Assembly: GCA_035295165.1 (NCBI GenBank)
Contig: DATGJN010000108.1
Span: forward strand, 41,685 to 105,684
Source of the DNA: a bacterium
GTDB taxonomy: Bacteria > Sysuimicrobiota > Sysuimicrobiia > Sysuimicrobiales > Segetimicrobiaceae
DNA: 64,000 nt
Direction: 5' to 3'
Shown here piece after piece: positions 1-64,000 of the stretch. The notes under the pieces were generated by a model that was not told where the DNA came from, ran no database searches, and saw only the letters and a program-made list of their open reading frames with translations. The position numbers and the translations under genes were made by a program. Position 1 is the stretch's first letter; each line of letters begins with the position of its first letter.

Positions 1-692
1 ATCTCCGCGAGTTCATCCTGCGTGAGTTCGCCCTCGCCCGGCCAGTGTTGCAGCATGAGCTTCGCGCCTCGCTGCGACAACGGCGCCTGCTGCGCGAGCC
101 CCCACGCGTACTCGTACGCGTCGGGTTCCAGCCGGTCCGAGGCGCAGACGCGGTTGACGAGGCCCATCGCCAAGGCGGCGTCCGCGTCGACGAGCCGGCC
201 GCTGTACAGCAGATCCCGCGCGTGGGCCGGTCCGACGATACTCGTGAGGCGGCGGGTGGCTTCAACGCTGTACACGATCCCCAGGCGTGCCGCGGTGACG
301 CCAAGCCTGGCGCTCTGGGCCGCCCAGCGCAGGTCGCACGCCAGCGCGAGTTCCAACCCCCCGCCCACGCAGAACCCGTGGATCATCGCGATCGTCGGCC
401 TGGGAAAGTTCGCGAGGGCCCGCTCCGCCCCGGCCACGGTCGCGCTGTAGGTGCGCGCCGCGTGCACGTCCGAGCGCTCGCGCTCGAACTCCGAGATATC
501 GGCGCCCGACGCAAACGCCTCTTCGCCGGCGCCGCGGACGACGAGCACCCGGATGGACGGATCGTGTTCCAGTCCGCGCAGCGCACCCGGAATCGTCCGC
601 CACATCTCGATCGTGATCGCGTTGTGCTTGTTCGGTCGGTTCAGCACCAGTGTCGCGATCGGTCCGTCACGCACGATGCGCAGATCGTCCAT
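1..692 (-). CDS. Enoyl-CoA hydratase/isomerase family protein (partial)
   Basis: Crotonase-fold enzyme of acyl-CoA metabolism, probably cytosolic. The ATG is at 692 on the minus strand. About 230 codons are readable with no stop before the window edge, so the C-terminus is missing. Residues 15-25 carry LVLNRPNKHNA, 60-70 AFASGADISEF (first oxyanion-hole segment) and 105-120 HGFCVGGGLELALACD (second oxyanion-hole loop). The segment that normally holds the first catalytic Glu (PE in classical hydratases) reads GVTAARLGI, with Ala near residue 135, so ordinary water addition is doubtful and another crotonase reaction is possible. The EamA transporter gene lies 110 bases upstream on the same strand. 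The family is certain; the substrate is unknown. Confidence 0.9.
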   Translation of the reverse strand, partial: MDDLRIVRDGPIATLVLNRPNKHNAITIEMWRTIPGALRGLEHDPSIRVLVVRGAGEEAFASGADISEFERERSDVHAARTYSATVAGAERALANFPRPTIAMIHGFCVGGGLELALACDLRWAAQSARLGVTAARLGIVYSVEATRRLTSIVGPAHARDLLYSGRLVDADAALAMGLVNRVCASDRLEPDAYEYAWGLAQQAPLSQRGAKLMLQHWPGEGELTQDELAE

Positions 693-802
693 CCGACCGC
701 CTCCGGTGCGACGTCCGAGTCGTTGCACCCTTATTTCGCTACCGCGGCGCGGATTCCCGGGGTCCCCGCATCATACCGCGAGCGATGCGGGGTGACTCGC
801 GA

Positions 803-1765
803 CTACGTTTCGCCGGATCGGGAGACGTCCGCGGCCGGCCTTGCACGGCGTCCTGACCCGGCGTGCAACAGGAACACCGCCCCGAGAATGCACGCGCCAC
901 CGGCCACCTGCACGGGTGCCAGGCGCTCACCGAGGACCGCCGCGGCCAGCGCCAGCGTCACGACCGGCTCGACCGTGCTCAGGATCGCAGCGCGCGACGC
1001 GCCGACGCGTTCGAGTCCCGCGAAGAACGCACCGATCGCCAGCACGGTCGACACGACGGCCATCCCGGCAATCGCGGCGTAGGCCGGAATCGACATCGAA
1101 AGCCGCAGCGTTCCCGACGCCGCGCCGTAGATCCCGAACGTCGTTCCCGCAGCCGCGATCACGATCGCAGAGGCTGCCACCGGCGGGACGCTGCGAAGCA
1201 GGACGCGCGCCGCGATGATATACGCCGAGTAGGACGCGGACGCGACGAGCGCGAGCACGACCCCGACGCCGCGCACCGCCCCCGTACCGATGCCCAGCAC
1301 GAGCATGAGCCCGAGCGCCGCCGCAGCCAGGGCCAGGCACTTACGCCCGTCCAATCCCTCGCGCAGCAAGATGAACGCGAGCAGGGTCACGACCGGCGGA
1401 TACGTGTACAGCACGAGCGACGCGAGCGAGGCCGGCACGTACTCCAACGCAGAGAAGAATGCCAGCGACATCGCCGCGTACCCGATCGCCCCCAGGGCGA
1501 CGCATACGAGGACCTGCCGGGCCGACAGCCCAAAGCGCACGCGCCCTGTGGCGGCGAGCCCGCCCCAGAGCAGAACCGACGCCAGCAGAAAACGGAGGAA
1601 GAGCGTCGTGGGCACGTTCGCGCCGGCGGCGTACGCGGTCTTCGCGAAGATCGACATCGTCCCGAAGCCGACGGCGGAAATCAGGACGAGCGCGGTGCCC
1701 TGCGTGGCCGCAGGCAGGTTCACGGCGAAGGTCCCGCGGCGGGAGAGGGACGACTGAAGTGACAT
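803..1765 (-). CDS. EamA/DMT family transporter
   Basis: Inner-membrane transporter of the drug/metabolite superfamily, probably exporting an amino acid or other small metabolite. The 320-residue protein is almost wholly hydrophobic and shows the duplicated five-helix EamA arrangement. The first repeat begins TALVLISAVGFGTMSIFAKT near residue 25. The second repeat, in the C-terminal half, ends with a Glu-Pro motif, STVEPVVTLALAAAVLGE, which is typical of the family. An in-frame TTG lies three codons upstream at 1774; the ATG at 1765 was preferred, and neither has a strong ribosome site. It is transcribed toward the crotonase gene. Substrate not predictable from sequence. Confidence 0.9.
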   Translation of the reverse strand: MSLQSSLSRRGTFAVNLPAATQGTALVLISAVGFGTMSIFAKTAYAAGANVPTTLFLRFLLASVLLWGGLAATGRVRFGLSARQVLVCVALGAIGYAAMSLAFFSALEYVPASLASLVLYTYPPVVTLLAFILLREGLDGRKCLALAAAALGLMLVLGIGTGAVRGVGVVLALVASASYSAYIIAARVLLRSVPPVAASAIVIAAAGTTFGIYGAASGTLRLSMSIPAYAAIAGMAVVSTVLAIGAFFAGLERVGASRAAILSTVEPVVTLALAAAVLGERLAPVQVAGGACILGAVFLLHAGSGRRARPAADVSRSGET

Positions 1766-1830
1766 GGTGCTCAATACGCCGCCGGCGCGGAGGCGTCCTG
1801 GGCTTCGCCCGCCGACGCCGGGGGCCTTGA

Positions 1831-1859
1831 TTGTCAGCGTCCGGACCCGATGCTACAAT
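1831..1859 (+). promoter_or_regulatory. Sigma70-type promoter of tRNA-Pro
   Basis: TTGTCA at 1831-1836 and TACAAT at 1854-1859 are separated by exactly 17 bases. Transcription would begin near 1866, three bases before the mature tRNA 5' end. This is the best-matching promoter in the window and indicates that the host uses standard -35/-10 boxes. Confidence 0.8.
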
Positions 1860-1868
1860 GAACGGCGC

Positions 1869-1945
1869 CGGGGAGTGGCGCAGCTTGGTAGCGCGCAGCG
1901 TTCGGGACGCTGAGGCCGGGGGTTCAAGTCCCCCCTCCCCGACCA
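1869..1945 (+). tRNA. tRNA-Pro (anticodon CGG)
   Basis: A 77-base cloverleaf. The acceptor arm is CGGGGAG paired with CTCCCCG, followed by A and an encoded CCA. The D stem is GCGC/GCGC, the anticodon stem is CAGCG/CGCTG around the loop TTCGGGA (anticodon CGG), and the T arm is GGGGG TTCAAGT CCCCC. All stems pair perfectly. It reads proline codon CCG, which is common in GC-rich genomes. It stands alone and is divergent from the EamA gene. No second copy of its 3' end was seen downstream that would suggest an integrated element. Confidence 0.96.
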
Positions 1946-2703
1946 TCTGCACCTCCTCTATATCAAGAAGATGTTCCGGGCGGCGCCTCCGATTGTCCCG
2001 CCTTCGCTCCTCTGTCATCCCGGCTTGCCCTCCGTGCGCTTCTCGACCCTGCCCAGGCAAGCTTGGGGCGCCGCGATGCGGGCGGCTCAAGGAAACAGGA
2101 CAGGCGCCGACGAACCCGATGTCACGACCGTATGAGTGTAGGAGCGCACGATGGCGTCCAGTCCCTCGCACCTCTATACTGCGCAGTTCGTGGTGTGGTC
2201 CGCCACCGCCGACCGGGTCGAGGCGGACATCCTGACGAAACACATCGAGGCTGCAGGTTGGGCTGATGCCCGGCGGAAAGTTCAATGGACGGCCACCGCG
2301 TTCAACCGGAGGAACCAGCACCATCACATTCAACCGATCTCAATCGCTCGATCCGGCAGACACGAGGTCGCGTAGCGGAAACTCCCAGAAGAAGGAGCGT
2401 AGCCGTCGGGGGGACGAGCAGGCTACGCTCCATCACGCACGTACATTCCACATAACGGATGTCGGCGCGCCAATGTTCCTCGAGCCTATTCACGGGAATG
2501 GCCGAGGGCGGCGACGCGTCAACACCGGGGACACGATCCGGGAAGCGTGCGCGTCGTTCGACATGCCATCGAGACCGCCCGTTGCCTGATCGTTACCGCA
2601 GAGAATCCATCAGCTCCGAGTTCACCGTATCCAGTCGTGGTGGAGGGCGAGCCCCACGGTACTACGCGGACTCACGTTTTGCGACCTCTTGGGGGGGTGC
2701 CGG
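1946..2703. other. Long intergenic stretch, no recognisable gene
   Basis: This 758-base stretch lies between the tRNA and the 3' end of the AraC gene. Open frames exist on both strands, but none shows a domain, a good ribosome site or a recognisable motif. One strong hairpin is present at 2394-2431. GC content is lower and more uneven than in neighbouring genes, consistent with decayed or intergenic sequence. Confidence 0.5.
2394..2431 (-). terminator. 11-bp stem-loop, possible terminator of the AraC gene
   Basis: GGAGCGTAGCC at 2394-2404 and GGCTACGCTCC at 2421-2431 are perfect inverted repeats with a 16-base loop. Read on the minus strand, the stem is followed by TTCTTCTGG, a moderately T-rich tail, as for a weak intrinsic terminator. 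It lies 270 bases past the AraC stop, which is far, so a different role is possible. Confidence 0.35.
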
Positions 2704-3588
2704 CTATGCGCCCTGGCCTTTCCAGCCCGGTTCCACGCGGCGCAACCGGGCGTAGCGTCCCGGCGTGACACCGAAGGCGGATCTGAACATGCGCGTGAAG
2801 TGCGCCTGGTCGACAAAACCGGCCGCCAATGCCAACTCGGCTAACGGCGTCCCGCTGCCCAGCCGGTTCCGCGCGAACTCGAGCCGTCGCATGAGCGAAT
2901 AGCGGTACGGGCTGATCGCATACGAGATCCGGAACTGACGCGCGAGTTCGTAGCGGCTCAGTCCGGTGACCGCCTCGAGTTCGGCCGACCGTACGATGGC
3001 GCGCCGGCTATCGAGGAATGCGCGGGCCCGCTCGATTGCCGCGTGGTCGAAGCGGCGGGGCGGACCAGCAGTGCGGCTGGTGGGATCCCCTTCGACCAGG
3101 CCTTCCGCCAGGCGCAGGACCAGGGCGTCGAGCGCCAACGGCTCCGGGGCAGGCTGAAATGCGGCCGCAACCGCCCGCGCGAGCGTTGGGTTGTGGGACA
3201 CGGGCTCGCGCACAAACGGCAGTGACGCCGGTCGTTCTCTGATCGCGCCCAGGGCGGCGGCGATGCGCGCGGGATCGACATAGACGATCCGGTAGCTGAA
3301 CCCGACCTCGGTTCCGGCGCGGCCGTCGTGCATTTCGTCGGGATGGAGCACGATGACCTGGCCCGGCGTGCTGCGTTCGACCCTGCCACGATAGTCGAAC
3401 ATCTGCACGCCGACGTCGGTGACACCGATGGCGTAGGTGTCGTGGCGATGCTTGCCGAAGGCGCGCCCTCTGAACCAGGCGCGCAGCAGCCCGACGCCCT
3501 CCCCCGGCTCGGACGTGTACACCCAGTCTCCGCCGTCGCACGAACATACAAGATCCTCGCCGCGGGGCCCCGCTAAGATAGATGCCAT
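2704..3588 (-). CDS. AraC family transcriptional regulator
   Basis: Cytosolic DNA-binding regulator of 294 residues. The N-terminal half is a small cupin-like sensing domain (FGKHRHDTYAIGVTD, then a TPGQVIVLHPDEMHDG strand). The C-terminal 100 residues hold two helix-turn-helix motifs, including LSRYELARQFRISYAISPYRY and the AraC signature AELALAAGFVDQAHFTRMF. The start at 3588 was chosen because a longer frame, to 3639, would run into the divergent LysE gene. It is divergent from the LysE exporter with only 36 bases between the starts, so it probably controls that gene in response to the exported compound. A TATACT box lies just ahead of the ATG. Confidence 0.92.
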   Translation of the reverse strand: MASILAGPRGEDLVCSCDGGDWVYTSEPGEGVGLLRAWFRGRAFGKHRHDTYAIGVTDVGVQMFDYRGRVERSTPGQVIVLHPDEMHDGRAGTEVGFSYRIVYVDPARIAAALGAIRERPASLPFVREPVSHNPTLARAVAAAFQPAPEPLALDALVLRLAEGLVEGDPTSRTAGPPRRFDHAAIERARAFLDSRRAIVRSAELEAVTGLSRYELARQFRISYAISPYRYSLMRRLEFARNRLGSGTPLAELALAAGFVDQAHFTRMFRSAFGVTPGRYARLRRVEPGWKGQGA

Positions 3589-3624
3589 GCCGGTAGTATA
3601 CCCGAGACGCGGAGGCCGCTTGAA
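3589..3624. promoter_or_regulatory. Divergent promoter region between AraC and LysE genes
   Basis: The 36 bases between the two start codons contain the palindrome GTATAC (3597-3602). On the minus strand it gives TATACT (3600-3595) seven bases before the AraC ATG, implying a nearly leaderless message. On the plus strand it gives TATACC before the LysE gene, followed by GGAGG at 3611-3615, nine bases before its ATG. Both promoters would therefore overlap. Confidence 0.4.
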
Positions 3625-4221
3625 ATGACGCGGGAGCAAGCCATCGCCTTCTTCGTGTTCTCGGTCGCCGCCGCCGGCACGCCCGGGCCCAGTAACGTTC
3701 TGCTAACCGCCACGGGGGCCAGTGTCGGTGTGCTGCGCGGCCTTTCCAGCCTCTTGGGGGTCGCGATCGGGATGGCGTGGATGATGTTCATCGTGGCGTT
3801 CGGCCTCGGCAGCGCGATCCTCAACAATCCCTTCGTCCTCAAGGGTGTCAAATGGTGCGGCGCCGCGGTGCTCTGCTGGCTCGCGTGGAAGATCGCGACG
3901 GCCCGCCGTGCCGGCGCGGCGACCGACGGCAAACCGATCGGCTTGATCGGCGCGGCGGCCTTTCAATGGGTCAACCCAAAGTCGTGGCTTGTGTGTGCCA
4001 GCGCCGCCGCCACCTTTCTCCACGAGGGACCGGGCAGCGCGCTGGGGCAGTCCGCCGCACTCGGGCTCGTTTTCTTCCTTGCGTGCTTGCCCAGCTGTTT
4101 TCCCTGGCTCGCCTTCGGCGCGGTCTTGCTGCGCGCCCTGCGATCCGAACGTGCGTTCCGTCTGTTCAGTGTCGCCATGGGCGCGCTGCTTGCCTCGTCT
4201 GTGATCCTGTTCATCTCGTAG
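3625..4221 (+). CDS. LysE/RhtB family amino-acid exporter
   Basis: Inner-membrane exporter of 198 residues, the normal LysE/RhtB length, with about six hydrophobic segments. The family signature TPGPSNVLLTATGA lies at about residues 19-32. FQWVNPKSWLVCASAAATFL near residue 115 matches the conserved mid-protein NPK segment. GGAGG precedes the ATG by nine bases. It probably exports an amino acid or analogue under control of the divergent AraC regulator. The 3' end overlaps by 11 bases the convergent truncated hydrolase. Substrate unknown. Confidence 0.93.
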   Translation: MTREQAIAFFVFSVAAAGTPGPSNVLLTATGASVGVLRGLSSLLGVAIGMAWMMFIVAFGLGSAILNNPFVLKGVKWCGAAVLCWLAWKIATARRAGAATDGKPIGLIGAAAFQWVNPKSWLVCASAAATFLHEGPGSALGQSAALGLVFFLACLPSCFPWLAFGAVLLRALRSERAFRLFSVAMGALLASSVILFIS

Positions 4222-4756
4222 CGTCGCGGTGGATGAGCGGCGCGTCGCCGGATCCGTCCTCGGCGTCAGGCTCTATGGACCATCCCGTCGACGCCCGCGC
4301 CGCGAACTCAGCTTCGGTGTCGCCCCCGAGGAACCGCCGCGCGTCCTCTTGCCGCCACCCATGGCTGCTCAAGTGCGTGCACAGAAACGGGGCGCCCCGC
4401 CGGTGATGTCCGCTGGCATGGGAGAAGATGATCAACGGGTAGGTGCCGGGCCGCGCGGCGGCGTTGCGGACAGCCATCTGGCTACGTGGTGTGGCGCGTG
4501 CCGGCGCGGTGAAGACGTCCTGGGTCCCTGGTGTAAGATCCTGGCCCGCATGTTGCGCCGCGGCAGGATACCAGATTTCAACCGGGAACAGACGGTCCCG
4601 TTGGGTATCAAGCGCCTGGCCCGTACGCACACCAACGGGAAATCGACCCCGGGCGAAGGGATCGTACTCGCCCGTCCGGGGCGCGACCGGAGCACGCGGG
4701 TTCATAGGCTTGACGTGTTCGCCGGTCATTCGGAATGCCTGCCGCTCTCCCTGCAC
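4211..4756 (-). pseudogene. Truncated alpha/beta hydrolase (dienelactone hydrolase/PAF-acetylhydrolase-like)
   Basis: Residues up to about 130 match the N-terminal part of the predicted-dienelactone-hydrolase/PAF-acetylhydrolase-like family: YDPFARGRFPVGVRT, LFPVEIWYPAA and TYPLIIFSHASGHHRR, then FLCTHLSSHGW. After this point, near 4370, homology stops. The frame continues into about 50 unrelated residues and ends against the convergent LysE gene. The GxSxG nucleophile, Asp and His, which lie further downstream in full-length relatives of 350-400 residues, are absent. It therefore cannot be a working hydrolase and looks like a deletion remnant. Confidence 0.7.
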
Positions 4757-5013
4757 GTCTGCCTTGAGATGCGCGGCCGCTGTCCTCTCACCCGTCGTTC
4801 GGCCACCACAAAAGAGGAGTGGCCGGCCGCCGCTCGCTTCCAGCTCATGGACGGTATCGCGACGACGCTACGCGTGCATCCCGGGGGCGTGATCGCCGTC
4901 GCGACGCCCCGCTCCAGGAGCCGTAGGCGCACGATGCCCAGGACGTTGAACGATTGTCCCAGATCGTCCCCCTGCGTGACGTGGGCCCAGCCCTCCTAGT
5001 TCTCTACGCGGCG
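4757..5013. other. Gap with an unassigned minus-strand reading frame
   Basis: Between the hydrolase remnant and the hydantoinase B stop there is a minus-strand frame with coding-like character, including WAHVTQGDDLGQSFNVLGIV (about 4935-4990) continuing to LLERGVATAITPPG. No full gene, start or domain can be assigned. It may be a fragment left by the same deletion. Confidence 0.35.
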
Positions 5014-7056
5014 TCACCTCGCCGGCGTCGGAACCACCGACTCGGGCCGGTATCCCAGCTGAGCCAACAGCCGCTCGAGGAGCGCCGGCAGCTCCGTCCG
5101 TGCAGGCGGCCGTCCGTCGCCCGCAACCGCCTCATCCACCAACCGGCACAGGCGTTCCCGCAGCAACGTCCGGAGACGCGGAGGATACGGCGAAAGGCTA
5201 CGGTTGAGTTCGGTCACGAACGCATCGGACCAGATCTCCTCGTAGCGTTCGCGCTCCGGACCAAAGTCAAAGTCGCGGGCCGGGCCGCGGGCGGCCGCCA
5301 GTGCCTCACGCCGCCGGCGCGTCTCGGTCCCGTCGATCGTGAGGTCTTCGTTTACGACGACGCCGTACTCGCGAGCCGCGTGAGGTCGGGTCAGCACGCT
5401 CTTGCGGATATCCTGCACCACGGCGTCGGGATCGCGCTCGAGCGGGTCGCCGTACCCGGCGCCGCCGGGGGTGCCGATGCGCAGCACGTCGCCGTAGTTC
5501 AGGTGGAGCACGTCGATCTTCCCGATGTTCGTCTCCGACGGGGTGCCGGGGTTCAGCACGGTGTAGCCGCAGGCGCCGGGACGACCGCCGAGCCGACCCC
5601 ACGGTCGGAACGAGTAGCGGTCCATCGCGCGCGAGGTGACGGTGGCTTCCGGGGCCAGCAGCTTCATCTCAATCTCCAAGCCGGCGCCGCCGCGGGTTCG
5701 TCCCGCCCCTCCGGAGTCGGGCCGCAGGGCATACCGGCGGATGCGCACCGGCATATCGGCCTCGATCGACTCCACGGGGATGTTGCGTAAGAAGCCGATC
5801 GAGAATTCGATCCCGTCGATGCCGTCCTTGTTTGGCCGGCCGCCAGACCCCCCGCAGAGTGGTTGGATGACGCTGACCTTGCTTTGTCCGGTTTCCATGT
5901 CGGGCACGCGCAGGAGAAAGATCGACCCCTGCCCCGCGCCGGCGGCCGGCACCGTCTCCGGACGGGCCTGCGCGAGCGCGCCCATCAGCACGTCGACGAG
6001 ACGAATCTGCGTGGCGGACCGGTTGCCGACCGCGACGCCGGGTTCCGGGTTCAACACGCTCCCGCGTGGAATGGTGATCGCAATCGGGCGCGCCAGGCCC
6101 GAGTTGTACGTGATGCCCTTGCGGACCGACCGCAGATACCCGATCAACGAGAACACAAACTGCCAGTGGCCGCGTCGCGAATGCGACGGCAGGTTGTACG
6201 ATTGCCGAGTCTGCGGATCGGTGTCGGAGAAATCGAGCGTCATGCTGCTGCCCTCGACCGTCATCCGCACCTTGAGCCGAATCGCTCGTCCCCCGCCGGA
6301 ATCACCTTCGAGATAGTCCCAGAACACGTAGGTCCCGTCCGGGATCTTCTCGATCTCTTCCCGCGCCTGCTCTTCCGCGTAGTCCAGCACATCCAGAATG
6401 CCGCGACGCACGGCGTCGATGCCGTAGCGGGCGATCAGCGTGCCGATGCGCTGCTCGGCGCGCGAGAGCCCCGAGACCATGGCCTTGATGTCGCCCCAAT
6501 TCTGGTCGGGGATGCGACAGTTCGCCATGATCACGCCGAGCAACTCCCGGTTCAGCGCCCCGCGGCGAAACAGCTTGGAGACGGGGATGCGCAGCCCTTC
6601 TTGATAGATCTCGTGGCTCGACGGCGCAATGCTGCCCGGGACGATCCCGCCGACGTCCGAAGAGTGCACGAACGCCCACGCGTAGCAGACGACCTGCCCG
6701 TCGTGAAAGATCGGTCTCCACACATAGATGTCGGGAAGATGGGTCGCCATGCCCCCGGTGTTCCACACGTCGTTGGACACGAACACGTCGCCGTCTTCGA
6801 CCCCGAGCTCGTTGGAGTGCCGGATCGCAACGTCGCACGGGACGCCGACCATCAGCGCGATTCCCGTGTTGATCGGCGCCGCCACGACCTCGCCGTCCGG
6901 CGAGACCAACGCCGCCCCGAAATCGGCGGTCTCCTTCACCAACACGGTGTGGCCGGCGCGGAGAACGAGGGAAGCCATCTCTTCTGCGATCGCCTGAAAC
7001 CGGTTCCGGAGCACTTCCAGCAGGACGGGATTCGTCGCGCGTCCGTTGGTCGTCAT
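5014..7056 (-). CDS. Hydantoinase B/oxoprolinase family protein
   Basis: HyuB-type subunit (680 residues) that works with HyuA in ATP-dependent opening of cyclic imides such as hydantoins or 5-oxoproline, or in related carboxylase-type reactions. It begins with the family N-terminus (NPVLLEVLRNRFQAIAEEMA) and contains NDVWNTGGMATHLPDIYVW (residues ~95-113) and the glycine-rich GGSGGRPNKDGIDG. The last ~100 residues form an extension beyond the usual 520-590 length. Its ATG overlaps the HyuA stop as ATGA (7053-7056), showing translational coupling. It is the last gene of the minus-strand cluster. Substrate not determinable; acetophenone-carboxylase-like roles are also possible. Confidence 0.93.
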   Translation of the reverse strand: MTTNGRATNPVLLEVLRNRFQAIAEEMASLVLRAGHTVLVKETADFGAALVSPDGEVVAAPINTGIALMVGVPCDVAIRHSNELGVEDGDVFVSNDVWNTGGMATHLPDIYVWRPIFHDGQVVCYAWAFVHSSDVGGIVPGSIAPSSHEIYQEGLRIPVSKLFRRGALNRELLGVIMANCRIPDQNWGDIKAMVSGLSRAEQRIGTLIARYGIDAVRRGILDVLDYAEEQAREEIEKIPDGTYVFWDYLEGDSGGGRAIRLKVRMTVEGSSMTLDFSDTDPQTRQSYNLPSHSRRGHWQFVFSLIGYLRSVRKGITYNSGLARPIAITIPRGSVLNPEPGVAVGNRSATQIRLVDVLMGALAQARPETVPAAGAGQGSIFLLRVPDMETGQSKVSVIQPLCGGSGGRPNKDGIDGIEFSIGFLRNIPVESIEADMPVRIRRYALRPDSGGAGRTRGGAGLEIEMKLLAPEATVTSRAMDRYSFRPWGRLGGRPGACGYTVLNPGTPSETNIGKIDVLHLNYGDVLRIGTPGGAGYGDPLERDPDAVVQDIRKSVLTRPHAAREYGVVVNEDLTIDGTETRRRREALAAARGPARDFDFGPERERYEEIWSDAFVTELNRSLSPYPPRLRTLLRERLCRLVDEAVAGDGRPPARTELPALLERLLAQLGYRPESVVPTPAR

Positions 7057-9101
7057 TTGCGTCCCTCCGCGATCACGTTGAGCTGGTCGTCGACGCGCAC
7101 CGCAAACCCGGACGGGATCACGGTCGTCGTGTCATCCTGCTCGATCACCGCGGGCCCCGTCAAGCGATCCCCGGACCGCAGGGCCGAGCGCTCATGCACG
7201 CTCGCCTCCACATGGCGGCCCGCCCAGTAGATGGTGCGCGTCTTGGCCGGGGGCCGGTGCTCCTGATCGGACGCGCCGCCGCTGCGGCGCGCGGTCGGCT
7301 GAGGCTTCGGGGTGACGCCGACGACCTGGACGCGCAGGTCGACGATCTCGACCGGCGCCTCATGGTCGACGTACCCGTAGACGTCTTGGTAGACGCCGTA
7401 GAACGCATCGAGCACCGGCGCCAGCGAACTTGTAATGCGGTCGGGCAACGGCGCCGTCAGCTCGAACGACTGGCCGACGTAGCGCATGTCCGCGGAACGC
7501 TCGAAGCGGCACGCCGTGACGGGCAGCGCCTCTCGATCCAGCCACATGCGTGCCTCCGCTTCGAGCTCACGGAACTGACGTTCCAGGACGTCCGGCTCGA
7601 GTGCCTGACACCGCGCGCCGAACACGCGCACAAAGTCCGCTCGAAGATCGGCGACCAGGCACCCCATCGCGCAGAGCGCGCCGGGGACCTGGGGGATGAG
7701 CACGCGAGGCAGGCCAAGCTCCTGCGCGAGCAGGCAGACGTGCGTCGGGCCGGCGCCGCCGTAGGCCACGACGGCATACTCCTCGGCGTCCACGCCGCGA
7801 CTGGTCAGAAACGGCGTGAACTGCGCGTACATGTTCGCGGTGGCCACCTCCACGATCGCCCACGCGACCGCTTCGATGCCCATCCCCAGGCGATCCCCAA
7901 GGCGCGCCAACGCGCTCGCCGCTGCGGCCCGGTCGAGCGCGACACCGCCGCCTGCGAACCGCTCGGGGTTCAACCACCCCAACACGAGATACGCGTCGGT
8001 GATCGTGGGTTCGGTGCCGCCGCGAGCGTAGCAGGCCGGGCCCGGTTCGGACCCCGCGCTCTGGGGCCCAACCTTCAACACTCCGCTGCGGTCGATCCAA
8101 GCGATCGACCCGCCGCCCGCCCCTACGGACTTGACGTCGATTGACGGCATCAAGATCGGAAAATCTCCCGCTTGCGCCTCGGTCGAGTACGACGGCCGCT
8201 CCGTGACAATCGACACGTCCGCGCTGGTGCCGCCCATGTCGAACGTGATCACCCGCGGAAACCCCGCGTGCGTCGCGATCCAGTGTGCGCCGATCACGCC
8301 GGACGCCGGGCCGGAAAACAGCGTCTCGACCGACCGCTCGCCGGCGGTGCGCGCGGTCATCACCCCGCCGTTGGATTTCGTGGACAGGATCGGCGCGCGC
8401 ACCCCGAGATCGCGCAGATCGCGTTCCAGCGCGCGAAAGTATTCGCGCATCCGTTCGCCGACGTGTGCGTTGATCACGGTGAGCAGGGCCCGTTCGTACT
8501 CGCGGCGCTGCGGCCATACCTCGCTCGACGCGCACACATACAGACCAGGAAATCGCGCGGCGATGCGAGCCTTGACCTCCTTCTCGTGCCGATCGTTCGC
8601 GTAGGCGTGGAGAAAGCAGATCGCGAGCGCGTTACAGCCCGAGGCGACGAGCGAGGCCGCTTCCGCCTCGGCGTGGTCGAGATCCACCGGCCGCTCGACC
8701 GCGCCGTTCGGCGCCAGGCGTTCGTCGATGCCGCGCACGGCCGAGCGCGGCACCAGCGGCGTCGGAGGATCCGTGAAGAAATTCTGCGGATCGGGCAGGC
8801 GCAACCGGCGGATCTCCAGGATATCCTCGAGGCCCGTCGTCACGAACAGGCCGGCCGAGCTTCCGGAACGTTCGATGAGCGTGTTGACCGCGAGCGTCGT
8901 CCCATGCACGAAATAGCGGATCGCGGCCGGATCGATCCGCACCCCGGCCGCGAGCGACTTGATGCCGCGGGTCACCGCCGTCGCGGGCGCACGCGGGGTG
9001 GTGGGGATCTTCAGAATGCTCACGGCGCCGGTCGACTCGTTGAGCAGCACGAAATCGGTGAACGTGCCGCCGATGTCCACACCCAGGCGAAATGCGTCCA
9101 A
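7053..9101 (-). CDS. Hydantoinase A/oxoprolinase family protein
   Basis: ATP-binding HyuA-type subunit, 682 residues. The N-terminus carries the phosphate-binding motif GVDIGGTFTDFVLL (residues ~6-19) of the ASKHA fold and then GTTLAVNTLIER. A second motif, ITFDMGGTSADVSIV, lies near residue 275. The frame is open 52 codons further upstream to 9257, but that part is Arg-rich and unlike the family. GGAGG at 9110-9114, eight bases before TTG at 9101, and the immediate onset of homology fix the start at TTG. It is coupled to HyuB by a 4-base overlap. Probable cytosolic heteromer with HyuB. Confidence 0.94.
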   Translation of the reverse strand: MDAFRLGVDIGGTFTDFVLLNESTGAVSILKIPTTPRAPATAVTRGIKSLAAGVRIDPAAIRYFVHGTTLAVNTLIERSGSSAGLFVTTGLEDILEIRRLRLPDPQNFFTDPPTPLVPRSAVRGIDERLAPNGAVERPVDLDHAEAEAASLVASGCNALAICFLHAYANDRHEKEVKARIAARFPGLYVCASSEVWPQRREYERALLTVINAHVGERMREYFRALERDLRDLGVRAPILSTKSNGGVMTARTAGERSVETLFSGPASGVIGAHWIATHAGFPRVITFDMGGTSADVSIVTERPSYSTEAQAGDFPILMPSIDVKSVGAGGGSIAWIDRSGVLKVGPQSAGSEPGPACYARGGTEPTITDAYLVLGWLNPERFAGGGVALDRAAAASALARLGDRLGMGIEAVAWAIVEVATANMYAQFTPFLTSRGVDAEEYAVVAYGGAGPTHVCLLAQELGLPRVLIPQVPGALCAMGCLVADLRADFVRVFGARCQALEPDVLERQFRELEAEARMWLDREALPVTACRFERSADMRYVGQSFELTAPLPDRITSSLAPVLDAFYGVYQDVYGYVDHEAPVEIVDLRVQVVGVTPKPQPTARRSGGASDQEHRPPAKTRTIYWAGRHVEASVHERSALRSGDRLTGPAVIEQDDTTTVIPSGFAVRVDDQLNVIAEGRK

Positions 9102-9109
9102 CGTGTTGG

Positions 9110-9114
9110 CCTCC
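9110..9114 (-). promoter_or_regulatory. Shine-Dalgarno site fixing the TTG start of hydantoinase A
   Basis: GGAGG on the minus strand, spaced eight bases from TTG at 9101. No other start within 50 codons has both such a site and adjacent family homology. Confidence 0.75.
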
Positions 9115-9465
9115 GGGAAGTCGATGTGCTGCGACACGGATCTCGCGTGCGCACGGACACGTCGCGCCGGCACACGTCCGCCGGAACGCTGGTCTCCGAT
9201 GTGTCTCAGTATTTCCTTTGCGCCACGCCGTTTCCTTGGGGGGCGCGCCGCACGCACACGGACGCGCTCACGCGGGACCGTTGGGCGGCTGCGCGACCCT
9301 GGTTGCGGCGCGGTGTCTGCGTCGAATCTCCATCCTCGCGGGGACCCGCGCGATACGCGAACACACCGCGGGCAGGCGTCGTACGTTCCGCGACCGCGGC
9401 GGTCCGCTCGGTCAGCGCGCCGCGATGCGTCGTGGGCTGTCAGCGCGGGTGGTCGGGCGCTCGCA
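9115..9465. other. Intergenic stretch between pgi and hydantoinase genes
   Basis: About 350 bases upstream of hydantoinase A and downstream of pgi, with no domain-bearing frame. It probably holds the hydantoinase promoter, but no convincing -35/-10 pair was found. The gap suggests that the hydantoinase pair is transcribed separately from pgi. Confidence 0.45.
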
Positions 9466-11103
<1,638 letters not shown>

Positions 11104-11324
11104 CGCGGTTCCTTTCTGCCTCGCGCTCTCGGCAGCGAATACGACTACGGTGAGCGGTCCTCCTGCGCCCCATTCACCGGAGCCCCGGGCGGGCCCACAC
11201 GACGCGCAGGAGACGCTCCCGGTTGATGTGCCGCCGGCCAGACGCGCATCGGTGCTCAGCTTCGGGGGACGGCGGCCGGACCGCGGTGGTCGGGCCGACT
11301 CGCGAGCGCCGCTCTCCCGTCGGT

Positions 11325-12260
11325 CTAGGTCCGAAACACCGCGAGCGGCAACAGCGCGCTTACGATGTACTGGCCGGCGTCCACAATCTCCGAGATCTTG
11401 AGGTCCACGCACAGGCTGGACAAGAGGTAAGCGTCCTCTCCGGACAGGCGGTAGGTCCCGGACAGGTGGGCGACCATCGCCCGCACCGCATCCTGCGCCG
11501 CCCTGTAGAGGTCCGGCCCCACCCCGGTCGTCCCGTACCATCCCTTGTGGCCGACGCGGGGCGTGAGCGGCCCGGGGGTGGCAAACTGCGGCGCCGGGAT
11601 CTTTCGACCCTTGAGCAGGGTGAAGCGCAGCGCGGCGTACATCGGCGCCTCGATCCCCGTCACGCAGACCTCGCCATCGCCTTGAGCGCCGTGCGCATCC
11701 CCGCACCCAAATAGCGCCCCCTCGACCTGCACCGGAAGGTAGAGCGTCGAGCCGCGGACCAGCTGTCGGGTATCCATGTTACCGCCGAACGTGCCGGGCG
11801 GCATCACGGCTTGGTTCGAGGCCCCGGCTGGGCAGACACCCATCGTCCCGAAGAACGGCTCGATCGGAATCGCGATGTCATCGCGCAGGTACGCGGTGTC
11901 GGCGTCGCTGAGATCGAAGATTCTGAGGTACGGCGTCTTGAAGTCGTCGGCCAAGAGACCGAGCCCGGGTAGAATCGCGGTCCAGCCCCATCCCTGGGTG
12001 TGAATATCCAGGACCTCCACCGCAAGCGTGTCGCCCGGCCGCGCGCCGGCCATGGCGATCGGTCCGGCGAGCGGGTAGACACGCTGCCAGTCGAGACCGG
12101 GCAGATCGGCGGTCGTGGACTCCGGCGTGATCTGATTGTCGCTCACGTCGCGCGTGTGTACGACCACGACGTCGCCGCTGTCGATCGTCATCGCGGGCGG
12201 ATGGCTAACATCCCAGGTGAACCGCACGCTGTCTTCGGGCAGGTACCGCGTCACCGGCAT
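11325..12260 (-). CDS. Acetamidase/formamidase family protein
   Basis: Metal-dependent amidase of the FmdA/AmdA family (311 residues) that releases ammonia from short-chain amides. Family marks include [35 protein letters not shown] (~65-84), [11 protein letters not shown] (~136-146), [14 protein letters not shown] and the metal-site segment [19 protein letters not shown] (~184-202). Length is normal. It lies 105 bases downstream of the aspartate-dehydrogenase-like gene on the same strand and probably belongs to the same transcript. The natural amide is unknown; many family members are annotated without proven substrate. Confidence 0.95.
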
Positions 12261-12365
12261 CCTCAGGCCCCCGTTCCTCGTGGTATCGTCCAGACGCTCA
12301 CCCTTTCCGCAGGCCGCGGCACGCTCCTCCCCGTGGGAACCCGCACGCCGCCGCGCGCGCCGAGC

Positions 12366-13169
12366 CTACCCACCCACGCGCAATGGGCCCGTGAGTCGCC
12401 GAATCGTTGCGATCACGGACAGCGCGGTCAGCACACCGCTCCGCGGATTCGCGGAGGGACGGTTTTCGATGTGCACCGCGAACCGACCGAACTCGCCCGT
12501 GACCTCCACATCGTGGATGTTCCGGTCGAGGGCGGGATCGGCGACAATGCGCAGACGGGTCCGGTCGGGCCCGATTCCCGCGAGGCTCACCGCCGCGGAC
12601 ACATTGACGTTGGCGGGGAAGCCTTGCCACGCTTCTCGGGCGCTGCCCTCGAACACGACGCGGGGACCACTTAGATCCGTCAGATCGATACCGTGCGCCG
12701 CAAGATACGGTGCGCCGGCGAGCCCTTGAGGGGGCTTGCGAGTAGTCATCGTTACCGACTCGACGGCACCGACTGCCGCCGCGGCGATCGCATCGAGCCC
12801 GCCGATCGCCCCGGACGCCACGCGGATCACGCCGCCGTGACGCCGCGCCAACGCGACGTACGCGTCGTGTGCGTCGAGCAGCGCGCCCACCGTGAGCACG
12901 AGCAGCTCCTTGCCGGCGGCGAGGGTGGCGCGCGCGATCTCTGGGAATGCCGCGGCCGGCGCCGCCTCGACGACAAGATCCGACCGCGCCACCGCGTCCG
13001 CCAGCGTGACGACGGGCGGGGGCCGGCGCAGCAGCCGTTCGGCGTGTCGCCGGGCGGCGTCGAGGTCCCGGCTCGTGATCGCCGCGAGCGCCGCGCCCGG
13101 CACGCCCCGATCCATCGCGGCCGCGATCTGCTGTCCGACCGCGCCGAAGCCCACGATGCCGACCCGCAT
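12366..13169 (-). CDS. Aspartate dehydrogenase-like NAD(P)-binding oxidoreductase
   Basis: Resembles L-aspartate dehydrogenase (NadX type), which deaminates aspartate to iminoaspartate with NAD(P). Of 267 residues, the N-terminal Rossmann motif is VGIVGFGAVGQQIAAAM. The C-terminal catalytic half carries FPANVNVSAAVSLAGIG, then NIHDVEV and NPRSGVLTALSVIATIRR, all characteristic of the DUF108 domain. The ATG at 13169 was chosen because it directly precedes the Rossmann strand; GTG at 13181 is possible. It sits in an operon with amidohydrolase, MmgE/PrpD and acetamidase, so its substrate may be an amino-acid-like intermediate rather than aspartate for NAD synthesis; no nadA or nadC is nearby. 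Confidence 0.88.
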   Translation of the reverse strand: MRVGIVGFGAVGQQIAAAMDRGVPGAALAAITSRDLDAARRHAERLLRRPPPVVTLADAVARSDLVVEAAPAAAFPEIARATLAAGKELLVLTVGALLDAHDAYVALARRHGGVIRVASGAIGGLDAIAAAAVGAVESVTMTTRKPPQGLAGAPYLAAHGIDLTDLSGPRVVFEGSAREAWQGFPANVNVSAAVSLAGIGPDRTRLRIVADPALDRNIHDVEVTGEFGRFAVHIENRPSANPRSGVLTALSVIATIRRLTGPLRVGG

Positions 13170-13245
13170 CACCCCGTCCACCGCGTTCCCCCCCGACCCG
13201 CGCCTCGACCCGTTCGGCCCGCCCCGCGGCCGGCTTGTGGGTCGT

Positions 13246-14370
13246 TCACCACGCCTCCTGGACGACCGCGCCGGCCCGCACCGTGCACGCGGGTACCAGA
13301 TCGACGTTCCCCTGCTCGGTCACGCCGTGACTGTCGGTGTATGCGATCGGCCCTTCCGTCACGCGGAACACGGTCACGTCCGCGCACGCGCCCGGGCGCA
13401 GCGTGCCGAAGTCGTCCGCACGGCCGACGATGGACGCCGGCCCCACGGTCACGAGGCGCACAACGTCCGGAAGCGCAAGACCGAGGTGCAGGAACTTCGC
13501 CATCGTGCGGCCGAGCGTGTACACGGGGCCCTTGACGCTCAAGCCGTGCAGATCGGTCGAGATCGAGTGAATCGGAAACGCCGCGGCAAGTGCCTGCCTC
13601 GCCGCCGTGAAGCAGAAACTGCCAGACCCGTGGCCGACATCGAACCGCACCCCGCGGCTCGCGGCGGCCCACGCCTCCGCGAGCGGGAACCCGCGCCGGC
13701 TCATCAGGCCGCCCGGGAACCCCTTCAGGCAGTGCGTCACGACGTCGCCCGGACCGAGCAGGTTCAGGACGTCCTGGATCACCGGCGGCGCCACCCCGAT
13801 GTGGACCATCAACCCCGTGCGGGCCTCGCGGGACGCCTGCGCGGCGAGTTGGACCGGGATGATGCCGAGGTTGCCGCAGTGTCGCTGCGAGGCGAGCACC
13901 TTGATGCCGACGATCAGGTCCCGGTGGGCTTCCGCAGCCGCGATCGTGCGCGCCTGGTCGAACGCCTGCCAGTCTCCGTGAATGGGCGAGCCTCGCGTCG
14001 CGGACACGTTGAGGTAGCCGAGCACGCGCGTCCGCGCGCGCCGGGCGACATCCAGGAACAGCGGAAGCCCGTCGGCGCCGATCGAACCGGTGTCCACGAT
14101 CGTCGTAACGCCGGTGGCCACCCCGGCGTCGCGGTCGGGGTCGACGCCGCCCACGCTCGGGCCCTCGACACAGTGCACGTGCAGATCGATCCAACCCGCC
14201 GACGCGACGAGCCCGCGCGCGTCGATCACGCGCGCGGCCTGGGCGCCGGCGAGATCTCCCACTCGCGCGATACGGCCGCCGGCGACGGCGATGTCGGCCG
14301 GCCCGTCAAGCGCCAGCGATGCGTCGATGACCCTGGCGCCGCGAACGATGATGTCGTAGCGCTCCGCCAT
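13246..14370 (-). CDS. Amidohydrolase/deacetylase family metallohydrolase
   Basis: TIM-barrel metal-dependent hydrolase (374 residues) of the dihydroorotase/D-aminoacylase-like group. Metal ligands are visible: WIDLHVHC (HxH, ~60-67), GIKVLAS with a probable carboxylated Lys (~155), VHIG, VTHCLKG and the final Asp in STDLHG. The end holds the returned beta-sandwich (LRPGACADVTVF). A GGAGGAGGAG tract precedes the ATG. This subfamily (EF_0837/AHA_3915 type) is often described as deacetylase/dihydroorotase-like without firm substrate. It is 35 bases downstream of MmgE/PrpD and 76 bases upstream of the dehydrogenase, which suggests an operon. Confidence 0.93.
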   Translation of the reverse strand: MAERYDIIVRGARVIDASLALDGPADIAVAGGRIARVGDLAGAQAARVIDARGLVASAGWIDLHVHCVEGPSVGGVDPDRDAGVATGVTTIVDTGSIGADGLPLFLDVARRARTRVLGYLNVSATRGSPIHGDWQAFDQARTIAAAEAHRDLIVGIKVLASQRHCGNLGIIPVQLAAQASREARTGLMVHIGVAPPVIQDVLNLLGPGDVVTHCLKGFPGGLMSRRGFPLAEAWAAASRGVRFDVGHGSGSFCFTAARQALAAAFPIHSISTDLHGLSVKGPVYTLGRTMAKFLHLGLALPDVVRLVTVGPASIVGRADDFGTLRPGACADVTVFRVTEGPIAYTDSHGVTEQGNVDLVPACTVRAGAVVQEAW

Positions 14371-14405
14371 GCTCCTCCTCCGCCCGGCGCCGGCCGGCGT
14401 CCGCC

Positions 14406-15788
14406 CTACCGCAGTGCCCGGATCGCGTCGCCGAGCGCGCGCACGTCGTCCACCGCCTCCAGGCGCAGCGCGAGATCGGCGATCGTGCGCACCGGCGCCG
14501 CGTCGGCGGCGCCCGCCGTCATCGCGCGGTACTTCGCGACGACCTCGTCGTGTGTCATGCGGTTCTGCGGCGTGCCCTTCGCGTGGTCCACGCGCGCCTC
14601 ATGCCGGCACCCATCGGCCGTCGCGACCGACACCACGGTGCTGTACTCCGCAGGATACCGGGCGTCCAGCACATCGTCGTGGACGACCCGCACGCTGCGG
14701 GCCAACCGGGCGATCTCGGGGTCCTCGCGCTGGTCCGCGAGGATGTCGTCGATCGTGATCGCGCGGCGCACCGCGGCGACCGCGAGGATGTACTGCGCGT
14801 TATGGGACCGGAGCTCGTTGTTGTCGATCACGGACGCGCCTGACCGCGGGAAGCGAAAGTCGATCGAGGTGATCTCGCCCGCGGTGACCCCGTACCGGTC
14901 CAGGATCTCCGTCAGGGCGTCCAGCCCGGGGTGCAGGAACGCGCAGCACGAATACCGCTTGACGGCGAGCGCCGACGTCGCGTAGCGGACGCCGAGGCCG
15001 TCGGTGAGCCGCGCCGGCCGTCGGACGCCGGAGAACGCAGTGAAGAGGTCGTACTTCCCTTCCAACACCGCGGTCGGTCCGCCGAACCCGAGGGCCGCGA
15101 GGCTCGCCGCCGTGACGCCGTTTCGCGCCGCGATCCCGATGTTGAACGGGCGCGACTGTTCGCTGTGGTCGCTGGTCCAGCTTAGCAGCCCCGACGCCTG
15201 GAGCGACGCCAACCCGAGCGCGTTCCGCCATTGGACCTGGTCCAGGTCGAGCAGACATCCGGCCGCGACCGCGGCGCCGAACGCGCCGGCGACGGCCGAC
15301 GGGTGGAACCCGCGGGCGTACAGGGCGCGCGGGTCCAGCGCCTCGCTGAGGCGGCACGCCACATCCACGCCGATGACCGTCGCGGTCAGGACAGCCCGCC
15401 CGCCCCTGGCGGCGGCTTCGCCGACGGCGAATGCTGCGGGAAACACCGCGGCGAGCGCGTGCATGACGGACGCGGGGTGATGCGGTTCGACGTCGCAGTA
15501 GTAGCCAAGGGTGCCGTTCACGAGCGCGGCGTTCGCGAGCGACGTCCGCTGCGGCCGGCCGAACACGCTCGCACGCGGCGCCCCGCCCTCGGCATCCACG
15601 AACGCTCCCAGCAGCCTCCCCGCGGCGTACCGCGGCGACGACGCGACCACACATGCCCCGATGAGATCCAGGATCATGTGCGTCGCCTCCGTGTCGACCG
15701 CCGGATCCAGGCGCGTGGAACCCGCACCAACAAGATAGTCGACCAACGTCCCCGTCAGATCCTCGGTCCGTGCCGTCGCCTCGCTCAT
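14406..15788 (-). CDS. MmgE/PrpD family protein
   Basis: Member of the 2-methylcitrate dehydratase-like family, which also includes cis-aconitate decarboxylase and imminodisuccinate epimerase-type enzymes. The 460 residues show the alpha-helical N-terminal domain (TEATHMILDLIGACVVASSP, PLING-type segment ALVNGTLGYYCDVEPHHPASV with the conserved Asp and His-Pro) and the smaller C-terminal domain. GGAGG precedes the ATG at 15788; the open frame continues upstream to 15950 without homology. Operon with M81 peptidase and amidohydrolase. With the acetamidase and AspDH-like genes it may process a dicarboxylate or aminodicarboxylate, but this is inference. Confidence 0.93.
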   Translation of the reverse strand: MSEATARTEDLTGTLVDYLVGAGSTRLDPAVDTEATHMILDLIGACVVASSPRYAAGRLLGAFVDAEGGAPRASVFGRPQRTSLANAALVNGTLGYYCDVEPHHPASVMHALAAVFPAAFAVGEAAARGGRAVLTATVIGVDVACRLSEALDPRALYARGFHPSAVAGAFGAAVAAGCLLDLDQVQWRNALGLASLQASGLLSWTSDHSEQSRPFNIGIAARNGVTAASLAALGFGGPTAVLEGKYDLFTAFSGVRRPARLTDGLGVRYATSALAVKRYSCCAFLHPGLDALTEILDRYGVTAGEITSIDFRFPRSGASVIDNNELRSHNAQYILAVAAVRRAITIDDILADQREDPEIARLARSVRVVHDDVLDARYPAEYSTVVSVATADGCRHEARVDHAKGTPQNRMTHDEVVAKYRAMTAGAADAAPVRTIADLALRLEAVDDVRALGDAIRALR

Positions 15789-15950
15789 CGATCGCCTCCG
15801 TTGTGTCCCCTCAGTGTGTACGCATCGCCGAACTCCGCGAGCGCCTGGCCGTGCCCCGCCCACCCATCGTGAGTCTCCGCCCGCACGCTGCGGAGCGCCG
15901 GGAGGTCCGCAACGGGATTCCCGTCGGCCAGTCCCGGTGCCGGCACGCAC

Positions 15951-17441
15951 TCACCGCCCACGCCGATACGCTTCAGGGGCGGGCGTAAACGTCACGTCGT
16001 CGTCGAGCGGGAACATCGGGCGTCGGCAGATGTGGTGCCCGAGCGATCGCAGATCGGCGCTCGTAGACCCGGGCACATCGACGTTGAAATCCTTCTCCGC
16101 CCACTCGTCGAACATGTGCGGCTCGCAGTACGGCGACTTGACGACGGTGAGGTGGTAGTGTCTGGGGTCGCGCCCGTGCGCGAGAAACATCGCCCGGTCG
16201 AACAGGCTGACCGACCGCGTCATCGCCACGATCGTAACGTTCCCGGCGATGAGCACCGCGGTCGGACCGGCATCGAGCGCGCTCCGGCTGTTTTCCAACG
16301 CGGCGCGCCCGCGCGAGAGCATGTCGACGTCGACGGTCAGCTCCACCGGGGCAAAGCGCGGGTCGAGAGCGCCCCCGAGGCGCACCCGGAGCGTCGCGCC
16401 CACCCCAGCCCGGAACGCGGCGGCGACCGCGGGAGGATCAACGATCGGCGCGAGCACGGGCTTCTCGTAGCCGGCGCGCAGCAACCCGGCCAGGATTGCG
16501 TTGCTGTCTCCGGTCGCGCCGGACGAGGTTGCGTCCGCGGCGTCGGTGAAGATCACCGGCCCGGCCATGGTGCGCGCCTGAGCGATCGCGCGGTCGAGCG
16601 CGATCAGCTTGGCCTGCATCCGGAAGCGGTTCGGCCAGAACTCCTCGGCGAGGCGAAGGGCGTCCGCCGAGGCCGTCTCCGGATCCTCCGCGACCACGAC
16701 GGCCTGGCTGCCCAGCTCCGGGACATCGGTAAACGGGTTGCCGATCATCACCGCCGCGGCGAGGGCGCGTTCCTCGCGTTCGAGGCGCTGCGCCTCGCGA
16801 ATCACATCCCCGTAGCAGCCCGACTTGGTGATCAGTTCGTCGCCGCGCACGAGCGCCGGGATCGCCACCCGTGCGATCGCCGGAACGACCTGCCCGTCGA
16901 GGATGCGCAGCAACAGGCGCGCCGCCCGCGCCCCCGTGTCCGCGAAGTCCACGTGCGGATACGTATGGTACACGGCCAGGCCGTCGATCGCGCGCAGCAT
17001 CCTCGCGGTGAGGATGCCGTGGAGATCCAGTGAGACCACGATCGGCACGCGGTCGCCGAGCAGCCGTCGCGTCTCCGTGAGCAGCGTCCCCTCGGGATCC
17101 AGGTCACCGTCGGCGCCCATCGCGCCGTGCATCGAGAAGTAAACGCCGTCGATGTCCCGGGCGCGCTCTGCGATCGCGTCCAGCAGTTCGCGTGACAGCC
17201 GTTGCCACCCCGCCGCGGACAAGAGCCCCGCGCTCCCCGCCCGCGCGCTGTACGTCGGCACCAGCTCCACGTTCCCGCGCGCGGCAAACACCGCCTCCGC
17301 ACCGCCCACGGCGGCGTTGCGCCCGCGCTGATCGGCGAGGATCGCGTCCCCGCGCCGCACGGAGAAGTTGTGATACTCGCTCGGCACCGGGTTGAACGAC
17401 GAGATCTCCTGCATGCACTCGGCGACCAGAATTCTGGGCAC
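15951..17441 (-). CDS. M81 family metallopeptidase (MlrC/microcystinase C-like)
   Basis: Cytosolic zinc-dependent hydrolase, 496 residues, the full family length. DUF1485-type N-terminal motifs are visible: LVAECMQEISSFNP (Glu and adjacent residues), GVYFSMHGAMGADGDLDPEGTLL and PIVVSLDLHG, the last two giving His and Asp-His metal ligands, with AVYHTYPHVDFADTGARAA further on. The C-terminal domain contains FTDAADATSSGATGDSNAIL. Start is GTG at 17441 after a G-rich tract. MlrC opens linear microcystin-type products, but most relatives occur in organisms with no such toxin and sit beside amidohydrolases, as here. It heads the minus-strand cluster. Confidence 0.94.
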   Translation of the reverse strand: MPRILVAECMQEISSFNPVPSEYHNFSVRRGDAILADQRGRNAAVGGAEAVFAARGNVELVPTYSARAGSAGLLSAAGWQRLSRELLDAIAERARDIDGVYFSMHGAMGADGDLDPEGTLLTETRRLLGDRVPIVVSLDLHGILTARMLRAIDGLAVYHTYPHVDFADTGARAARLLLRILDGQVVPAIARVAIPALVRGDELITKSGCYGDVIREAQRLEREERALAAAVMIGNPFTDVPELGSQAVVVAEDPETASADALRLAEEFWPNRFRMQAKLIALDRAIAQARTMAGPVIFTDAADATSSGATGDSNAILAGLLRAGYEKPVLAPIVDPPAVAAAFRAGVGATLRVRLGGALDPRFAPVELTVDVDMLSRGRAALENSRSALDAGPTAVLIAGNVTIVAMTRSVSLFDRAMFLAHGRDPRHYHLTVVKSPYCEPHMFDEWAEKDFNVDVPGSTSADLRSLGHHICRRPMFPLDDDVTFTPAPEAYRRGR

Positions 17442-17615
17442 CCCACCACCCCCACTCCCGGCACACCGCTCGCGGCGCGCCGCTGCTCAGTTCTCGACCG
17501 CCGACCGGCGGTCCCGCCGCCCGCTGGAGGCTCGCAACCGGAGAATCGACGCGCCGCCGAGAAGGAAGAGGCGTGGGACTTCAGGCCCCACTCATCACGG
17601 GAGGAGTGACAGCAC

Positions 17616-18044
17616 ATGACGGCAGATTCGAATCCGATGGTCCGGCGGATCAACCACATCGGCGTGATCGTCGATGATCTCGCGGAGGCGCGGCGGTGGC
17701 TCGTGGAGGTGTTCGGGATGCCGCTGCGCAGGACGGTGGACCTGCCGGAGGGACAGATCCACGGCGAGTTCTTCGGGGGCGGGGACGTCGACATCGAGGT
17801 GCTCACGATCGGCGACCCGGCGATGCGGCAGAAGCGCCTTGGGAACGCGAAGGCGCGGATCGAGCACATCGCGGTCGAAGTGAAGGACCTGCCGGCGGTC
17901 TTCGATCGTCTCACGGCGCTCGGTGTGAAATTCACAACACCCGCGCCCCGCCGAGTCGGTACGACCCTGAACGCCTGGACCGTCGAGGAGACGACCGGCG
18001 GCATCTCCTTCCAATTGACGGAGCGAGTCCCGGACGGCGCCTAG
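17616..18044 (+). CDS. VOC family protein (glyoxalase/epimerase-like)
   Basis: A 142-residue protein with two beta-alpha-beta-beta-beta units of the vicinal oxygen chelate fold. The first begins INHIGVIVDDLAEARRWLVE (~12-31), with the usual metal-ligand His; the second begins IEHIAVEVKDLPAVFDRL (~82-99). Order and spacing resemble methylmalonyl-CoA epimerase and glyoxalase I. GGGAGGAG lies before the ATG. It is divergent from the M81 gene across 174 bases. No mutase or other methylmalonyl-CoA gene is nearby, so a specific reaction cannot be named. Confidence 0.9.
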   Translation: MTADSNPMVRRINHIGVIVDDLAEARRWLVEVFGMPLRRTVDLPEGQIHGEFFGGGDVDIEVLTIGDPAMRQKRLGNAKARIEHIAVEVKDLPAVFDRLTALGVKFTTPAPRRVGTTLNAWTVEETTGGISFQLTERVPDGA

Positions 18045-18160
18045 CGCGTCGTCCCGGACGCCGCAGCCTGATCGCCGCGTAACGAGCGTGCAACCGCGGC
18101 AGGGACGCACGTCCCGGGGAGTGAACCTTCCCGCACGTCGAGTGAAGGACTCCCCAAGCC

Positions 18161-19132
18161 ATGACGTTCCTCTGGCCGGTGTTCCTGTGGGGGCTCATCG
18201 CCGTGCCGGTGTGCTTCGCGGCGCTGGTCGCCGCGCTGCGGCGCCGCCGCCGGCCCGGGGTCACGTTTTCACGACTCGACGCGGTCGCCGAGGCGACGCG
18301 CCAGACGCGGGGGGTCCGCCGCTACGCGGCGACCGCCGTGTTTCTCTGCGCGCTCATCCTCGTGCCCGTTGCGCTCGCGCGGCCGGTCATCCTCCTCCCC
18401 GTGCCGTCCGATCAGGCCGCGGTGATGCTGGCGATCGACGTGAGCGGCAGCATGATGTCGCAGGACGTCAAGCCGTCGCGGCTGCGGGCGGCGCAGGAAG
18501 CGGCCAAGTCGTTCGTCCTCGGGCTGCCCAGCCACGTCCGTGTCGGCCTCGTCACGTTCGCGGGGTACGCCACGGTGCTGGCGCCGCCGACCACGGAGCA
18601 CGCCCAGGTCGCGCACACGATCGACGGGATCACCGTCCAGCACCGTACCGCGATCGGGGACGGCCTGATGGAGGCGGTCGCCGCCCTGCCCGGCCGGGTG
18701 CGCCCGGGGCCGGACGGGACCCTGCCGCCGATGCCGCCCGGCTCTCGGCCCCCCGGCTTCGTCGTGCTCTTGTCCGACGGTCAGAACAACGCGGGCATGG
18801 ATCCGATGCGGGCCGCCGATCTGGCGCGGCGCGAGTCGGTCACAGTCTACACCGTGGGCATCGGTAAGGATGCGGTCTCGGACAGCGGCGTGTTCATGAT
18901 CGGCGGGGCGCTCGACGAGACCACGCTGCGCGACATCGCACACCACACCGGCGGGCTGTACTATCATCCGCAGTCGGGGCAGGAGCTGCGCGACATCTAC
19001 CACCGGCTCGCCCAGGCCATCGGGTGGCAGCAACGGCCGACGGAGATCACGGGTGCCGCCGCCGTCGTCGTCGCGGGCCTGCTCGTCGCAGCCCTGCTCG
19101 TTTCGGTGCTGACGAAACCGATCATCGCCTAA
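18161..19132 (+). CDS. VWA domain membrane protein (BatA-like)
   Basis: A 323-residue membrane-anchored protein. Two N-terminal hydrophobic segments (residues ~3-24 and ~57-75) are followed by a von Willebrand A domain with an intact metal-adhesion site: LAIDVSGSMMS (DxSxS), the Thr in HRTAIGDGL, and LLSDGQNNAG. A third helix (GAAAVVVAGLLVAALLVSVL) ends the protein. This is the BatA/BatB (Bacteroides aerotolerance) layout, with the VWA domain held between helices. Bat proteins usually accompany a MoxR ATPase and a DUF58 gene; none is here, so the gene is an isolated member. Protein-binding or assembly role inferred. Confidence 0.9.
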   Translation: MTFLWPVFLWGLIAVPVCFAALVAALRRRRRPGVTFSRLDAVAEATRQTRGVRRYAATAVFLCALILVPVALARPVILLPVPSDQAAVMLAIDVSGSMMSQDVKPSRLRAAQEAAKSFVLGLPSHVRVGLVTFAGYATVLAPPTTEHAQVAHTIDGITVQHRTAIGDGLMEAVAALPGRVRPGPDGTLPPMPPGSRPPGFVVLLSDGQNNAGMDPMRAADLARRESVTVYTVGIGKDAVSDSGVFMIGGALDETTLRDIAHHTGGLYYHPQSGQELRDIYHRLAQAIGWQQRPTEITGAAAVVVAGLLVAALLVSVLTKPIIA

Positions 19133-19260
19133 CCGGACCGGGGGACGGGCGGGATCGGACCGCCCCCGCATCGCAGGAGAGCGCCGGGCCGCCGCGAACC
19201 CCCTCGACGCGCGCGTGTCCACGGCTCGCACGACCCGCCGTGCCACCGGCGGGGTCGTGA

Positions 19261-20112
19261 ATGCCATCTGTCTTCATCCTCATCTCGGCGTTCCTCTATG
19301 GAGTCTCGCCGATCCTGGCGAAGATCGCGTATGCGTCCGGGGTCACGCCGCTCACCCTGCTCGCGATTCGCGCGACGCTCGGCGCCGCGTTTGTATGGAT
19401 CGGACTCGGGGTCACGCGAGGGGCCACGATACCAGGGCCCCCCCTGCTCGCCCCACTCATCGCGCTCGGCGTCACGGTGCTGCCCATCCAGGTCTTCGCC
19501 TACTTTTACGCGCTGACGATCCTCCCGGCATCGTCCGCGTCGGTCATCGCCAACACGGCGCCGGTGCACGTGGCGTGGATGGGCCGGCTCTTTCTCGGGG
19601 AGGTCCTGAAGCGCGCCGACGTGGCCATCCTTGTGGTGATCGTCTCCGGCGCGATGCTGGTCGCGGGGCAGACGCCGCAGGGCGGGCACACGCTCGGGTT
19701 CGTCGTGCTCGGGCTGTCCACGCTCGTCTCCGCGTTTTACCTCGTGACGCAGCGGCGGCTCGTGCGAAACACGCACCCGTTGAGCGTGTTGGCCGTCGTG
19801 CTTCCGTGCTCCGCCGCGGTGTACTGGATCGCCGGCCTCGCCACGAACCAGATTCACCTCGCGATGCCGCTGCCCGGCCTCCTGGCGGTCGCCGGGGCCA
19901 CCGTCGCCGCCGCCGCGGCGTCTCTGCTGGTGCTCCTGGCGCTGCGGGCGCTGCTCGTCACACGCGCCGCGATGCTGGGGATGCTGGAACCGGTGGTCGC
20001 CGTGGTGTGCAGCGTCTTACTGCTCGGCGACGCGATGACGTGGCTGCGCGCGGTCGGGATCGTCACCGTGGTGGGCGGGATCGCGGCGCTGCAGTGGCGG
20101 CGCGCCGCGTAG
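19261..20112 (+). CDS. EamA/DMT family transporter
   Basis: Second EamA-type exporter in the window, 283 residues with about ten hydrophobic helices in two repeats. The first repeat starts VFILISAFLYGVSPILAKIA and has ANTAPVHVAWMGRLFLGEVL at ~97-116; the second ends MLGMLEPVVAVVCSVLLLGD, where Glu-Pro is the family hallmark. It is not a close copy of the first EamA protein. It follows the VWA gene by 128 bases on the same strand but has no clear functional link with it. Substrate unknown. Confidence 0.9.
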   Translation: MPSVFILISAFLYGVSPILAKIAYASGVTPLTLLAIRATLGAAFVWIGLGVTRGATIPGPPLLAPLIALGVTVLPIQVFAYFYALTILPASSASVIANTAPVHVAWMGRLFLGEVLKRADVAILVVIVSGAMLVAGQTPQGGHTLGFVVLGLSTLVSAFYLVTQRRLVRNTHPLSVLAVVLPCSAAVYWIAGLATNQIHLAMPLPGLLAVAGATVAAAAASLLVLLALRALLVTRAAMLGMLEPVVAVVCSVLLLGDAMTWLRAVGIVTVVGGIAALQWRRAA

Positions 20113-20215
20113 CGCCGCGCGGGGCGGATCCGCCGCGCACATGCGGCGCCACCGGTCCCGCCCAAGCCGCCGGCGAACCGGACCCCGAAGCTCCGTCCGT
20201 CCGGCGCTCCCGACC

Positions 20216-20848
20216 CTATCGCGGCTCGAGCGCCAGCCGCGCGCCAAACCCGATGAACACACAGCCGGTGACCCGGCGGGCGATCGTCCAGATCCCGGGG
20301 CGGCGCACCAGCAGAGATCGCACGTGGGTGGAGGTCATCACGATCGCCGCCAACGAGCACGTGGCGAACACCACGAAGATAGCGCCGAGCAGGAACAGCT
20401 GCGTGGTGACGCGCCCTGCGCCGACGTCGACGAACTGCGGCAGGATGGAGACGTAGAACATCGCCGTCTTCGGGTTGAGCAGCTCGGTGGCGATCCCGCC
20501 GAGATAGTGCCGCCGCGACGACGGACGCGGCCCGTCCCTGCGGGCGCGCGTGAGGTCGTCGGCTCCGGCAAGAAAGGTACGGACGCCGAGGTACGTGAGG
20601 TAGAGCGCCCCGGCGATCTTGAGGGCCTCGTAGGCCACCCCCGACGCCTGCAACACGACCGTGAGACCCAGCGCGGCGCTCGCCTGCAGCAGACAGGTCC
20701 CGGAGAGCAGCCCCGCCGCGGTCACCAGGCCGGCCCGCCGGCCAAACGACAGCGACCGGTTGAGCGTAAGCAGGATGGCGGGACCGGGGGTGAGCACCAT
20801 CAGCAACACCGCGGGAATGTAGAGGGCGAGGGTGCCGAACGAGACCAT
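20216..20848 (-). CDS. LysE family translocator
   Basis: Inner-membrane exporter of 210 residues. The family signature LTPGPAILLTLNRSLSFGRR begins near residue 18. ELLNPKTAMFYVSILPQFVD (~122-141) is the highly conserved NPK-FF/Y segment, and the C-terminal helix VTGCVFIGFGARLAL closes the protein. Its ATG is only eight bases after the stop of the aquaporin-like gene, so the two are cotranscribed. An open frame continues upstream through that gene without homology. It may export an amino acid or, with the channel, contribute to osmotic or solute balance. Confidence 0.93.
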   Translation of the reverse strand: MVSFGTLALYIPAVLLMVLTPGPAILLTLNRSLSFGRRAGLVTAAGLLSGTCLLQASAALGLTVVLQASGVAYEALKIAGALYLTYLGVRTFLAGADDLTRARRDGPRPSSRRHYLGGIATELLNPKTAMFYVSILPQFVDVGAGRVTTQLFLLGAIFVVFATCSLAAIVMTSTHVRSLLVRRPGIWTIARRVTGCVFIGFGARLALEPR

Positions 20849-20856
20849 ACGCGGGG

Positions 20857-21606
<750 letters not shown>

Positions 21607-22659
21607 TTAGACCTTCGGCGTCTTCGCCATCTCCACGATCTCCGTCGTCATCACGTCCGTCGCCGGCACCGCCTGCGGGATCTGCTTGAGCCCGTAGTAG
21701 GTGTCGCTGATCGCCGTCCACACCTTGGGGTCCATCGCGCCCCACCCTGCCTGCTTCGTCAGCGGCGAGAACATGTAGGGGATCTCGTTCTTCCATGTCT
21801 GGAGCTCGAGCGTCCGGTCGAGCCCGGTCGTGCTCTTGATGACGATGTCCGCCGCCTCATCGGGGTGCTGGGCGGCGTACAACCAGCCTTTCGCGCTCGC
21901 GGCCGTGAACCGCACCAGCGCGTCCTTGCGCTCGCTCAGCATCTTGTCGGTCGTGAAGTACGTGTAGGCGTACAGTCGGATGCCGAGATCCCAGAGTGGG
22001 AAGTAGCTGTAGCTCCCCGCCTGCCGCACGGCCGCGATCTGCGGCGCGTCGATGATCCACCCGGTGATGACGTCCACCTGCCCGGTCACTAGGGGATGCG
22101 TGTCGCCGCCCACGAACAGCACCTTCACCTTGTCCGGCGGGATCTGATACTTGGCCAGCACGGCCTCGAGCAGGGGGCGCGCCGTGGCCTGGATCCCGAT
22201 CGTCTTACCGGCAAAATCGCGTGGCGTGCGGATCCCGGACTTCGTGAGGAAGATGAAAGCGAACGGGTGCTTCTGCAGGGCCGTCGCGAACGCTTTGACC
22301 GGCAGCCCGTGGCTGCGCGCATTCACGAGCACGGCCACCGATGAGACGTTCCCCATCGGGATGCCACCGCCCGCGACCACCTGGACCGCGTCGATGTTCG
22401 GCCCGCCCGGCTGGATCTTGAGGTCGATCCCGGCGTCCTTGAAGTAGCCTTTGGAGGTCGCCACGAAATCGCCCGCCATCTGCGCGTTCGCCAGCCAGCC
22501 GAGCTGCTCGGACAGACTCAGCATCCCCTGGGCGTGCGCCGGCGGCAGCAGGCCGGCGAGTTGCCCTCCGGTCATCGCGAGCGCGAGCGTCCCCCCACCC
22601 TTGAGCAGCGTCCTGCGCGTCATCGGTTGCGTGAACAGCGTGACTCGGTCCCGTCCCAT
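21607..22659 (-). CDS. NitT/TauT-type ABC transporter substrate-binding protein
   Basis: Exported solute-binding protein of the NMT1/SsuA group, 350 residues. The N-terminus has TRRTLLKGGG followed by a hydrophobic stretch and AHAQG, a twin-arginine (Tat) signal, so it is probably folded before export. The mature part shows the family elements GDFVATSKGYFKDAGIDLKI, SHGLPVKAFA, PRDFAGKTIGIQ and VDVITGWIIDAPQI. It is the last gene of the minus-strand operon whose permease and ATPase lie 4-6 kb upstream at 26228-27864, so all three ABC parts are present. Likely ligand: an organic sulfonate, aromatic or other small acid; the adjacent CoA genes favour a carboxylate. Confidence 0.93.
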   Translation of the reverse strand: MGRDRVTLFTQPMTRRTLLKGGGTLALAMTGGQLAGLLPPAHAQGMLSLSEQLGWLANAQMAGDFVATSKGYFKDAGIDLKIQPGGPNIDAVQVVAGGGIPMGNVSSVAVLVNARSHGLPVKAFATALQKHPFAFIFLTKSGIRTPRDFAGKTIGIQATARPLLEAVLAKYQIPPDKVKVLFVGGDTHPLVTGQVDVITGWIIDAPQIAAVRQAGSYSYFPLWDLGIRLYAYTYFTTDKMLSERKDALVRFTAASAKGWLYAAQHPDEAADIVIKSTTGLDRTLELQTWKNEIPYMFSPLTKQAGWGAMDPKVWTAISDTYYGLKQIPQAVPATDVMTTEIVEMAKTPKV

Positions 22660-22817
22660 CTTCCCCACCCCCGTCTCGTCTCGACTCGCGCGGGCAACAT
22701 GACTCCGTATCTCACGGCTCCGCCCGTCAAATCGTTCCCGCCTCAGGAACTCCCCACTCCGCGTCCGTTCACCTCGACGCCGACCTCCCGCCGGCCGTTC
22801 GCCCTCCTCGGCTCGCA

Positions 22818-24008
22818 TCAGACGACCTTGTCTCGAACGAGCTGTGCAATCTCCGCTTCTCCGTACCCGGCCTCGGCGAGGATCTCGCGCGTGTGCTCCC
22901 CGAGATCCGGCGGGTGCCGCCGGATCTGCGCCGGTGTGTCCGACAGCTTGACCGGCACACCCACCGTGCGGATGGCGCCGAGGCGCGGATGCGCCAGTTC
23001 CACGACCATCTCGTTGTGTCGGACCTGCGGATCGTCGAGCGCCTCCTGGAGCGAGTGGACCGGCGCGCACAGCAGATCCTCCCGTTCCAGCCGCGCGAGC
23101 GCGTCCTCCTGGGTCAGCTCCGCGAACCGCTGGCGGAGGATCGCCTGCAGCTCGCTGCGGTGCGCCGCCTGCGCCTCCTCGGTGGCGAACCGCGGATCCG
23201 CGCCGAGCGGCGGCAGCTCGAGCGCGCGGCAGATGTCGCCGAGCGGATCCTGTTTGAACGCGCCGATCAGCACGATCCAATGATCGTCCTTGGTGTGGAA
23301 CGCGCCGTTGCGGGGCAGGGCGATCCAGTTGACCACCTGTCCGGCGTTCAGCAACGGGGTCGCCTCCTGCTGCTGCATGTACAGCATGGCGTCGAGCAGC
23401 GACGACGTCACGAGCTGGCCGGCCCCGGTCTGGTGGCGGGCCAGCAGGGCCAGCAGAATCCCCTGCACGAGCAGCATCCCGGCCCCGAAGTCGCAGAGCG
23501 CCGTGCTGAACGGCTCCGGCGGTGCGTCGGGCTCGGCGCGCCGCAGCAGCGCTCCGCCGAGCGCCTGTGCGATGCAGTCCTGGCCGCCCTTCAATCGGTA
23601 GGGACCGGTGAGGCCGTACCCGCTGCCGACGGCATAGATCAAGCGAGGGTTCAGCCCGCGGAGCGCCTCGTAGCCCAGCCCGAGCCGCTCCATCGTACCG
23701 GGCCGGAAGTTGTGTACGAGCACGTCCGCGCGCGTCGCGAGCCGCAGTACCAGCTCCGTGCCGGCCGGCTGCCGCAGGTCGACGGTCAGCGCGCGCTTGT
23801 TGCGATTGCTTGCCAAGAAGACGTAGCTCACCCCGTTCGGCAGCGCGAGCGTCGAACGCAACCAGTCGCCATTACCCGGCCGCTCGATCTTGACGACGTC
23901 CGCGCCGAAGTCGCCCAGCATCTGAGTCGCGATCGGCCCGAGCGTGATCTGCGTGAAGTCCAGCACGCGGAGGCCGCTGAGCGGCTGCGGAGCCGCTCCG
24001 GCCGTCAT
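22818..24008 (-). CDS. CaiB/BaiF family (class III) CoA-transferase
   Basis: Transfers CoA from an acyl-CoA donor to a carboxylic acid; cytosolic, 396 residues. Family motifs: LRVLDFTQITLGPIATQMLG (~12-31), LGDFGADVVKIERPGNGD, SNRNKRALTVDLR and VHNFRPGTMERLGLGYE. The catalytic Asp is in ALCDFGAGM near residue 170. C-terminal HNEMVVELAHPRLGAIRTVG is also conserved. The ATG overlaps the hydratase stop by four bases (ATGA), so the two are translationally coupled. It would activate the acid brought in by the adjacent ABC importer. Confidence 0.95.
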   Translation of the reverse strand: MTAGAAPQPLSGLRVLDFTQITLGPIATQMLGDFGADVVKIERPGNGDWLRSTLALPNGVSYVFLASNRNKRALTVDLRQPAGTELVLRLATRADVLVHNFRPGTMERLGLGYEALRGLNPRLIYAVGSGYGLTGPYRLKGGQDCIAQALGGALLRRAEPDAPPEPFSTALCDFGAGMLLVQGILLALLARHQTGAGQLVTSSLLDAMLYMQQQEATPLLNAGQVVNWIALPRNGAFHTKDDHWIVLIGAFKQDPLGDICRALELPPLGADPRFATEEAQAAHRSELQAILRQRFAELTQEDALARLEREDLLCAPVHSLQEALDDPQVRHNEMVVELAHPRLGAIRTVGVPVKLSDTPAQIRRHPPDLGEHTREILAEAGYGEAEIAQLVRDKVV

Positions 24009-24802
24009 CGGCCCGTCCACCGGGGCGCCCGCTTCTCGCGAAAGGCGCGCACGCCCTCGTCCCCGTCCGCGGATGCGATCGCGTCGAGCATCCGCCGCGG
24101 GAACCATCGCGCGGCGACCGAGGCCGGCAGATCGAGCGCGCCGAGCGCAACCTGCTTCGTCGCCTCGACCGAGAGCGGCGCGCACGCGACGACATCCGCC
24201 GCCCAGCGGTCCGCGGCGGCGCCCAACGCGGGGCCGGGCACAACCTCGTTCACCAACCCGGCGGCCAGTGCCGCCTGCGCGCCGATGCGCCGGCCGGTCA
24301 GCAAAAGTCCCATCGCGACCTTGAGCGGGATTTGGCGCGCGAGCATCGCGATGCCGCCGTCCATCGCCATGCGGCCGACGCGGGGTTCCGGAAATCCGAA
24401 CTCCGCGTGCTCGGCGGCGACAATCAGATCACACGCGAGCGCCAGCTCAAACCCGCCGCCCAGCGCGAAGCCGTTCACCGCGGCGATCACCGGCTTCAGC
24501 AGGTCGCGCCGGAGCGAGAGACCGCCCGCCCCGAGCGGGAGCGCGCGCGCAAGGTACTCGATCCCACTCGCCTCCTGCGCGTCCTTCATGTCCGCCCCGG
24601 CGCAGAACGCCCGCGTGCCGGTCCCCGTGAGGATCGCCACCCGGATCTCGGGGTCGTCCCGAACGCGGTCCCACGCGCGTTCGAGCGCCTCGTGGGCCGC
24701 CCGGGTGAGCGCATTCCTGACCTCTGGCCGGTCGATCGTCACGCGCGCAACCGCCCCGTCCTTTTCGTATCGGATGCCCGCGTCGGTCGTCGCCTCCGTC
24801 AT
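24005..24802 (-). CDS. Enoyl-CoA hydratase/isomerase family protein
   Basis: Crotonase-fold enzyme of 265 residues. Motifs are VTIDRPEVRNALT (~21-33), AFCAGADMKDAQE (~65-77), the oxyanion loop NGFALGGGFELALACDLIVA (~108-127), and FGFPEPRVGRMAMDGG, in which the first catalytic Glu (PE) is present, unlike in the partial crotonase at the left edge. It ends on the start codon of the CoA-transferase and begins two bases after the FAD oxidoreductase stop. It probably hydrates, or isomerises, the CoA thioester formed by the transferase. Confidence 0.95.
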   Translation of the reverse strand: MTEATTDAGIRYEKDGAVARVTIDRPEVRNALTRAAHEALERAWDRVRDDPEIRVAILTGTGTRAFCAGADMKDAQEASGIEYLARALPLGAGGLSLRRDLLKPVIAAVNGFALGGGFELALACDLIVAAEHAEFGFPEPRVGRMAMDGGIAMLARQIPLKVAMGLLLTGRRIGAQAALAAGLVNEVVPGPALGAAADRWAADVVACAPLSVEATKQVALGALDLPASVAARWFPRRMLDAIASADGDEGVRAFREKRAPRWTGR

Positions 24803-24804
24803 CG

Positions 24805-26154
24805 CTATCGCGTCCCTCCTCCCGCCGCGCTCGCCGCCGCTTCGCCGCCGAGCCCCAGGTCCGCCCCGAGAGCGACCAGGCGCCGCTGCAGCGCCGGCAC
24901 GTCCACCGCGCGCGGCTCGACCCCGGCCTCCAGCGCCATGGCGGCGGCGGTGCCGGCGGCCTCACCCATCACCATGCACGGCGCGATTTCCCGCGCCAGC
25001 CGCTGCGCCTCCGGCGTCGCCGAATAGCACCGGCCGGCCACCAGCATCCCTTCGACGCCCTTCGGCAGGAGCGCCCGGTACGGCATGAAGTAGTCCCGCC
25101 CGCGGCCGATCACGTCGGGGAACCGGCGACCGTGCAACACATCGTCCTTCGTCATGACGTACTCACCCTCGAGCACGCGCGTCTGACGGACGCCGGCCTG
25201 CGGAGAGGCGTCCAGGATATAGGCCCGTTCGAACCCCGGCATGTGGCCGCGCAGCCACGTCAGCGCGCGCACGAACCGCTCGCGCCCCTCCACTTCCAAC
25301 CGGGTCAGGTCTTCCACCGACAGGCCGTCGAGCCCGTACACGTGGGGACAGTTGCACCAGATCACGCCCTCACGAGGGGTGCGCAGCCACCAAAGGTCCC
25401 ACGACCCGCCGATGATGCGCTTGACCTCGGCGTTGAGGGCGCGGGCCTCCTCGGGGTGCCCGCGCTCGAACTGGACGACGCGCTCGACGTCCACCGCCGC
25501 GAGCCGGTGGACCAGGCTCAGCATGTATCGTCCGTGCACGAACGGCGCGCCGGCCGCCGCGTAGAGGTCCCCGTCGCCGCTCGCGTCGATGAACATCCGG
25601 CCGAGGATCGCTTGGCGGCCGGCCTTGGTTTGCACGATCGCGGCGCGGACCCGGCCGTCCTCGACGATCGCGCGGGAGAACCACGAGTGCATCCGAAGCG
25701 CCACCCCGGCTTCGCGGGCCATCGCAAACGCCACCTGCTTCCACGCCTCGGGGTCGAACGCCGCGGCGTACGTCGTGGGGTGCGGCTGCATCCGCGAGTA
25801 GAAATCCTCGAACCCCCACCGCGCCCACCGCCACCACAACTCGATGTCCTGCTTGAAACAGTCCGCCTCCGGCGGTTCGACCGCGCCCCCCACGCTCACG
25901 AGACGGCGGACCATCTCGTACCCGATCCCCGCGACGGTCCGGCGCTCTCGGTCCGCCATGTCGTCGAGCAGCAGCACCATCCCGCCGGCGGCCATGCCTC
26001 CGAGGTAGCCGTACCGCTCGAGGAGGAGCGTGCGCGCGCCGGCGCGGCCCGCGGCGACCGCCGCGGCGAGTCCCGCCGGCCCGCCGCCCACCACCACCAC
26101 ATCGGCCTCCGCAACGACCGGGACGTCCTGGGCAGGCTCGTGCACCACCGTCAT
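24805..26154 (-). CDS. FAD-dependent oxidoreductase
   Basis: Flavoprotein of the FAD_oxidored group (449 residues). The dinucleotide-binding motif ADVVVVGGGPAGLAAAVAAG lies at ~17-36, followed by ARTLLLERYGYLGGMAAGGM, a signature of this group. IDASGDGDLYAAAGAPF (~190-206) and the C-terminal GMLVAGRCYSATPEAQRLAR and AGTAAAMALE complete the FAD site. Homologues are often annotated as putative thiazole-biosynthesis or xanthan-lyase-like oxidoreductases with unknown substrates. It is packed directly against the hydratase gene and downstream of the permease, so it probably oxidises the imported compound. Confidence 0.92.
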   Translation of the reverse strand: MTVVHEPAQDVPVVAEADVVVVGGGPAGLAAAVAAGRAGARTLLLERYGYLGGMAAGGMVLLLDDMADRERRTVAGIGYEMVRRLVSVGGAVEPPEADCFKQDIELWWRWARWGFEDFYSRMQPHPTTYAAAFDPEAWKQVAFAMAREAGVALRMHSWFSRAIVEDGRVRAAIVQTKAGRQAILGRMFIDASGDGDLYAAAGAPFVHGRYMLSLVHRLAAVDVERVVQFERGHPEEARALNAEVKRIIGGSWDLWWLRTPREGVIWCNCPHVYGLDGLSVEDLTRLEVEGRERFVRALTWLRGHMPGFERAYILDASPQAGVRQTRVLEGEYVMTKDDVLHGRRFPDVIGRGRDYFMPYRALLPKGVEGMLVAGRCYSATPEAQRLAREIAPCMVMGEAAGTAAAMALEAGVEPRAVDVPALQRRLVALGADLGLGGEAAASAAGGGTR

Positions 26155-26227
26155 GGCGACTCCCCCTCACAAACGCGTGGGCTCACGGTCTCGTCGTCGC
26201 GCGAGGCGCTACGGCCTGCGCTCGTGT

Positions 26228-27070
26228 TCATTCGACGTGCGCGCCGCCGCTCGGACGCCACGGCACGGCGTAATGCTCCACGATCGTGACCACGTTGAAC
26301 AGCAGGAGCGCGAGCACCGAGGCGACCGTCATCGTCGCGTACAGGAGCGGCGTACGGTAGTCGTACGTCGCCGCCACGATCAGATAGCCCAGGCCGGCGT
26401 TGGACCCGATCCACTCGCCCACGATGGCCCCGAGCAGGCTCGCCGTGCTCGCGATGCGCAGCGCCGAAAAGAGGTACGGCAGCGAGGTGGGCCAGCGCAG
26501 GTAGCGAAACACCTCCCACCGCGTCGCCGACAGCACCCGCATCAACTCCAGCGCCTGCGCGTCGACCGCGGTGAGGCCGTCGGCCATGTTCACCAGGGTG
26601 GGAAAGAACGTGATGAGGGCGGCGATCGCGACCTTCGGCGCATATCCGTTGCCGAGCAGCAACACGAGGATCGGGCTGATCGCCACGATCGGGAGGGTGC
26701 GGACCGTCACGGCGAGGGGATACACGCTGTGCCGGAACGTCCGGTTGTGCACGAACCCGACGGCGGTCACGACCGCGATCAGATTGCCGAGGACGAACCC
26801 CAGGACCGTCTCGATCAGCGTCGGCCACGTATTGACCAGCAGCGTGTGGGTCTCGGTCCGCAGCGCGCCGAGGACCTGCAGCGGGGCGGGCGCGAGGTAC
26901 ACCGGCACGTGAAACACGACGATGATCGCCTGCCACAGCAGCAGCACGATGACGAAGGTCCCGATCGAGATCGCGTGCCGGCGCCACGGATCTTCGCCGG
27001 GCGCCCGGCGCCGCGGCCGCCGCGCCGTCGCCGCGCTCTCCGCCGCCGGAGACCGCCCGGTCGCCGCCAT
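26228..27070 (-). CDS. ABC transporter permease (SsuC/TauC type)
   Basis: Inner-membrane permease, 280 residues with about six helices. The BPD_transp_1 domain includes LPIVAISPILVLLLGNGYAPK (~130) and the EAA-like cytoplasmic loop ALELMRVLSATRWEVFRYLR (~172-191) that docks to the ATPase, ending LRWPTSLPYLFSALRIA. The N-terminal ~30 residues are Arg-rich and cytoplasmic. Its ATG shares one base with the ATPase stop (TGATG), indicating coupling. It forms an importer with the ATPase at 27070-27864 and the binding protein at 21607-22659. Confidence 0.94.
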   Translation of the reverse strand: MAATGRSPAAESAATARRPRRRAPGEDPWRRHAISIGTFVIVLLLWQAIIVVFHVPVYLAPAPLQVLGALRTETHTLLVNTWPTLIETVLGFVLGNLIAVVTAVGFVHNRTFRHSVYPLAVTVRTLPIVAISPILVLLLGNGYAPKVAIAALITFFPTLVNMADGLTAVDAQALELMRVLSATRWEVFRYLRWPTSLPYLFSALRIASTASLLGAIVGEWIGSNAGLGYLIVAATYDYRTPLLYATMTVASVLALLLFNVVTIVEHYAVPWRPSGGAHVE

Positions 27071-27864
27071 CAGTGCTCCAGCGCCTCCCGCAGCTCCGCC
27101 GAAAATCTCGTGAACTCCGGCGTGTCGCGCATGTTCGGGCGGCGCGGGTACGGCAGCCCGATCTCGACCGCGCGGCGGATCTGCGCGGGCCGCGGCGAGA
27201 ACACCACGACGCGCGACGACAGGTACACCGCCTCGGGGATGCTGTGCGTCACGAACAGGACCGTGCGGCGCGTCTCGGTCCAGATCCGAAGCAGCTCTTC
27301 GTTCAGCCGGTCGCGCGTGATCGCGTCGAGCGCGCCGAACGGTTCGTCCATCAGGAGCACGCGCGGGTCGCTCACGAGGGCCCGGGCGATCGCGACGCGC
27401 TGCTGCATGCCGCCGGAGAGCTGCGCCGGCCGGACCTGCTCGAACCCCTGCAGCCCGACCAGCTCCAGCAGCGACGCGGGCGAGGGGCCCGACGCGTGCG
27501 TTCTGCCCCAGCCGCCGATCCGCAGGGGCAGCGTGACGTTCTCCTGCACGGACAGCCACGGCAGCAGCACCGGTTGCTGGAACACCATCCCGAACGCGCG
27601 GGTCCGGCGCGCGTCGGCCGGCGTCGTGCCGAGGATCTCGATCGTGCCGCCCGTCGGCGGGAGAATATCCGCGACGAGCCGCAGCAGGGTTGACTTGCCG
27701 CACCCCGAGGGTCCCAGCAGCGAGATGAACTCGCCCTGAGCAATCGAAAGCGTGATGTCGCGGAGCACCTCGAGCGGCTCGCCGTTGCGCTCGAACGACA
27801 TGGAGACGGCCCGAAGGACGATGGACGGCCCCGCCGCGCCGCGCGTCGACCGCTCGGGTGTCAC
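27070..27864 (-). CDS. ABC transporter ATP-binding protein (SsuB/TauB type)
   Basis: Cytosolic ATPase subunit, 264 residues. Walker A is LLGPSGCGKSTLLRL (~50-64), Q-loop FGMVFQQPVLLPW, signature LSGGMQQRVAIARAL (~145-159), Walker B RVLLMDEPFGALD and the switch His in LFVTHSIPEAVYL. Start is GTG at 27864 with GGGGGAG five bases before. It drives the adjacent permease; substrates of this subfamily include nitrate, sulfonates, thiamine precursors and aromatic acids. Confidence 0.96.
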   Translation of the reverse strand: MTPERSTRGAAGPSIVLRAVSMSFERNGEPLEVLRDITLSIAQGEFISLLGPSGCGKSTLLRLVADILPPTGGTIEILGTTPADARRTRAFGMVFQQPVLLPWLSVQENVTLPLRIGGWGRTHASGPSPASLLELVGLQGFEQVRPAQLSGGMQQRVAIARALVSDPRVLLMDEPFGALDAITRDRLNEELLRIWTETRRTVLFVTHSIPEAVYLSSRVVVFSPRPAQIRRAVEIGLPYPRRPNMRDTPEFTRFSAELREALEH

Positions 27865-27952
27865 CGAAACTCCCCCGCCCGCCGTCCGCGCCTACCGTCC
27901 ATGATCACGAGTGGGGTTACTACGCCGAGGGCGGGAGATCCTGGCACGCGCC

Positions 27953-28138
27953 TCACCGGGCGCGCGCGCCGGCCACCAACATCGCCACGAACGTCGCGAG
28001 ATAGGTCGCGGCCGCGAGCGCCACCACGGCCGCGGTCCACCGCACATCCCGCGGACGGTAGACGCGCATATAGAGGTACGCGGCGAGGAAGATCGCGCAC
28101 TCGGCGAGGTTGAGCGCGAGGAAGAACGGTACCGGCAT
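27953..28138 (-). CDS. Small two-helix membrane protein
   Basis: A 61-residue protein with two hydrophobic segments, FFLALNLAECAIFLAAYLYM (5-24) and, after a short RVYRPRDVRW loop, AAVVALAAATYLATFVAML (36-54). A GATGAGGG tract precedes the ATG. It is 88 bases upstream of the ABC ATPase gene on the same strand and may be the first gene of that operon. No family was recognised. Composition is gene-like, but short GC-rich frames can mimic this, so it remains provisional. Confidence 0.5.
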   Translation of the reverse strand: MPVPFFLALNLAECAIFLAAYLYMRVYRPRDVRWTAAVVALAAATYLATFVAMLVAGARAR

Positions 28139-28173
28139 CCCTCATCCCCGCCCCGCCCTGGCCACGCCGGGGT

Positions 28174-28290
28174 GAGGCCGTCGACCTCCCGCCGCGCCGC
28201 GAGCAGGTTCGCCGACGGCGCCTGATATGGGATGACGCAGCCAGGCGCCACGACGACGCGGTGGCCGTGCGTCTGGCGTACATGGCTCAT
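28174..28290 (-). pseudogene. Remnant of a uroporphyrinogen-decarboxylase-like C-terminus
   Basis: About 39 codons from ATG at 28290 read HGHRVVVAPGCVIPYQAPSA and then NLLAARREVDGL. This matches the C-terminal APGCxIPxxxPxxNLxA segment of uroporphyrinogen-decarboxylase/cobamide-methyltransferase-type proteins. Neither the rest of the ~350-residue protein nor a stop directly after the match is present. It appears to be a fragment left just upstream of the small membrane protein. The assignment rests on one short motif. Confidence 0.35.
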
Positions 28291-28363
28291 CGCATTGTTC
28301 CTCTTCACGCGCGGCTGGCCCCGATCCGGCACGCCCGACCGTCACAGCCGACAGATCGGCGCC

Positions 28364-28372
28364 ATTGTAACA
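28364..28372 (-). promoter_or_regulatory. Extended -10 promoter candidate for the ABC/CoA operon
   Basis: The minus strand reads TGTTACAAT, an extended -10 (TGn plus TACAAT, identical to the tRNA-Pro -10). No good -35 lies 17 bases upstream (TGGGAG). It would start a message ~220 bases ahead of the small membrane protein and the ABC genes. Confidence 0.4.
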
Positions 28373-28530
28373 AACTGACACGGCCACTCCCACGGGTCAC
28401 GCCGGCGCGGTGCTGCACGACGGAGAGGACGCGACAGGGTCGTGCCGAGAAGTTCTCGAGGCGCCCGGCGGCCTGCGCCACCCCAGCGGGAGACGTGGGC
28501 CATCTGCAGTACCGCGAAGGAGGGAACCCC

Positions 28531-30204
28531 GTGCTCGAGTTGGACCTAGTCTCGCAGTCTCACCTTGTCGAGTACAATCGGGAAATCGCGCGCTGGACAC
28601 GCCTGTCCGGCAGTCCGGACGAGCAGCACGCCGCGACGTACGCGGCGGCACAGCTCCGCGGGTTCGGCTATGCCGCGCAGGTCGTGACGCACGACGCCTA
28701 CATCAGCCTGCCCGGCGCGGCGACGCTGCGCGTCACGCGCCCCGAGCCGCGCGAGGTCTTCTGCATCACGCACTCGATGGGGCGATCGACCGGGGTGGCC
28801 GGTGTGTCCGGCGATCTCGTTTACGTCGGCAAGGGCCGCCCCGAGGACTACGCGCGCGCCGGCGCCGCCGGGAAGATCGCGCTCATCGACGATCTCGCAA
28901 CCCCCGAGCAGGCGGTCGCGGGGACCGAGTTGGGCGTGGCGGGGCTCATCTTCATCAGTGGCCGGCATGCGCATGAGATGTGCGTCTCCCCCGTCTGGGG
29001 CAACCCAGCCCCGAGCACGGCCGGCACCCTGCCGCGCATTCCGATGGTCTCCGTGCACCAAGAGGACGGCCAGCGGCTGCGCCGCCTCTGCGAGGACGGT
29101 CCCGCGATGGTCCACATGACGGCGGACGTCCGGACCGGCTGGACCGGGACGCCGATCGTCATCGCCGATCTCAGCCCCGGGCACCCCGACGCCGAGGCGG
29201 AGATGTTCGTCCTGTTCTCAGGGCACCTCGACGGGTGGCACCTCGGCGCGATGGACAACGGGAGCGCCAACGCGACGATGCTCGAGGTCGCGAGAGTACT
29301 TGCGCCCCGACGCGGCGGGTTCCGCCGCGGCCTCCGCCTCGCCCTGTGGTCCGGCCACTCCCACGGCCGGTATTCGTCGTCGGCGTGGTACGCGGACAAT
29401 CACTGGTTCGACCTCGCCGACCACTGCGTCGCGCACGTGAACATCGACTCCGTGGGGGCGGTGGGGGCGGACCGGTTTGTCACGAACTCGATGCCCGAGA
29501 CGGCGGGGCTCGGCGTCTGGGCCGTCCGACAGGTGGCGGGGGCGGAACTCACGCCCAAGCGCGTCGGCCGCGACTCCGACCAGTCGTTCACGGGGATCGG
29601 GATCCCGTCACTGTTCGGCTCTCTCTCGCACCAGGACGACGGCAGCCTCGGGTGGTGGTGGCACACCCCGCACGATACCCTGGACAAGATCGACCCGGCG
29701 CGGCTCGCGCGGGACGCCAAGGTCTTCGCGCTGGCCCTGGACCGCCTGCTCACGGACCCGGTCCTCCCGCTCGACTACACCGCGAGCGCGGCCGATCTCC
29801 GGGGTCGGTTGGAGGGCCTGGCCGGCGACGCCGGACCGTCGTTCGACCTCTCGCCGGCGATCGACGCGGTCGCGCGCCTGGAGGCGCTCTGCGCACGGGT
29901 GCAGCGCGCTGCCGCCGGGGCCACCGGCGCGCGCGCGGGGGCGATCAACGACTGTCTACGGGCGCTCGGACGCGCGCTCATCCCGGCGACGTACACGGTC
30001 GCCGGGCGGTACGCGCACGACCCGGCGCTCGACCACACGTTCCTGCCGCGACTCGCGGCCGCCCGGCGGCTTGGGGCGCTGGCCCCAGACAGCGACGAGG
30101 CCCGGTTCCTCCGCGTCGATCTGGTACGCGGCCGCAACGCGGTGGTCGATGCGGTGCGAACCGCCTGCCGCGCGGCGGAGGACTGTCTCGCAAGCGGTAT
30201 GTAA
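28531..30204 (+). CDS. M28 family peptidase-like protein with altered active site
   Basis: A 557-residue protein of the M28 aminopeptidase group with an inserted PA domain (~90-200: KIALIDDLATPEQAVAG, PMVSVHQEDG). Metal-ligand positions present are FSGHLDGWHLGAMDNGSA (H232, D234, D242), D306 in NIDSVGA, and a late His in WWWHTPHDTLDKID. The segment that normally reads GEEQG, with the catalytic Glu and a metal Glu, is GHSHG (275-279). The start is GTG at 28531 because AAGGAGGG stands seven bases before it; the open frame extends to 28261 without homology. No signal peptide is evident. It precedes a peptide-type binding protein by 116 bases, suggesting linked function. Hydrolytic activity is uncertain. 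Confidence 0.88.
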   Translation: MLELDLVSQSHLVEYNREIARWTRLSGSPDEQHAATYAAAQLRGFGYAAQVVTHDAYISLPGAATLRVTRPEPREVFCITHSMGRSTGVAGVSGDLVYVGKGRPEDYARAGAAGKIALIDDLATPEQAVAGTELGVAGLIFISGRHAHEMCVSPVWGNPAPSTAGTLPRIPMVSVHQEDGQRLRRLCEDGPAMVHMTADVRTGWTGTPIVIADLSPGHPDAEAEMFVLFSGHLDGWHLGAMDNGSANATMLEVARVLAPRRGGFRRGLRLALWSGHSHGRYSSSAWYADNHWFDLADHCVAHVNIDSVGAVGADRFVTNSMPETAGLGVWAVRQVAGAELTPKRVGRDSDQSFTGIGIPSLFGSLSHQDDGSLGWWWHTPHDTLDKIDPARLARDAKVFALALDRLLTDPVLPLDYTASAADLRGRLEGLAGDAGPSFDLSPAIDAVARLEALCARVQRAAAGATGARAGAINDCLRALGRALIPATYTVAGRYAHDPALDHTFLPRLAAARRLGALAPDSDEARFLRVDLVRGRNAVVDAVRTACRAAEDCLASGM

Positions 30205-30320
30205 CGGGCCACAGAGGACTCGCCCCGACCGCTCACGAAACGTGTCGGCCATTGTCGCCGGAACGATCCAGGCGGAACGACCGTAGGCGGAACAGCATCA
30301 TTCGTGAAGGAGGGGACACG

Positions 30321-31958
30321 ATGACGCATGGTGGTTGGCGGTCGGGGATCTCTCGCCGCAGGTTCCTCCAGACCCTCGGCCTCGGCGCGGCCGCGCTTGG
30401 GGCCGGCACGGCCGGCCTCGACGATCTGCTCCGTCCCGGGGGCGCCGCGGCGGCCGCGGCGGGCCCAGACACGTTGGTCGTGGCGCAGGACACGTCGGTG
30501 CAGACCCTGGACCCCAACATCGTCTACGACAACACCGTCCGCATCACCCGGGGCATCTACGAAAGTCTCGTGACGCTGCGGGGCGCCACGGCGCAGATCG
30601 TCCCGAGGCTCGCAACGTCGTGGCAGAGCACGCCGGACGCGAAGGTCTGGACGTTCAAGTTGCGGTCCGGCGTCAAGTTCCATGACGGGACGGCGTTCAC
30701 GTCCGCGGCGGTCAAGAGCACGGTCGAGCGCCTGATCAAGATCAACCGGGGCATGGGCTACGCGTACAAGGGCGTCGTCGACACCATCGACACCCCCGAC
30801 CCGCTGACGGTCAAGTTCAACCTGACCGGCCCCGACGCGGCGTTCGCGGCCAAGCTGGCGGCCGTGTCGGGCGCGCTGATGGTCAGCCCGGCGGCGATCG
30901 CCGCGCATACGTCCGGCACCGACATGGGGCAGGGCTGGCTCGCGACCAACGCGGCCGGCACCGGACCGTACGTGCTGGAGAGCTATGACAAGGGCGCCGG
31001 GCAGGTCGTGCTCTCAGCGTTCCCGGGGTACTGGGGCGGGTGGCAGGGGCAGCACGTGAAGCGGATCATCTTCAAGATCACCCCGGAGGCGTCGACGCAA
31101 CGCCTGATGCTCGAACAGGCCGATGCGGACGTCCTCACGATCGTGGCACCCGACCTCATCGACGCGCTCTCGAAGGAGAACGGGATCAAGGTCGCGTCGT
31201 TCCCGACCCAGCGAATCTTCTACATCGCGATGCACTGCCAACGCCCGCCGCTCAACGACGTGAAGATCCGGCAGGCGATCTCCTATGCGTTCGACTACAA
31301 TGGCGCCCGGGACCTGATCTTCAACGGCAAGCTGGACCCGCTGTACGGCCCGCTGCCCAACACGGATCCGGCGCATCTCTTTGCCGAAGACAAGCCGTAC
31401 CATCTGGACATGGCGAAAGCCAAGCAGCTCCTCAGCGAGTCGAGCCATCCGACCGGCGGCTTCACGTTGAGCCTGCTCGTGTTCCAGGGCGACCCGACGT
31501 ACCAGAAGGTCGCGCAGATCATCCAGGCGCAGCTCAAACCGCTCAACATCACCGTCACGATCCAGGAGATGCAGTCCTCCGTCCTGCTGGACAAGGCCGG
31601 CAAGCCGGAGACCGCGCCGGACCTGCTGCCGATCCGCAACTACCCCGACTACGCGGACCCCTCGTCGATGCTCGACGCCACGTTCGGCAAGGACGCGTGG
31701 GGCACCGCGGGGTGGAACTTCAGCTTCTACGCGAACGACAAGGTCGAAGCGCTGATGAAGCAGGCGAACCAGATCACGAACCAGCCGAAGCGCATCCAGC
31801 TGTACAAAGACGCCCAGAAGGTCATCGTGAACGAGGCCGCCGCGATTTTCATCGGGACCTTGATCAACCGCGTACCGATGCGGTCGAACGTCCAAGGGTA
31901 CAGCTTCAATCCGTACCTGGGCAATACGTTCGACCTGTACGCGATCTCGAAGAGCTAG
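30321..31958 (+). CDS. Peptide-type ABC transporter substrate-binding protein
   Basis: Exported family 5 solute-binding protein (DppA/OppA group), 545 residues. The N-terminus carries a Tat motif, ISRRRFLQTLGLGAAALGAG, followed by an Ala-rich cleavage region. The mature protein shows VQTLDPNIVYDN, WTFKLRSGVKFHDGTAF (~110-126, the family signature), TGPYVLESYDKG, and the late IFIGTLINRVPMRSN. AAGGAGGGG precedes the ATG at 30321; an upstream open frame to 28980 only runs opposite and across the peptidase gene. It is followed by two matching permeases. Ligand: probably a peptide or similar oligomer. Confidence 0.95.
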   Translation: MTHGGWRSGISRRRFLQTLGLGAAALGAGTAGLDDLLRPGGAAAAAAGPDTLVVAQDTSVQTLDPNIVYDNTVRITRGIYESLVTLRGATAQIVPRLATSWQSTPDAKVWTFKLRSGVKFHDGTAFTSAAVKSTVERLIKINRGMGYAYKGVVDTIDTPDPLTVKFNLTGPDAAFAAKLAAVSGALMVSPAAIAAHTSGTDMGQGWLATNAAGTGPYVLESYDKGAGQVVLSAFPGYWGGWQGQHVKRIIFKITPEASTQRLMLEQADADVLTIVAPDLIDALSKENGIKVASFPTQRIFYIAMHCQRPPLNDVKIRQAISYAFDYNGARDLIFNGKLDPLYGPLPNTDPAHLFAEDKPYHLDMAKAKQLLSESSHPTGGFTLSLLVFQGDPTYQKVAQIIQAQLKPLNITVTIQEMQSSVLLDKAGKPETAPDLLPIRNYPDYADPSSMLDATFGKDAWGTAGWNFSFYANDKVEALMKQANQITNQPKRIQLYKDAQKVIVNEAAAIFIGTLINRVPMRSNVQGYSFNPYLGNTFDLYAISKS

Positions 31959-31973
31959 CCGGCGCCGCAGCCG

Positions 31974-32978
31974 TTGGCTGCCTACATCCTGAGAAGGCTC
32001 GCCCTGCTCCCGCCGTTGCTGGTCGGGGTGAGCCTGCTTCTTTTTATCCTCACCCATCTCGTCCCGGCGGACCCCGCGAAGCTGATCGCCGGCGAGCACG
32101 CCGGGCCGGATCAGGTCGCCGCGGTCCGGCACGCGTTCGGCCTGGACCGGCCCCTGCCCGTGCAGTACGTCGTGTACCTCGGGAAGCTGGCGCGCGGGGA
32201 CCTCGGCATGGCGATGCAGACCAACAGCCCGGTGCTGAGCGACCTGACGGAGTACGTCCCCGCGACGATCGAACTCGCGGGAGCCGCGATGCTGCTGACC
32301 ATCGTCGTCGGCATCCCCATCGGCGTGCTCTCCGCCGTCCGGTCCGGCAGTGTGATCGACCTGCTCGCGCAGGTCCTGAGTGTGAGCGGGCTCTCGTTCC
32401 CGATCTTCTTCTTTGGCATCCTGCTGCAGCTCATCTTCGTCCGGTGGCTGAACTGGTTCCCGCTCGCAGGACGCCTCGCCATCACGGCGACGGCCCCGCC
32501 GCACGTGACGGGCCTGTACGTGGTGGACAGCGCGCTCGCCGGCAACCTCGGGGACCTGCAGAGCGCCGCGCTCCACCTCGTCCTGCCGAGCCTGACGCTC
32601 GCGCTCACGGCGCTCGCGCCCACGATCCGGATGACGCGCTCAACGATGCTCGAGGTCCTTTCGCAGGACTACGTCCGAACCGCCTGGGCCAAGGGCCTGG
32701 TGTCGAAGCGCGTGTTCCTCCACCACGGACTGCGCAACGCGCTCATCCCGGTGATCACCGTCCTGGGACTGTACACCAGCAGCCTGCTCGGTGGCGTCTT
32801 CCTGGTCGAGTTGATCTTCAACTGGCCGGGCGTCGGGCTCTACAGCGTCAACGCAATCACGACGCTCGACTACTCGGCGATCATGGGGACGTCTCTGCTC
32901 CTGACCGTGATGTTCGTCCTGATCAACCTCGGCGTGGACATCCTGTATGCTGTCGTCGACCCCCGCATCCGCTACTAG
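31974..32978 (+). CDS. ABC transporter permease (DppB/OppB type)
   Basis: Inner-membrane permease, 334 residues, TTG start 15 bases after the binding-protein stop. It begins AAYILRRLALLPPLLVGVSL, the usual DppB N-terminus. The periplasmic segment LGLDRP-type (FGLDRPLPVQYVVYLGKLAR) and the EAA loop MLEVLSQDYVRTAWAKGLVS are conserved, as is FNWPGVGLYSVNAI near the C-terminus. It overlaps the next permease by 32 bases. The ATPases for this system are not in this operon. Confidence 0.94.
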   Translation: MAAYILRRLALLPPLLVGVSLLLFILTHLVPADPAKLIAGEHAGPDQVAAVRHAFGLDRPLPVQYVVYLGKLARGDLGMAMQTNSPVLSDLTEYVPATIELAGAAMLLTIVVGIPIGVLSAVRSGSVIDLLAQVLSVSGLSFPIFFFGILLQLIFVRWLNWFPLAGRLAITATAPPHVTGLYVVDSALAGNLGDLQSAALHLVLPSLTLALTALAPTIRMTRSTMLEVLSQDYVRTAWAKGLVSKRVFLHHGLRNALIPVITVLGLYTSSLLGGVFLVELIFNWPGVGLYSVNAITTLDYSAIMGTSLLLTVMFVLINLGVDILYAVVDPRIRY

Positions 32979-33843
32979 TATCGGGACCACCGCCGGGACG
33001 AGCTATCTGCGCCGCTCGTTCCGGCTGCTCACGCGCATCCCGGGAGCGTGGATCGGCGCGGCGAGCGTCGCGCTGCTGGTCCTGGTCGCGTTGTTCGGCC
33101 CGGCGGTGGCGCCGCACGATCCGTTCCACATCTCGGCCGCGGAGAAGCTCCAAGGCCCGTCGCCCAACCACTGGTTCGGGACCGACGACCTGGGGCGGGA
33201 TCTGCTCAGCCGGGTGCTCACCGGCGCCCGCATCTCCCTCGCCGTCGCCGTCGTCGTCCTCGTCTTGGCGATGGTGCTCGGCGTCGGTCTCGGGCTGATC
33301 GCGGGCTACTGGGGCGGATGGGTGGATGAAGTGCTGATGCGCACCACCGACGTGTTTCTCGCGTTTCCGCGGCTCGTCCTGGCGGTCGCGATCGCCGCGA
33401 CGCTGGGGGCCGGGTTGTCCAACACCGTGCTCGCGATCGCCCTGTCGTGGTGGCCGTGGTACACCCGCCTCGTTCGCGGGCAGTTGCTGTCGATGCGCGA
33501 GCAGGAGTACGTCCAGGCCGCCGTCTCCCTCGGCGCGGGGCGACCGCGCATCTTGCTCCGCCACCTCCTCCCCAACGTCGGCACGACGGTCGTGATCCAG
33601 GCTTCGATCGACATCGGGTTCGCGATCCTGGCGACGGCGAGCCTGAGCTTCATCGGCCTCGGCGCGCAGCCGCCCACGCCGGAGTGGGGCGCGATCATCG
33701 CACAGGCGCGCAGCTACATGGTGGATGCCTGGTGGTATCCGACGTTTCCGGGGATGGCGATCTTCTTCGCCGTGCTCGGCTTCAACCTGCTCGGGAATGC
33801 GGTCCGTGACGCGTTCGACCCGCGGCTTCGCTCCGTCGCGTAG
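32947..33843 (+). CDS. ABC transporter permease (DppC/OppC type)
   Basis: Second permease, 298 residues. The N-terminal domain has PHDPFHISAAEKLQGPSPNH and WFGTDDLGRDLLSRVLTGAR, the conserved OppC_N features. The EAA loop is MREQEYVQAAVSLGAGRPRI, and SFIGLGAQPPTPEWGAII is the family C-terminal signature. Start overlaps the preceding permease by 32 bases. No ATPase genes follow: the next gene belongs to an RND pump. The ATPases at 50103-52073, or others outside the window, would be needed. Confidence 0.94.
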   Translation: MLSSTPASATSIGTTAGTSYLRRSFRLLTRIPGAWIGAASVALLVLVALFGPAVAPHDPFHISAAEKLQGPSPNHWFGTDDLGRDLLSRVLTGARISLAVAVVVLVLAMVLGVGLGLIAGYWGGWVDEVLMRTTDVFLAFPRLVLAVAIAATLGAGLSNTVLAIALSWWPWYTRLVRGQLLSMREQEYVQAAVSLGAGRPRILLRHLLPNVGTTVVIQASIDIGFAILATASLSFIGLGAQPPTPEWGAIIAQARSYMVDAWWYPTFPGMAIFFAVLGFNLLGNAVRDAFDPRLRSVA

Positions 33844-33943
33844 CCGAAATCGCCGCCGCTTCCTCGGCACCCGGGGGGGTCCAACCGACGCGCCGCGGAT
33901 GCGCGCCGCCGTTCGCGTCGTTTAGCGTAGGGACCGCAGTTGC

Positions 33944-33983
33944 CCCCGGGACCCCGGGGTACCGTGTGCCCGCCCGGCCGGGC
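33944..33983 (+). terminator. GC-rich hairpins between permease operon and RND genes
   Basis: CCCCGGG/CCCGGGG (33944-33959) and the 12-base palindrome GCCCGGCCGGGC (33972-33983) lie back to back in the 198-base gap after the permease stop. No T-run follows, so termination would be Rho-assisted or only partial. They could also shape the adaptor leader. Confidence 0.3.
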
Positions 33984-34041
33984 AGGGAGCGGGCGCGGGG
34001 CGTCCAAGCTAACAAGCTAATCGGAGAGGTGGGATGGACCC

Positions 34042-35454
34042 ATGACATACCGGACGGGCGCACCGCGCCCCTCGGCGAGGCCGCCACAACCGGTTCGATC
34101 GTCCCCGCACCACGGATGGCGCCGGCGGGGCCTCGCGCTGACGGCCGCGATCGCCGGCTTGGTCCTCGCCGGGTGCAGCGCCCGGGCACGGACGCCAGAC
34201 ACTCGGGCCGTCGCCCCGCCGCCTCCGGCCGTCGTCGTCACGGAGGCGATCCAGCGGACCGTGCCGATCTACGAAGAGAACGTGGCCCAAACAGTCGCCG
34301 TCCAGACCGTCGACCTGAAGGCACAGATCGGCGGCACGCTCGAGCAGGTCCTGTTTAAGCAGGGCGCCGAGGTGAAACACGGACAGCTGCTGTTCGTCAT
34401 CGATCAGCGTCCGTACACGGCGGCGCTCCAATCGGCGCAGGCGCAGCTGGCGACCGCGCAGGCCAACCTGCAGCAGGCGCTCGAACAGGTGCAGCTCGCC
34501 CAGGCCAAGGCGCAACTGGCGGCACTCCAAGCGACGCAGGTGAACGCCCAGAAGCAGGTGGAGCGCGACCGCTATCTCGTGGCGCAGCAGGCGGTCGCCC
34601 AGCAGCAGCTGGACAACGATACCGCGGCGGAGCAGGCGGCGGCGGCCAACGTGGCGGCGCAAGTCGCGGTGGTGAAGAACACGGCCCTGTCGACGCAGAC
34701 CGGCATCCAGCAGGCCCGCGCGGGCGTCCAGCAGGCCCAGGCGGCCGTGACGCAGGCCCAGCTGAACCTCCACTATACGACGGTCCAGGCGCCGGTCGAC
34801 GGCGTCGTCGGGCTGTTGAGCGTGGATCAGGGCAACCTCGTCGGGGCCAACGCGCAGCTCGCGACGATGTCCACGGTGGACCCGATCGTCGCGCAGTTCC
34901 ATTTGAGCGAGGTGACGTTCCTCGGCCTCCTGAAGCGCGCCTCCACGGAGGCGGCCCGCACGGGAGCGAGCGCCCTGAACGTGCCGTCGTTCCAGTTGGT
35001 GCTGGCGGACGGCAGCACCTATCCGCACCCCGGCACGTTCCGGACCCTTGACCGGGCCGTGGATCCGCAGACCGGGACGATCATCGTGCAAGCGGTATTC
35101 CCCAATCCCGAGCGGCTGCTGCGGCCGGGCATGTATGCTCGGGTGCGCGCCAAGCTGCAGGATCGTCCGAACACCGTCCTCGTCCCGCAGGTGGCGATCC
35201 AGGAAGTGCAGGGCGTCAAGACGGTGTTCGTGGTTGGGTCGGACAACACGGTCTCGGTGCGGTCGCTCACGGACGGTGGGCCGTACGGGCAGTTCTTCAT
35301 CGTCCTCGACGGCGTGCGCGCCGGGGAGCGAGTGATCGTGGAGGGTGTGCAAAAGGTGCGCCCGGGGATCCGGGTGTCGCCGACGACCCGGCCCGCACCG
35401 CCCCTCCCCGGGACGAACGGGCTCGCGGTTCCGACCGGGGGCCGCCCGTGCTGA
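34042..35454 (+). CDS. RND efflux periplasmic adaptor (membrane fusion) lipoprotein
   Basis: AcrA/MexA-type adaptor, 470 residues. After a basic N-terminus, a helix ends in the lipobox LVLAGC (Cys near residue 51), so it is lipid-anchored in the periplasm. A barrel-sandwich hybrid half ([24 protein letters not shown] segment ~95) flanks a long Gln/Ala-rich coiled-coil hairpin (~130-230). The second lipoyl half is [18 protein letters not shown], and a beta-barrel domain ends the protein. It overlaps the pump gene by seven bases. It links the inner-membrane pump to an outer-membrane channel not encoded here. Confidence 0.95.
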
Positions 35455-38400
35455 GTCGGTTCTTCATTCACCGCCCGATCTTCGCGATGGCGATCTCGAT
35501 ATTGATCGTCATCGTTGGCGCCCTGTCCTACACCGCGCTCCCGCGCGAGCAGTACCCGAACATCGCGCCTCCGACCGTGACCGTCAGCACCACCTACATC
35601 GGCGCGAGCGCAGAGGTGGTCGCCCAGAACGTCGCCGTACCGATCGAGGAGGCCGTCAACGGAACCCCCGGCGTGCTCTATATGCAATCGCAGAGCACGG
35701 CGAACGGGCAGTACACGTTGACCGTGACCTTCGCGCTCGGGACCGACCCCGACCTCGATGCCGTGGCGGTCCAGAACCGCGTCAGTCAAGCCTCCGCCAA
35801 CCTGCCCGCCGCCGTGAACAATTTCGGCCTCACGGTACGCAAGGCGTCACCCAACTTCTTGATGGGCGTCTCAGTGTACTCGCCGGACGACAGCTACGAC
35901 CCCACGTTTCTCTCCAACTACGCGTTGCTCCACTTGGTGGATCCGTTCCTCCGGGTTCCCGGCATCGGCGACTACTTCATCTTCCCGCAGCGGAGCTACG
36001 CGCTCCGCGCCTGGCTGAGCCCCGACCGGCTGGCGGCGCTCGGGTTGACGTCGGGCGACGTGTCGAACGCGATCACGTCGCAAAACGTCATCGCCCCGAC
36101 CGGGACGCTCGGACTGCGGCCGAGCCTCCCGGGCACGCAGATCCAGTACACGGTAACCGCGAACGGACAGGTGTCGGATGCGAGCCAGCTCGACAACATC
36201 GCGGTGCACACGCTGCCCGACGGCACCGTCGTGCGCCTGCGGGACGTCGCGCGGACCGAACTCGGCGCGCAGGATTACGGCACGAGCGGCTGGCGGAATG
36301 GGCACCCCTCCGCCATCATCATTCTTCTGCAGAGCCCGGGGTCGAACGCACTGGCGGCGTCCCAGGGGGTGCGCGCCGCGCTCGCGGGCCTGTCTAAGCA
36401 GTTCCCGCCGGAACTCACCGCGGACATCGCGTTCGACAGCACGCTGTTCATCACCGCGGCGCTGAACGACGTCACCCGAACCCTCGGGCTGGCGGTGCTC
36501 CTCGTCCTCGTCGTCGTCACGGTCTTCCTCGGCCGGGCCCGCGCGACCCTCATCCCGATGCTCGCCATCCCCGTGTCCCTCATCGGCGCGTTTGCGATCT
36601 TCAACGCCTTGGGCTTCACCGTCAACATCTTGACGATGTTCGCCCTGACGCTCGCGATCGGGCTTGTCGTGGACGACGCGATCGTCGTCGTCGAAGCGGT
36701 GGAGCGCCACATCGATGAGGGCCTTGCGCCGCTCGCCGCAGCGGAGGCCGCGATGCGCCAGGTCCAGGCGCCCATCATCGGCATCGTGCTCGTGCTCGAC
36801 GCCGTGTTCCTCCCGACCGCCTTCATCGGCGGCCTCAGCGGACAGCTGTACCGGCAGTTTGCGCTCACCCTGGTCTCGGCCGTGACCCTCTCTGGGCTGG
36901 TGGCGCTCACGCTGACGCCGGCGCTCTGCGGGCTGCTGCTGCAGCCCCGCGCCGCCGCCCGCGGGCCGCTCGCCTGGTTCTTCGGGGGGTTCAACGCCCT
37001 CTTCGCGTGGGGCACCGATCTCTACATCAGGCTGCTCCGCTGGGCGATCCGCGTCCGGTGGGGTATGCTCGTCGCCCTCGCGCTTGTCGCCCTGATCGCG
37101 TTCGAGATCGTACGCATCCTACCGTCAACGTTCGTGCCGATCGAGGACCAGGGGTTCTTCGTCGTCGCGTTCCGCCTGCCCGACGGGGCAACGCAGGATC
37201 GCACCGAAAACGTCGAGCGGAAGGCCGAGCAGTTCCTGCGGACTCTTCCCGGCGTCGACCAGATCTTTACGATCGGGGGCTACGACATTCTCGGCGGCGG
37301 GGTCATCAACTCCAACGCCTTTGCCGCGTTCGTCACCCTGCGGCCCTGGGACGAACGCCGCTCCCGCGACGAGCAGCTGTTTCCGCTCCTCGTGCGCGCC
37401 AACGCCGCGTTCTCCCGGTTTCCCGAAGCGATCGGGTTCGCGTTCCCGCTTCCGCCGCTCCCCGGGGAGGGCAACGTCAACGGGTTCCAGTTCATCGCGG
37501 AAGACCGAAACGGCACCAGCGACTTCAACGCGCTGGCGCGGGTGGCGCAGGGGGTCATCGGCGCCGCGAGCACCCATCCCGAGGTGACCGCGCTGTCCAC
37601 CGGGTTCCGCACGACGACGCCGCGCTACAACGTGGTCGTGAACCGGGACAAAGCCGCGACCCTCGGCGTGTCGTTGGACAGCGTCTACCAGGGCCTGTCC
37701 GCGTTCCTCGGCGGGCTGCAGATCAACAACGTGACCCTCTTCGGGCGGGTTTACAAGGTCATGATCCAGGCCGAGCCGGCGTTCCGCATGACCGCGGACA
37801 ACATCGGGGGGCTGTACGTCCGCAGCGCGGCAGGCGGCATGGTGCCGCTCAGCACGCTCGTCGCGGTCACCCCGGGCAGCGGACCGGCGACCGTCACGCG
37901 CTACAACGGCTACTATGCCGCCGAGATCGACGGGCAGGCCCCGTTCGGCGCCAGCTCCGCGCGTGCGATCGACGTGATGGAACAGGTGGCGCGCACGGCG
38001 CTTCCCGCCGGGTACGGATACGAGTGGACCGGGTTGGCCTATCAGGAGAAACAGGCCGGGGGCACTCAGGCGCTGATCTTCATGCTCGCGCTCGTGCTCG
38101 TGTTTCTGCTTCTCGCGGCGCTCTACGAGAGCTGGTCCATTCCGTTCAGCATCTTGCTCAGCGTGCCCATCGCGGCGTTCGGCTCGCTCGCGGCTATTAT
38201 GGTGCGCGGGATCCTGTTCCGGGATGTGCTCAGCGATGTCTACGTGCAAATCGGACTGGTCATGCTCATCGGTCTCACGGCGAAGAACGCGATCCTGATC
38301 GTCGAGTTCGCCAAGGAACAGCATGAACGGGAGGGGTTGCCTGTGATCGACGCCGCGATCGCGGGGGCGCGGTTGCGGCTTCGCCCGATCCTGATGACGT

Positions 38401-38699
38401 CGCTCGCGTTCGTGTTCGCCGCGATGCCGATGGTGTTCGCCACGGGCGCCGGCGCCAACTCGCGCCACTCGCTCGGCACCGGCGTGGTGGGCGGCATGAC
38501 CACGGCCACCTTGATGGGGATCTTCTTTATCCCCGTGCTCTACGTGCTGGTGGCGGGCGGTCGCGGGCGGCGCGGACATCGCGACACGCCACCGTCCCCT
38601 GCCCCCGATGCACCAAGCGCACCGGCGCCGGAAACCGCGCCTGGGGAGGGATCCTCCGACCACGGAACGCCACCGGGCTCGGAGCGCGACCCGGGATAG
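35448..38699 (+). CDS. RND multidrug efflux permease (HAE1/AcrB type)
   Basis: Proton-driven inner-membrane pump, 1083 residues (AcrB 1049), with 12 expected helices and two large periplasmic loops. The N-terminus is [20 protein letters not shown]. Proton-relay residues are visible: [17 protein letters not shown] (paired Asp, TM4) and [17 protein letters not shown] (Lys, TM10). [20 protein letters not shown] is typical of the first loop. About 35 Pro/Ala/Glu residues extend the C-terminus beyond TM12. The gene overlaps the adaptor. Substrates probably hydrophobic or amphipathic toxicants; no local regulator or TolC homologue. Confidence 0.97.
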
Positions 38700-38753
38700 G
38701 GCGCGCCGGAGGCGAGTCGACTCAACCCTGGCCAGCGGAGCGTTGGGGTGTGC

Positions 38754-40385
<1,632 letters not shown>

Positions 40386-40412
40386 CGTCTGCGTCCCTCC
40401 TCGGGTTCGTCC

Positions 40413-42191
40413 CTACACCGCCGGCAGTCCCAGCCGGTATCCGCCCATCTCGAGCACGCTCTCCGCGACCGCCCGGGGTCCCGCGACAGGGTCCACCGGC
40501 GTCGTCGCTAGCAACCGCTGGACGCCGGCGAGCGTCTGGCGGGCCCCCGCGGTCCCTTCGGCCGCCACCACGATCCTGGCCGCGGCATCGGCGAAGGACG
40601 GCAGCGCCTCGGCCGCGGCCAGCGCGCCGATCCGCGCCATCAGGCCGTCGCCCGACGCCCCGCCGTTCTGGCGCGCGCGCAGCACGCCGGACTCAACGGC
40701 AAACACCGTGATGATCAAGTCGCTGAGCCAGGCCAGGACCTCCTGCTGCTCGGTGACCTCCTTCCCGAACCGCTCGATGGCCCGTCCGAGACACGCGAGC
40801 GCGACCGTCTTCATCCGCGACAGCACATCGGCGGGGTCACTCTCCCCGCCGGGTGGCGTCGGCCCGGTCGCGGCTTGACCGAGCGTGTCGGCGGCGTGTC
40901 GCGCCGCGTCCAGAAGCGGCAGGCGTCCGCCGGCGGCCCGGCGGAGGAGTTGTCCGGAGATCAGCAGCCGGTTGATCTCGTTCGTGCCTTCGTACAGCCG
41001 GTTGATGCGCGCGTCCCGGTACGCCCGCGCGGCGGGATACGATTCGATGAACCCGGAGCCCCCGTAGATCTGCACCATCTCGTCCACGACCAGATCGAGC
41101 ATCTCAGAGGCGAAGACCTTGTTGATCGCGCACTCGGGCGCGTGCTCCTCGAGTGCCCCGGCCACGTCTTTGGGCTCCGCGTCTCCGTCGCGGTCGACTC
41201 GGCCCAGGGCGCGATCGAGCAGGCCGCCCGCGCGGTACACCATGCTCTCGGCGAGATACAGGCGCGTGGCCATCGCCGCAAGTTTCTGCCGGATCAGCCC
41301 GAACGACGCGATCGGATGCCCGAACTGGGAGCGCTCTTGCGCATACGCCACCGCGTGACGGAGGGCGTGCTTGGCCGCGCCGACGCACCCCGCGGCCAGT
41401 TTGAGCCGGCCGACGTTCAGGATATTGAACGCGATCGTGTGCCCCCGGCCAATCTCACCGAGCACGCGGTCGCGAGGGACCCGGACGTCGTCCAGGAACA
41501 ACGACGTGGTCGACGACCCGGTGATGCCGAGCTTGTGTTCCTCGGGGCCGACGGCGAACCCGGGCGTCTCGCGGTCGATGATGAAGCACGTGAACTGGGT
41601 CCCGTCGACTTTGGCGTACAGGATGAAGACGTCGGCGATGCCCCCATTCGTGATGAACTGCTTGGTGCCGCTGATGCGGTACGCCGCGCCGCCCGGCTCC
41701 GGCACCGCGCGGGTGCGGATCGAGAGGGCATCCGAGCCGGCGGTCGGTTCGGTCAGCGCGTAGGCGCCGATCAGCTCCCCCGTCACCATCCGTGGCAGAT
41801 AGCGCGCACGCTGGGCGGGTGTGCCGAAGAAGACGATCGGCAGCATCCCGATCGTCACGTGTGCGCCAACGCTCGACGAGAGGGACCCGCGGGAGATGGT
41901 CTCGGCCAGCACCAGGCCCATGATGCGGTCGCTCTCCAGGCCTCCGTAGTCGGCCGGCACATCCGCCGCGAAGACGCCGAGGTCGGCGGCCTTCCTGAGC
42001 ACGCTCTTGAGGAGAGACAGATCCTTCTCCTCCAGCCGCGCGTCGACCGGCTCGACCTCGTGCTGGAGCCACGTTCGGACGGAGCGGGCCATGAGGCGGT
42101 GTTCGTCCGTGAAGCGCTCGGGCGTGTACACGTCCCCGGGGAGAGACGGTTCGAGCAGCCACTGTCCGCCTACGGGGTGCGGCGCGCCCAT
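40413..42191 (-). CDS. Acyl-CoA dehydrogenase (VLCAD/ACAD9-like length)
   Basis: FAD enzyme that inserts the alpha-beta double bond into acyl-CoA, 592 residues. Motifs: DVPADYGGLE (N-terminal helical domain), GAYALTEPTAGSDALSIRTR (~150-169, FAD/substrate binding), FITNGGIADVFILYAKVDG, LGITGSSTTSLFLDDVRVP, and RLYEGTNEINRLLISGQLL with the catalytic Glu (YEGT). About 150 further residues make the C-terminal domain seen in very-long-chain enzymes. ATG at 42191 follows the 3-hydroxyacyl-CoA dehydrogenase stop by seven bases. Electrons would go to ETF. Confidence 0.95.
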   Translation of the reverse strand: MGAPHPVGGQWLLEPSLPGDVYTPERFTDEHRLMARSVRTWLQHEVEPVDARLEEKDLSLLKSVLRKAADLGVFAADVPADYGGLESDRIMGLVLAETISRGSLSSSVGAHVTIGMLPIVFFGTPAQRARYLPRMVTGELIGAYALTEPTAGSDALSIRTRAVPEPGGAAYRISGTKQFITNGGIADVFILYAKVDGTQFTCFIIDRETPGFAVGPEEHKLGITGSSTTSLFLDDVRVPRDRVLGEIGRGHTIAFNILNVGRLKLAAGCVGAAKHALRHAVAYAQERSQFGHPIASFGLIRQKLAAMATRLYLAESMVYRAGGLLDRALGRVDRDGDAEPKDVAGALEEHAPECAINKVFASEMLDLVVDEMVQIYGGSGFIESYPAARAYRDARINRLYEGTNEINRLLISGQLLRRAAGGRLPLLDAARHAADTLGQAATGPTPPGGESDPADVLSRMKTVALACLGRAIERFGKEVTEQQEVLAWLSDLIITVFAVESGVLRARQNGGASGDGLMARIGALAAAEALPSFADAAARIVVAAEGTAGARQTLAGVQRLLATTPVDPVAGPRAVAESVLEMGGYRLGLPAV

Positions 42192-42198
42192 CTCCTGC

Positions 42199-43146
42199 TC
42201 ACTCCCCACCGTCCGCGCCGTCACGCCGGGTCGCACCGGCGGACGGCGACGGGTACGTGTACCATCCCTTGCCGGTCTTGCGCCCAAACTCGCCGCGCTC
42301 GCACTTGTCGGTCACGCTGCGCGCGGGGCGCTGCGCGGGGTCGCCGGTTTCTTGGAACCGCTGCATCCGGACGTCGTGCGCAACGTCGATGCCGACGAAG
42401 TCCATCAGTTCGAACGGGCCCATCGGGTGGCCCAGCCCCTTCTTCACCGCGATGTCGATGTCTTCGAACGACGCGATCCCGCCCTCGTAGAGACGCACCG
42501 CCTCGTCGACGAGGGCGGCGAGGATGCGGTTGACCAGGAATCCGGAGATCTCTTTGCGCAGCAGCACGGGGGTGCGGCGCATGCGGCGGGCGAGCTGCAT
42601 CGCGGTCGCGGCCGTCGTCTCGCTGGTCTGCGGAGACATCCCCACCTCGACGAGTTCGATGACGAGCGGCGGGTTGAAGAAATGCATGTTGCAGACGCGA
42701 TCGGGGCGCGCGGTCACCGAGGCGAGGAGGGACGCGCGAATCGTGCTGGAGTTCGTGGCGAGGATCGCGTGAGCGGGCGCCAGGCGATCGAGCGCGCGGA
42801 AGACCGCCTGCTTCTCGTCGAGCCGTTCGACCACCGCCTCGATGACGAAATCCGCCTCCGCCGCGCCGTCCGCCAACGAGGTGGACCAGCGCAGCCGCGC
42901 CAGGGCGTCCGCCGCCTGCGCTTCGGTCAGGCGGTTGTGCTGCGTCCACCGCTCCGCGTGTGCTCGGACGCTGCTCCGCGCGGTGTCCAGCGCCTCCGCC
43001 CGCACGTCCACGACGGACGTCCGGCAGCCGGCGAGCGCACCCAGCATCGCGATCTGGTGGCCCATCGCTCCGGCGCCGACGACGCACAGCGCGTGGACCA
43101 CCCGACCGTCAACGGCCGCGGTCCTCGTCTCCGTGCCGGTCTCCAC
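42199..43146 (-). CDS. 3-hydroxyacyl-CoA dehydrogenase
   Basis: NAD-dependent oxidation of 3-hydroxyacyl-CoA, 315 residues, monofunctional form. The Rossmann motif is CVVGAGAMGHQIAMLG (~21-36). The catalytic His is in VCNMHFFNPP, and NSSTIRASLL and EISGFLVNRILAALVDEAVR are conserved. The C-terminal domain has KGLGHPMGPFELMDFVGIDV. Start is GTG at 43146 after GGGAGGG. It lies between thiolase and acyl-CoA dehydrogenase in the beta-oxidation operon. The separate hydratase activity is not encoded in this operon. Confidence 0.95.
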   Translation of the reverse strand: METGTETRTAAVDGRVVHALCVVGAGAMGHQIAMLGALAGCRTSVVDVRAEALDTARSSVRAHAERWTQHNRLTEAQAADALARLRWSTSLADGAAEADFVIEAVVERLDEKQAVFRALDRLAPAHAILATNSSTIRASLLASVTARPDRVCNMHFFNPPLVIELVEVGMSPQTSETTAATAMQLARRMRRTPVLLRKEISGFLVNRILAALVDEAVRLYEGGIASFEDIDIAVKKGLGHPMGPFELMDFVGIDVAHDVRMQRFQETGDPAQRPARSVTDKCERGEFGRKTGKGWYTYPSPSAGATRRDGADGGE

Positions 43147-43172
43147 GTCGCCCTCCCGTCGGTGGTGCGGCC

Positions 43173-44351
43173 TCAGGCAGCCTCGACCACCGCAGCGATC
43201 CCCTGCCCCCCGCCGATGCAGAGGGACGCCAGGCCGTACCGTCCGCCGCGATGCCGAAGTTCGTAGAGCAGAGTCAGCAGCAGCCGCGCGCCGCTTGCGC
43301 CGATCGGATGCCCGAGTGCAATCGCCCCCCCGTTGATGTTGACGCGGGCGCGATCGAGTCCCAACTCGGCCTCGACCGCCAGGTACTGCGCGGCAAACGC
43401 CTCGTTGATCTCGATGACATCCATCTGGTCAAGCCGCAGTTCGGCACGCGCAAGCGCCTCCCGGCTCGCCGGGGCCGGCCCGATGCCCATGATGTCCGGA
43501 GGCACGCCGACTGCGGCCCACGAGACCAAGCGACCGAGCGGCCGGGCACCCAGACGGTCGGCCGCGCCGGGCGAGGCGAGGACCACGGCCGCCGCGCCGT
43601 CGTTGATGCCGCTGCTGTTTCCAGCGGTGACCGTGCCGGCCTCCCGAAACCGCGCGGGCAACTTGCCGAGTCTGTCCACGGTGCTCTCGGGCCGAATGTG
43701 CTCGTCCTCGGCGACCGCCGCGGTGCGTCCACCGGGACCCGGCGCATCGACCGGGATGATTTCTTCGGCGAACCGGCCGCTCGTCCGCGCGCGGGCGGCC
43801 AGGGCGTGACTCCGAGCCGCAAACTCGTCCTGCGCCTCCCGCGTGAGGTGGTAGCGGTCTGCCAAATTTTCGGCGGTTTCCGCCATCCCGAGTCCGCAGG
43901 CCTGGTCGGTCAGCGCGGCCCACAACGTGTCGTCCAAGGTCGCCGGTCCGAGCGGCAGCCCTTCGCGGGCGCCCCGGACGACGAACGGGGCCTGGCTCAT
44001 GTTTTCCGCGCCGCCGGCCAGCACCACGTCGGCTTCCCGCGCCTCGATCAGCCGGGCGCCGTAGACCGCCGCTTCAAGCCCCGATCCGCACAGGCGGTTG
44101 AGGGTCACCGCGGGACACTCGATGCGAAGGCCGGCGCCGAGCCCGATGTGGCGCGCCAGGTACACGGCATCCCCGCTCGATTGCACGACGTTGCCGAACG
44201 CAACGTGGTCGACGGCGTTGGGAGCGACCCCGGACTTCGTCAAGGCACCGCGTGCCGCCGCGACGCCGAGCTGGGTGGCCGAGACGCGGTGGAGACCTCC
44301 GCCGAAGCGGCCGAACGCGGTGCGTGCGCCATCAAGAATCACAACGCTCAT
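43173..44351 (-). CDS. Acetyl-CoA C-acyltransferase (thiolase)
   Basis: Cleaves 3-ketoacyl-CoA, or condenses acetyl-CoA; 392 residues, normal thiolase length. The nucleophilic Cys88 lies in NRLCGSGLEA; AGGAENMSQAPFVV, NEAFAAQYLAVE, GGAIALGHPIGASGARLLL with the active His, and the second Cys in SLCIGGGQG are all present. GAAAGGGG lies before the ATG. It is the first gene of the four-gene beta-oxidation operon running to 38754. Confidence 0.96.
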   Translation of the reverse strand: MSVVILDGARTAFGRFGGGLHRVSATQLGVAAARGALTKSGVAPNAVDHVAFGNVVQSSGDAVYLARHIGLGAGLRIECPAVTLNRLCGSGLEAAVYGARLIEAREADVVLAGGAENMSQAPFVVRGAREGLPLGPATLDDTLWAALTDQACGLGMAETAENLADRYHLTREAQDEFAARSHALAARARTSGRFAEEIIPVDAPGPGGRTAAVAEDEHIRPESTVDRLGKLPARFREAGTVTAGNSSGINDGAAAVVLASPGAADRLGARPLGRLVSWAAVGVPPDIMGIGPAPASREALARAELRLDQMDVIEINEAFAAQYLAVEAELGLDRARVNINGGAIALGHPIGASGARLLLTLLYELRHRGGRYGLASLCIGGGQGIAAVVEAA

Positions 44352-44393
44352 CGCGCGGCCCCTTTCTCGCCTCTGGCGCGTCGTCGCGGTCGT

Positions 44394-44410
44394 CCCCGCT
44401 CAGAGCGGGG
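44394..44410. terminator. Short perfect hairpin upstream of the thiolase gene
   Basis: CCCCGCT-CAG-AGCGGGG, seven paired bases with a three-base loop, 43 bases ahead of the thiolase ATG and about 240 bases past the PPOX gene stop. No T-run. It could end the upstream transcript or act in the thiolase leader. The rest of the 296-base gap (44352-44647) shows no gene. Confidence 0.3.
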
Positions 44411-44647
44411 CAGTCCTGCCTCACTCGATGTCAGGCGGCGAGGTAGGGGATCAAATACGTGGCCCGCGCGGAAATCCCTATCGAGGGCGGAGCAGGAGGC
44501 CTGCGGGTGCGGTCGGGACGCCCGCGCGGACCCCGGATGGCTCGCGGATGCCGCGTGGGATCGACCCTGGGGTCGAGGTGTGGGAGGCACGGACGCTCGT
44601 CTCGCCCCGGCGGCGCGTCGACGATCACGAGGTGCCCGACTCGGACG

Positions 44648-45052
44648 TCACGATCCCCGAGACCAGCTCGTCTTTTTGATCACGGGCGCACCCTCGCGAA
44701 ACGTCGGGCCCTCGATCCCCCAACTCCAGTGGGCCGCCGGCGTGATCTTCAGGACCGGCCTCGGCCCTCGGGGCCCGTCTCGCGCCTCGAGCGTCGCGCT
44801 GCCGTGGATCTTCACGCCCCGCGGGGCTCGCGGGCCCTCGCCGGCATCGTCCACCACGATCGCGACGCGGGGGTGAGCACGGGCGTTGCGGTACTTGAGC
44901 GTGCGCGTCATCGACAGCCCGCCCACGTAGAGGTGCGTCCCGTCGAACTCGTACGCCACCGGCGCGACGTCCGGCTGCGCCGCCGGCGACACCGTCGCGA
45001 TCCGGGCGAGCCGCTGCGACCGAAGGTAGGCGCGCTCCGACTCCGAGAACAT
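44648..45052 (-). CDS. PPOX-class F420/flavin-dependent oxidoreductase family protein
   Basis: Split-barrel protein of the pyridoxamine-5'-phosphate-oxidase-like superfamily, 134 residues. It begins MFSESERAYLRSQRLARIAT and continues VSPAAQPDVAPVAYEFDGTH, the family's N-terminal strand pattern; RTLKYRNARAHPRVAIVVDD (~50-69) is the cofactor-binding region in PPOX-class F420 proteins. The C-terminus WSWGIEGPTF is seen in the same subgroup. GGGAGGG precedes the ATG. It follows the gamma-glutamyltransferase homologue. The cofactor (F420 or FMN) cannot be decided from sequence alone. Confidence 0.88.
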   Translation of the reverse strand: MFSESERAYLRSQRLARIATVSPAAQPDVAPVAYEFDGTHLYVGGLSMTRTLKYRNARAHPRVAIVVDDAGEGPRAPRGVKIHGSATLEARDGPRGPRPVLKITPAAHWSWGIEGPTFREGAPVIKKTSWSRGS

Positions 45053-45115
45053 CGATCCCTCCCCGCAGGACGCGGGCGACCCCTCCCGGCGACGCTGGGA
45101 GGCCCGAATCGACCG

Positions 45116-46930
45116 TTACCAGCCGATTGCGTAGTTGCGCTCGCCGCGGGAGCTCGCGCCGCCCTCCATCAACCGGCGCCGGGGATCGTACATGACCGCC
45201 GTCGTGTAGTTTTGGCTCCAAGCGCCGACGACCTTGACGTCGTGCCCCCGCGCGCGCAACTCGTCGAGCACCGGGCCGGGCACGCGCGCCTCGAGCGTCA
45301 CCTCCGCGGGCTTGGCCGCCCGCGGATAGAACGAGCTCGGCATGTGGCCGGTGTGGAAGCTCGGCACGTCGATCGCATCCTGGACGTCCATGCCGAAGTC
45401 CACGACGTTGAGGAAGAACTGCAGGGTCCACTGGTCCTGCTGGTCGCCCCCCGGCGTGCCGAAGACGAGATACGGCTGCCCCTCCCGCGTGACGAGGGAG
45501 GGCGTCAGCGTCGTGCGGGGCCGCTTCCGCGGCGCCAGCGCCCCGGGATGAGCGGGGTCGTGCAGCCAGAACATCTGGATCCGCGTGCCGAGGCAGAAGC
45601 CGAGCCCGGGGATCACCGGAGAACTGCGGAACCATCCGCCGCTCGGCGTCGCGGAGAACATGTTCCCGTCGGCGTCCACGGCCCGCGTGCCGGTCGTGCC
45701 TCCGCTCCACCCGCGGCCCTCGACCGCGACCTGGCCGGACGGCGCCGCACGTCCGTCGAACGGATACGGGTCGCCCGGCCGCAGCTCCGCGGACGCCACG
45801 CGCGGATCGATCAGGCCGCGCCGCGCTTCCGCGTACGCCTTCGAGAGAAGACCGCGCAGCGGCACGTCTACGAACTCCGGATCGCCGTAATACCGCTCAC
45901 GGTCGGCCATCGCCAGCTTGGTCGCCTCGATCACGGTGTGGATGTAGTCGGCCGAGTTGAGCCCCAGCCGCTTCAGATCGAAGCCTTCGAGCAGCGCGAG
46001 CTGCTGGAGAAACACGGGCCCCTGCGACCAGGGGCCGCACTTGTGGACCTGGTATCCGCAATAGTCGGACGACACCGGCGCCTCGACACGGACGTTGAAC
46101 GCGGCGAAGTCCTCCTCCGCGAGCAACCCGTTCGAGACCGTTCCGTTGGCGTCGCGGGTCTTGGTGTCGCGCTGGTACGCCACGATCTCGCGCGCGATCG
46201 GGCCCCGGTAGAAGCAATCCCGCGCTGCCCGGAGCGCCTCGCTGCGCCCGCGCGACCGGGCCCCCCGCTCCGCCTCCACGAGCCGTTCGAACGTCCGCGC
46301 GAGGTCGGGGTTCCGCCAGGTGTCCCCGAGCGCGGGGACGGCGCCGCCCGGGAGGAACAACGCCGCCGAGGTCGGCCACTCCGTGCGGAACCGCTCCTGA
46401 TGGTCGACGATCGACCGCAGCATGCCCTCGTACATTGGGAAGCCGCCGGCGGCCAGCTCGATCGCCGGCGCGAGCACCTGCTCGAGCGTCAGGCGGCCGT
46501 ACCGGTCGAGCACGGTGATCAACGCATCGGGCACCGCGCAGACACCCGCGGCCAGGAACCCGTCGCCCGGGATCAGCGCGATGTCGCGCGCGCGGAACCA
46601 CTCGATCGTCGCCGCGGCCGGCGCGCGCGTGTTCCCGTCGATCACCACGACCCGGCGCTCCCGCGCGTCGTACACCAGGATCGGGACCTCGCCGCCGAAT
46701 CCGAAGCTCTGGAACTCCAGCACGGACTGCGCAAAGACCATCGCCACGCCGGCGTCGAACGCGTTGCCGCCGAGCGCCTGCATGCGCATCCCGACCGCGG
46801 CGGCCAGGTAGTGTCCGCACGCGACGACGAGCGAGCGGCCTCGGATCACCGGCCGCGTGGAGCTCGAGAACTGCCAGTCGGCGTACCCGGAGCTCGCGCC
46901 CGACCGCGTGTCCGACGTGCGTTCCGCCAT
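45116..46930 (-). CDS. Gamma-glutamyltransferase family protein, no signal peptide
   Basis: Ntn-hydrolase of the GGT family, 604 residues, made as a proenzyme that cleaves itself before a Thr. The candidate nucleophile is Thr412 in WSGGTTGTRAVDADGN; classical enzymes have TTH here, so the residue two after the Thr is Gly instead of His. MQALGGNAFDAGVAMVFAQ (50-68) and FGFGGEVPILVYD are family motifs, and GTPGGDQQDQWTLQFFLNV occurs in the small subunit. Unlike most GGTs it has no N-terminal signal peptide, so it is probably cytosolic. It starts six bases after the aminotransferase stop. Substrates may be gamma-glutamyl amides or cephalosporin-like acyl groups. Confidence 0.92.
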   Translation of the reverse strand: MAERTSDTRSGASSGYADWQFSSSTRPVIRGRSLVVACGHYLAAAVGMRMQALGGNAFDAGVAMVFAQSVLEFQSFGFGGEVPILVYDARERRVVVIDGNTRAPAAATIEWFRARDIALIPGDGFLAAGVCAVPDALITVLDRYGRLTLEQVLAPAIELAAGGFPMYEGMLRSIVDHQERFRTEWPTSAALFLPGGAVPALGDTWRNPDLARTFERLVEAERGARSRGRSEALRAARDCFYRGPIAREIVAYQRDTKTRDANGTVSNGLLAEEDFAAFNVRVEAPVSSDYCGYQVHKCGPWSQGPVFLQQLALLEGFDLKRLGLNSADYIHTVIEATKLAMADRERYYGDPEFVDVPLRGLLSKAYAEARRGLIDPRVASAELRPGDPYPFDGRAAPSGQVAVEGRGWSGGTTGTRAVDADGNMFSATPSGGWFRSSPVIPGLGFCLGTRIQMFWLHDPAHPGALAPRKRPRTTLTPSLVTREGQPYLVFGTPGGDQQDQWTLQFFLNVVDFGMDVQDAIDVPSFHTGHMPSSFYPRAAKPAEVTLEARVPGPVLDELRARGHDVKVVGAWSQNYTTAVMYDPRRRLMEGGASSRGERNYAIGW

Positions 46931-46936
46931 TTCCGG

Positions 46937-48250
46937 TCAGCCCCTGATCGCCGCGAACGCCTGATCGCACGCCTCGAGCGTGCGGTCGACGTCGGCGTCG
47001 GTATGCGCCAGCGAGAGGTAGAACTTCTCGTTGGGGTTGACGAGAATCCCGCGCCGGATCATCTCGATCGACCAGCGCAGGTTGAGGTCCTTATCCGCGG
47101 TGAGCAGGTCCTCCCAGGTCCGCAGCGGGCGCCGGTTCGTGAATCGCACGCCGAACACCGCGTCCTCACCCGGCGTCTGCGCGGCGAACCCGTACCGGGC
47201 GCCCAGGGCCTCGATCTCGCGCCGCAGCCGGCCGCCGATGTGGTGGAAGTGCTCGAGGGATCCGGGGCGCGAGAGGATCTCCAGCGCGGTCAGCCCGGCG
47301 ATCGAGCTCACGGGATTGCCGTTCAGCGTACCGCTGGCCCAGACGAGGTGCGCACGGTCGACGCGCCGGGCGTCGAGGTGCTTCATCACGTCGCTCCGGC
47401 CCGCGATCGCCGCCATCGGGAACCCTCCCGACATCGCCTTGCCGTACGTGGCGAGATCGGGCACGACGCCGTAGCGCTCTTGGGCCCCGCCCCAGGCGAT
47501 GCGAAAGCCCGTGACCACCTCGTCGAAGATCAAGACGATGCCGTGGCGCCGCGTGACGTCGCGCAACGTCTCCAGGAACCCCGGCACCGGGACCAGCACG
47601 CGCTCGAGCGGTTCCACGATCACCGCGGCCAGCTCGCTCGCGTACTGCTCGATGAGCGACGCCGCGCGCGCCGCGTCGTTGAACGGCGCGACCAACACCT
47701 GCCCGCGGATGGCGTCGGGAATCCCGCGCGAATCCGGCTCGGCGTTGGGATAGGCGCTCGGATGCGAGGGCACGGTGCCCCAGAGCCCGTAGTCGTTCAT
47801 CCCATGCCAGCCGCCCTCGAACTTGAGGATCTTCTGCCGCCCCGTCGCCGCGCGCGCCACACGCAGCGCGAAGAACGTCGCCTCGGTGCCGGATCCGGTG
47901 AAATGGATCTGGTCCGCGCACGGGATCGCGCCGACCATGCGTTCGGCGAGGCGGATCGCGGGCTCGTTGAGGAAGTAGTAGGTTGAACCCTTCGCGACCT
48001 GCCGCTGGACCGCCTCGACGATCTCCGGATGGGCATGCCCGAGCAGGGCCGGTCCGGACCCGAGGTGGTAATCGATGAAATCCCGGCCGGACACGTCCGT
48101 GATGTGGCTCCCGTGGCCCTCGGCGATCACGAGGTTCACCTCCGGGGGCAACACGAACAGCCCCAGCCCGCCTCCGGCCAGGTACCGGCCGGCGCGGTCC
48201 AGGAGATCGGCCTCGCGATCCAGTTTGGCGCTCTGTGCCCCGGGCGTCAT
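46937..48250 (-). CDS. Class III aminotransferase (glutamate-1-semialdehyde aminomutase-like)
   Basis: PLP enzyme of the class III group, 437 residues. Motifs: DFIDYHLGSGPALLGHAHPE (~58-77), HFTGSGTEATFFALRVARA (~115-133, phosphate-binding GT), VIVEPLERV, IFDEVVTGFR and the PLP-Lys in YGKAMSGGFPMAAIAG (~270). The start at ATG 48250 is chosen because GGAGG stands five bases before it; GTG at 48262 is the longer alternative. Close to glutamate-1-semialdehyde aminomutases and beta-amino-acid transaminases, but no haem genes are nearby. Located between the tautomerase and GGT genes, so a catabolic transamination is more likely. Confidence 0.93.
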   Translation of the reverse strand: MTPGAQSAKLDREADLLDRAGRYLAGGGLGLFVLPPEVNLVIAEGHGSHITDVSGRDFIDYHLGSGPALLGHAHPEIVEAVQRQVAKGSTYYFLNEPAIRLAERMVGAIPCADQIHFTGSGTEATFFALRVARAATGRQKILKFEGGWHGMNDYGLWGTVPSHPSAYPNAEPDSRGIPDAIRGQVLVAPFNDAARAASLIEQYASELAAVIVEPLERVLVPVPGFLETLRDVTRRHGIVLIFDEVVTGFRIAWGGAQERYGVVPDLATYGKAMSGGFPMAAIAGRSDVMKHLDARRVDRAHLVWASGTLNGNPVSSIAGLTALEILSRPGSLEHFHHIGGRLRREIEALGARYGFAAQTPGEDAVFGVRFTNRRPLRTWEDLLTADKDLNLRWSIEMIRRGILVNPNEKFYLSLAHTDADVDRTLEACDQAFAAIRG

Positions 48251-48332
48251 GACGTCCTCCACCGATGTGCCATATGTCGGCTCACTTCCATGAGGTCACC
48301 CGGTCTCCTTCCCCGCGGGGCGCGCGGGCATC

Positions 48333-48521
48333 CTACCGACGTTCGCTGAACAGCACGCCGCCTTTGGCCTTGCAGGTCGGCTCGACTTCCACGATCTCCA
48401 CCATGACCGCATCGGCAGACACGGTGAAGTTGCGGACCACGGCGTCCGTGATGTCCTTCACGAGTGCGCGCTTTTGCTCGAGCGTCCGTCCCTTGACGGC
48501 GTGGACGTAGACTTCCGGCAT
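48333..48521 (-). CDS. 4-oxalocrotonate tautomerase family protein
   Basis: A 62-residue tautomerase-fold subunit, expected to form hexamers. After Met removal it starts with the catalytic Pro1 (MPEVYVHAVKGR), and Arg11 is retained. The position of Arg39 in the classical Pseudomonas enzyme is Met39 (DAVMVEIVEV), and the C-terminal region differs, so the true 4-oxalocrotonate reaction is unlikely. GGGAGG precedes the ATG. It lies between the M20 amidohydrolase and aminotransferase genes and may tautomerise an enol/keto intermediate of that pathway. Confidence 0.9.
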   Translation of the reverse strand: MPEVYVHAVKGRTLEQKRALVKDITDAVVRNFTVSADAVMVEIVEVEPTCKAKGGVLFSERR

Positions 48522-48618
48522 CGCGGCCTCCCTCTCGGCGGTCTCGTCGTGCGGTGCGCCGCGTTCCCTCCCGATGCCGGGACCGGATCGAGCGGGCTCG
48601 CGTCTTGAGGCGTCGCGC

Positions 48619-50046
48619 CTACAGATCGAGCGCCGGTCCCGGCACGTCCCGCACCGGCGAGACGTACGGCGTCGACACGGTCGCGTCCCGATGCTCGTCC
48701 TTCGCGCGCTGAACCAGGTCCGGGTCTTTCATGAGGTCGCAGACCGCCGCGGCGAGGATCTGCGCGGCGAACAGCATCCCCCGCCGGCCGATCGGGCTGC
48801 CGACGCTAACCGCGTTCTGCCAGGAGTGGCCCGGCATCCCGACCGGCGCCGTCACCGTCCGCATCTCCGCGGTCGGCACGACGTAGGAGACATCGCCGAC
48901 GTCCGTGGAGCCGCCGGCCGGCTCGCCGTACGGCGGAGGCGGCAGGATCTGTTCGACCAGGTCGGTGCCGGGATCGCCGGGTTGCCCCAAGTCCACGCCG
49001 CGCCGGCGCAGATCGTCCAGCCCCTTGCGCAACGCGCCCTCGGGAAACGTCGCCTGCAACGCCCGCGCGAGCGCCTTCTCCTCGGTGGTGTACGTCGGCG
49101 CGCCGATCGCCTCCATCGTGCGCTGCAGCACGCCGTCGAGGACTTTGTTCGGCAACGTGTCGTAGCACCCGGCGACGAGCCGAACCTCGTGGGTGGTCCC
49201 GGTCATCAGGCAGGCGCCCCGCGCGATGTCGAGCAGGCGCGCGTAGACGTCCTCCACCTGAGACCGCCGGGGCGCGCGCACATAGTACCAGACCTCGGCG
49301 CGATTCGGCACGACGTTCGGCGCGAGACCGCCGTCGGTGATCACGTAGTGGAGGCGCGTCGAGAAGTGAACGTGCTCGCGCAGGAAATTCGCGCCCACGT
49401 TCATCAGCTCCACCGCGTCGAGGGCGCTGCGGCCGTTCTCCGGCATCGCCGCCGCGTGCGACGCCACCCCGTGGAACGTGAACCGCGCGGAGTTCATGGC
49501 GGTGTGCTGTTCGGTCATGAGCTGGTTCCCCGCGCCGGGGTGCCACGTCAGCGCACAGTCCACGTCCTTGAAGCGACCCTCCTTCACCAGGAACGTCTTG
49601 CCGACGAGCGTCTCCTCGGCGGGACAGCCGTAGAAGCGCACCGTGCCCTTGACCTCCCCGCGGCGGATCGCGTGGCGGACGGCCATCGCGGCGGCCGCTG
49701 CCGCGGTGCCGAGCAGGTTGTGGCCGCAGCCGTGACCCGGACCGTTGGGAACGATTGGGCGGTGCTCCGTCGCACCGCGCTGTTGGCTGAGCCCCGGCAG
49801 CGCGTCGAACTCGCCGAGCACTGCGATGACCGGCGCGCCTTGCCCGTAGGTCGCGATGAACGCGGTCGGCATCCCGGCGACGCCACGCTCGACTGCGAAC
49901 CCCGCAGCCTCCAACGCATCCGCCAGCGTGGCGCTGCTCTTGGTCTCATGCAGGCCGAGCTCCGGCGTGTCCCAGATCCGATCGCTCAGCTCCGTAAACA
50001 ACGGCGCCTGCCCGGTGACGAACTCGAGCACGGACGACAACGGCAT
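48619..50046 (-). CDS. M20 family amidohydrolase (AbgB-like)
   Basis: Zinc-dependent amidohydrolase, 475 residues, closest in layout to AbgB, the catalytic subunit of p-aminobenzoyl-glutamate hydrolase. ELSDRIWDTPELGLHETKS (~18-36) is the AbgB-type N-terminus. Metal-site motifs: GEFDALPGLSQ, GHGCGHNLLGTAAAAAAMAV (~105-124) and GCPAEETLVGK (Glu pair). TFHGVASHAAAMPENGRSAL is the dimerisation-domain His segment. GGAGGTG precedes the ATG at 50046. It directly follows the Dpp-type importer, so it probably cleaves an imported aminoacyl-glutamate or similar amide. No AbgA partner is nearby. Confidence 0.94.
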   Translation of the reverse strand: MPLSSVLEFVTGQAPLFTELSDRIWDTPELGLHETKSSATLADALEAAGFAVERGVAGMPTAFIATYGQGAPVIAVLGEFDALPGLSQQRGATEHRPIVPNGPGHGCGHNLLGTAAAAAAMAVRHAIRRGEVKGTVRFYGCPAEETLVGKTFLVKEGRFKDVDCALTWHPGAGNQLMTEQHTAMNSARFTFHGVASHAAAMPENGRSALDAVELMNVGANFLREHVHFSTRLHYVITDGGLAPNVVPNRAEVWYYVRAPRRSQVEDVYARLLDIARGACLMTGTTHEVRLVAGCYDTLPNKVLDGVLQRTMEAIGAPTYTTEEKALARALQATFPEGALRKGLDDLRRRGVDLGQPGDPGTDLVEQILPPPPYGEPAGGSTDVGDVSYVVPTAEMRTVTAPVGMPGHSWQNAVSVGSPIGRRGMLFAAQILAAAVCDLMKDPDLVQRAKDEHRDATVSTPYVSPVRDVPGPALDL

Positions 50047-50102
50047 CGGTCCACCTCCTGTGATCCGCGCGGTCCCGGTGGATCCGCGCGCTCGGTACGG
50101 AA

Positions 50103-51110
50103 TTACGCGTCGGTGCCGGTGCCTCCTGGGACCCACGTCCAGGCGCCGCCGAGATGTTCATCGAGGAACCGAACGCAGCGGACCGCCCGGCCGGGCGCGA
50201 ACCCCTGCAGCTCGGCCGGGCGGTCGAGGCACGACGGCGCGGCAAACGGGCAGCGCGGGTGCAGGCGGCACGTCTCGGGGGGATCGATCGCCGCCGCGGG
50301 CTCGCCGCCCAAGAACACGCGGGTGCGCTCCTCCCCGGGGGTGTCCTTCGGCGCCGCGCTCAACAACGCTCGCGTGTACGGATGGGCGGGTCGCGCAAAC
50401 ACCTCGTCCGTCGCCCCGAGCTCTACGATCTGGCCGAGGTACATCACCGCCACCCGGTGCGCGAGCACGCCGACCAGCGCGAGGTCGTGGGAGATGAGCA
50501 GGTACGCGAGACCCCGTCGGCTCTGGATCTCGGCCAGCAACCGGACGATCTGCGCCTGCACGGAGACGTCGAGCGACGCGGTCGGTTCGTCGAGAATGAG
50601 AAAGCTCGGTTCCGGGGCGAGCGCTCGGGCGATCGCCACGCGCTGCTGCTGTCCCCCGGACAGCTGATGGGGGTACCGATGGGCCAGGTCCGCGGGCAGC
50701 CCGACGAGATCCAACAGCTCCCCCACCCGTCGGTCGGCCTCATGCCGCGTCGCCAGACCAAACAGCCAGATCGGCTCCGCGATCTGCCGGCCGATCGGCA
50801 TCCGGGGGTTGAGGGAGTCGAGCGGATCCTGGTAGACCATCTGCATCTTCCGGCGCAGCGGGCGCAGCCGCGCCTCCCGCGCGCCGGTCACGGACGCGCC
50901 GTCAAGCGTCACGCGGCCGCCCGACGCCTCCTCGAAGCGGAGGATGCACCGGCCGGTGGTCGACTTGCCGCTGCCGGACTCTCCGACCAGGCCGACCGTC
51001 TCGCCCGCGGCGATCTCGAGGTCCACGCCGTCGACCGCATGCAGCTGCTGGCGCCGTCCCCCTGCCCCGCGCACGGCGTATCGCTTCATGAGCCCCTCGA
51101 CGCGCAGCAC
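50103..51110 (-). CDS. Oligopeptide/dipeptide ABC ATP-binding protein (DppF/OppF type)
   Basis: Second ATPase of a peptide-type importer, 335 residues. Walker A GLVGESGSGKSTTGRCIL (~38-55), signature QLSGGQQQRVAIARALAPEP (~148-167), Walker B LILDEPTASLDVSVQ, switch YLLISHDLALVG. The C-terminal oligo_HPY domain has HPYTRALLSAAP and a Cys cluster, CRLHPRCPFAAPSCLD, which in relatives can bind an iron-sulfur centre. Start GTG at 51110 abuts the DppD stop at 51111. Last gene of the five-gene importer. Confidence 0.96.
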   Translation of the reverse strand: MLRVEGLMKRYAVRGAGGRRQQLHAVDGVDLEIAAGETVGLVGESGSGKSTTGRCILRFEEASGGRVTLDGASVTGAREARLRPLRRKMQMVYQDPLDSLNPRMPIGRQIAEPIWLFGLATRHEADRRVGELLDLVGLPADLAHRYPHQLSGGQQQRVAIARALAPEPSFLILDEPTASLDVSVQAQIVRLLAEIQSRRGLAYLLISHDLALVGVLAHRVAVMYLGQIVELGATDEVFARPAHPYTRALLSAAPKDTPGEERTRVFLGGEPAAAIDPPETCRLHPRCPFAAPSCLDRPAELQGFAPGRAVRCVRFLDEHLGGAWTWVPGGTGTDA

Positions 51111-52073
51111 CTACGCCACCCCGCTCCGCCAGTAGTGGCACCGCACGGCGTGACCGGCCTCGACCGCCTCCGAACCGGGATCCTGCTCGGCACAGCCGGG
51201 CCCGGCGAGCGGGCAGCGGGGATGAAACGGGCACCCGGACGGCGTCTCGGCGAGCGCCGGCACGCGTCCCGGGATCCCTGTCGGGAGCGCCCGGCCGCCC
51301 GTCCCCACCCGTGCCGCCATGAGGCCGCGCGTGTACGGGTGCGCCGGCCGCCGGAACAACGCCGCCGCCGTCGCCGACTCGACGATGCGCCCCGCGTACA
51401 TCACGTGCACGTGGTCGCACATCTCCGCGACCAGCCCGAGATCGTGCGTGATCAGGAGCACCGTCAGCCCGAGCTCCCGCTGCAGCCCGCGCAGCAGCTC
51501 GACGATTTGAAGCTGCACCGTGACGTCCAGCGCGGTGGTCGGCTCGTCCGCAAGCAGCACGCGCGGCCGGCACGCCAGCGCGAGCGCGATCATGACGCGC
51601 TGGCACATCCCGCCCGAGAGCTGGTGCGGGTACGCGCGCATCACGGCGTCCGGCCGCGCCAGACCGACGCGTGCGAGCAGCGCCTCCCCCTCCGCCCGCG
51701 CCGCGCCCCGGGACAGGCGGCGGTGCAGCCGCAGCACGTGCACGAGCTGCGAGGCCACCGGAAACACGGGGTTGAGCGACGCGCGGGGCTGCTGGAAGAT
51801 CATCGCGATCCCCTCGCCCCGGACGCGCGCCATCTCCCGCTCGCGCAGGAAGCGGAGGTCGCGCCCCTCCAAGCGCACGTCCCCCTCCTGAATTTCCGCC
51901 GGTGGGCGCAGCAGACGCATGATCGCGAGCGCGGTGAGGGTCTTGCCGCACCCGCTCTCGCCGACGAGCCCGGTGACCGTGCCCGGCGCTAACGAGAACG
52001 TCACGCCGTGCAGCGCGGGCACGACCCCGCGCCGCGTATGGAACGCCACCCGGAGGCCGCGCACGTCCAGCAT
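51111..52073 (-). CDS. Oligopeptide/dipeptide ABC ATP-binding protein (DppD/OppD type)
   Basis: First ATPase of the same importer, 320 residues. Walker A LVGESGCGKTLTALAIMRLL (~35-54), signature QLSGGMCQRVMIALALACRP, Walker B LLADEPTTALDVT, switch VLLITHDLGLVA. C-terminal FHPRCPLAGPGC matches the oligo_HPY Cys motif. ATG at 52073 lies two bases after the permease stop; the frame is open further upstream but homology begins here. Confidence 0.96.
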   Translation of the reverse strand: MLDVRGLRVAFHTRRGVVPALHGVTFSLAPGTVTGLVGESGCGKTLTALAIMRLLRPPAEIQEGDVRLEGRDLRFLREREMARVRGEGIAMIFQQPRASLNPVFPVASQLVHVLRLHRRLSRGAARAEGEALLARVGLARPDAVMRAYPHQLSGGMCQRVMIALALACRPRVLLADEPTTALDVTVQLQIVELLRGLQRELGLTVLLITHDLGLVAEMCDHVHVMYAGRIVESATAAALFRRPAHPYTRGLMAARVGTGGRALPTGIPGRVPALAETPSGCPFHPRCPLAGPGCAEQDPGSEAVEAGHAVRCHYWRSGVA

Positions 52074-52075
52074 CG

Positions 52076-52909
52076 CTACCGCCGCTGCGGGTCCAGGAGG
52101 TCCTGGAGACCGTCGCCGATCAGATTGAAACCCATCACCGCCAGCGCGATCATCACGCCCGGGTAGAACGAAACCCACCACTCACCGGCGTTGATGCGCG
52201 CCACGCCCATCGCGACCATCACGCCCCACTCGGGCGTCGGCACGCGCACGCCGAGCCCGATGAACGACAGGCCGGCGGCGGTCAGGATCGCCCAGCCGGA
52301 CTGCAGGCTCGACTGCACGAAGATCGGGGTAAGGCAGTTCGGGATGAGGTGCACGAGGAGCACGCGCCACGGCGGGTTCCCTGCGCCGCGCGCGGCCTCG
52401 GCGTAGGGGGCGTGTTTCACGACGAGGAGCCGCGCGCGCATCAGCCGCGCGTACACCCCGACGTTGATCAGCGCAACGGAGACGATCAGGTTCCGAAGGC
52501 TCGGGCCCAGCGCCGCGGCGATGCCCATCGCGAGGATGAACGACGGGAACGCCTGGAGCACGTCCATTGCGCGCATCACGACCTCGTCGGCCCATCCGCC
52601 CGAGAACCCCGCGAGCGCGCCGAGCGCGCAGCCGGAGACGAGCGCGATCGCGACGGCGCCGAGCGCGATCAGGAGGTCGATCCGGCCGCCCCACAACACC
52701 CGCGACCACACGTCCTCGCCGAATTCGTCGGTCCCCATCCAATGCTGCGCGCTCGGCGGCTGCAGGGCCGCCCCCGGGTCGGTCCCCAGCGGCGTGTACG
52801 GCGCCAGCAGCGGGGCGGCCAGCGACGCGGCCGCGATCAGGACGAGCAGCAGCAACCCGACAAGGGTGATCGGGTTTCGCCGCAGCAGGTACGCCGCCTC
52901 AGCGACCAC
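52076..52909 (-). CDS. ABC transporter permease (DppC/OppC type)
   Basis: Inner-membrane permease, 277 residues. LAPYTPLGTDPGAALQPPSA and HWMGTDEFGEDVWSRVLWGG are the OppC N-terminal features; VVKHAPYAEAARGAGNPPWR is the EAA loop for ATPase contact, and SFIGLGVRVPTPEWGVMVAM is the family C-terminal signature. It lies between the DppB-type gene and the DppD-type ATPase with very short gaps. Confidence 0.95.
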   Translation of the reverse strand: MVAEAAYLLRRNPITLVGLLLLVLIAAASLAAPLLAPYTPLGTDPGAALQPPSAQHWMGTDEFGEDVWSRVLWGGRIDLLIALGAVAIALVSGCALGALAGFSGGWADEVVMRAMDVLQAFPSFILAMGIAAALGPSLRNLIVSVALINVGVYARLMRARLLVVKHAPYAEAARGAGNPPWRVLLVHLIPNCLTPIFVQSSLQSGWAILTAAGLSFIGLGVRVPTPEWGVMVAMGVARINAGEWWVSFYPGVMIALAVMGFNLIGDGLQDLLDPQRR

Positions 52910-52936
52910 GGCGCCCCCTTCTTCCCCGCCCGTCCA

Positions 52937-53902
52937 TCACGTCTGAACGCGCGGGTCGAGCAGCGCGGAGACGAGATCGACCAGGACGAAGATCACCAGG
53001 TACACGACCGTGGCGTACAGGATGAACCCCTGCACGGCCGGGTAGTCGTTGCCGCTGATCGCGTTGAACGCGTACCGCCCCATCCCCGGCCACGCAAACA
53101 GCGTCTCCACCAGCACGGACCCCCCGAGCAGAAACCCGTACACGATCGCGACCATCGTCAGCACCGGCAGCATCGCGTTGCGCAGCGCGTACGTCCACAC
53201 CACGCTGCGCCATGGGACGCCGAGCGATCGGGTCGCGCGGATGTACGGCGTCGCGAGGACGTCGAGCATGCTGGTGCGCGCGATTCGGGCGAGCGGCGCG
53301 ACCGCGGCGAACGCGAGCACCGCGACCGGCAGGATCAGCTGGCGAGCGGCGTCGCCGAGCGCGGCCCAGTCCCGGGCGAGCGCGCTGTCGATGAGCAGGA
53401 ACCCCGTCACGGTCGGGGGCGGCGTGACCAGGGCGCCGAGGCGTCCCATCGGCGGGGGCACCAGGTGCCACCGATAGAAGCACAGGTAGATCAGCACGAG
53501 ACTCACCCAAAACACCGGGAGCGCGACGCCCGCGACGGCGAGCACACGAGTCACGTGGTCGACCCAGGAGCCCTGCCGGACGGCGCCCCACACCCCGAGC
53601 GGCACGCCCAGCAGGACCGCGAGCAACATCGCGACGGTGGTCAGCTCCATCGTCGCTGGGAAGAACGCCGCGAGGTCCGCGGCTACGGGACGGCTGGTGA
53701 CGAACGACGTCCCGAGGTCACCCTGCGCGAGCCCGCGCAGATACGCGACGTACTGCGCCCACAGCGGCCGGTCGAGGCCGTAGTGGACGAGCAGCGCCTG
53801 GCGCTGAGCCTGACTCGCCATCGGCCCCGCGATCTGATCGATCGGGCTGCCGGGGAGCACGCGTGTCAGCACGAACGTGAGCAGCGTCACCCCCAGCAGC
53901 AC
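52937..53902 (-). CDS. ABC transporter permease (DppB/OppB type), start codon unclear
   Basis: Inner-membrane permease, 321 residues from GTG at 53902. Family features: LGVTLLTFVLTRVLPGSPID (TM1 end), YGLDRPLWAQYVAYLRGLAQ, EAA loop MLDVLATPYIRATRSLGVPW, FAWPGMGRYAFNAIS. The same frame continues upstream as PLRLVARRLLLAAP, which is the expected DppB N-terminus. It reaches the binding-protein stop TAG at 53960 without an ATG, GTG or TTG; CTG and ACG codons occur. Either translation begins at GTG 53902 within TM1 or a non-standard start is used. Confidence 0.9.
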   Translation of the reverse strand: MLLGVTLLTFVLTRVLPGSPIDQIAGPMASQAQRQALLVHYGLDRPLWAQYVAYLRGLAQGDLGTSFVTSRPVAADLAAFFPATMELTTVAMLLAVLLGVPLGVWGAVRQGSWVDHVTRVLAVAGVALPVFWVSLVLIYLCFYRWHLVPPPMGRLGALVTPPPTVTGFLLIDSALARDWAALGDAARQLILPVAVLAFAAVAPLARIARTSMLDVLATPYIRATRSLGVPWRSVVWTYALRNAMLPVLTMVAIVYGFLLGGSVLVETLFAWPGMGRYAFNAISGNDYPAVQGFILYATVVYLVIFVLVDLVSALLDPRVQT

Positions 53903-53959
53903 GGGCGCGGCGAGGAGCAGCCGTCGGGCGACGAGCCGGAGCGGACGCGTGGGGCCCCG

Positions 53960-55570
53960 CTATTGCTTCGTCATGAAGTAGTACCGGAACCGCACGTCGG
54001 CCGGGTAGAAGATCACCCCGCCGATGTTCTTCCGGGTCGCCAGCACGAGATCCGGTTGGTACAGGAACACCCACGCCGCCTCGTCGGTCGCGATCTGTTG
54101 AATCTGACGCGACGCGGCGTCCCGCGCCTTGAGGTCCGTGGAGATGATGTTCTTGTTGATCAGGTCGTTGATCGTGGCGTTCGAGTAGTTGGTGTAGTCG
54201 CAGCACGTGCTCTGGAGCAACCAGTAGAGGTGATAGAACGGGTCGTTGTTGATCGAGTTCCATCCCGGGTGGTGGAAGAACGCCAGCTCGTGCCGCTGGA
54301 GCGCCGCGGTGAACGCCGCCCCCTGCATCTCGTTGATCGTCACCGTCATTCCCGCCTTGGCGAGCGCGCTCTTGACCCACACCGCGATGCCCTTCGACTC
54401 GGCCAGGTCGGCGCGCGACGTGAACGTGAGGCTGAGCCCGTTCGGGTAGCCCGCCTCGGCCAACAGCGCCTTCGCCTTCGCGGGGTCGGTCTTGTACGTG
54501 AAGTACTGGTCGGTGTGAGTCGGCATCCCGGCCGGCACCGGACTCGTCAGGGGCTGCGCGAACCCGACCATCACGTTCCGGATGATCGTGTTGTACGGGG
54601 TGGCCCAGGAGATCGCCTGCCGGACCTTGGGGTTGTTGAACGGGGCGATCTTCGCGTTCATCCCGAGGAACGACGTGATCCGCGTCGGGAACCGGTACAC
54701 GGTGACGTTCGCATCGTGCAACAGCTCCACCTCGTCGAGCGGGGCCAGGTCCCGTGCGATGTCGACGTCGCCGGATTTGAGCAACGCGAGGCGCGTCGAG
54801 GGATCCGGCACGATCCGCAGGACGACCCGCGCGATCTTCGCGGGCGGCCCCCAGTAGTACGGGTTCCGAGCGAACGTGAACTGCACGCCCGGGTCCCACG
54901 ACTCGAGCAGGTACGGTCCGGTCTCGTTGCCCTTGGTGTTCGATTTGAGCCACTCGTGCGCGGACGGGTCCGCGGCGGTCATGTGGGGTCGGACGACGCG
55001 GGGGTTCAGGATCGCGTGCCCGTACTGCGACATGTTGCCGAGCACGAGCGTGTTCGGGTCCGAGATATCGAACTCAACGGTCCGGGCGTCGATCACTTTG
55101 ACCGAGTCCTTGTCCATGACCTTGGCCATGCGGGTCAGCGCGGCGGTCGTCGCATTCTGGTCGTACAACCGGTCGTAGGTAAACTTCACCGCGGCGGCGT
55201 CGAGGGGATCGCCGTTGCTGAACTTGAGCCCCGGCCTGAGCGTCACGACCAGCTTGTGGCCGCCGTCGGTGAACCGGAACGACTCCGCGAGGCCGCCGAC
55301 GAATTCGTTCGGCGAGCCGATCGTCTGCCCGTTCGGCTGCTTCACGAGCTTGTAGTCGATCAGCCACGAGTAGACGTTCGTCAGCGTCTCGAGGGTGAAG
55401 CTGTCCGAGGAGGCGTTCGTCGGATCGAGATTCTGCATGTCGCGGGAGACCGCAACCACGAGCGTCTGGTTCGCGCCGACCGGTGCGCCGACCGAGGCGC
55501 ACGGGGCCACACTGAACACCACGAGCACGAGCCCGGCCGCAATCGCCAGCCGGACTCCCACGGACCGCAT
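53960..55570 (-). CDS. Peptide-type ABC transporter substrate-binding protein
   Basis: Exported family 5 solute-binding protein, 536 residues. A Sec-type signal, VRLAIAAGLVLVVFSVAPCA, leads to ASVGA; no proper lipobox or Tat motif, unlike the binding protein at 30321. Mature features: SRDMQNLDPTNASSDSFT, LVVTLRPGLKFSNGDPLDA (~105-123), TGPYLLESWDPGVQF, PFNNPKVRQAISWATPYNTI. ATG at 55570 is used; an alternative GTG seven codons upstream has a G-rich tract before it. First gene of the five-gene importer (binding protein, two permeases, two ATPases), 170 bases after hydantoinase B. Confidence 0.95.
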   Translation of the reverse strand: MRSVGVRLAIAAGLVLVVFSVAPCASVGAPVGANQTLVVAVSRDMQNLDPTNASSDSFTLETLTNVYSWLIDYKLVKQPNGQTIGSPNEFVGGLAESFRFTDGGHKLVVTLRPGLKFSNGDPLDAAAVKFTYDRLYDQNATTAALTRMAKVMDKDSVKVIDARTVEFDISDPNTLVLGNMSQYGHAILNPRVVRPHMTAADPSAHEWLKSNTKGNETGPYLLESWDPGVQFTFARNPYYWGPPAKIARVVLRIVPDPSTRLALLKSGDVDIARDLAPLDEVELLHDANVTVYRFPTRITSFLGMNAKIAPFNNPKVRQAISWATPYNTIIRNVMVGFAQPLTSPVPAGMPTHTDQYFTYKTDPAKAKALLAEAGYPNGLSLTFTSRADLAESKGIAVWVKSALAKAGMTVTINEMQGAAFTAALQRHELAFFHHPGWNSINNDPFYHLYWLLQSTCCDYTNYSNATINDLINKNIISTDLKARDAASRQIQQIATDEAAWVFLYQPDLVLATRKNIGGVIFYPADVRFRYYFMTKQ

Positions 55571-55740
55571 CGCTCCCACGACCACCGTCACTCCCACTCC
55601 CCCTCCCGCGCCGCGCGTCGCGCCGATCCCTACGTCGGGCGCGCCCGTTCCTTCCACGAACGGAAGGACAACTCCTAGTCCCGCGCGCGCAGGCCAACGC
55701 GCCGTCGGCGACGGCCGGGCCCCGCACGCGCGACCGCCAT

Positions 55741-57567
55741 CTACGGCCGCTCCGGGATTCCGTCCACCTCGAGGAGTCGTCCTGGCGGAGGCCCGCCGAG
55801 CACCGTGCCGCGATCGACGCGTTCGACGGGACGCCGCGCGAGTTCCCGGCGGCGCGCCTCAGTCGCGGCGTCGTCCACCCGAAGCTCGTCTCCCAAGAAC
55901 ACCACCCCGTACTCCTCTTGCGCCTTCGCGACGGAGACGAAACCGCGCAGCACGTCGCGCGCGACGAGCGCGGGCGAGCGCTCCCACGGGCAGCCGTTCC
56001 CCCCGCCGCCCCCGGTGCGCACGACGATCCGATCGCCCTGCTCGAGGCGGAGGTTGTCGTACTTGGTCGGCAGCCGGAACGTCCGTCCGCCCCGAACGAG
56101 GTAGGCGTCGCCGGGGACGCCCGGCCGGCCGCCGTCGAGTCCCCAGGCGGGGTGCGTCTGGCGATCGTCGAGCCATGACAGATAGGCCTCGGGCGCGCGC
56201 AGCTCGAACGACCGGATGACGCCCGCTCCGCCCCTGAACCGGCCGGGTCCCGCCGTGTCCCGGCGCAGCGCCGTCTGCTCGACGAGCAGCGGGTACGTCG
56301 TCTCAAGGAACTCAACGGGCGCGATGATGAGGTTCGCGTTGGGGCACAGGGCATCGATGCCGTCGGCGTCCGGCCGGCCGCCCCCGCCGCCCGCGATGCA
56401 CTCCATCGAAACGTACCCCTTGCCCGTGACGGGATGGGTGCCGCGGAACATGTACGTGGGGATCACACCGTTACTGCACGCCGGCACGCTCCCCGGAAAC
56501 AACTGGCTCATCAGCCCCCGGAACGTGTCCCGGTAGATCATCGAGCTCGTCAGGTGCCGCGCGCCCACGGCGGCCGGGTACGCCGGGGACAACAGGCTCG
56601 GGTGCGGGATCGTAACGTCCACCAGGTCGAACACGCCGTAGTTGGGGCTGGCCTCCGCGTCCATGCCGAGCTGCGGGCCGATCCAGTTGAGCAGGTACCG
56701 CCACATCTCGAGCGTGACGCGGTTGGGGTTCAGGATCAGGTTGATCGCGCCCTCGGCCTGGCCCGCGGTGCCCGTGTAGTCGAGGTGCAGCCGATCCCCG
56801 CGCTTCTCGAGCGCGACGCACAGCCGGAGCGCGCCCTCGCGCACCCCATCGTCATCCAAAAAGTCCTCGAACGCGACCCGGCGATCGGGCAACCCCGCGA
56901 TCAGCCGGCCCATCGCCTCGTGCGCCCGCGCGGCGTACGTGTCGAAGCACGCGAGCACCGTGTCCAACCCGAACTTGTCCACGAGCTCGTGCAGGCGCTT
57001 CTCCGTGATCGTGCACGCCGCCGCCATCGCGAGTGTGTCGCCGATCATCATCTCCGGTGTGCGCGAGTTGCGGGCCATGATCTTCAGGACGGCGTCGTTG
57101 AGGATGTCTCGCTCGTACAGCTTGACCGGCGGGATCTGGATCCCCTCATGGAAGATCTCGCGCGACGTCGCCGGCAACCCCGACACCGAGATCCCGCCGA
57201 TGTCCATGTGGTGACCCCACACCGCGGCGAACGCGATCAGCCGCCCGCCCGCGAACACGGGGCGGCACAATTGGGTGTCGCCGAGATGGGTCATCTCCCC
57301 CCGCGAGAGGTACGGGTCGTTGAACACGAACACGTCGCCCTCGTGGATCTCGTCGAGCGGAAACACCTCGCGGATCAGCGTCCCCGACATCGGAAGCCCG
57401 TGGACCAGCCGCCCTCCGGCGTCCAGCGTGGAGATCCCGAAGTCGTAGATGTCGCGAATCACGATCGACATCGCCGTCCTGACGATCGTCGCTTCCATCT
57501 CTTTCTCCATGGAGTACAGGGCGTTGTCCACCACCTCGAGGGTGATCGGATCCACCACGGCGGTCAT
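55741..57567 (-). CDS. Hydantoinase B/oxoprolinase family protein
   Basis: Second HyuB-type subunit in the window, 608 residues. N-terminal DPITLEVVDNALYSMEKEME, then VFVFNDPYLSRGEMTHLGDT (~95-114), AGGGGGRPDADGIDA and GPGRFRGGAGVIRSFEL are family landmarks. GGAGGAGGG lies before the ATG inside the HyuA gene, and the two overlap as ATGA. It lacks the C-terminal ~100-residue extension of the first HyuB. It would open a cyclic imide or 5-oxoproline in an ATP-dependent reaction with HyuA. Directly upstream of a peptide-type importer. Confidence 0.94.
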   Translation of the reverse strand: MTAVVDPITLEVVDNALYSMEKEMEATIVRTAMSIVIRDIYDFGISTLDAGGRLVHGLPMSGTLIREVFPLDEIHEGDVFVFNDPYLSRGEMTHLGDTQLCRPVFAGGRLIAFAAVWGHHMDIGGISVSGLPATSREIFHEGIQIPPVKLYERDILNDAVLKIMARNSRTPEMMIGDTLAMAAACTITEKRLHELVDKFGLDTVLACFDTYAARAHEAMGRLIAGLPDRRVAFEDFLDDDGVREGALRLCVALEKRGDRLHLDYTGTAGQAEGAINLILNPNRVTLEMWRYLLNWIGPQLGMDAEASPNYGVFDLVDVTIPHPSLLSPAYPAAVGARHLTSSMIYRDTFRGLMSQLFPGSVPACSNGVIPTYMFRGTHPVTGKGYVSMECIAGGGGGRPDADGIDALCPNANLIIAPVEFLETTYPLLVEQTALRRDTAGPGRFRGGAGVIRSFELRAPEAYLSWLDDRQTHPAWGLDGGRPGVPGDAYLVRGGRTFRLPTKYDNLRLEQGDRIVVRTGGGGGNGCPWERSPALVARDVLRGFVSVAKAQEEYGVVFLGDELRVDDAATEARRRELARRPVERVDRGTVLGGPPPGRLLEVDGIPERP

Positions 57568-59624
57568 CCCTCCTCCACGACGAGGTTGAGCGACGCGTCC
57601 ACCCGCGCCGTCTGCCCCGGGAGTATCACGCTCGTACAGTCGAGCTGCTCGACGATCGCCGGCCCCGGGATGCGCGCACCGCGCGCGAGACGCCCGCGAT
57701 CGTAGCACGGGGTGGTCAGGAACCGTCCATCGAAGCGCACCGGACGCGCGCCGGTCCGGGCGTCCCCGACGCGCGCGTCGCCGGACGGCCCTCCGGCAAT
57801 CCGCACCGGGGCGACGCGGCCGCGCCCGGTCACCTTCAGCGCGACCATCTCGACCGGGACGTGCCCGCGCCAATCGAACCCGTACAACCGACGGTGCTCC
57901 GCGTGGAACGCCTCGATCGTCGCCGCGAGCCCCGGCGGCGCGAGGCGCTCCGGAACCGGCACCGCGACCTCGTACGCCTGCCCCACGTACCGGAGGTCCG
58001 CGCTGAACGCCAGCGTGCGCGCGTCCGGTCCGATGTGCTCGGCGTCGAGCCACGCTTGCGCTTCGTCGCCGAGCGCGGCCACCGCGGCGTTGACCTCGTC
58101 GAACGCGAGCCGGGCGACCGGTTGGATCCGCGTCCGGCCGAACACGCACACGATGTCGGACACGAGCGCTCCGACGGCCGACAGCACGCCGGGCGTGGGC
58201 GGGATCACCGCGGTGCGGATCCCGAGGAGCCGACAGAGGTCACCGGAGTGCACCGGCCCGGCGCCGCCGAACGGGATGAACACGAAGTCGCGCGGGTCGT
58301 AGCCCCGCTGGACCGAAACGACGCGCAGCGCGCCGAGCATCTTCTCGTTCGCGATGCGGAGGATCCCCTCGGCGAGCGCGAGCGGTTCGATGCCGACCCG
58401 CGCGGCGAGCGCGTGCATCGCGGCGCGCGCGCGCTCCACGTTGAGCATGACGGCGCCGCCGGCGAGGACGGCGGGCAGGCGGCCGAGGACGAGGTTGGCG
58501 TCCGTGACGGTCACGTCTTCGCCGCCCTGATCGTAGCAGACGGGGCCGGGCTCGGCGCCCGCGCTGCGCGGGCCGACATGCAGGGCGCCGGTGGACGTCA
58601 GGTGCGCAATCGACCCGCCCCCCGCCCCGATCGTGACCACGTCGGTGATCGGCACCTTCACCGGGTACTCACCGATGAACGTGTCCGCGCGGATCCGCGC
58701 GGTGCCGCCCGCGGCAAGCGAGACGTCGGTGGACGTGCCGCCCATGTCCAGCGAGATCGCGTTCGGGTATCCGGCCAGCCGCGCGACGAACGCGGCCCCG
58801 CTGACCCCGGCCGCCGGGCCGGAGAGCACCGTATTGACCGGTTGCCGCACGACCGCGTCCGCGCTCATCAGCCCACCGTCCGAGCGGACGACCGCGAGCG
58901 CCGGCGACAGACCGTCTTCCCGCAGCCGCCGCTCCACGCCGCGCACCGCCCGCGCCATCGCGGGCATGACGTACGCGTTCAGCACCGTCGTCATGGTCCG
59001 CTCGTATTCCCGGTACTCCGGCAGGACGTCGGAGGACAACGTCACGGCCGTCTGGGCCGACTGCTCCGCCACAAGATCGCGGATGCGGCGCTCGTGCGCG
59101 GGATTCGCGTAGGAGTGGAGCAGCACGACGGCGATGCACTCGACGTCCGCGGCGAGGAGCTCGCGGATCGCGCCGCGGGCGGCCCCTTCGTCGAGCGCCC
59201 GCAGCACGGTGCCGTCCGCGAGGCACCGCTCGTCGGCCTCGCGGATGCGCTCGATCGGGACGAGCCGCTCCGGCCGCCGGTACCGGAGCTCGTTCGTCAG
59301 CCGGCCGGGGATGTTCGCGCGGCCGATCTCGAGAATGTGTCGGAACCCCTTCGTGACGATGAGGCCGATCCGCGCGCCCGCGAGCTGCAACACCGCGTTC
59401 GTCGCCACGGTGCTCGCGAACAGCAGATGGGAGACGTCGCCGGGAGCGGCGTCTGCGATCGCGAGGAGCTGGCGCACGCCGGTCATCAGGCCGACAGCGG
59501 GATCCGCCGGGGTCGTCCGCGTCTTGGCGATATACGTCTCGCCGGTTCCCTCGCGCACCATCACCAGATCGGTGAACGTGCCGCCGACGTCCGCCGCGAT
59601 CCGCAGATCCCGCTTGCGCTCCAC
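57564..59624 (-). CDS. Hydantoinase A/oxoprolinase family protein
   Basis: Second HyuA-type subunit, 686 residues. N-terminal phosphate loop IAADVGGTFTDLVMVREGTG (~9-28), FASTVATNAVLQLAGARIGL, adenosine-site motif ISLDMGGTSTDVSLA (~292-306) and VTIGAGGGSIAHLTSTGALH are all present. Start GTG at 59624, with AGGAGGAG about nine bases upstream. It begins the long minus-strand array that continues through the importer to the GGT and PPOX genes. Coupled to HyuB by a four-base overlap. Confidence 0.95.
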   Translation of the reverse strand: MERKRDLRIAADVGGTFTDLVMVREGTGETYIAKTRTTPADPAVGLMTGVRQLLAIADAAPGDVSHLLFASTVATNAVLQLAGARIGLIVTKGFRHILEIGRANIPGRLTNELRYRRPERLVPIERIREADERCLADGTVLRALDEGAARGAIRELLAADVECIAVVLLHSYANPAHERRIRDLVAEQSAQTAVTLSSDVLPEYREYERTMTTVLNAYVMPAMARAVRGVERRLREDGLSPALAVVRSDGGLMSADAVVRQPVNTVLSGPAAGVSGAAFVARLAGYPNAISLDMGGTSTDVSLAAGGTARIRADTFIGEYPVKVPITDVVTIGAGGGSIAHLTSTGALHVGPRSAGAEPGPVCYDQGGEDVTVTDANLVLGRLPAVLAGGAVMLNVERARAAMHALAARVGIEPLALAEGILRIANEKMLGALRVVSVQRGYDPRDFVFIPFGGAGPVHSGDLCRLLGIRTAVIPPTPGVLSAVGALVSDIVCVFGRTRIQPVARLAFDEVNAAVAALGDEAQAWLDAEHIGPDARTLAFSADLRYVGQAYEVAVPVPERLAPPGLAATIEAFHAEHRRLYGFDWRGHVPVEMVALKVTGRGRVAPVRIAGGPSGDARVGDARTGARPVRFDGRFLTTPCYDRGRLARGARIPGPAIVEQLDCTSVILPGQTARVDASLNLVVEEG

Positions 59625-59959
59625 CGCTGTGACTCCTCCTCACGCGCACCGCACGATTGCCGTGCCCGCGTGCAGGCGCGCCGGCAGCACGTGTTTCCCC
59701 CCTGGTCATGCGGGCACCGCTGCCGATCGACAACCGGATGTGGTCGATCGCTTCCGGGCGGGTCGCCGCGGCTCCTGCGGGCCATGCACGTCGCAGAGAA
59801 CTTCGGCGACCGCTTTGCGGAGTTGAAGGGGGAAACCAGCGCGGGCTCGCGAAGCACGGGAAGCATATTCGCATGGGCTGCCGGGAGGAACCGGGGCAGA
59901 ACCTCTCGCAAGACGGAACCTGGAATGCGCCCTGCTCAGCGAGTTGTTGGAGGTTCTCC
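59625..59959. promoter_or_regulatory. Divergent intergenic region with inverted repeat
   Basis: 335 bases between divergent hydantoinase A and the PLP enzyme gene. CGATCGAC (59724-59731) and GTCGATCG (59743-59750) form a perfect inverted repeat around 11 bases, a plausible operator for a dimeric regulator acting on both sides. No regulator gene is adjacent and no clear -35/-10 pair was found. A GGAGG at 59949-59953 serves the GTG start at 59960. Confidence 0.4.
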
Positions 59960-60904
59960 GTGAGAGACGTCAACGCCACCTCGAGACACGTGCTGGACGC
60001 GATCGGCAACACCCCGCTCGTGGAGCTACGGCACGTCGTGACGCCGGGCAGTGCCCGTGTCGTCGTGAAACTCGAATCCGCGAACCCTACCGGCAGCATG
60101 AAGGACCGAATGGCGCGGACGGTGGTGGAGCGGGCGGTGGCGGATGGGCGCCTACCTCCTGGCGGGACACTTGTCGAGTATACGGCGGGGACGACGGGGA
60201 TCTCGCTTGCCTTTGTGTGCGCCGCGCTCGGGTACAAGACCCACTTTGTGTTCTCGGACGCGTTCAGCGTGGAGAAGCGCTACACGATGCGCGCCTACGG
60301 CGCGGACATTACCGACGTGCCAAGCAGCGAAGGCAAGATCACCGAACAATTGATCAAGACGATGATCGCCACCGCCGGCGAGATCAGCCGCCGCCCGGGG
60401 TACTGGTGGGCGGATCAACTCAACAACCATGACGGAGAAGCGGGTTACTATGCGATGGGTGAGGAGATTTGGCAGCAGACCGACGGGCGCGTGGATGCCT
60501 TCGTGCACGCGGTAAGCACGGCTCACTCAATTCACGGCACCGCCCGTGCGCTGCGCCCTCACAGACCGGATATCAGGGTCGTCGCGGTGGAGCCTGCGGA
60601 GTCGGCTGTGCTGTCGGGAAAACCCTCGGGATCCCACAAGATCGAGGGGATCGGGATCGGCTTCCTCCCGCCGCTCTGGAAGCCTGACGAGGTGGACGAG
60701 ATCTTGACGGTGGCGACGGACGAGGCGAAGGCGATGGCCAGGCGTCTTGCCCGAGAGGAAGCGATCTTCGCCGGGATCTCGAGCGGGGCAAACGTGGTCG
60801 CATCCCTGCGCGTCGCGGAGCGACTCGGCCCCCGGGCCACCGTCGCCACGATCATCGTGGATTCAGGGCTCCGCTACTTGACGACGGATGTGTTCCGGAC
60901 GTGA
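59960..60904 (+). CDS. PLP-dependent cysteine synthase-like protein
   Basis: Fold-type II PLP enzyme of the cysteine synthase/cystathionine beta-synthase group, 314 residues. IGNTPLVELRHVV (15-27) is the usual N-terminal motif; the Schiff-base Lys48 is in NPTGSMKDRMA; EYTAGTTGISLAFVCAALGY is the substrate loop, where cysteine synthases have TSGNTG and this protein has TAGTTG. ISSGANVVASL near residue 275 is conserved. Start GTG at 59960 is set by GGAGG six bases before it. No serine acetyltransferase is nearby, and the loop change argues against plain cysteine synthesis; beta-elimination or replacement on another amino acid is possible. Confidence 0.92.
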   Translation: MRDVNATSRHVLDAIGNTPLVELRHVVTPGSARVVVKLESANPTGSMKDRMARTVVERAVADGRLPPGGTLVEYTAGTTGISLAFVCAALGYKTHFVFSDAFSVEKRYTMRAYGADITDVPSSEGKITEQLIKTMIATAGEISRRPGYWWADQLNNHDGEAGYYAMGEEIWQQTDGRVDAFVHAVSTAHSIHGTARALRPHRPDIRVVAVEPAESAVLSGKPSGSHKIEGIGIGFLPPLWKPDEVDEILTVATDEAKAMARRLAREEAIFAGISSGANVVASLRVAERLGPRATVATIIVDSGLRYLTTDVFRT

Positions 60905-61091
60905 CGTGCGCCGAATCAATGCGACTGCGGAACTCCGAAACGGCGAGGGCACCGGGAGCCTAGACAATAGTGAGCCGGATGATGAAACGCCGCAACCCGA
61001 CTCGTCCGGTACGCCGGTATCTCAATAGATGCCTGGAAACTCGGGGTAATGCCGCCTCGGCGGTAGACCGGATTCGAGGAGGAGGCCTGCC

Positions 61092-62366
61092 ATGCGTAAT
61101 GTCCGTCGGGCTCGTTGCGGGCTGAGCGCAGCGTTCTCGATCGCATTCGCGCTGAGCTTGACTGTCTATGCAGGCCCTGCCGCACGCGCGTTCACGTGTC
61201 AAGACGCCATCTACACCAGCGGGATCGCATACACTGGCGCGTCGGTGGTGATCGTCGCCTCGCCCCAGCGTCAGAACGGCGGCAACCTCTTCTACTTCTG
61301 GCAGAAAGGCGGCACCGGATCGTGGCAGAAGGAACAGGTCGCGTCAGGCAACGATTGTCCGAACAACGAGAGCGGGTGGACACTCGGTACGCCGACCGGG
61401 TACCGGTCAAACGCGATCGCATGGACGGGGACGTCGGTCGTCATTGCCGCCCTGGACCAACGAAACGGCGGCCTCTACTATTGGTGGCAGGCGAACGGCA
61501 GCACCACGTGGAACCAGCAGCCCGTGGCCGGCGGCCCCCCTGGCTGCTGCTCCTTCGGGTCCGTAGTAAACGGCGTCACAACCCCCTACATGGTAGGCTA
61601 CTCCATGCCGAGCATCGCGTGGACCGGCAGATCCGTCGTCATCGCCGCGATCGACAAGGACGGGCTGCACTATTGGTTTCAGGAGAAAGGCCAAACGACT
61701 TGGTACCATCAGCTGGTCTCGTCCCAAGATGGGAATGCCCACCCCAGCCAGCCGTCGATCGCGTGGACGGGGACGTCAGTCGTGATCGCCGACACATGCA
61801 ACGTCGGTCTCTGCTACTACTGGCAGCAGGCCGGGACGGCGTCGTGGCACCGACAGGTCGTGGACACGGGCAGCGGGGATGCCTATCCTTCCATCGCCTG
61901 GAGCGGCAACGCGGTGGTCATCGCCGCACTCCAGAACCCTGGCAACATCGTCTACTGGTGGCAAGCCGCGGGGACGGCAACGTGGCACAAGCAACAAGTG
62001 AACACCAACGGCACCCGGGAGTTCAGCGCCCCATCGATCGCCTGGGCCCGCGGCAACCCCGTCATCGTCGCCACGGACGATACCACCCAAAATGCGAACA
62101 CACCAACGTATTTGGATTACTGGTGGCAGTCGCCCGGTAGCAATGGTGCGTGGAATCTGCAACACCCTGACGGAGAGAACGGTAATTACAGTGGGTGGAC
62201 CGATCCGCGGTCGATCGCGTTGGCCGACGGCTCAGTCGTCATCACCACGACCGACGCGTGCGGCGACCTCGACTATTGGTGGCAACAGGTAGGCAGTCCG
62301 ACGTGGCACGAACAACGGGTCAACACCAACGGCGGGTGGCCGGCCGGCACTCCTGGTTGCGGGTGA
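61092..62366 (+). CDS. Secreted seven-repeat protein, predicted beta-propeller
   Basis: Exported protein of 424 residues. A Sec signal peptide (basic start, hydrophobic 11-25, cleavage after ARA at ~33) is followed by seven repeats of about 40-50 residues, beginning near residues 43, 106, 172, 219, 265, 313 and 371. The shared pattern is SIAWTGTSVVIAA, a variable turn, YWWQ, then G-T-WH-Q-V. Seven four-strand units with aromatic edges suggest a lectin-like seven-bladed propeller, as in PLL-type lectins. Several Cys pairs (C89, C152/C153, C235/C241, C390/C423) could form disulfides. GGAGGAGG precedes the ATG. No close neighbour explains its role; carbohydrate or surface binding is inferred. 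Confidence 0.8.
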   Translation: MRNVRRARCGLSAAFSIAFALSLTVYAGPAARAFTCQDAIYTSGIAYTGASVVIVASPQRQNGGNLFYFWQKGGTGSWQKEQVASGNDCPNNESGWTLGTPTGYRSNAIAWTGTSVVIAALDQRNGGLYYWWQANGSTTWNQQPVAGGPPGCCSFGSVVNGVTTPYMVGYSMPSIAWTGRSVVIAAIDKDGLHYWFQEKGQTTWYHQLVSSQDGNAHPSQPSIAWTGTSVVIADTCNVGLCYYWQQAGTASWHRQVVDTGSGDAYPSIAWSGNAVVIAALQNPGNIVYWWQAAGTATWHKQQVNTNGTREFSAPSIAWARGNPVIVATDDTTQNANTPTYLDYWWQSPGSNGAWNLQHPDGENGNYSGWTDPRSIALADGSVVITTTDACGDLDYWWQQVGSPTWHEQRVNTNGGWPAGTPGCG

Positions 62367-62439
62367 ACATAAGTGGAGCGGTTCGCGACTATCTTTCCGG
62401 CCGACGGCGGCGCGCAGAGCGAAGCCTCATGATCGGCCT

Positions 62440-62655
62440 CTACTTGTCGAATTTGTCCGCCTCGTCTTTCGTGATCTCGATGAAGACCTGGGTGGAGAAC
62501 ATCCTCTGGTACGCCTCCCCGAGCCTCTCCACCATCAGTAGGTGCGCCAACGACGTGACGTGCAGCGTGTGATCCTGTTTCGTCAGTTCGGATATGCGCT
62601 CCCAGAAGTTACGCGGTCTCTCGCGGAAGCCTATCGTGGCTTGAAACAGCGACAT
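62440..62655 (-). CDS. Small protein of unknown function, coupled to cupin gene
   Basis: A 71-residue soluble-looking protein with the segments FRERPRNFWERISELTKQDH and MVERLGEAYQRMFSTQVFIE, mostly helical in appearance and rich in charged residues. Not recognised. Its ATG at 62655 lies inside the last 25 bases of the cupin gene, with AGGAG six bases upstream, so translation is coupled to the cupin. Composition is less GC-rich than the metabolic clusters. Confidence 0.6.
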   Translation of the reverse strand: MSLFQATIGFRERPRNFWERISELTKQDHTLHVTSLAHLLMVERLGEAYQRMFSTQVFIEITKDEADKFDK

Positions 62656-62954
62656 TGGAACTCCTGCTTTAGCAGCTTCACCCCGCTGGGACCGACCTTG
62701 AGCACATGAGGTGTATTTAGCGGAATCGAAAAGCTATCTCCCTGTTTGAACAATCTGGGCGCCTGTTCGTCAATTTGGAACTCAATTGCACCCTCAAGCA
62801 CATATCCAACCTCGACACCGGGATGCATATGTCGCGGAGACTCTGAATTCGGTTGAACCTCAACCAAGATCAAAATGGCCGCCATCCTCCCGTCCGGAAG
62901 TTCCACTCGCTGGAGGACCGTTCTTTTCACCGGCTCCTGAGACTGCACACGCAT
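62631..62954 (-). CDS. Cupin domain protein
   Basis: Single-domain cupin, 107 residues. Conserved barrel motifs: SPRHMHPGVEVGYVLEGAIE (~40-59), with two metal-ligand His and a Glu, and GDSFSIPLNTPHVLKVG (~70-86), with the third His. ATG at 62954 has an ideal AAGGAGG seven bases upstream; the frame stays open to 63098 without homology. Such proteins may be dioxygenases, isomerases or sensors. It forms an overlapping pair with the 71-residue protein. Confidence 0.9.
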   Translation of the reverse strand: MRVQSQEPVKRTVLQRVELPDGRMAAILILVEVQPNSESPRHMHPGVEVGYVLEGAIEFQIDEQAPRLFKQGDSFSIPLNTPHVLKVGPSGVKLLKQEFQCRCFKPR

Positions 62955-63396
62955 CAACCTCCTTCGCTTTTTCCCGCTGTCGCCACTGCATTCGTGACAG
63001 GCAAGCGCATCCATTACACCTGCGCAATATTTTCCGTCGTGACTTCGTTCGGGGTATATGAACGGGCCAGGGTTCCTGCTGTTTGGGAAGGTCGCCAAGC
63101 GGCTACAGAATATGCCAGAAGCCCCATAGTTGCCTCACAGAGACACGCGAACACCGGGGGAGGGTAATGCCCTCCCTTCTGCCGATTGTCTAATTCCGCG
63201 CAGGACTTCTTGCCCTCGTTCTTGGACAGTCTTAGACAATTTGTATGGCCTCTCAGGTTTGTCCCGCGAGGCATCGTGGCGCATGTGGCACGCTTCTAGC
63301 GACACGGTGCCACCATGATACAACTATGCTGCGCGAGTCGGCTTGCGCGTAGCGGATGGTACGAACAGACTGAAGCCTACTCTTGCGGAGGGTCCC
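62955..63396. other. Intergenic stretch with a 9-bp inverted repeat
   Basis: 442 bases between the divergent cupin and monooxygenase-like genes, clearly lower in GC than the rest. ATTGTCTAA at 63185-63193 and TTAGACAAT at 63232-63240 are perfect inverted repeats with a 38-base spacer, possibly paired operator half-sites. Other frames here carry no recognisable domain. Confidence 0.4.
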
Positions 63397-63726
63397 ATGA
63401 TCGCTCGCACATGGCGTGGAAGTGCCACCCCGATGCACGCCGACGCCTACTATCACCACTTCACAACCAGAGTTGCGCATCACCTCAAGGCAATTGCGGG
63501 TCACCGAGGTGCGTACTTGCTGCGGCGCGAGACCGATGGGTATGTGGAGTTCCTCGCGATCACCCTGTGGGATACGTTTGGGACCATCAAGAAATTCGCC
63601 GGGGAGCGTCCCGAGGTGGCCGTTGTGGAACCGGAAGCCCGGGCCGTTCTGTCCGAGTTCGATGACTTCGTGAGACACTACGAGGTCGTGTTTTCAAACG
63701 CTAAGGAGACGCGACACTCCGGTTAA
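63397..63726 (+). CDS. Antibiotic biosynthesis monooxygenase-like small protein
   Basis: A 109-residue dimeric alpha-beta barrel (ABM)-like protein. Residues ~12-30 (MHADAYYHHFTTRVAHHLKA) form the first helix, followed by GAYLLRRETDGYVEFLAITLW and a C-terminal segment EAVLSEFDD-like (ARAVLSEFDDFVRHYEVVF) that closes the ferredoxin-like fold. GCGGAGGG lies just before the ATG at 63397. Such proteins range from oxygenases to haem-degrading enzymes and stress proteins; no substrate can be given. The C-terminal VVEPEARAVLSEFDDFVRHY region is typical of short ABM-domain relatives. Confidence 0.75.
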   Translation: MIARTWRGSATPMHADAYYHHFTTRVAHHLKAIAGHRGAYLLRRETDGYVEFLAITLWDTFGTIKKFAGERPEVAVVEPEARAVLSEFDDFVRHYEVVFSNAKETRHSG

Positions 63727-63882
63727 TTGGCTCTCGTGTCTCTCGTCCCTAGCCGACGTCGGCCCTTATTCGTATCGTCCCGTAGATGTGCCACATAGTA
63801 GCAGTCGTTGAAAGAACCGCGCCTCACACCGCCAAAGCAAAAGCTATCTCCTGAAGCGTACTAGTGCATTGTCCGAAATGTA
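63727..63882. other. Intergenic stretch before the insertion sequence
   Basis: About 150 AT-richer bases with no gene. The left terminus of the IS element must fall in its last part; candidate TA target sites are at 63859-63860 and 63862-63863. Confidence 0.4.
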
Positions 63883-63911
63883 TTGATACTTAACGATGGG
63901 TGGTGTATGCT
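63883..63911 (+). promoter_or_regulatory. Promoter of the IS transposase
   Basis: TTGATA (63883-63888) and TATGCT (63906-63911) with a 17-base spacer. The expected start of transcription falls on or next to the ATG at 63918, so the message would be leaderless; no ribosome site precedes that ATG. Confidence 0.6.
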
Positions 63912-63917
63912 CAATGC

Positions 63918-64000
63918 ATGAGCCGACCCCCTGCGCCACTGATGCTGCGGGATGAGCACCGAGCGGAGATCCACCGACAGCTGCGGCAACGGACGCTGTT
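63918..64000 (+). CDS. IS630 family transposase N-terminus (partial)
   Basis: The frame from ATG 63918 runs off the right edge after 27 complete codons (MSRPPAPLMLRDEHRAEIHR, then QLRQRTL). This resembles the start of IS630-family transposases, in which a Pro-rich lead is followed by a helix-turn-helix region (LxLxDEERxxLExxxR). The DDE catalytic domain would lie beyond the window. The call rests on a short stretch and the adjoining promoter. Confidence 0.55.
   Translation, partial: MSRPPAPLMLRDEHRAEIHRQLRQRTL

Follow-up and report, generated by a model that had tools for sequence, protein, structure and literature searches.

A likely exported seven-unit protein with the predicted fold of PLL-type lectin propellers

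The closest described systems are the bangle lectins PLL, PLL2-5 and PHL of Photorhabdus (UniLectin PropLec7A), rings of seven four-stranded blades built from Trp- and Tyr-rich units. Their repeat corresponds to Pfam DUF346, which the LectomeXplore description equates with PropLec7A lectins (PMC7778903). In the account given for PHL, the fucose site is formed by Thr194, Trp199 and Trp214, and the galactose or 'polar' site by Arg186, Glu188 and Trp202 together with the next-blade equivalents of Gln203 and Trp211 (PMC5584973). Other points of comparison are the BP39L and CV39L lectins, and CylK, a protein with a C-terminal propeller, in which an N-terminal Ca-binding domain is described as supplying the catalytic Arg105 (PMC8916777). 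That new propellers arise from single blades is known in general (PMC9218822). Here we analyze a gene carried on a 64,000-nucleotide stretch of bacterial DNA (the window), whose product we call the window protein; the literature searches made returned sources in which no description of its family was found.

A seven-unit protein with a predicted propeller fold

ORF reading places the gene at positions 61092 to 62366 of the forward strand, from the ATG at 61092 to a stop at 62366, encoding 424 amino acids. Its features, in window coordinates, are as follows.

61076..61085, +, strong ribosome-binding-like sequence GAGGAGGAGG, six bases upstream of the ATG (read from the sequence)
61092..62366, +, whole gene, likely exported seven-unit propeller protein (ORF, structure model, unit HMM)
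61092..61190, +, predicted signal peptide, residues 1-33, A-R-A before F34 (hydropathy; cleavage site by eye)
61197..61199, +, Cys36, directly before blade 1 (Cys in 20/20 close rows; putative pairing with Cys423)
61209..61343, +, blade 1, residues 40-84, four strands (DSSP on the model; unit HMM 53 bits)
61401..61529, +, blade 2, residues 104-146 (DSSP on the model; unit HMM 75 bits)
61530..61610, +, long loop joining blades 2 and 3, residues 147-173, with a conserved GGPP-CC...N-G...P...GY block (alignment)
61611..61721, +, blade 3, residues 174-210 (DSSP on the model; unit HMM 68 bits)
61755..61865, +, blade 4, residues 222-258, containing C236 and C241 (DSSP on the model; unit HMM 67 bits)
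61881..61997, +, blade 5, residues 264-302 (DSSP on the model; unit HMM 68 bits)
62034..62162, +, blade 6, residues 315-357, the most divergent unit (DSSP on the model; unit HMM 36 bits)
62211..62324, +, blade 7, residues 374-411, with C390 in a CGDLDYWWQ hairpin (DSSP on the model; unit HMM 58 bits)
62358..62360, +, Cys423, directly after blade 7 (Cys in 20/20 close rows; putative pairing)

The N-terminus has a basic start and a hydrophobic 12-residue segment from residue 14 (mean hydropathy 2.1), and thus reads as the signal peptide that a preliminary description of this DNA had recognized; the structure model places a low-confidence helix across it. The protein is thus probably exported and, as the genome carries Omp85, a diderm marker, would reach the periplasm or the outside.

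A family unit HMM places the beginnings of seven units, which conform to the pattern given in the preliminary description, at residues 43, 107, 173, 221, 266, 314 and 373, at most two residues from those listed in the preliminary description, and each unit scores 36-75 bits against this model, which itself includes these same units. The terms in which the repeats had been described were overstated in two respects: rather than being near-identical, the units share 33-53% pairwise identity (median 49%), and their Trp/Tyr positions are not invariant, unit 1 having Y47 and unit 7 L377, for example, in place of the Trp of SIAW.

In order to follow unit number across the family, we used 100 sequences, consisting of the window protein and relatives P0001-P0099, of which the first homologue search listed 75 and a profile search added 24 (P0076-P0099). 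Exactly seven units were detected in 69 sequences, six in 10, five in 10, four in 7, three in 3 and two in 1. Some of the low counts come from entries that are short or truncated, or from units too divergent to reach the 3-bit threshold of the unit model. At that threshold no sequence carries more than seven. Seven units are thus a property of the family, and among proteins of up to 808 amino acids, the longest returned by the length-limited homologue search, the ceiling is not simply a length limit.

The structure model predicts a closed ring of seven four-stranded blades (28 strands), and the same closed seven-blade ring with 28 strands was predicted for a second, distant member, P0025, both models being of high confidence. 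In a fold search, PLL-type lectins were the best matches of the two models, together with BP39L, and aligned with them end to end across the entire ring; many of the VIA rows ranking below the lectins were WD40 scaffolds. A search of BFVD viral structures gave 122 matches at E<=0.001, the best being an uncharacterized siphovirus protein, and was uninformative. The seven units are real and, as far as prediction goes, the closed, PLL-like ring proposed at the outset was the right interpretation of the fold: a full ring was predicted, and no characterized enzyme family gave a strong sequence match. The resemblance to PLL-type bangle lectins extends to unit length, which is similar, and to the abundance of Trp and Tyr in the units. 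Unlike them, the window protein has longer loops, a likely signal peptide and eight cysteines, and its model shares only 14-17% identity with them in structural alignments (9-14% for BP39L and CV39L).

Family placement and blade history

The sequence of the window protein gave no match at E<=1 in Pfam, NCBIfam or the PDB. A profile of 61 members found only weak matches in the PDB. Scanned singly, the 61 members gave matches to 15 Pfam models at E<=0.1, each in at most five members, the best being Beta-prop_ACSF4 (1.4e-7, in 3 members). The best PDB match of the profile was a sialidase (E 0.0062), but the SxDxGxTW motif of Asp-box propellers, searched as a slightly relaxed pattern, occurs in 0 of the 100 family sequences. 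A VCBS-type pattern occurs in 2 of the 100, and a loose Kelch-like pattern of our own at least once in 66, the latter being too loose for much meaning. A few members score against PQQ or BamB-type models (PF13360, PF13570), and one later member, P0089, exceeds the cut-off of the BamB-type propeller model PQQ_2, whereas the window protein scores against none of these at E<=1.

DUF346 (PF03984) has no match in the window protein at E<=1 and none in its genome. Among 21 genomes searched for this domain, one was positive, G032, which belongs to the same bacterial family as the window; its protein L006 (contig C41, 1258-2541, reverse strand) is DUF346/PLL-like, so that PLL-like and sister types coexist in the lineage. 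A homologue search with this DUF346 protein returned 956 proteins, and PF26607 was present on all 120 that were listed, one of which carries the UniRef name 'PLL-like beta propeller'. PF26607 is also present on P0099, a distant member of the window family, but in the precomputed Pfam annotation it is uncalled in the 19 closest relatives of the window protein (46-91% identical). Since neither DUF346 in the window protein nor PF26607 in these relatives was found, the sequence comparisons place the window protein outside the curated PLL-like families. For this reason, lectin surveys resting on curated PLL-like models would likely miss it and its closest relatives.

A full-domain PLL-type model, built from 111 of the 120 listed PF26607 proteins, gave E=100 for the window protein but recognized two of the 100 family sequences at E<1e-3, P0075 (1.5e-6, 19.9 bits) and P0067 (6e-4, 11.3 bits). 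In a shuffled control, 0 of 500 sequences passed E<1e-3 with this model; 456 were scored, and the best reached 9.5 bits (E 0.011). P0075 is thus clearly over the shuffled background, and P0067 marginal, just over it. Both had come out of the window family's own search and are found strongly by the window-family A1 model (1.6e-36 and 3.5e-58, respectively), of which neither is a row. In the reverse direction, 0 of 120 PLL-type proteins passed E<1e-3 with either the family unit model or the A1 model, the best value with A1 being 0.0023. Profile-profile comparison of the family with PLL by HHalign was not significant (probability 0.5-0.8%), along a full-length path in register blade by blade. Direct sequence homology of the window protein to PLL was accordingly rejected, as unit HMM, full-domain HMM and HHalign all gave no significant match. 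At the level of the two groups, distant homology with a shared fold is likely. The novelty first claimed for the protein stands at family level, where no Pfam or NCBIfam model matches, and fails for the fold, which, with the weak intermediates, ties the protein to PLL-like propellers. A predicted fold and a testable biochemical guess are hence available for a family that counts at least 100 sequences, of which nearly all lack a name or are called 'hypothetical'.

When the window protein was compared to four members of its close clade, same-blade identity ranged from 36 to 80%, versus cross-blade medians of 44-47%. Blades 1-5 and 7 lie above the cross-blade median in all four, and blade 6 (36, 36, 45 and 54%) in two (54 versus 47 and 45 versus 44). 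The excess of same-blade over cross-blade identity makes the blade amplification older than the close clade. By contrast with the 49% of the window protein, the units of P0025 share a median identity of 72%, and rotating them through all seven registers against the window protein changes the identity little (48-54%), which suggests a separate, recent amplification. Three of the 69 seven-unit members reach the 60% mark given in PMC9218822; P0025, P0022 and P0031, with median identities of 61-72% among their seven units, are candidates for recent blade amplification. A family spanning diverged and recently amplified blades may offer a test case for the fixation of blade number in propellers.

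Cysteines, candidate ligand sites and possible roles

Eight positions, C36, C89, C152, C153, C236, C241, C390 and C423, are Cys in 20 of 20 close-clade rows of the alignment (window protein included). In the other 41 rows cysteines are only sporadic at these positions, with one at 236 and three at 423, so that the set is what distinguishes the close clade. By strand order, all eight are located on the side of the ring that bears the termini and the D-A and B-C loops. Because the set is even and invariant, the protein likely exported and VKOR present in the genome, disulfides likely staple the ring shut, C36-C423 among them. The loops on the side of the N- and C-termini are not more conserved (mean JS 0.53 over 143 positions versus 0.58 over 64 positions), and we therefore propose the cysteine cap as a staple rather than as a binding face. 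The cysteine-rich clade may give an unusually rigid ring for structural work. Outside it, four cysteines, likewise an even number, follow residue 30 in P0026, P0029, P0032, P0036, P0040, P0044, P0045 and others.

Positions of the PHL sites were transferred to the window protein by placing PHL blade equivalences via its 48-residue repeat and by following the low-probability, in-register HHalign path. On this mapping, the fucose-site Trp199 corresponds to F67, Y129, H193, C241, V287, D342 and D394, C241 being one of the conserved cysteines of the clade. The polar-site Arg186 and Glu188 positions (unit columns 9 and 11) are occupied family-wide by small or aliphatic residues; the charged residues of that site are thus lacking, like the fucose-site residues. 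Of the remaining polar-site positions, the Trp202 position is occupied by W70, W132, F196, W244, W290, W345 and W397, the Gln203 position is Gln in 7/7 units and the Trp211 position is Trp in 7/7. These three positions are mostly kept in the 20 close rows, with the exception of the blade 6 Gln (Q in 4/20). Across the wider family, conservation is 98% for the first D-strand Trp and 76% for the Gln. The same D-strand Trp is kept at 99% in PLL-like units generally, and part of the Trp/Tyr pattern is therefore probably structural, serving blade packing.

Taken together, these data lead us to propose, with moderate confidence, a likely exported protein of seven diverged units that would form a closed PLL-lectin-type seven-bladed propeller, most likely binding glycans in its inter-blade clefts, with a ring likely stapled by the disulfides of the eight cysteines. 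As binding site we favor, as the best guess left, a rebuilt site of the polar type between blades, in which the aromatic residue at PHL position 202 would act together with Gln (203) and Trp (211) from the following blade. The replacement of Arg and Glu by small and aliphatic residues would point to a ligand other than galactose or fucose, and a few strong sites would be likelier than seven equal ones, as the blades are not interchangeable. Our best guess for the ligand would be a cell-wall or environmental polysaccharide, given that one relative is fused to a GH25 muramidase and that in another the units come behind a Ser/Thr kinase and its membrane-like segment.

The same ring could instead act as a cell-envelope scaffold whose ligand is a protein, a peptide or, in a sensing role, a small molecule, with no role for sugar and with its aromatic residues devoted to blade packing. 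We regard this as possible, if on the unlikely side. Propellers are general scaffolds, as reflected in the many WD40 proteins below the lectins in the fold search and in the BamB-type match of P0089; the positions best conserved among the units (Trp at 98%, two Gly at 87-89%, Val at 88%) are partly common to PLL-like units and can be structural, and the sugar-binding PLL sites are unconserved in the window protein.

A more ambitious version of the glycan-binding proposal is offered tentatively, and we consider it rather unlikely as a whole. The protein would represent an unnamed new family of exported seven-bladed propellers, sister to PLL, whose members reached seven copies of the same blade by re-amplification on more than one occasion. 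In one clade of little-known diderm bacteria, the eight cysteines would form a cap over one mouth of the ring, paired in four disulfides of which one staples the termini, and the outcome would be a rigid glycan receptor of a specificity found in no known lectin.

The ligand initially put forward, fucose bound at seven equivalent PLL-type sites, went too far, and we find such a lectin improbable. Fold and blade number fit, and Trp or Tyr residues are found in every unit, but the fucose-site residues of PHL are not conserved from blade to blade, the Trp being lost, and the blades, except for blade 6, are individual by the identities given above; seven equivalent sites were thus rejected. An enzyme on a seven-bladed ring, for instance an alkylating enzyme of the CylK type or a glycoside hydrolase or lyase built on a propeller, is equally improbable, since the window protein, with blade 1 starting at residue 40, has no N-terminal Ca-binding domain of the kind described for CylK in PMC8916777, the family lacks the Asp-box pattern and no Pfam enzyme model matches at E<=1; the absence of CylK among the 50 VIA rows listed for P0025 carries no weight against a likeness to it.

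Distribution, gene copies and fused relatives

The window genome holds two copies of the gene, whose proteins are 79-80% identical. The second copy (L002/L010; G000 contig C48, 27081-28328, reverse strand) keeps all eight cysteines. The values of dN (0.116) and dS (0.408), a ratio of about 0.28, point to purifying selection. In a single-protein search, none of 42 other genomes of the phylum matched, two of the same genus included; with one positive genome of 43 the gene appears patchy within the phylum, and phylum-wide inheritance was rejected. Two bog MAGs of Eremiobacterota were positive, with two copies and one copy; in one of these rows a TGA was noted inside the aligned stretch, yet a 432 aa ORF is open there. 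A mobile-element origin was also rejected, as no relatives were found in viral contigs (pattern-based search), plasmids or phages.

Of the five neighboring genes scanned, four encode hydantoinase A, hydantoinase B, a PLP-dependent enzyme and a cupin, and the fifth is an ORF that matches no Pfam model. For these five, the earlier remark that no neighboring enzyme explains the gene holds. Gene neighborhood was uninformative, since the flanks of the window gene and those of L003-L005 share nothing obvious by eye in the ORF listing.

Two fused relatives are of note. P0064 (399 aa) carries a GH25 muramidase (lysozyme) domain followed by three units, and ends at a unit boundary; its assembly is worth a look, because a propeller formed by dimerising three-blade repeats is mentioned for LectomeXplore (PMC7778903). 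In P0098 (808 aa) a Ser/Thr kinase is followed by a stretch that looks membrane-like by eye and then by a C-terminal propeller with six detected units, a layout that, as read from its sequence, is that of an extracellular sensor kinase. Among the listed PF26607 proteins, too, some are fused to wall hydrolases, proteases or kinases, and fusion to wall hydrolases and Ser/Thr kinases is thus common to both groups.
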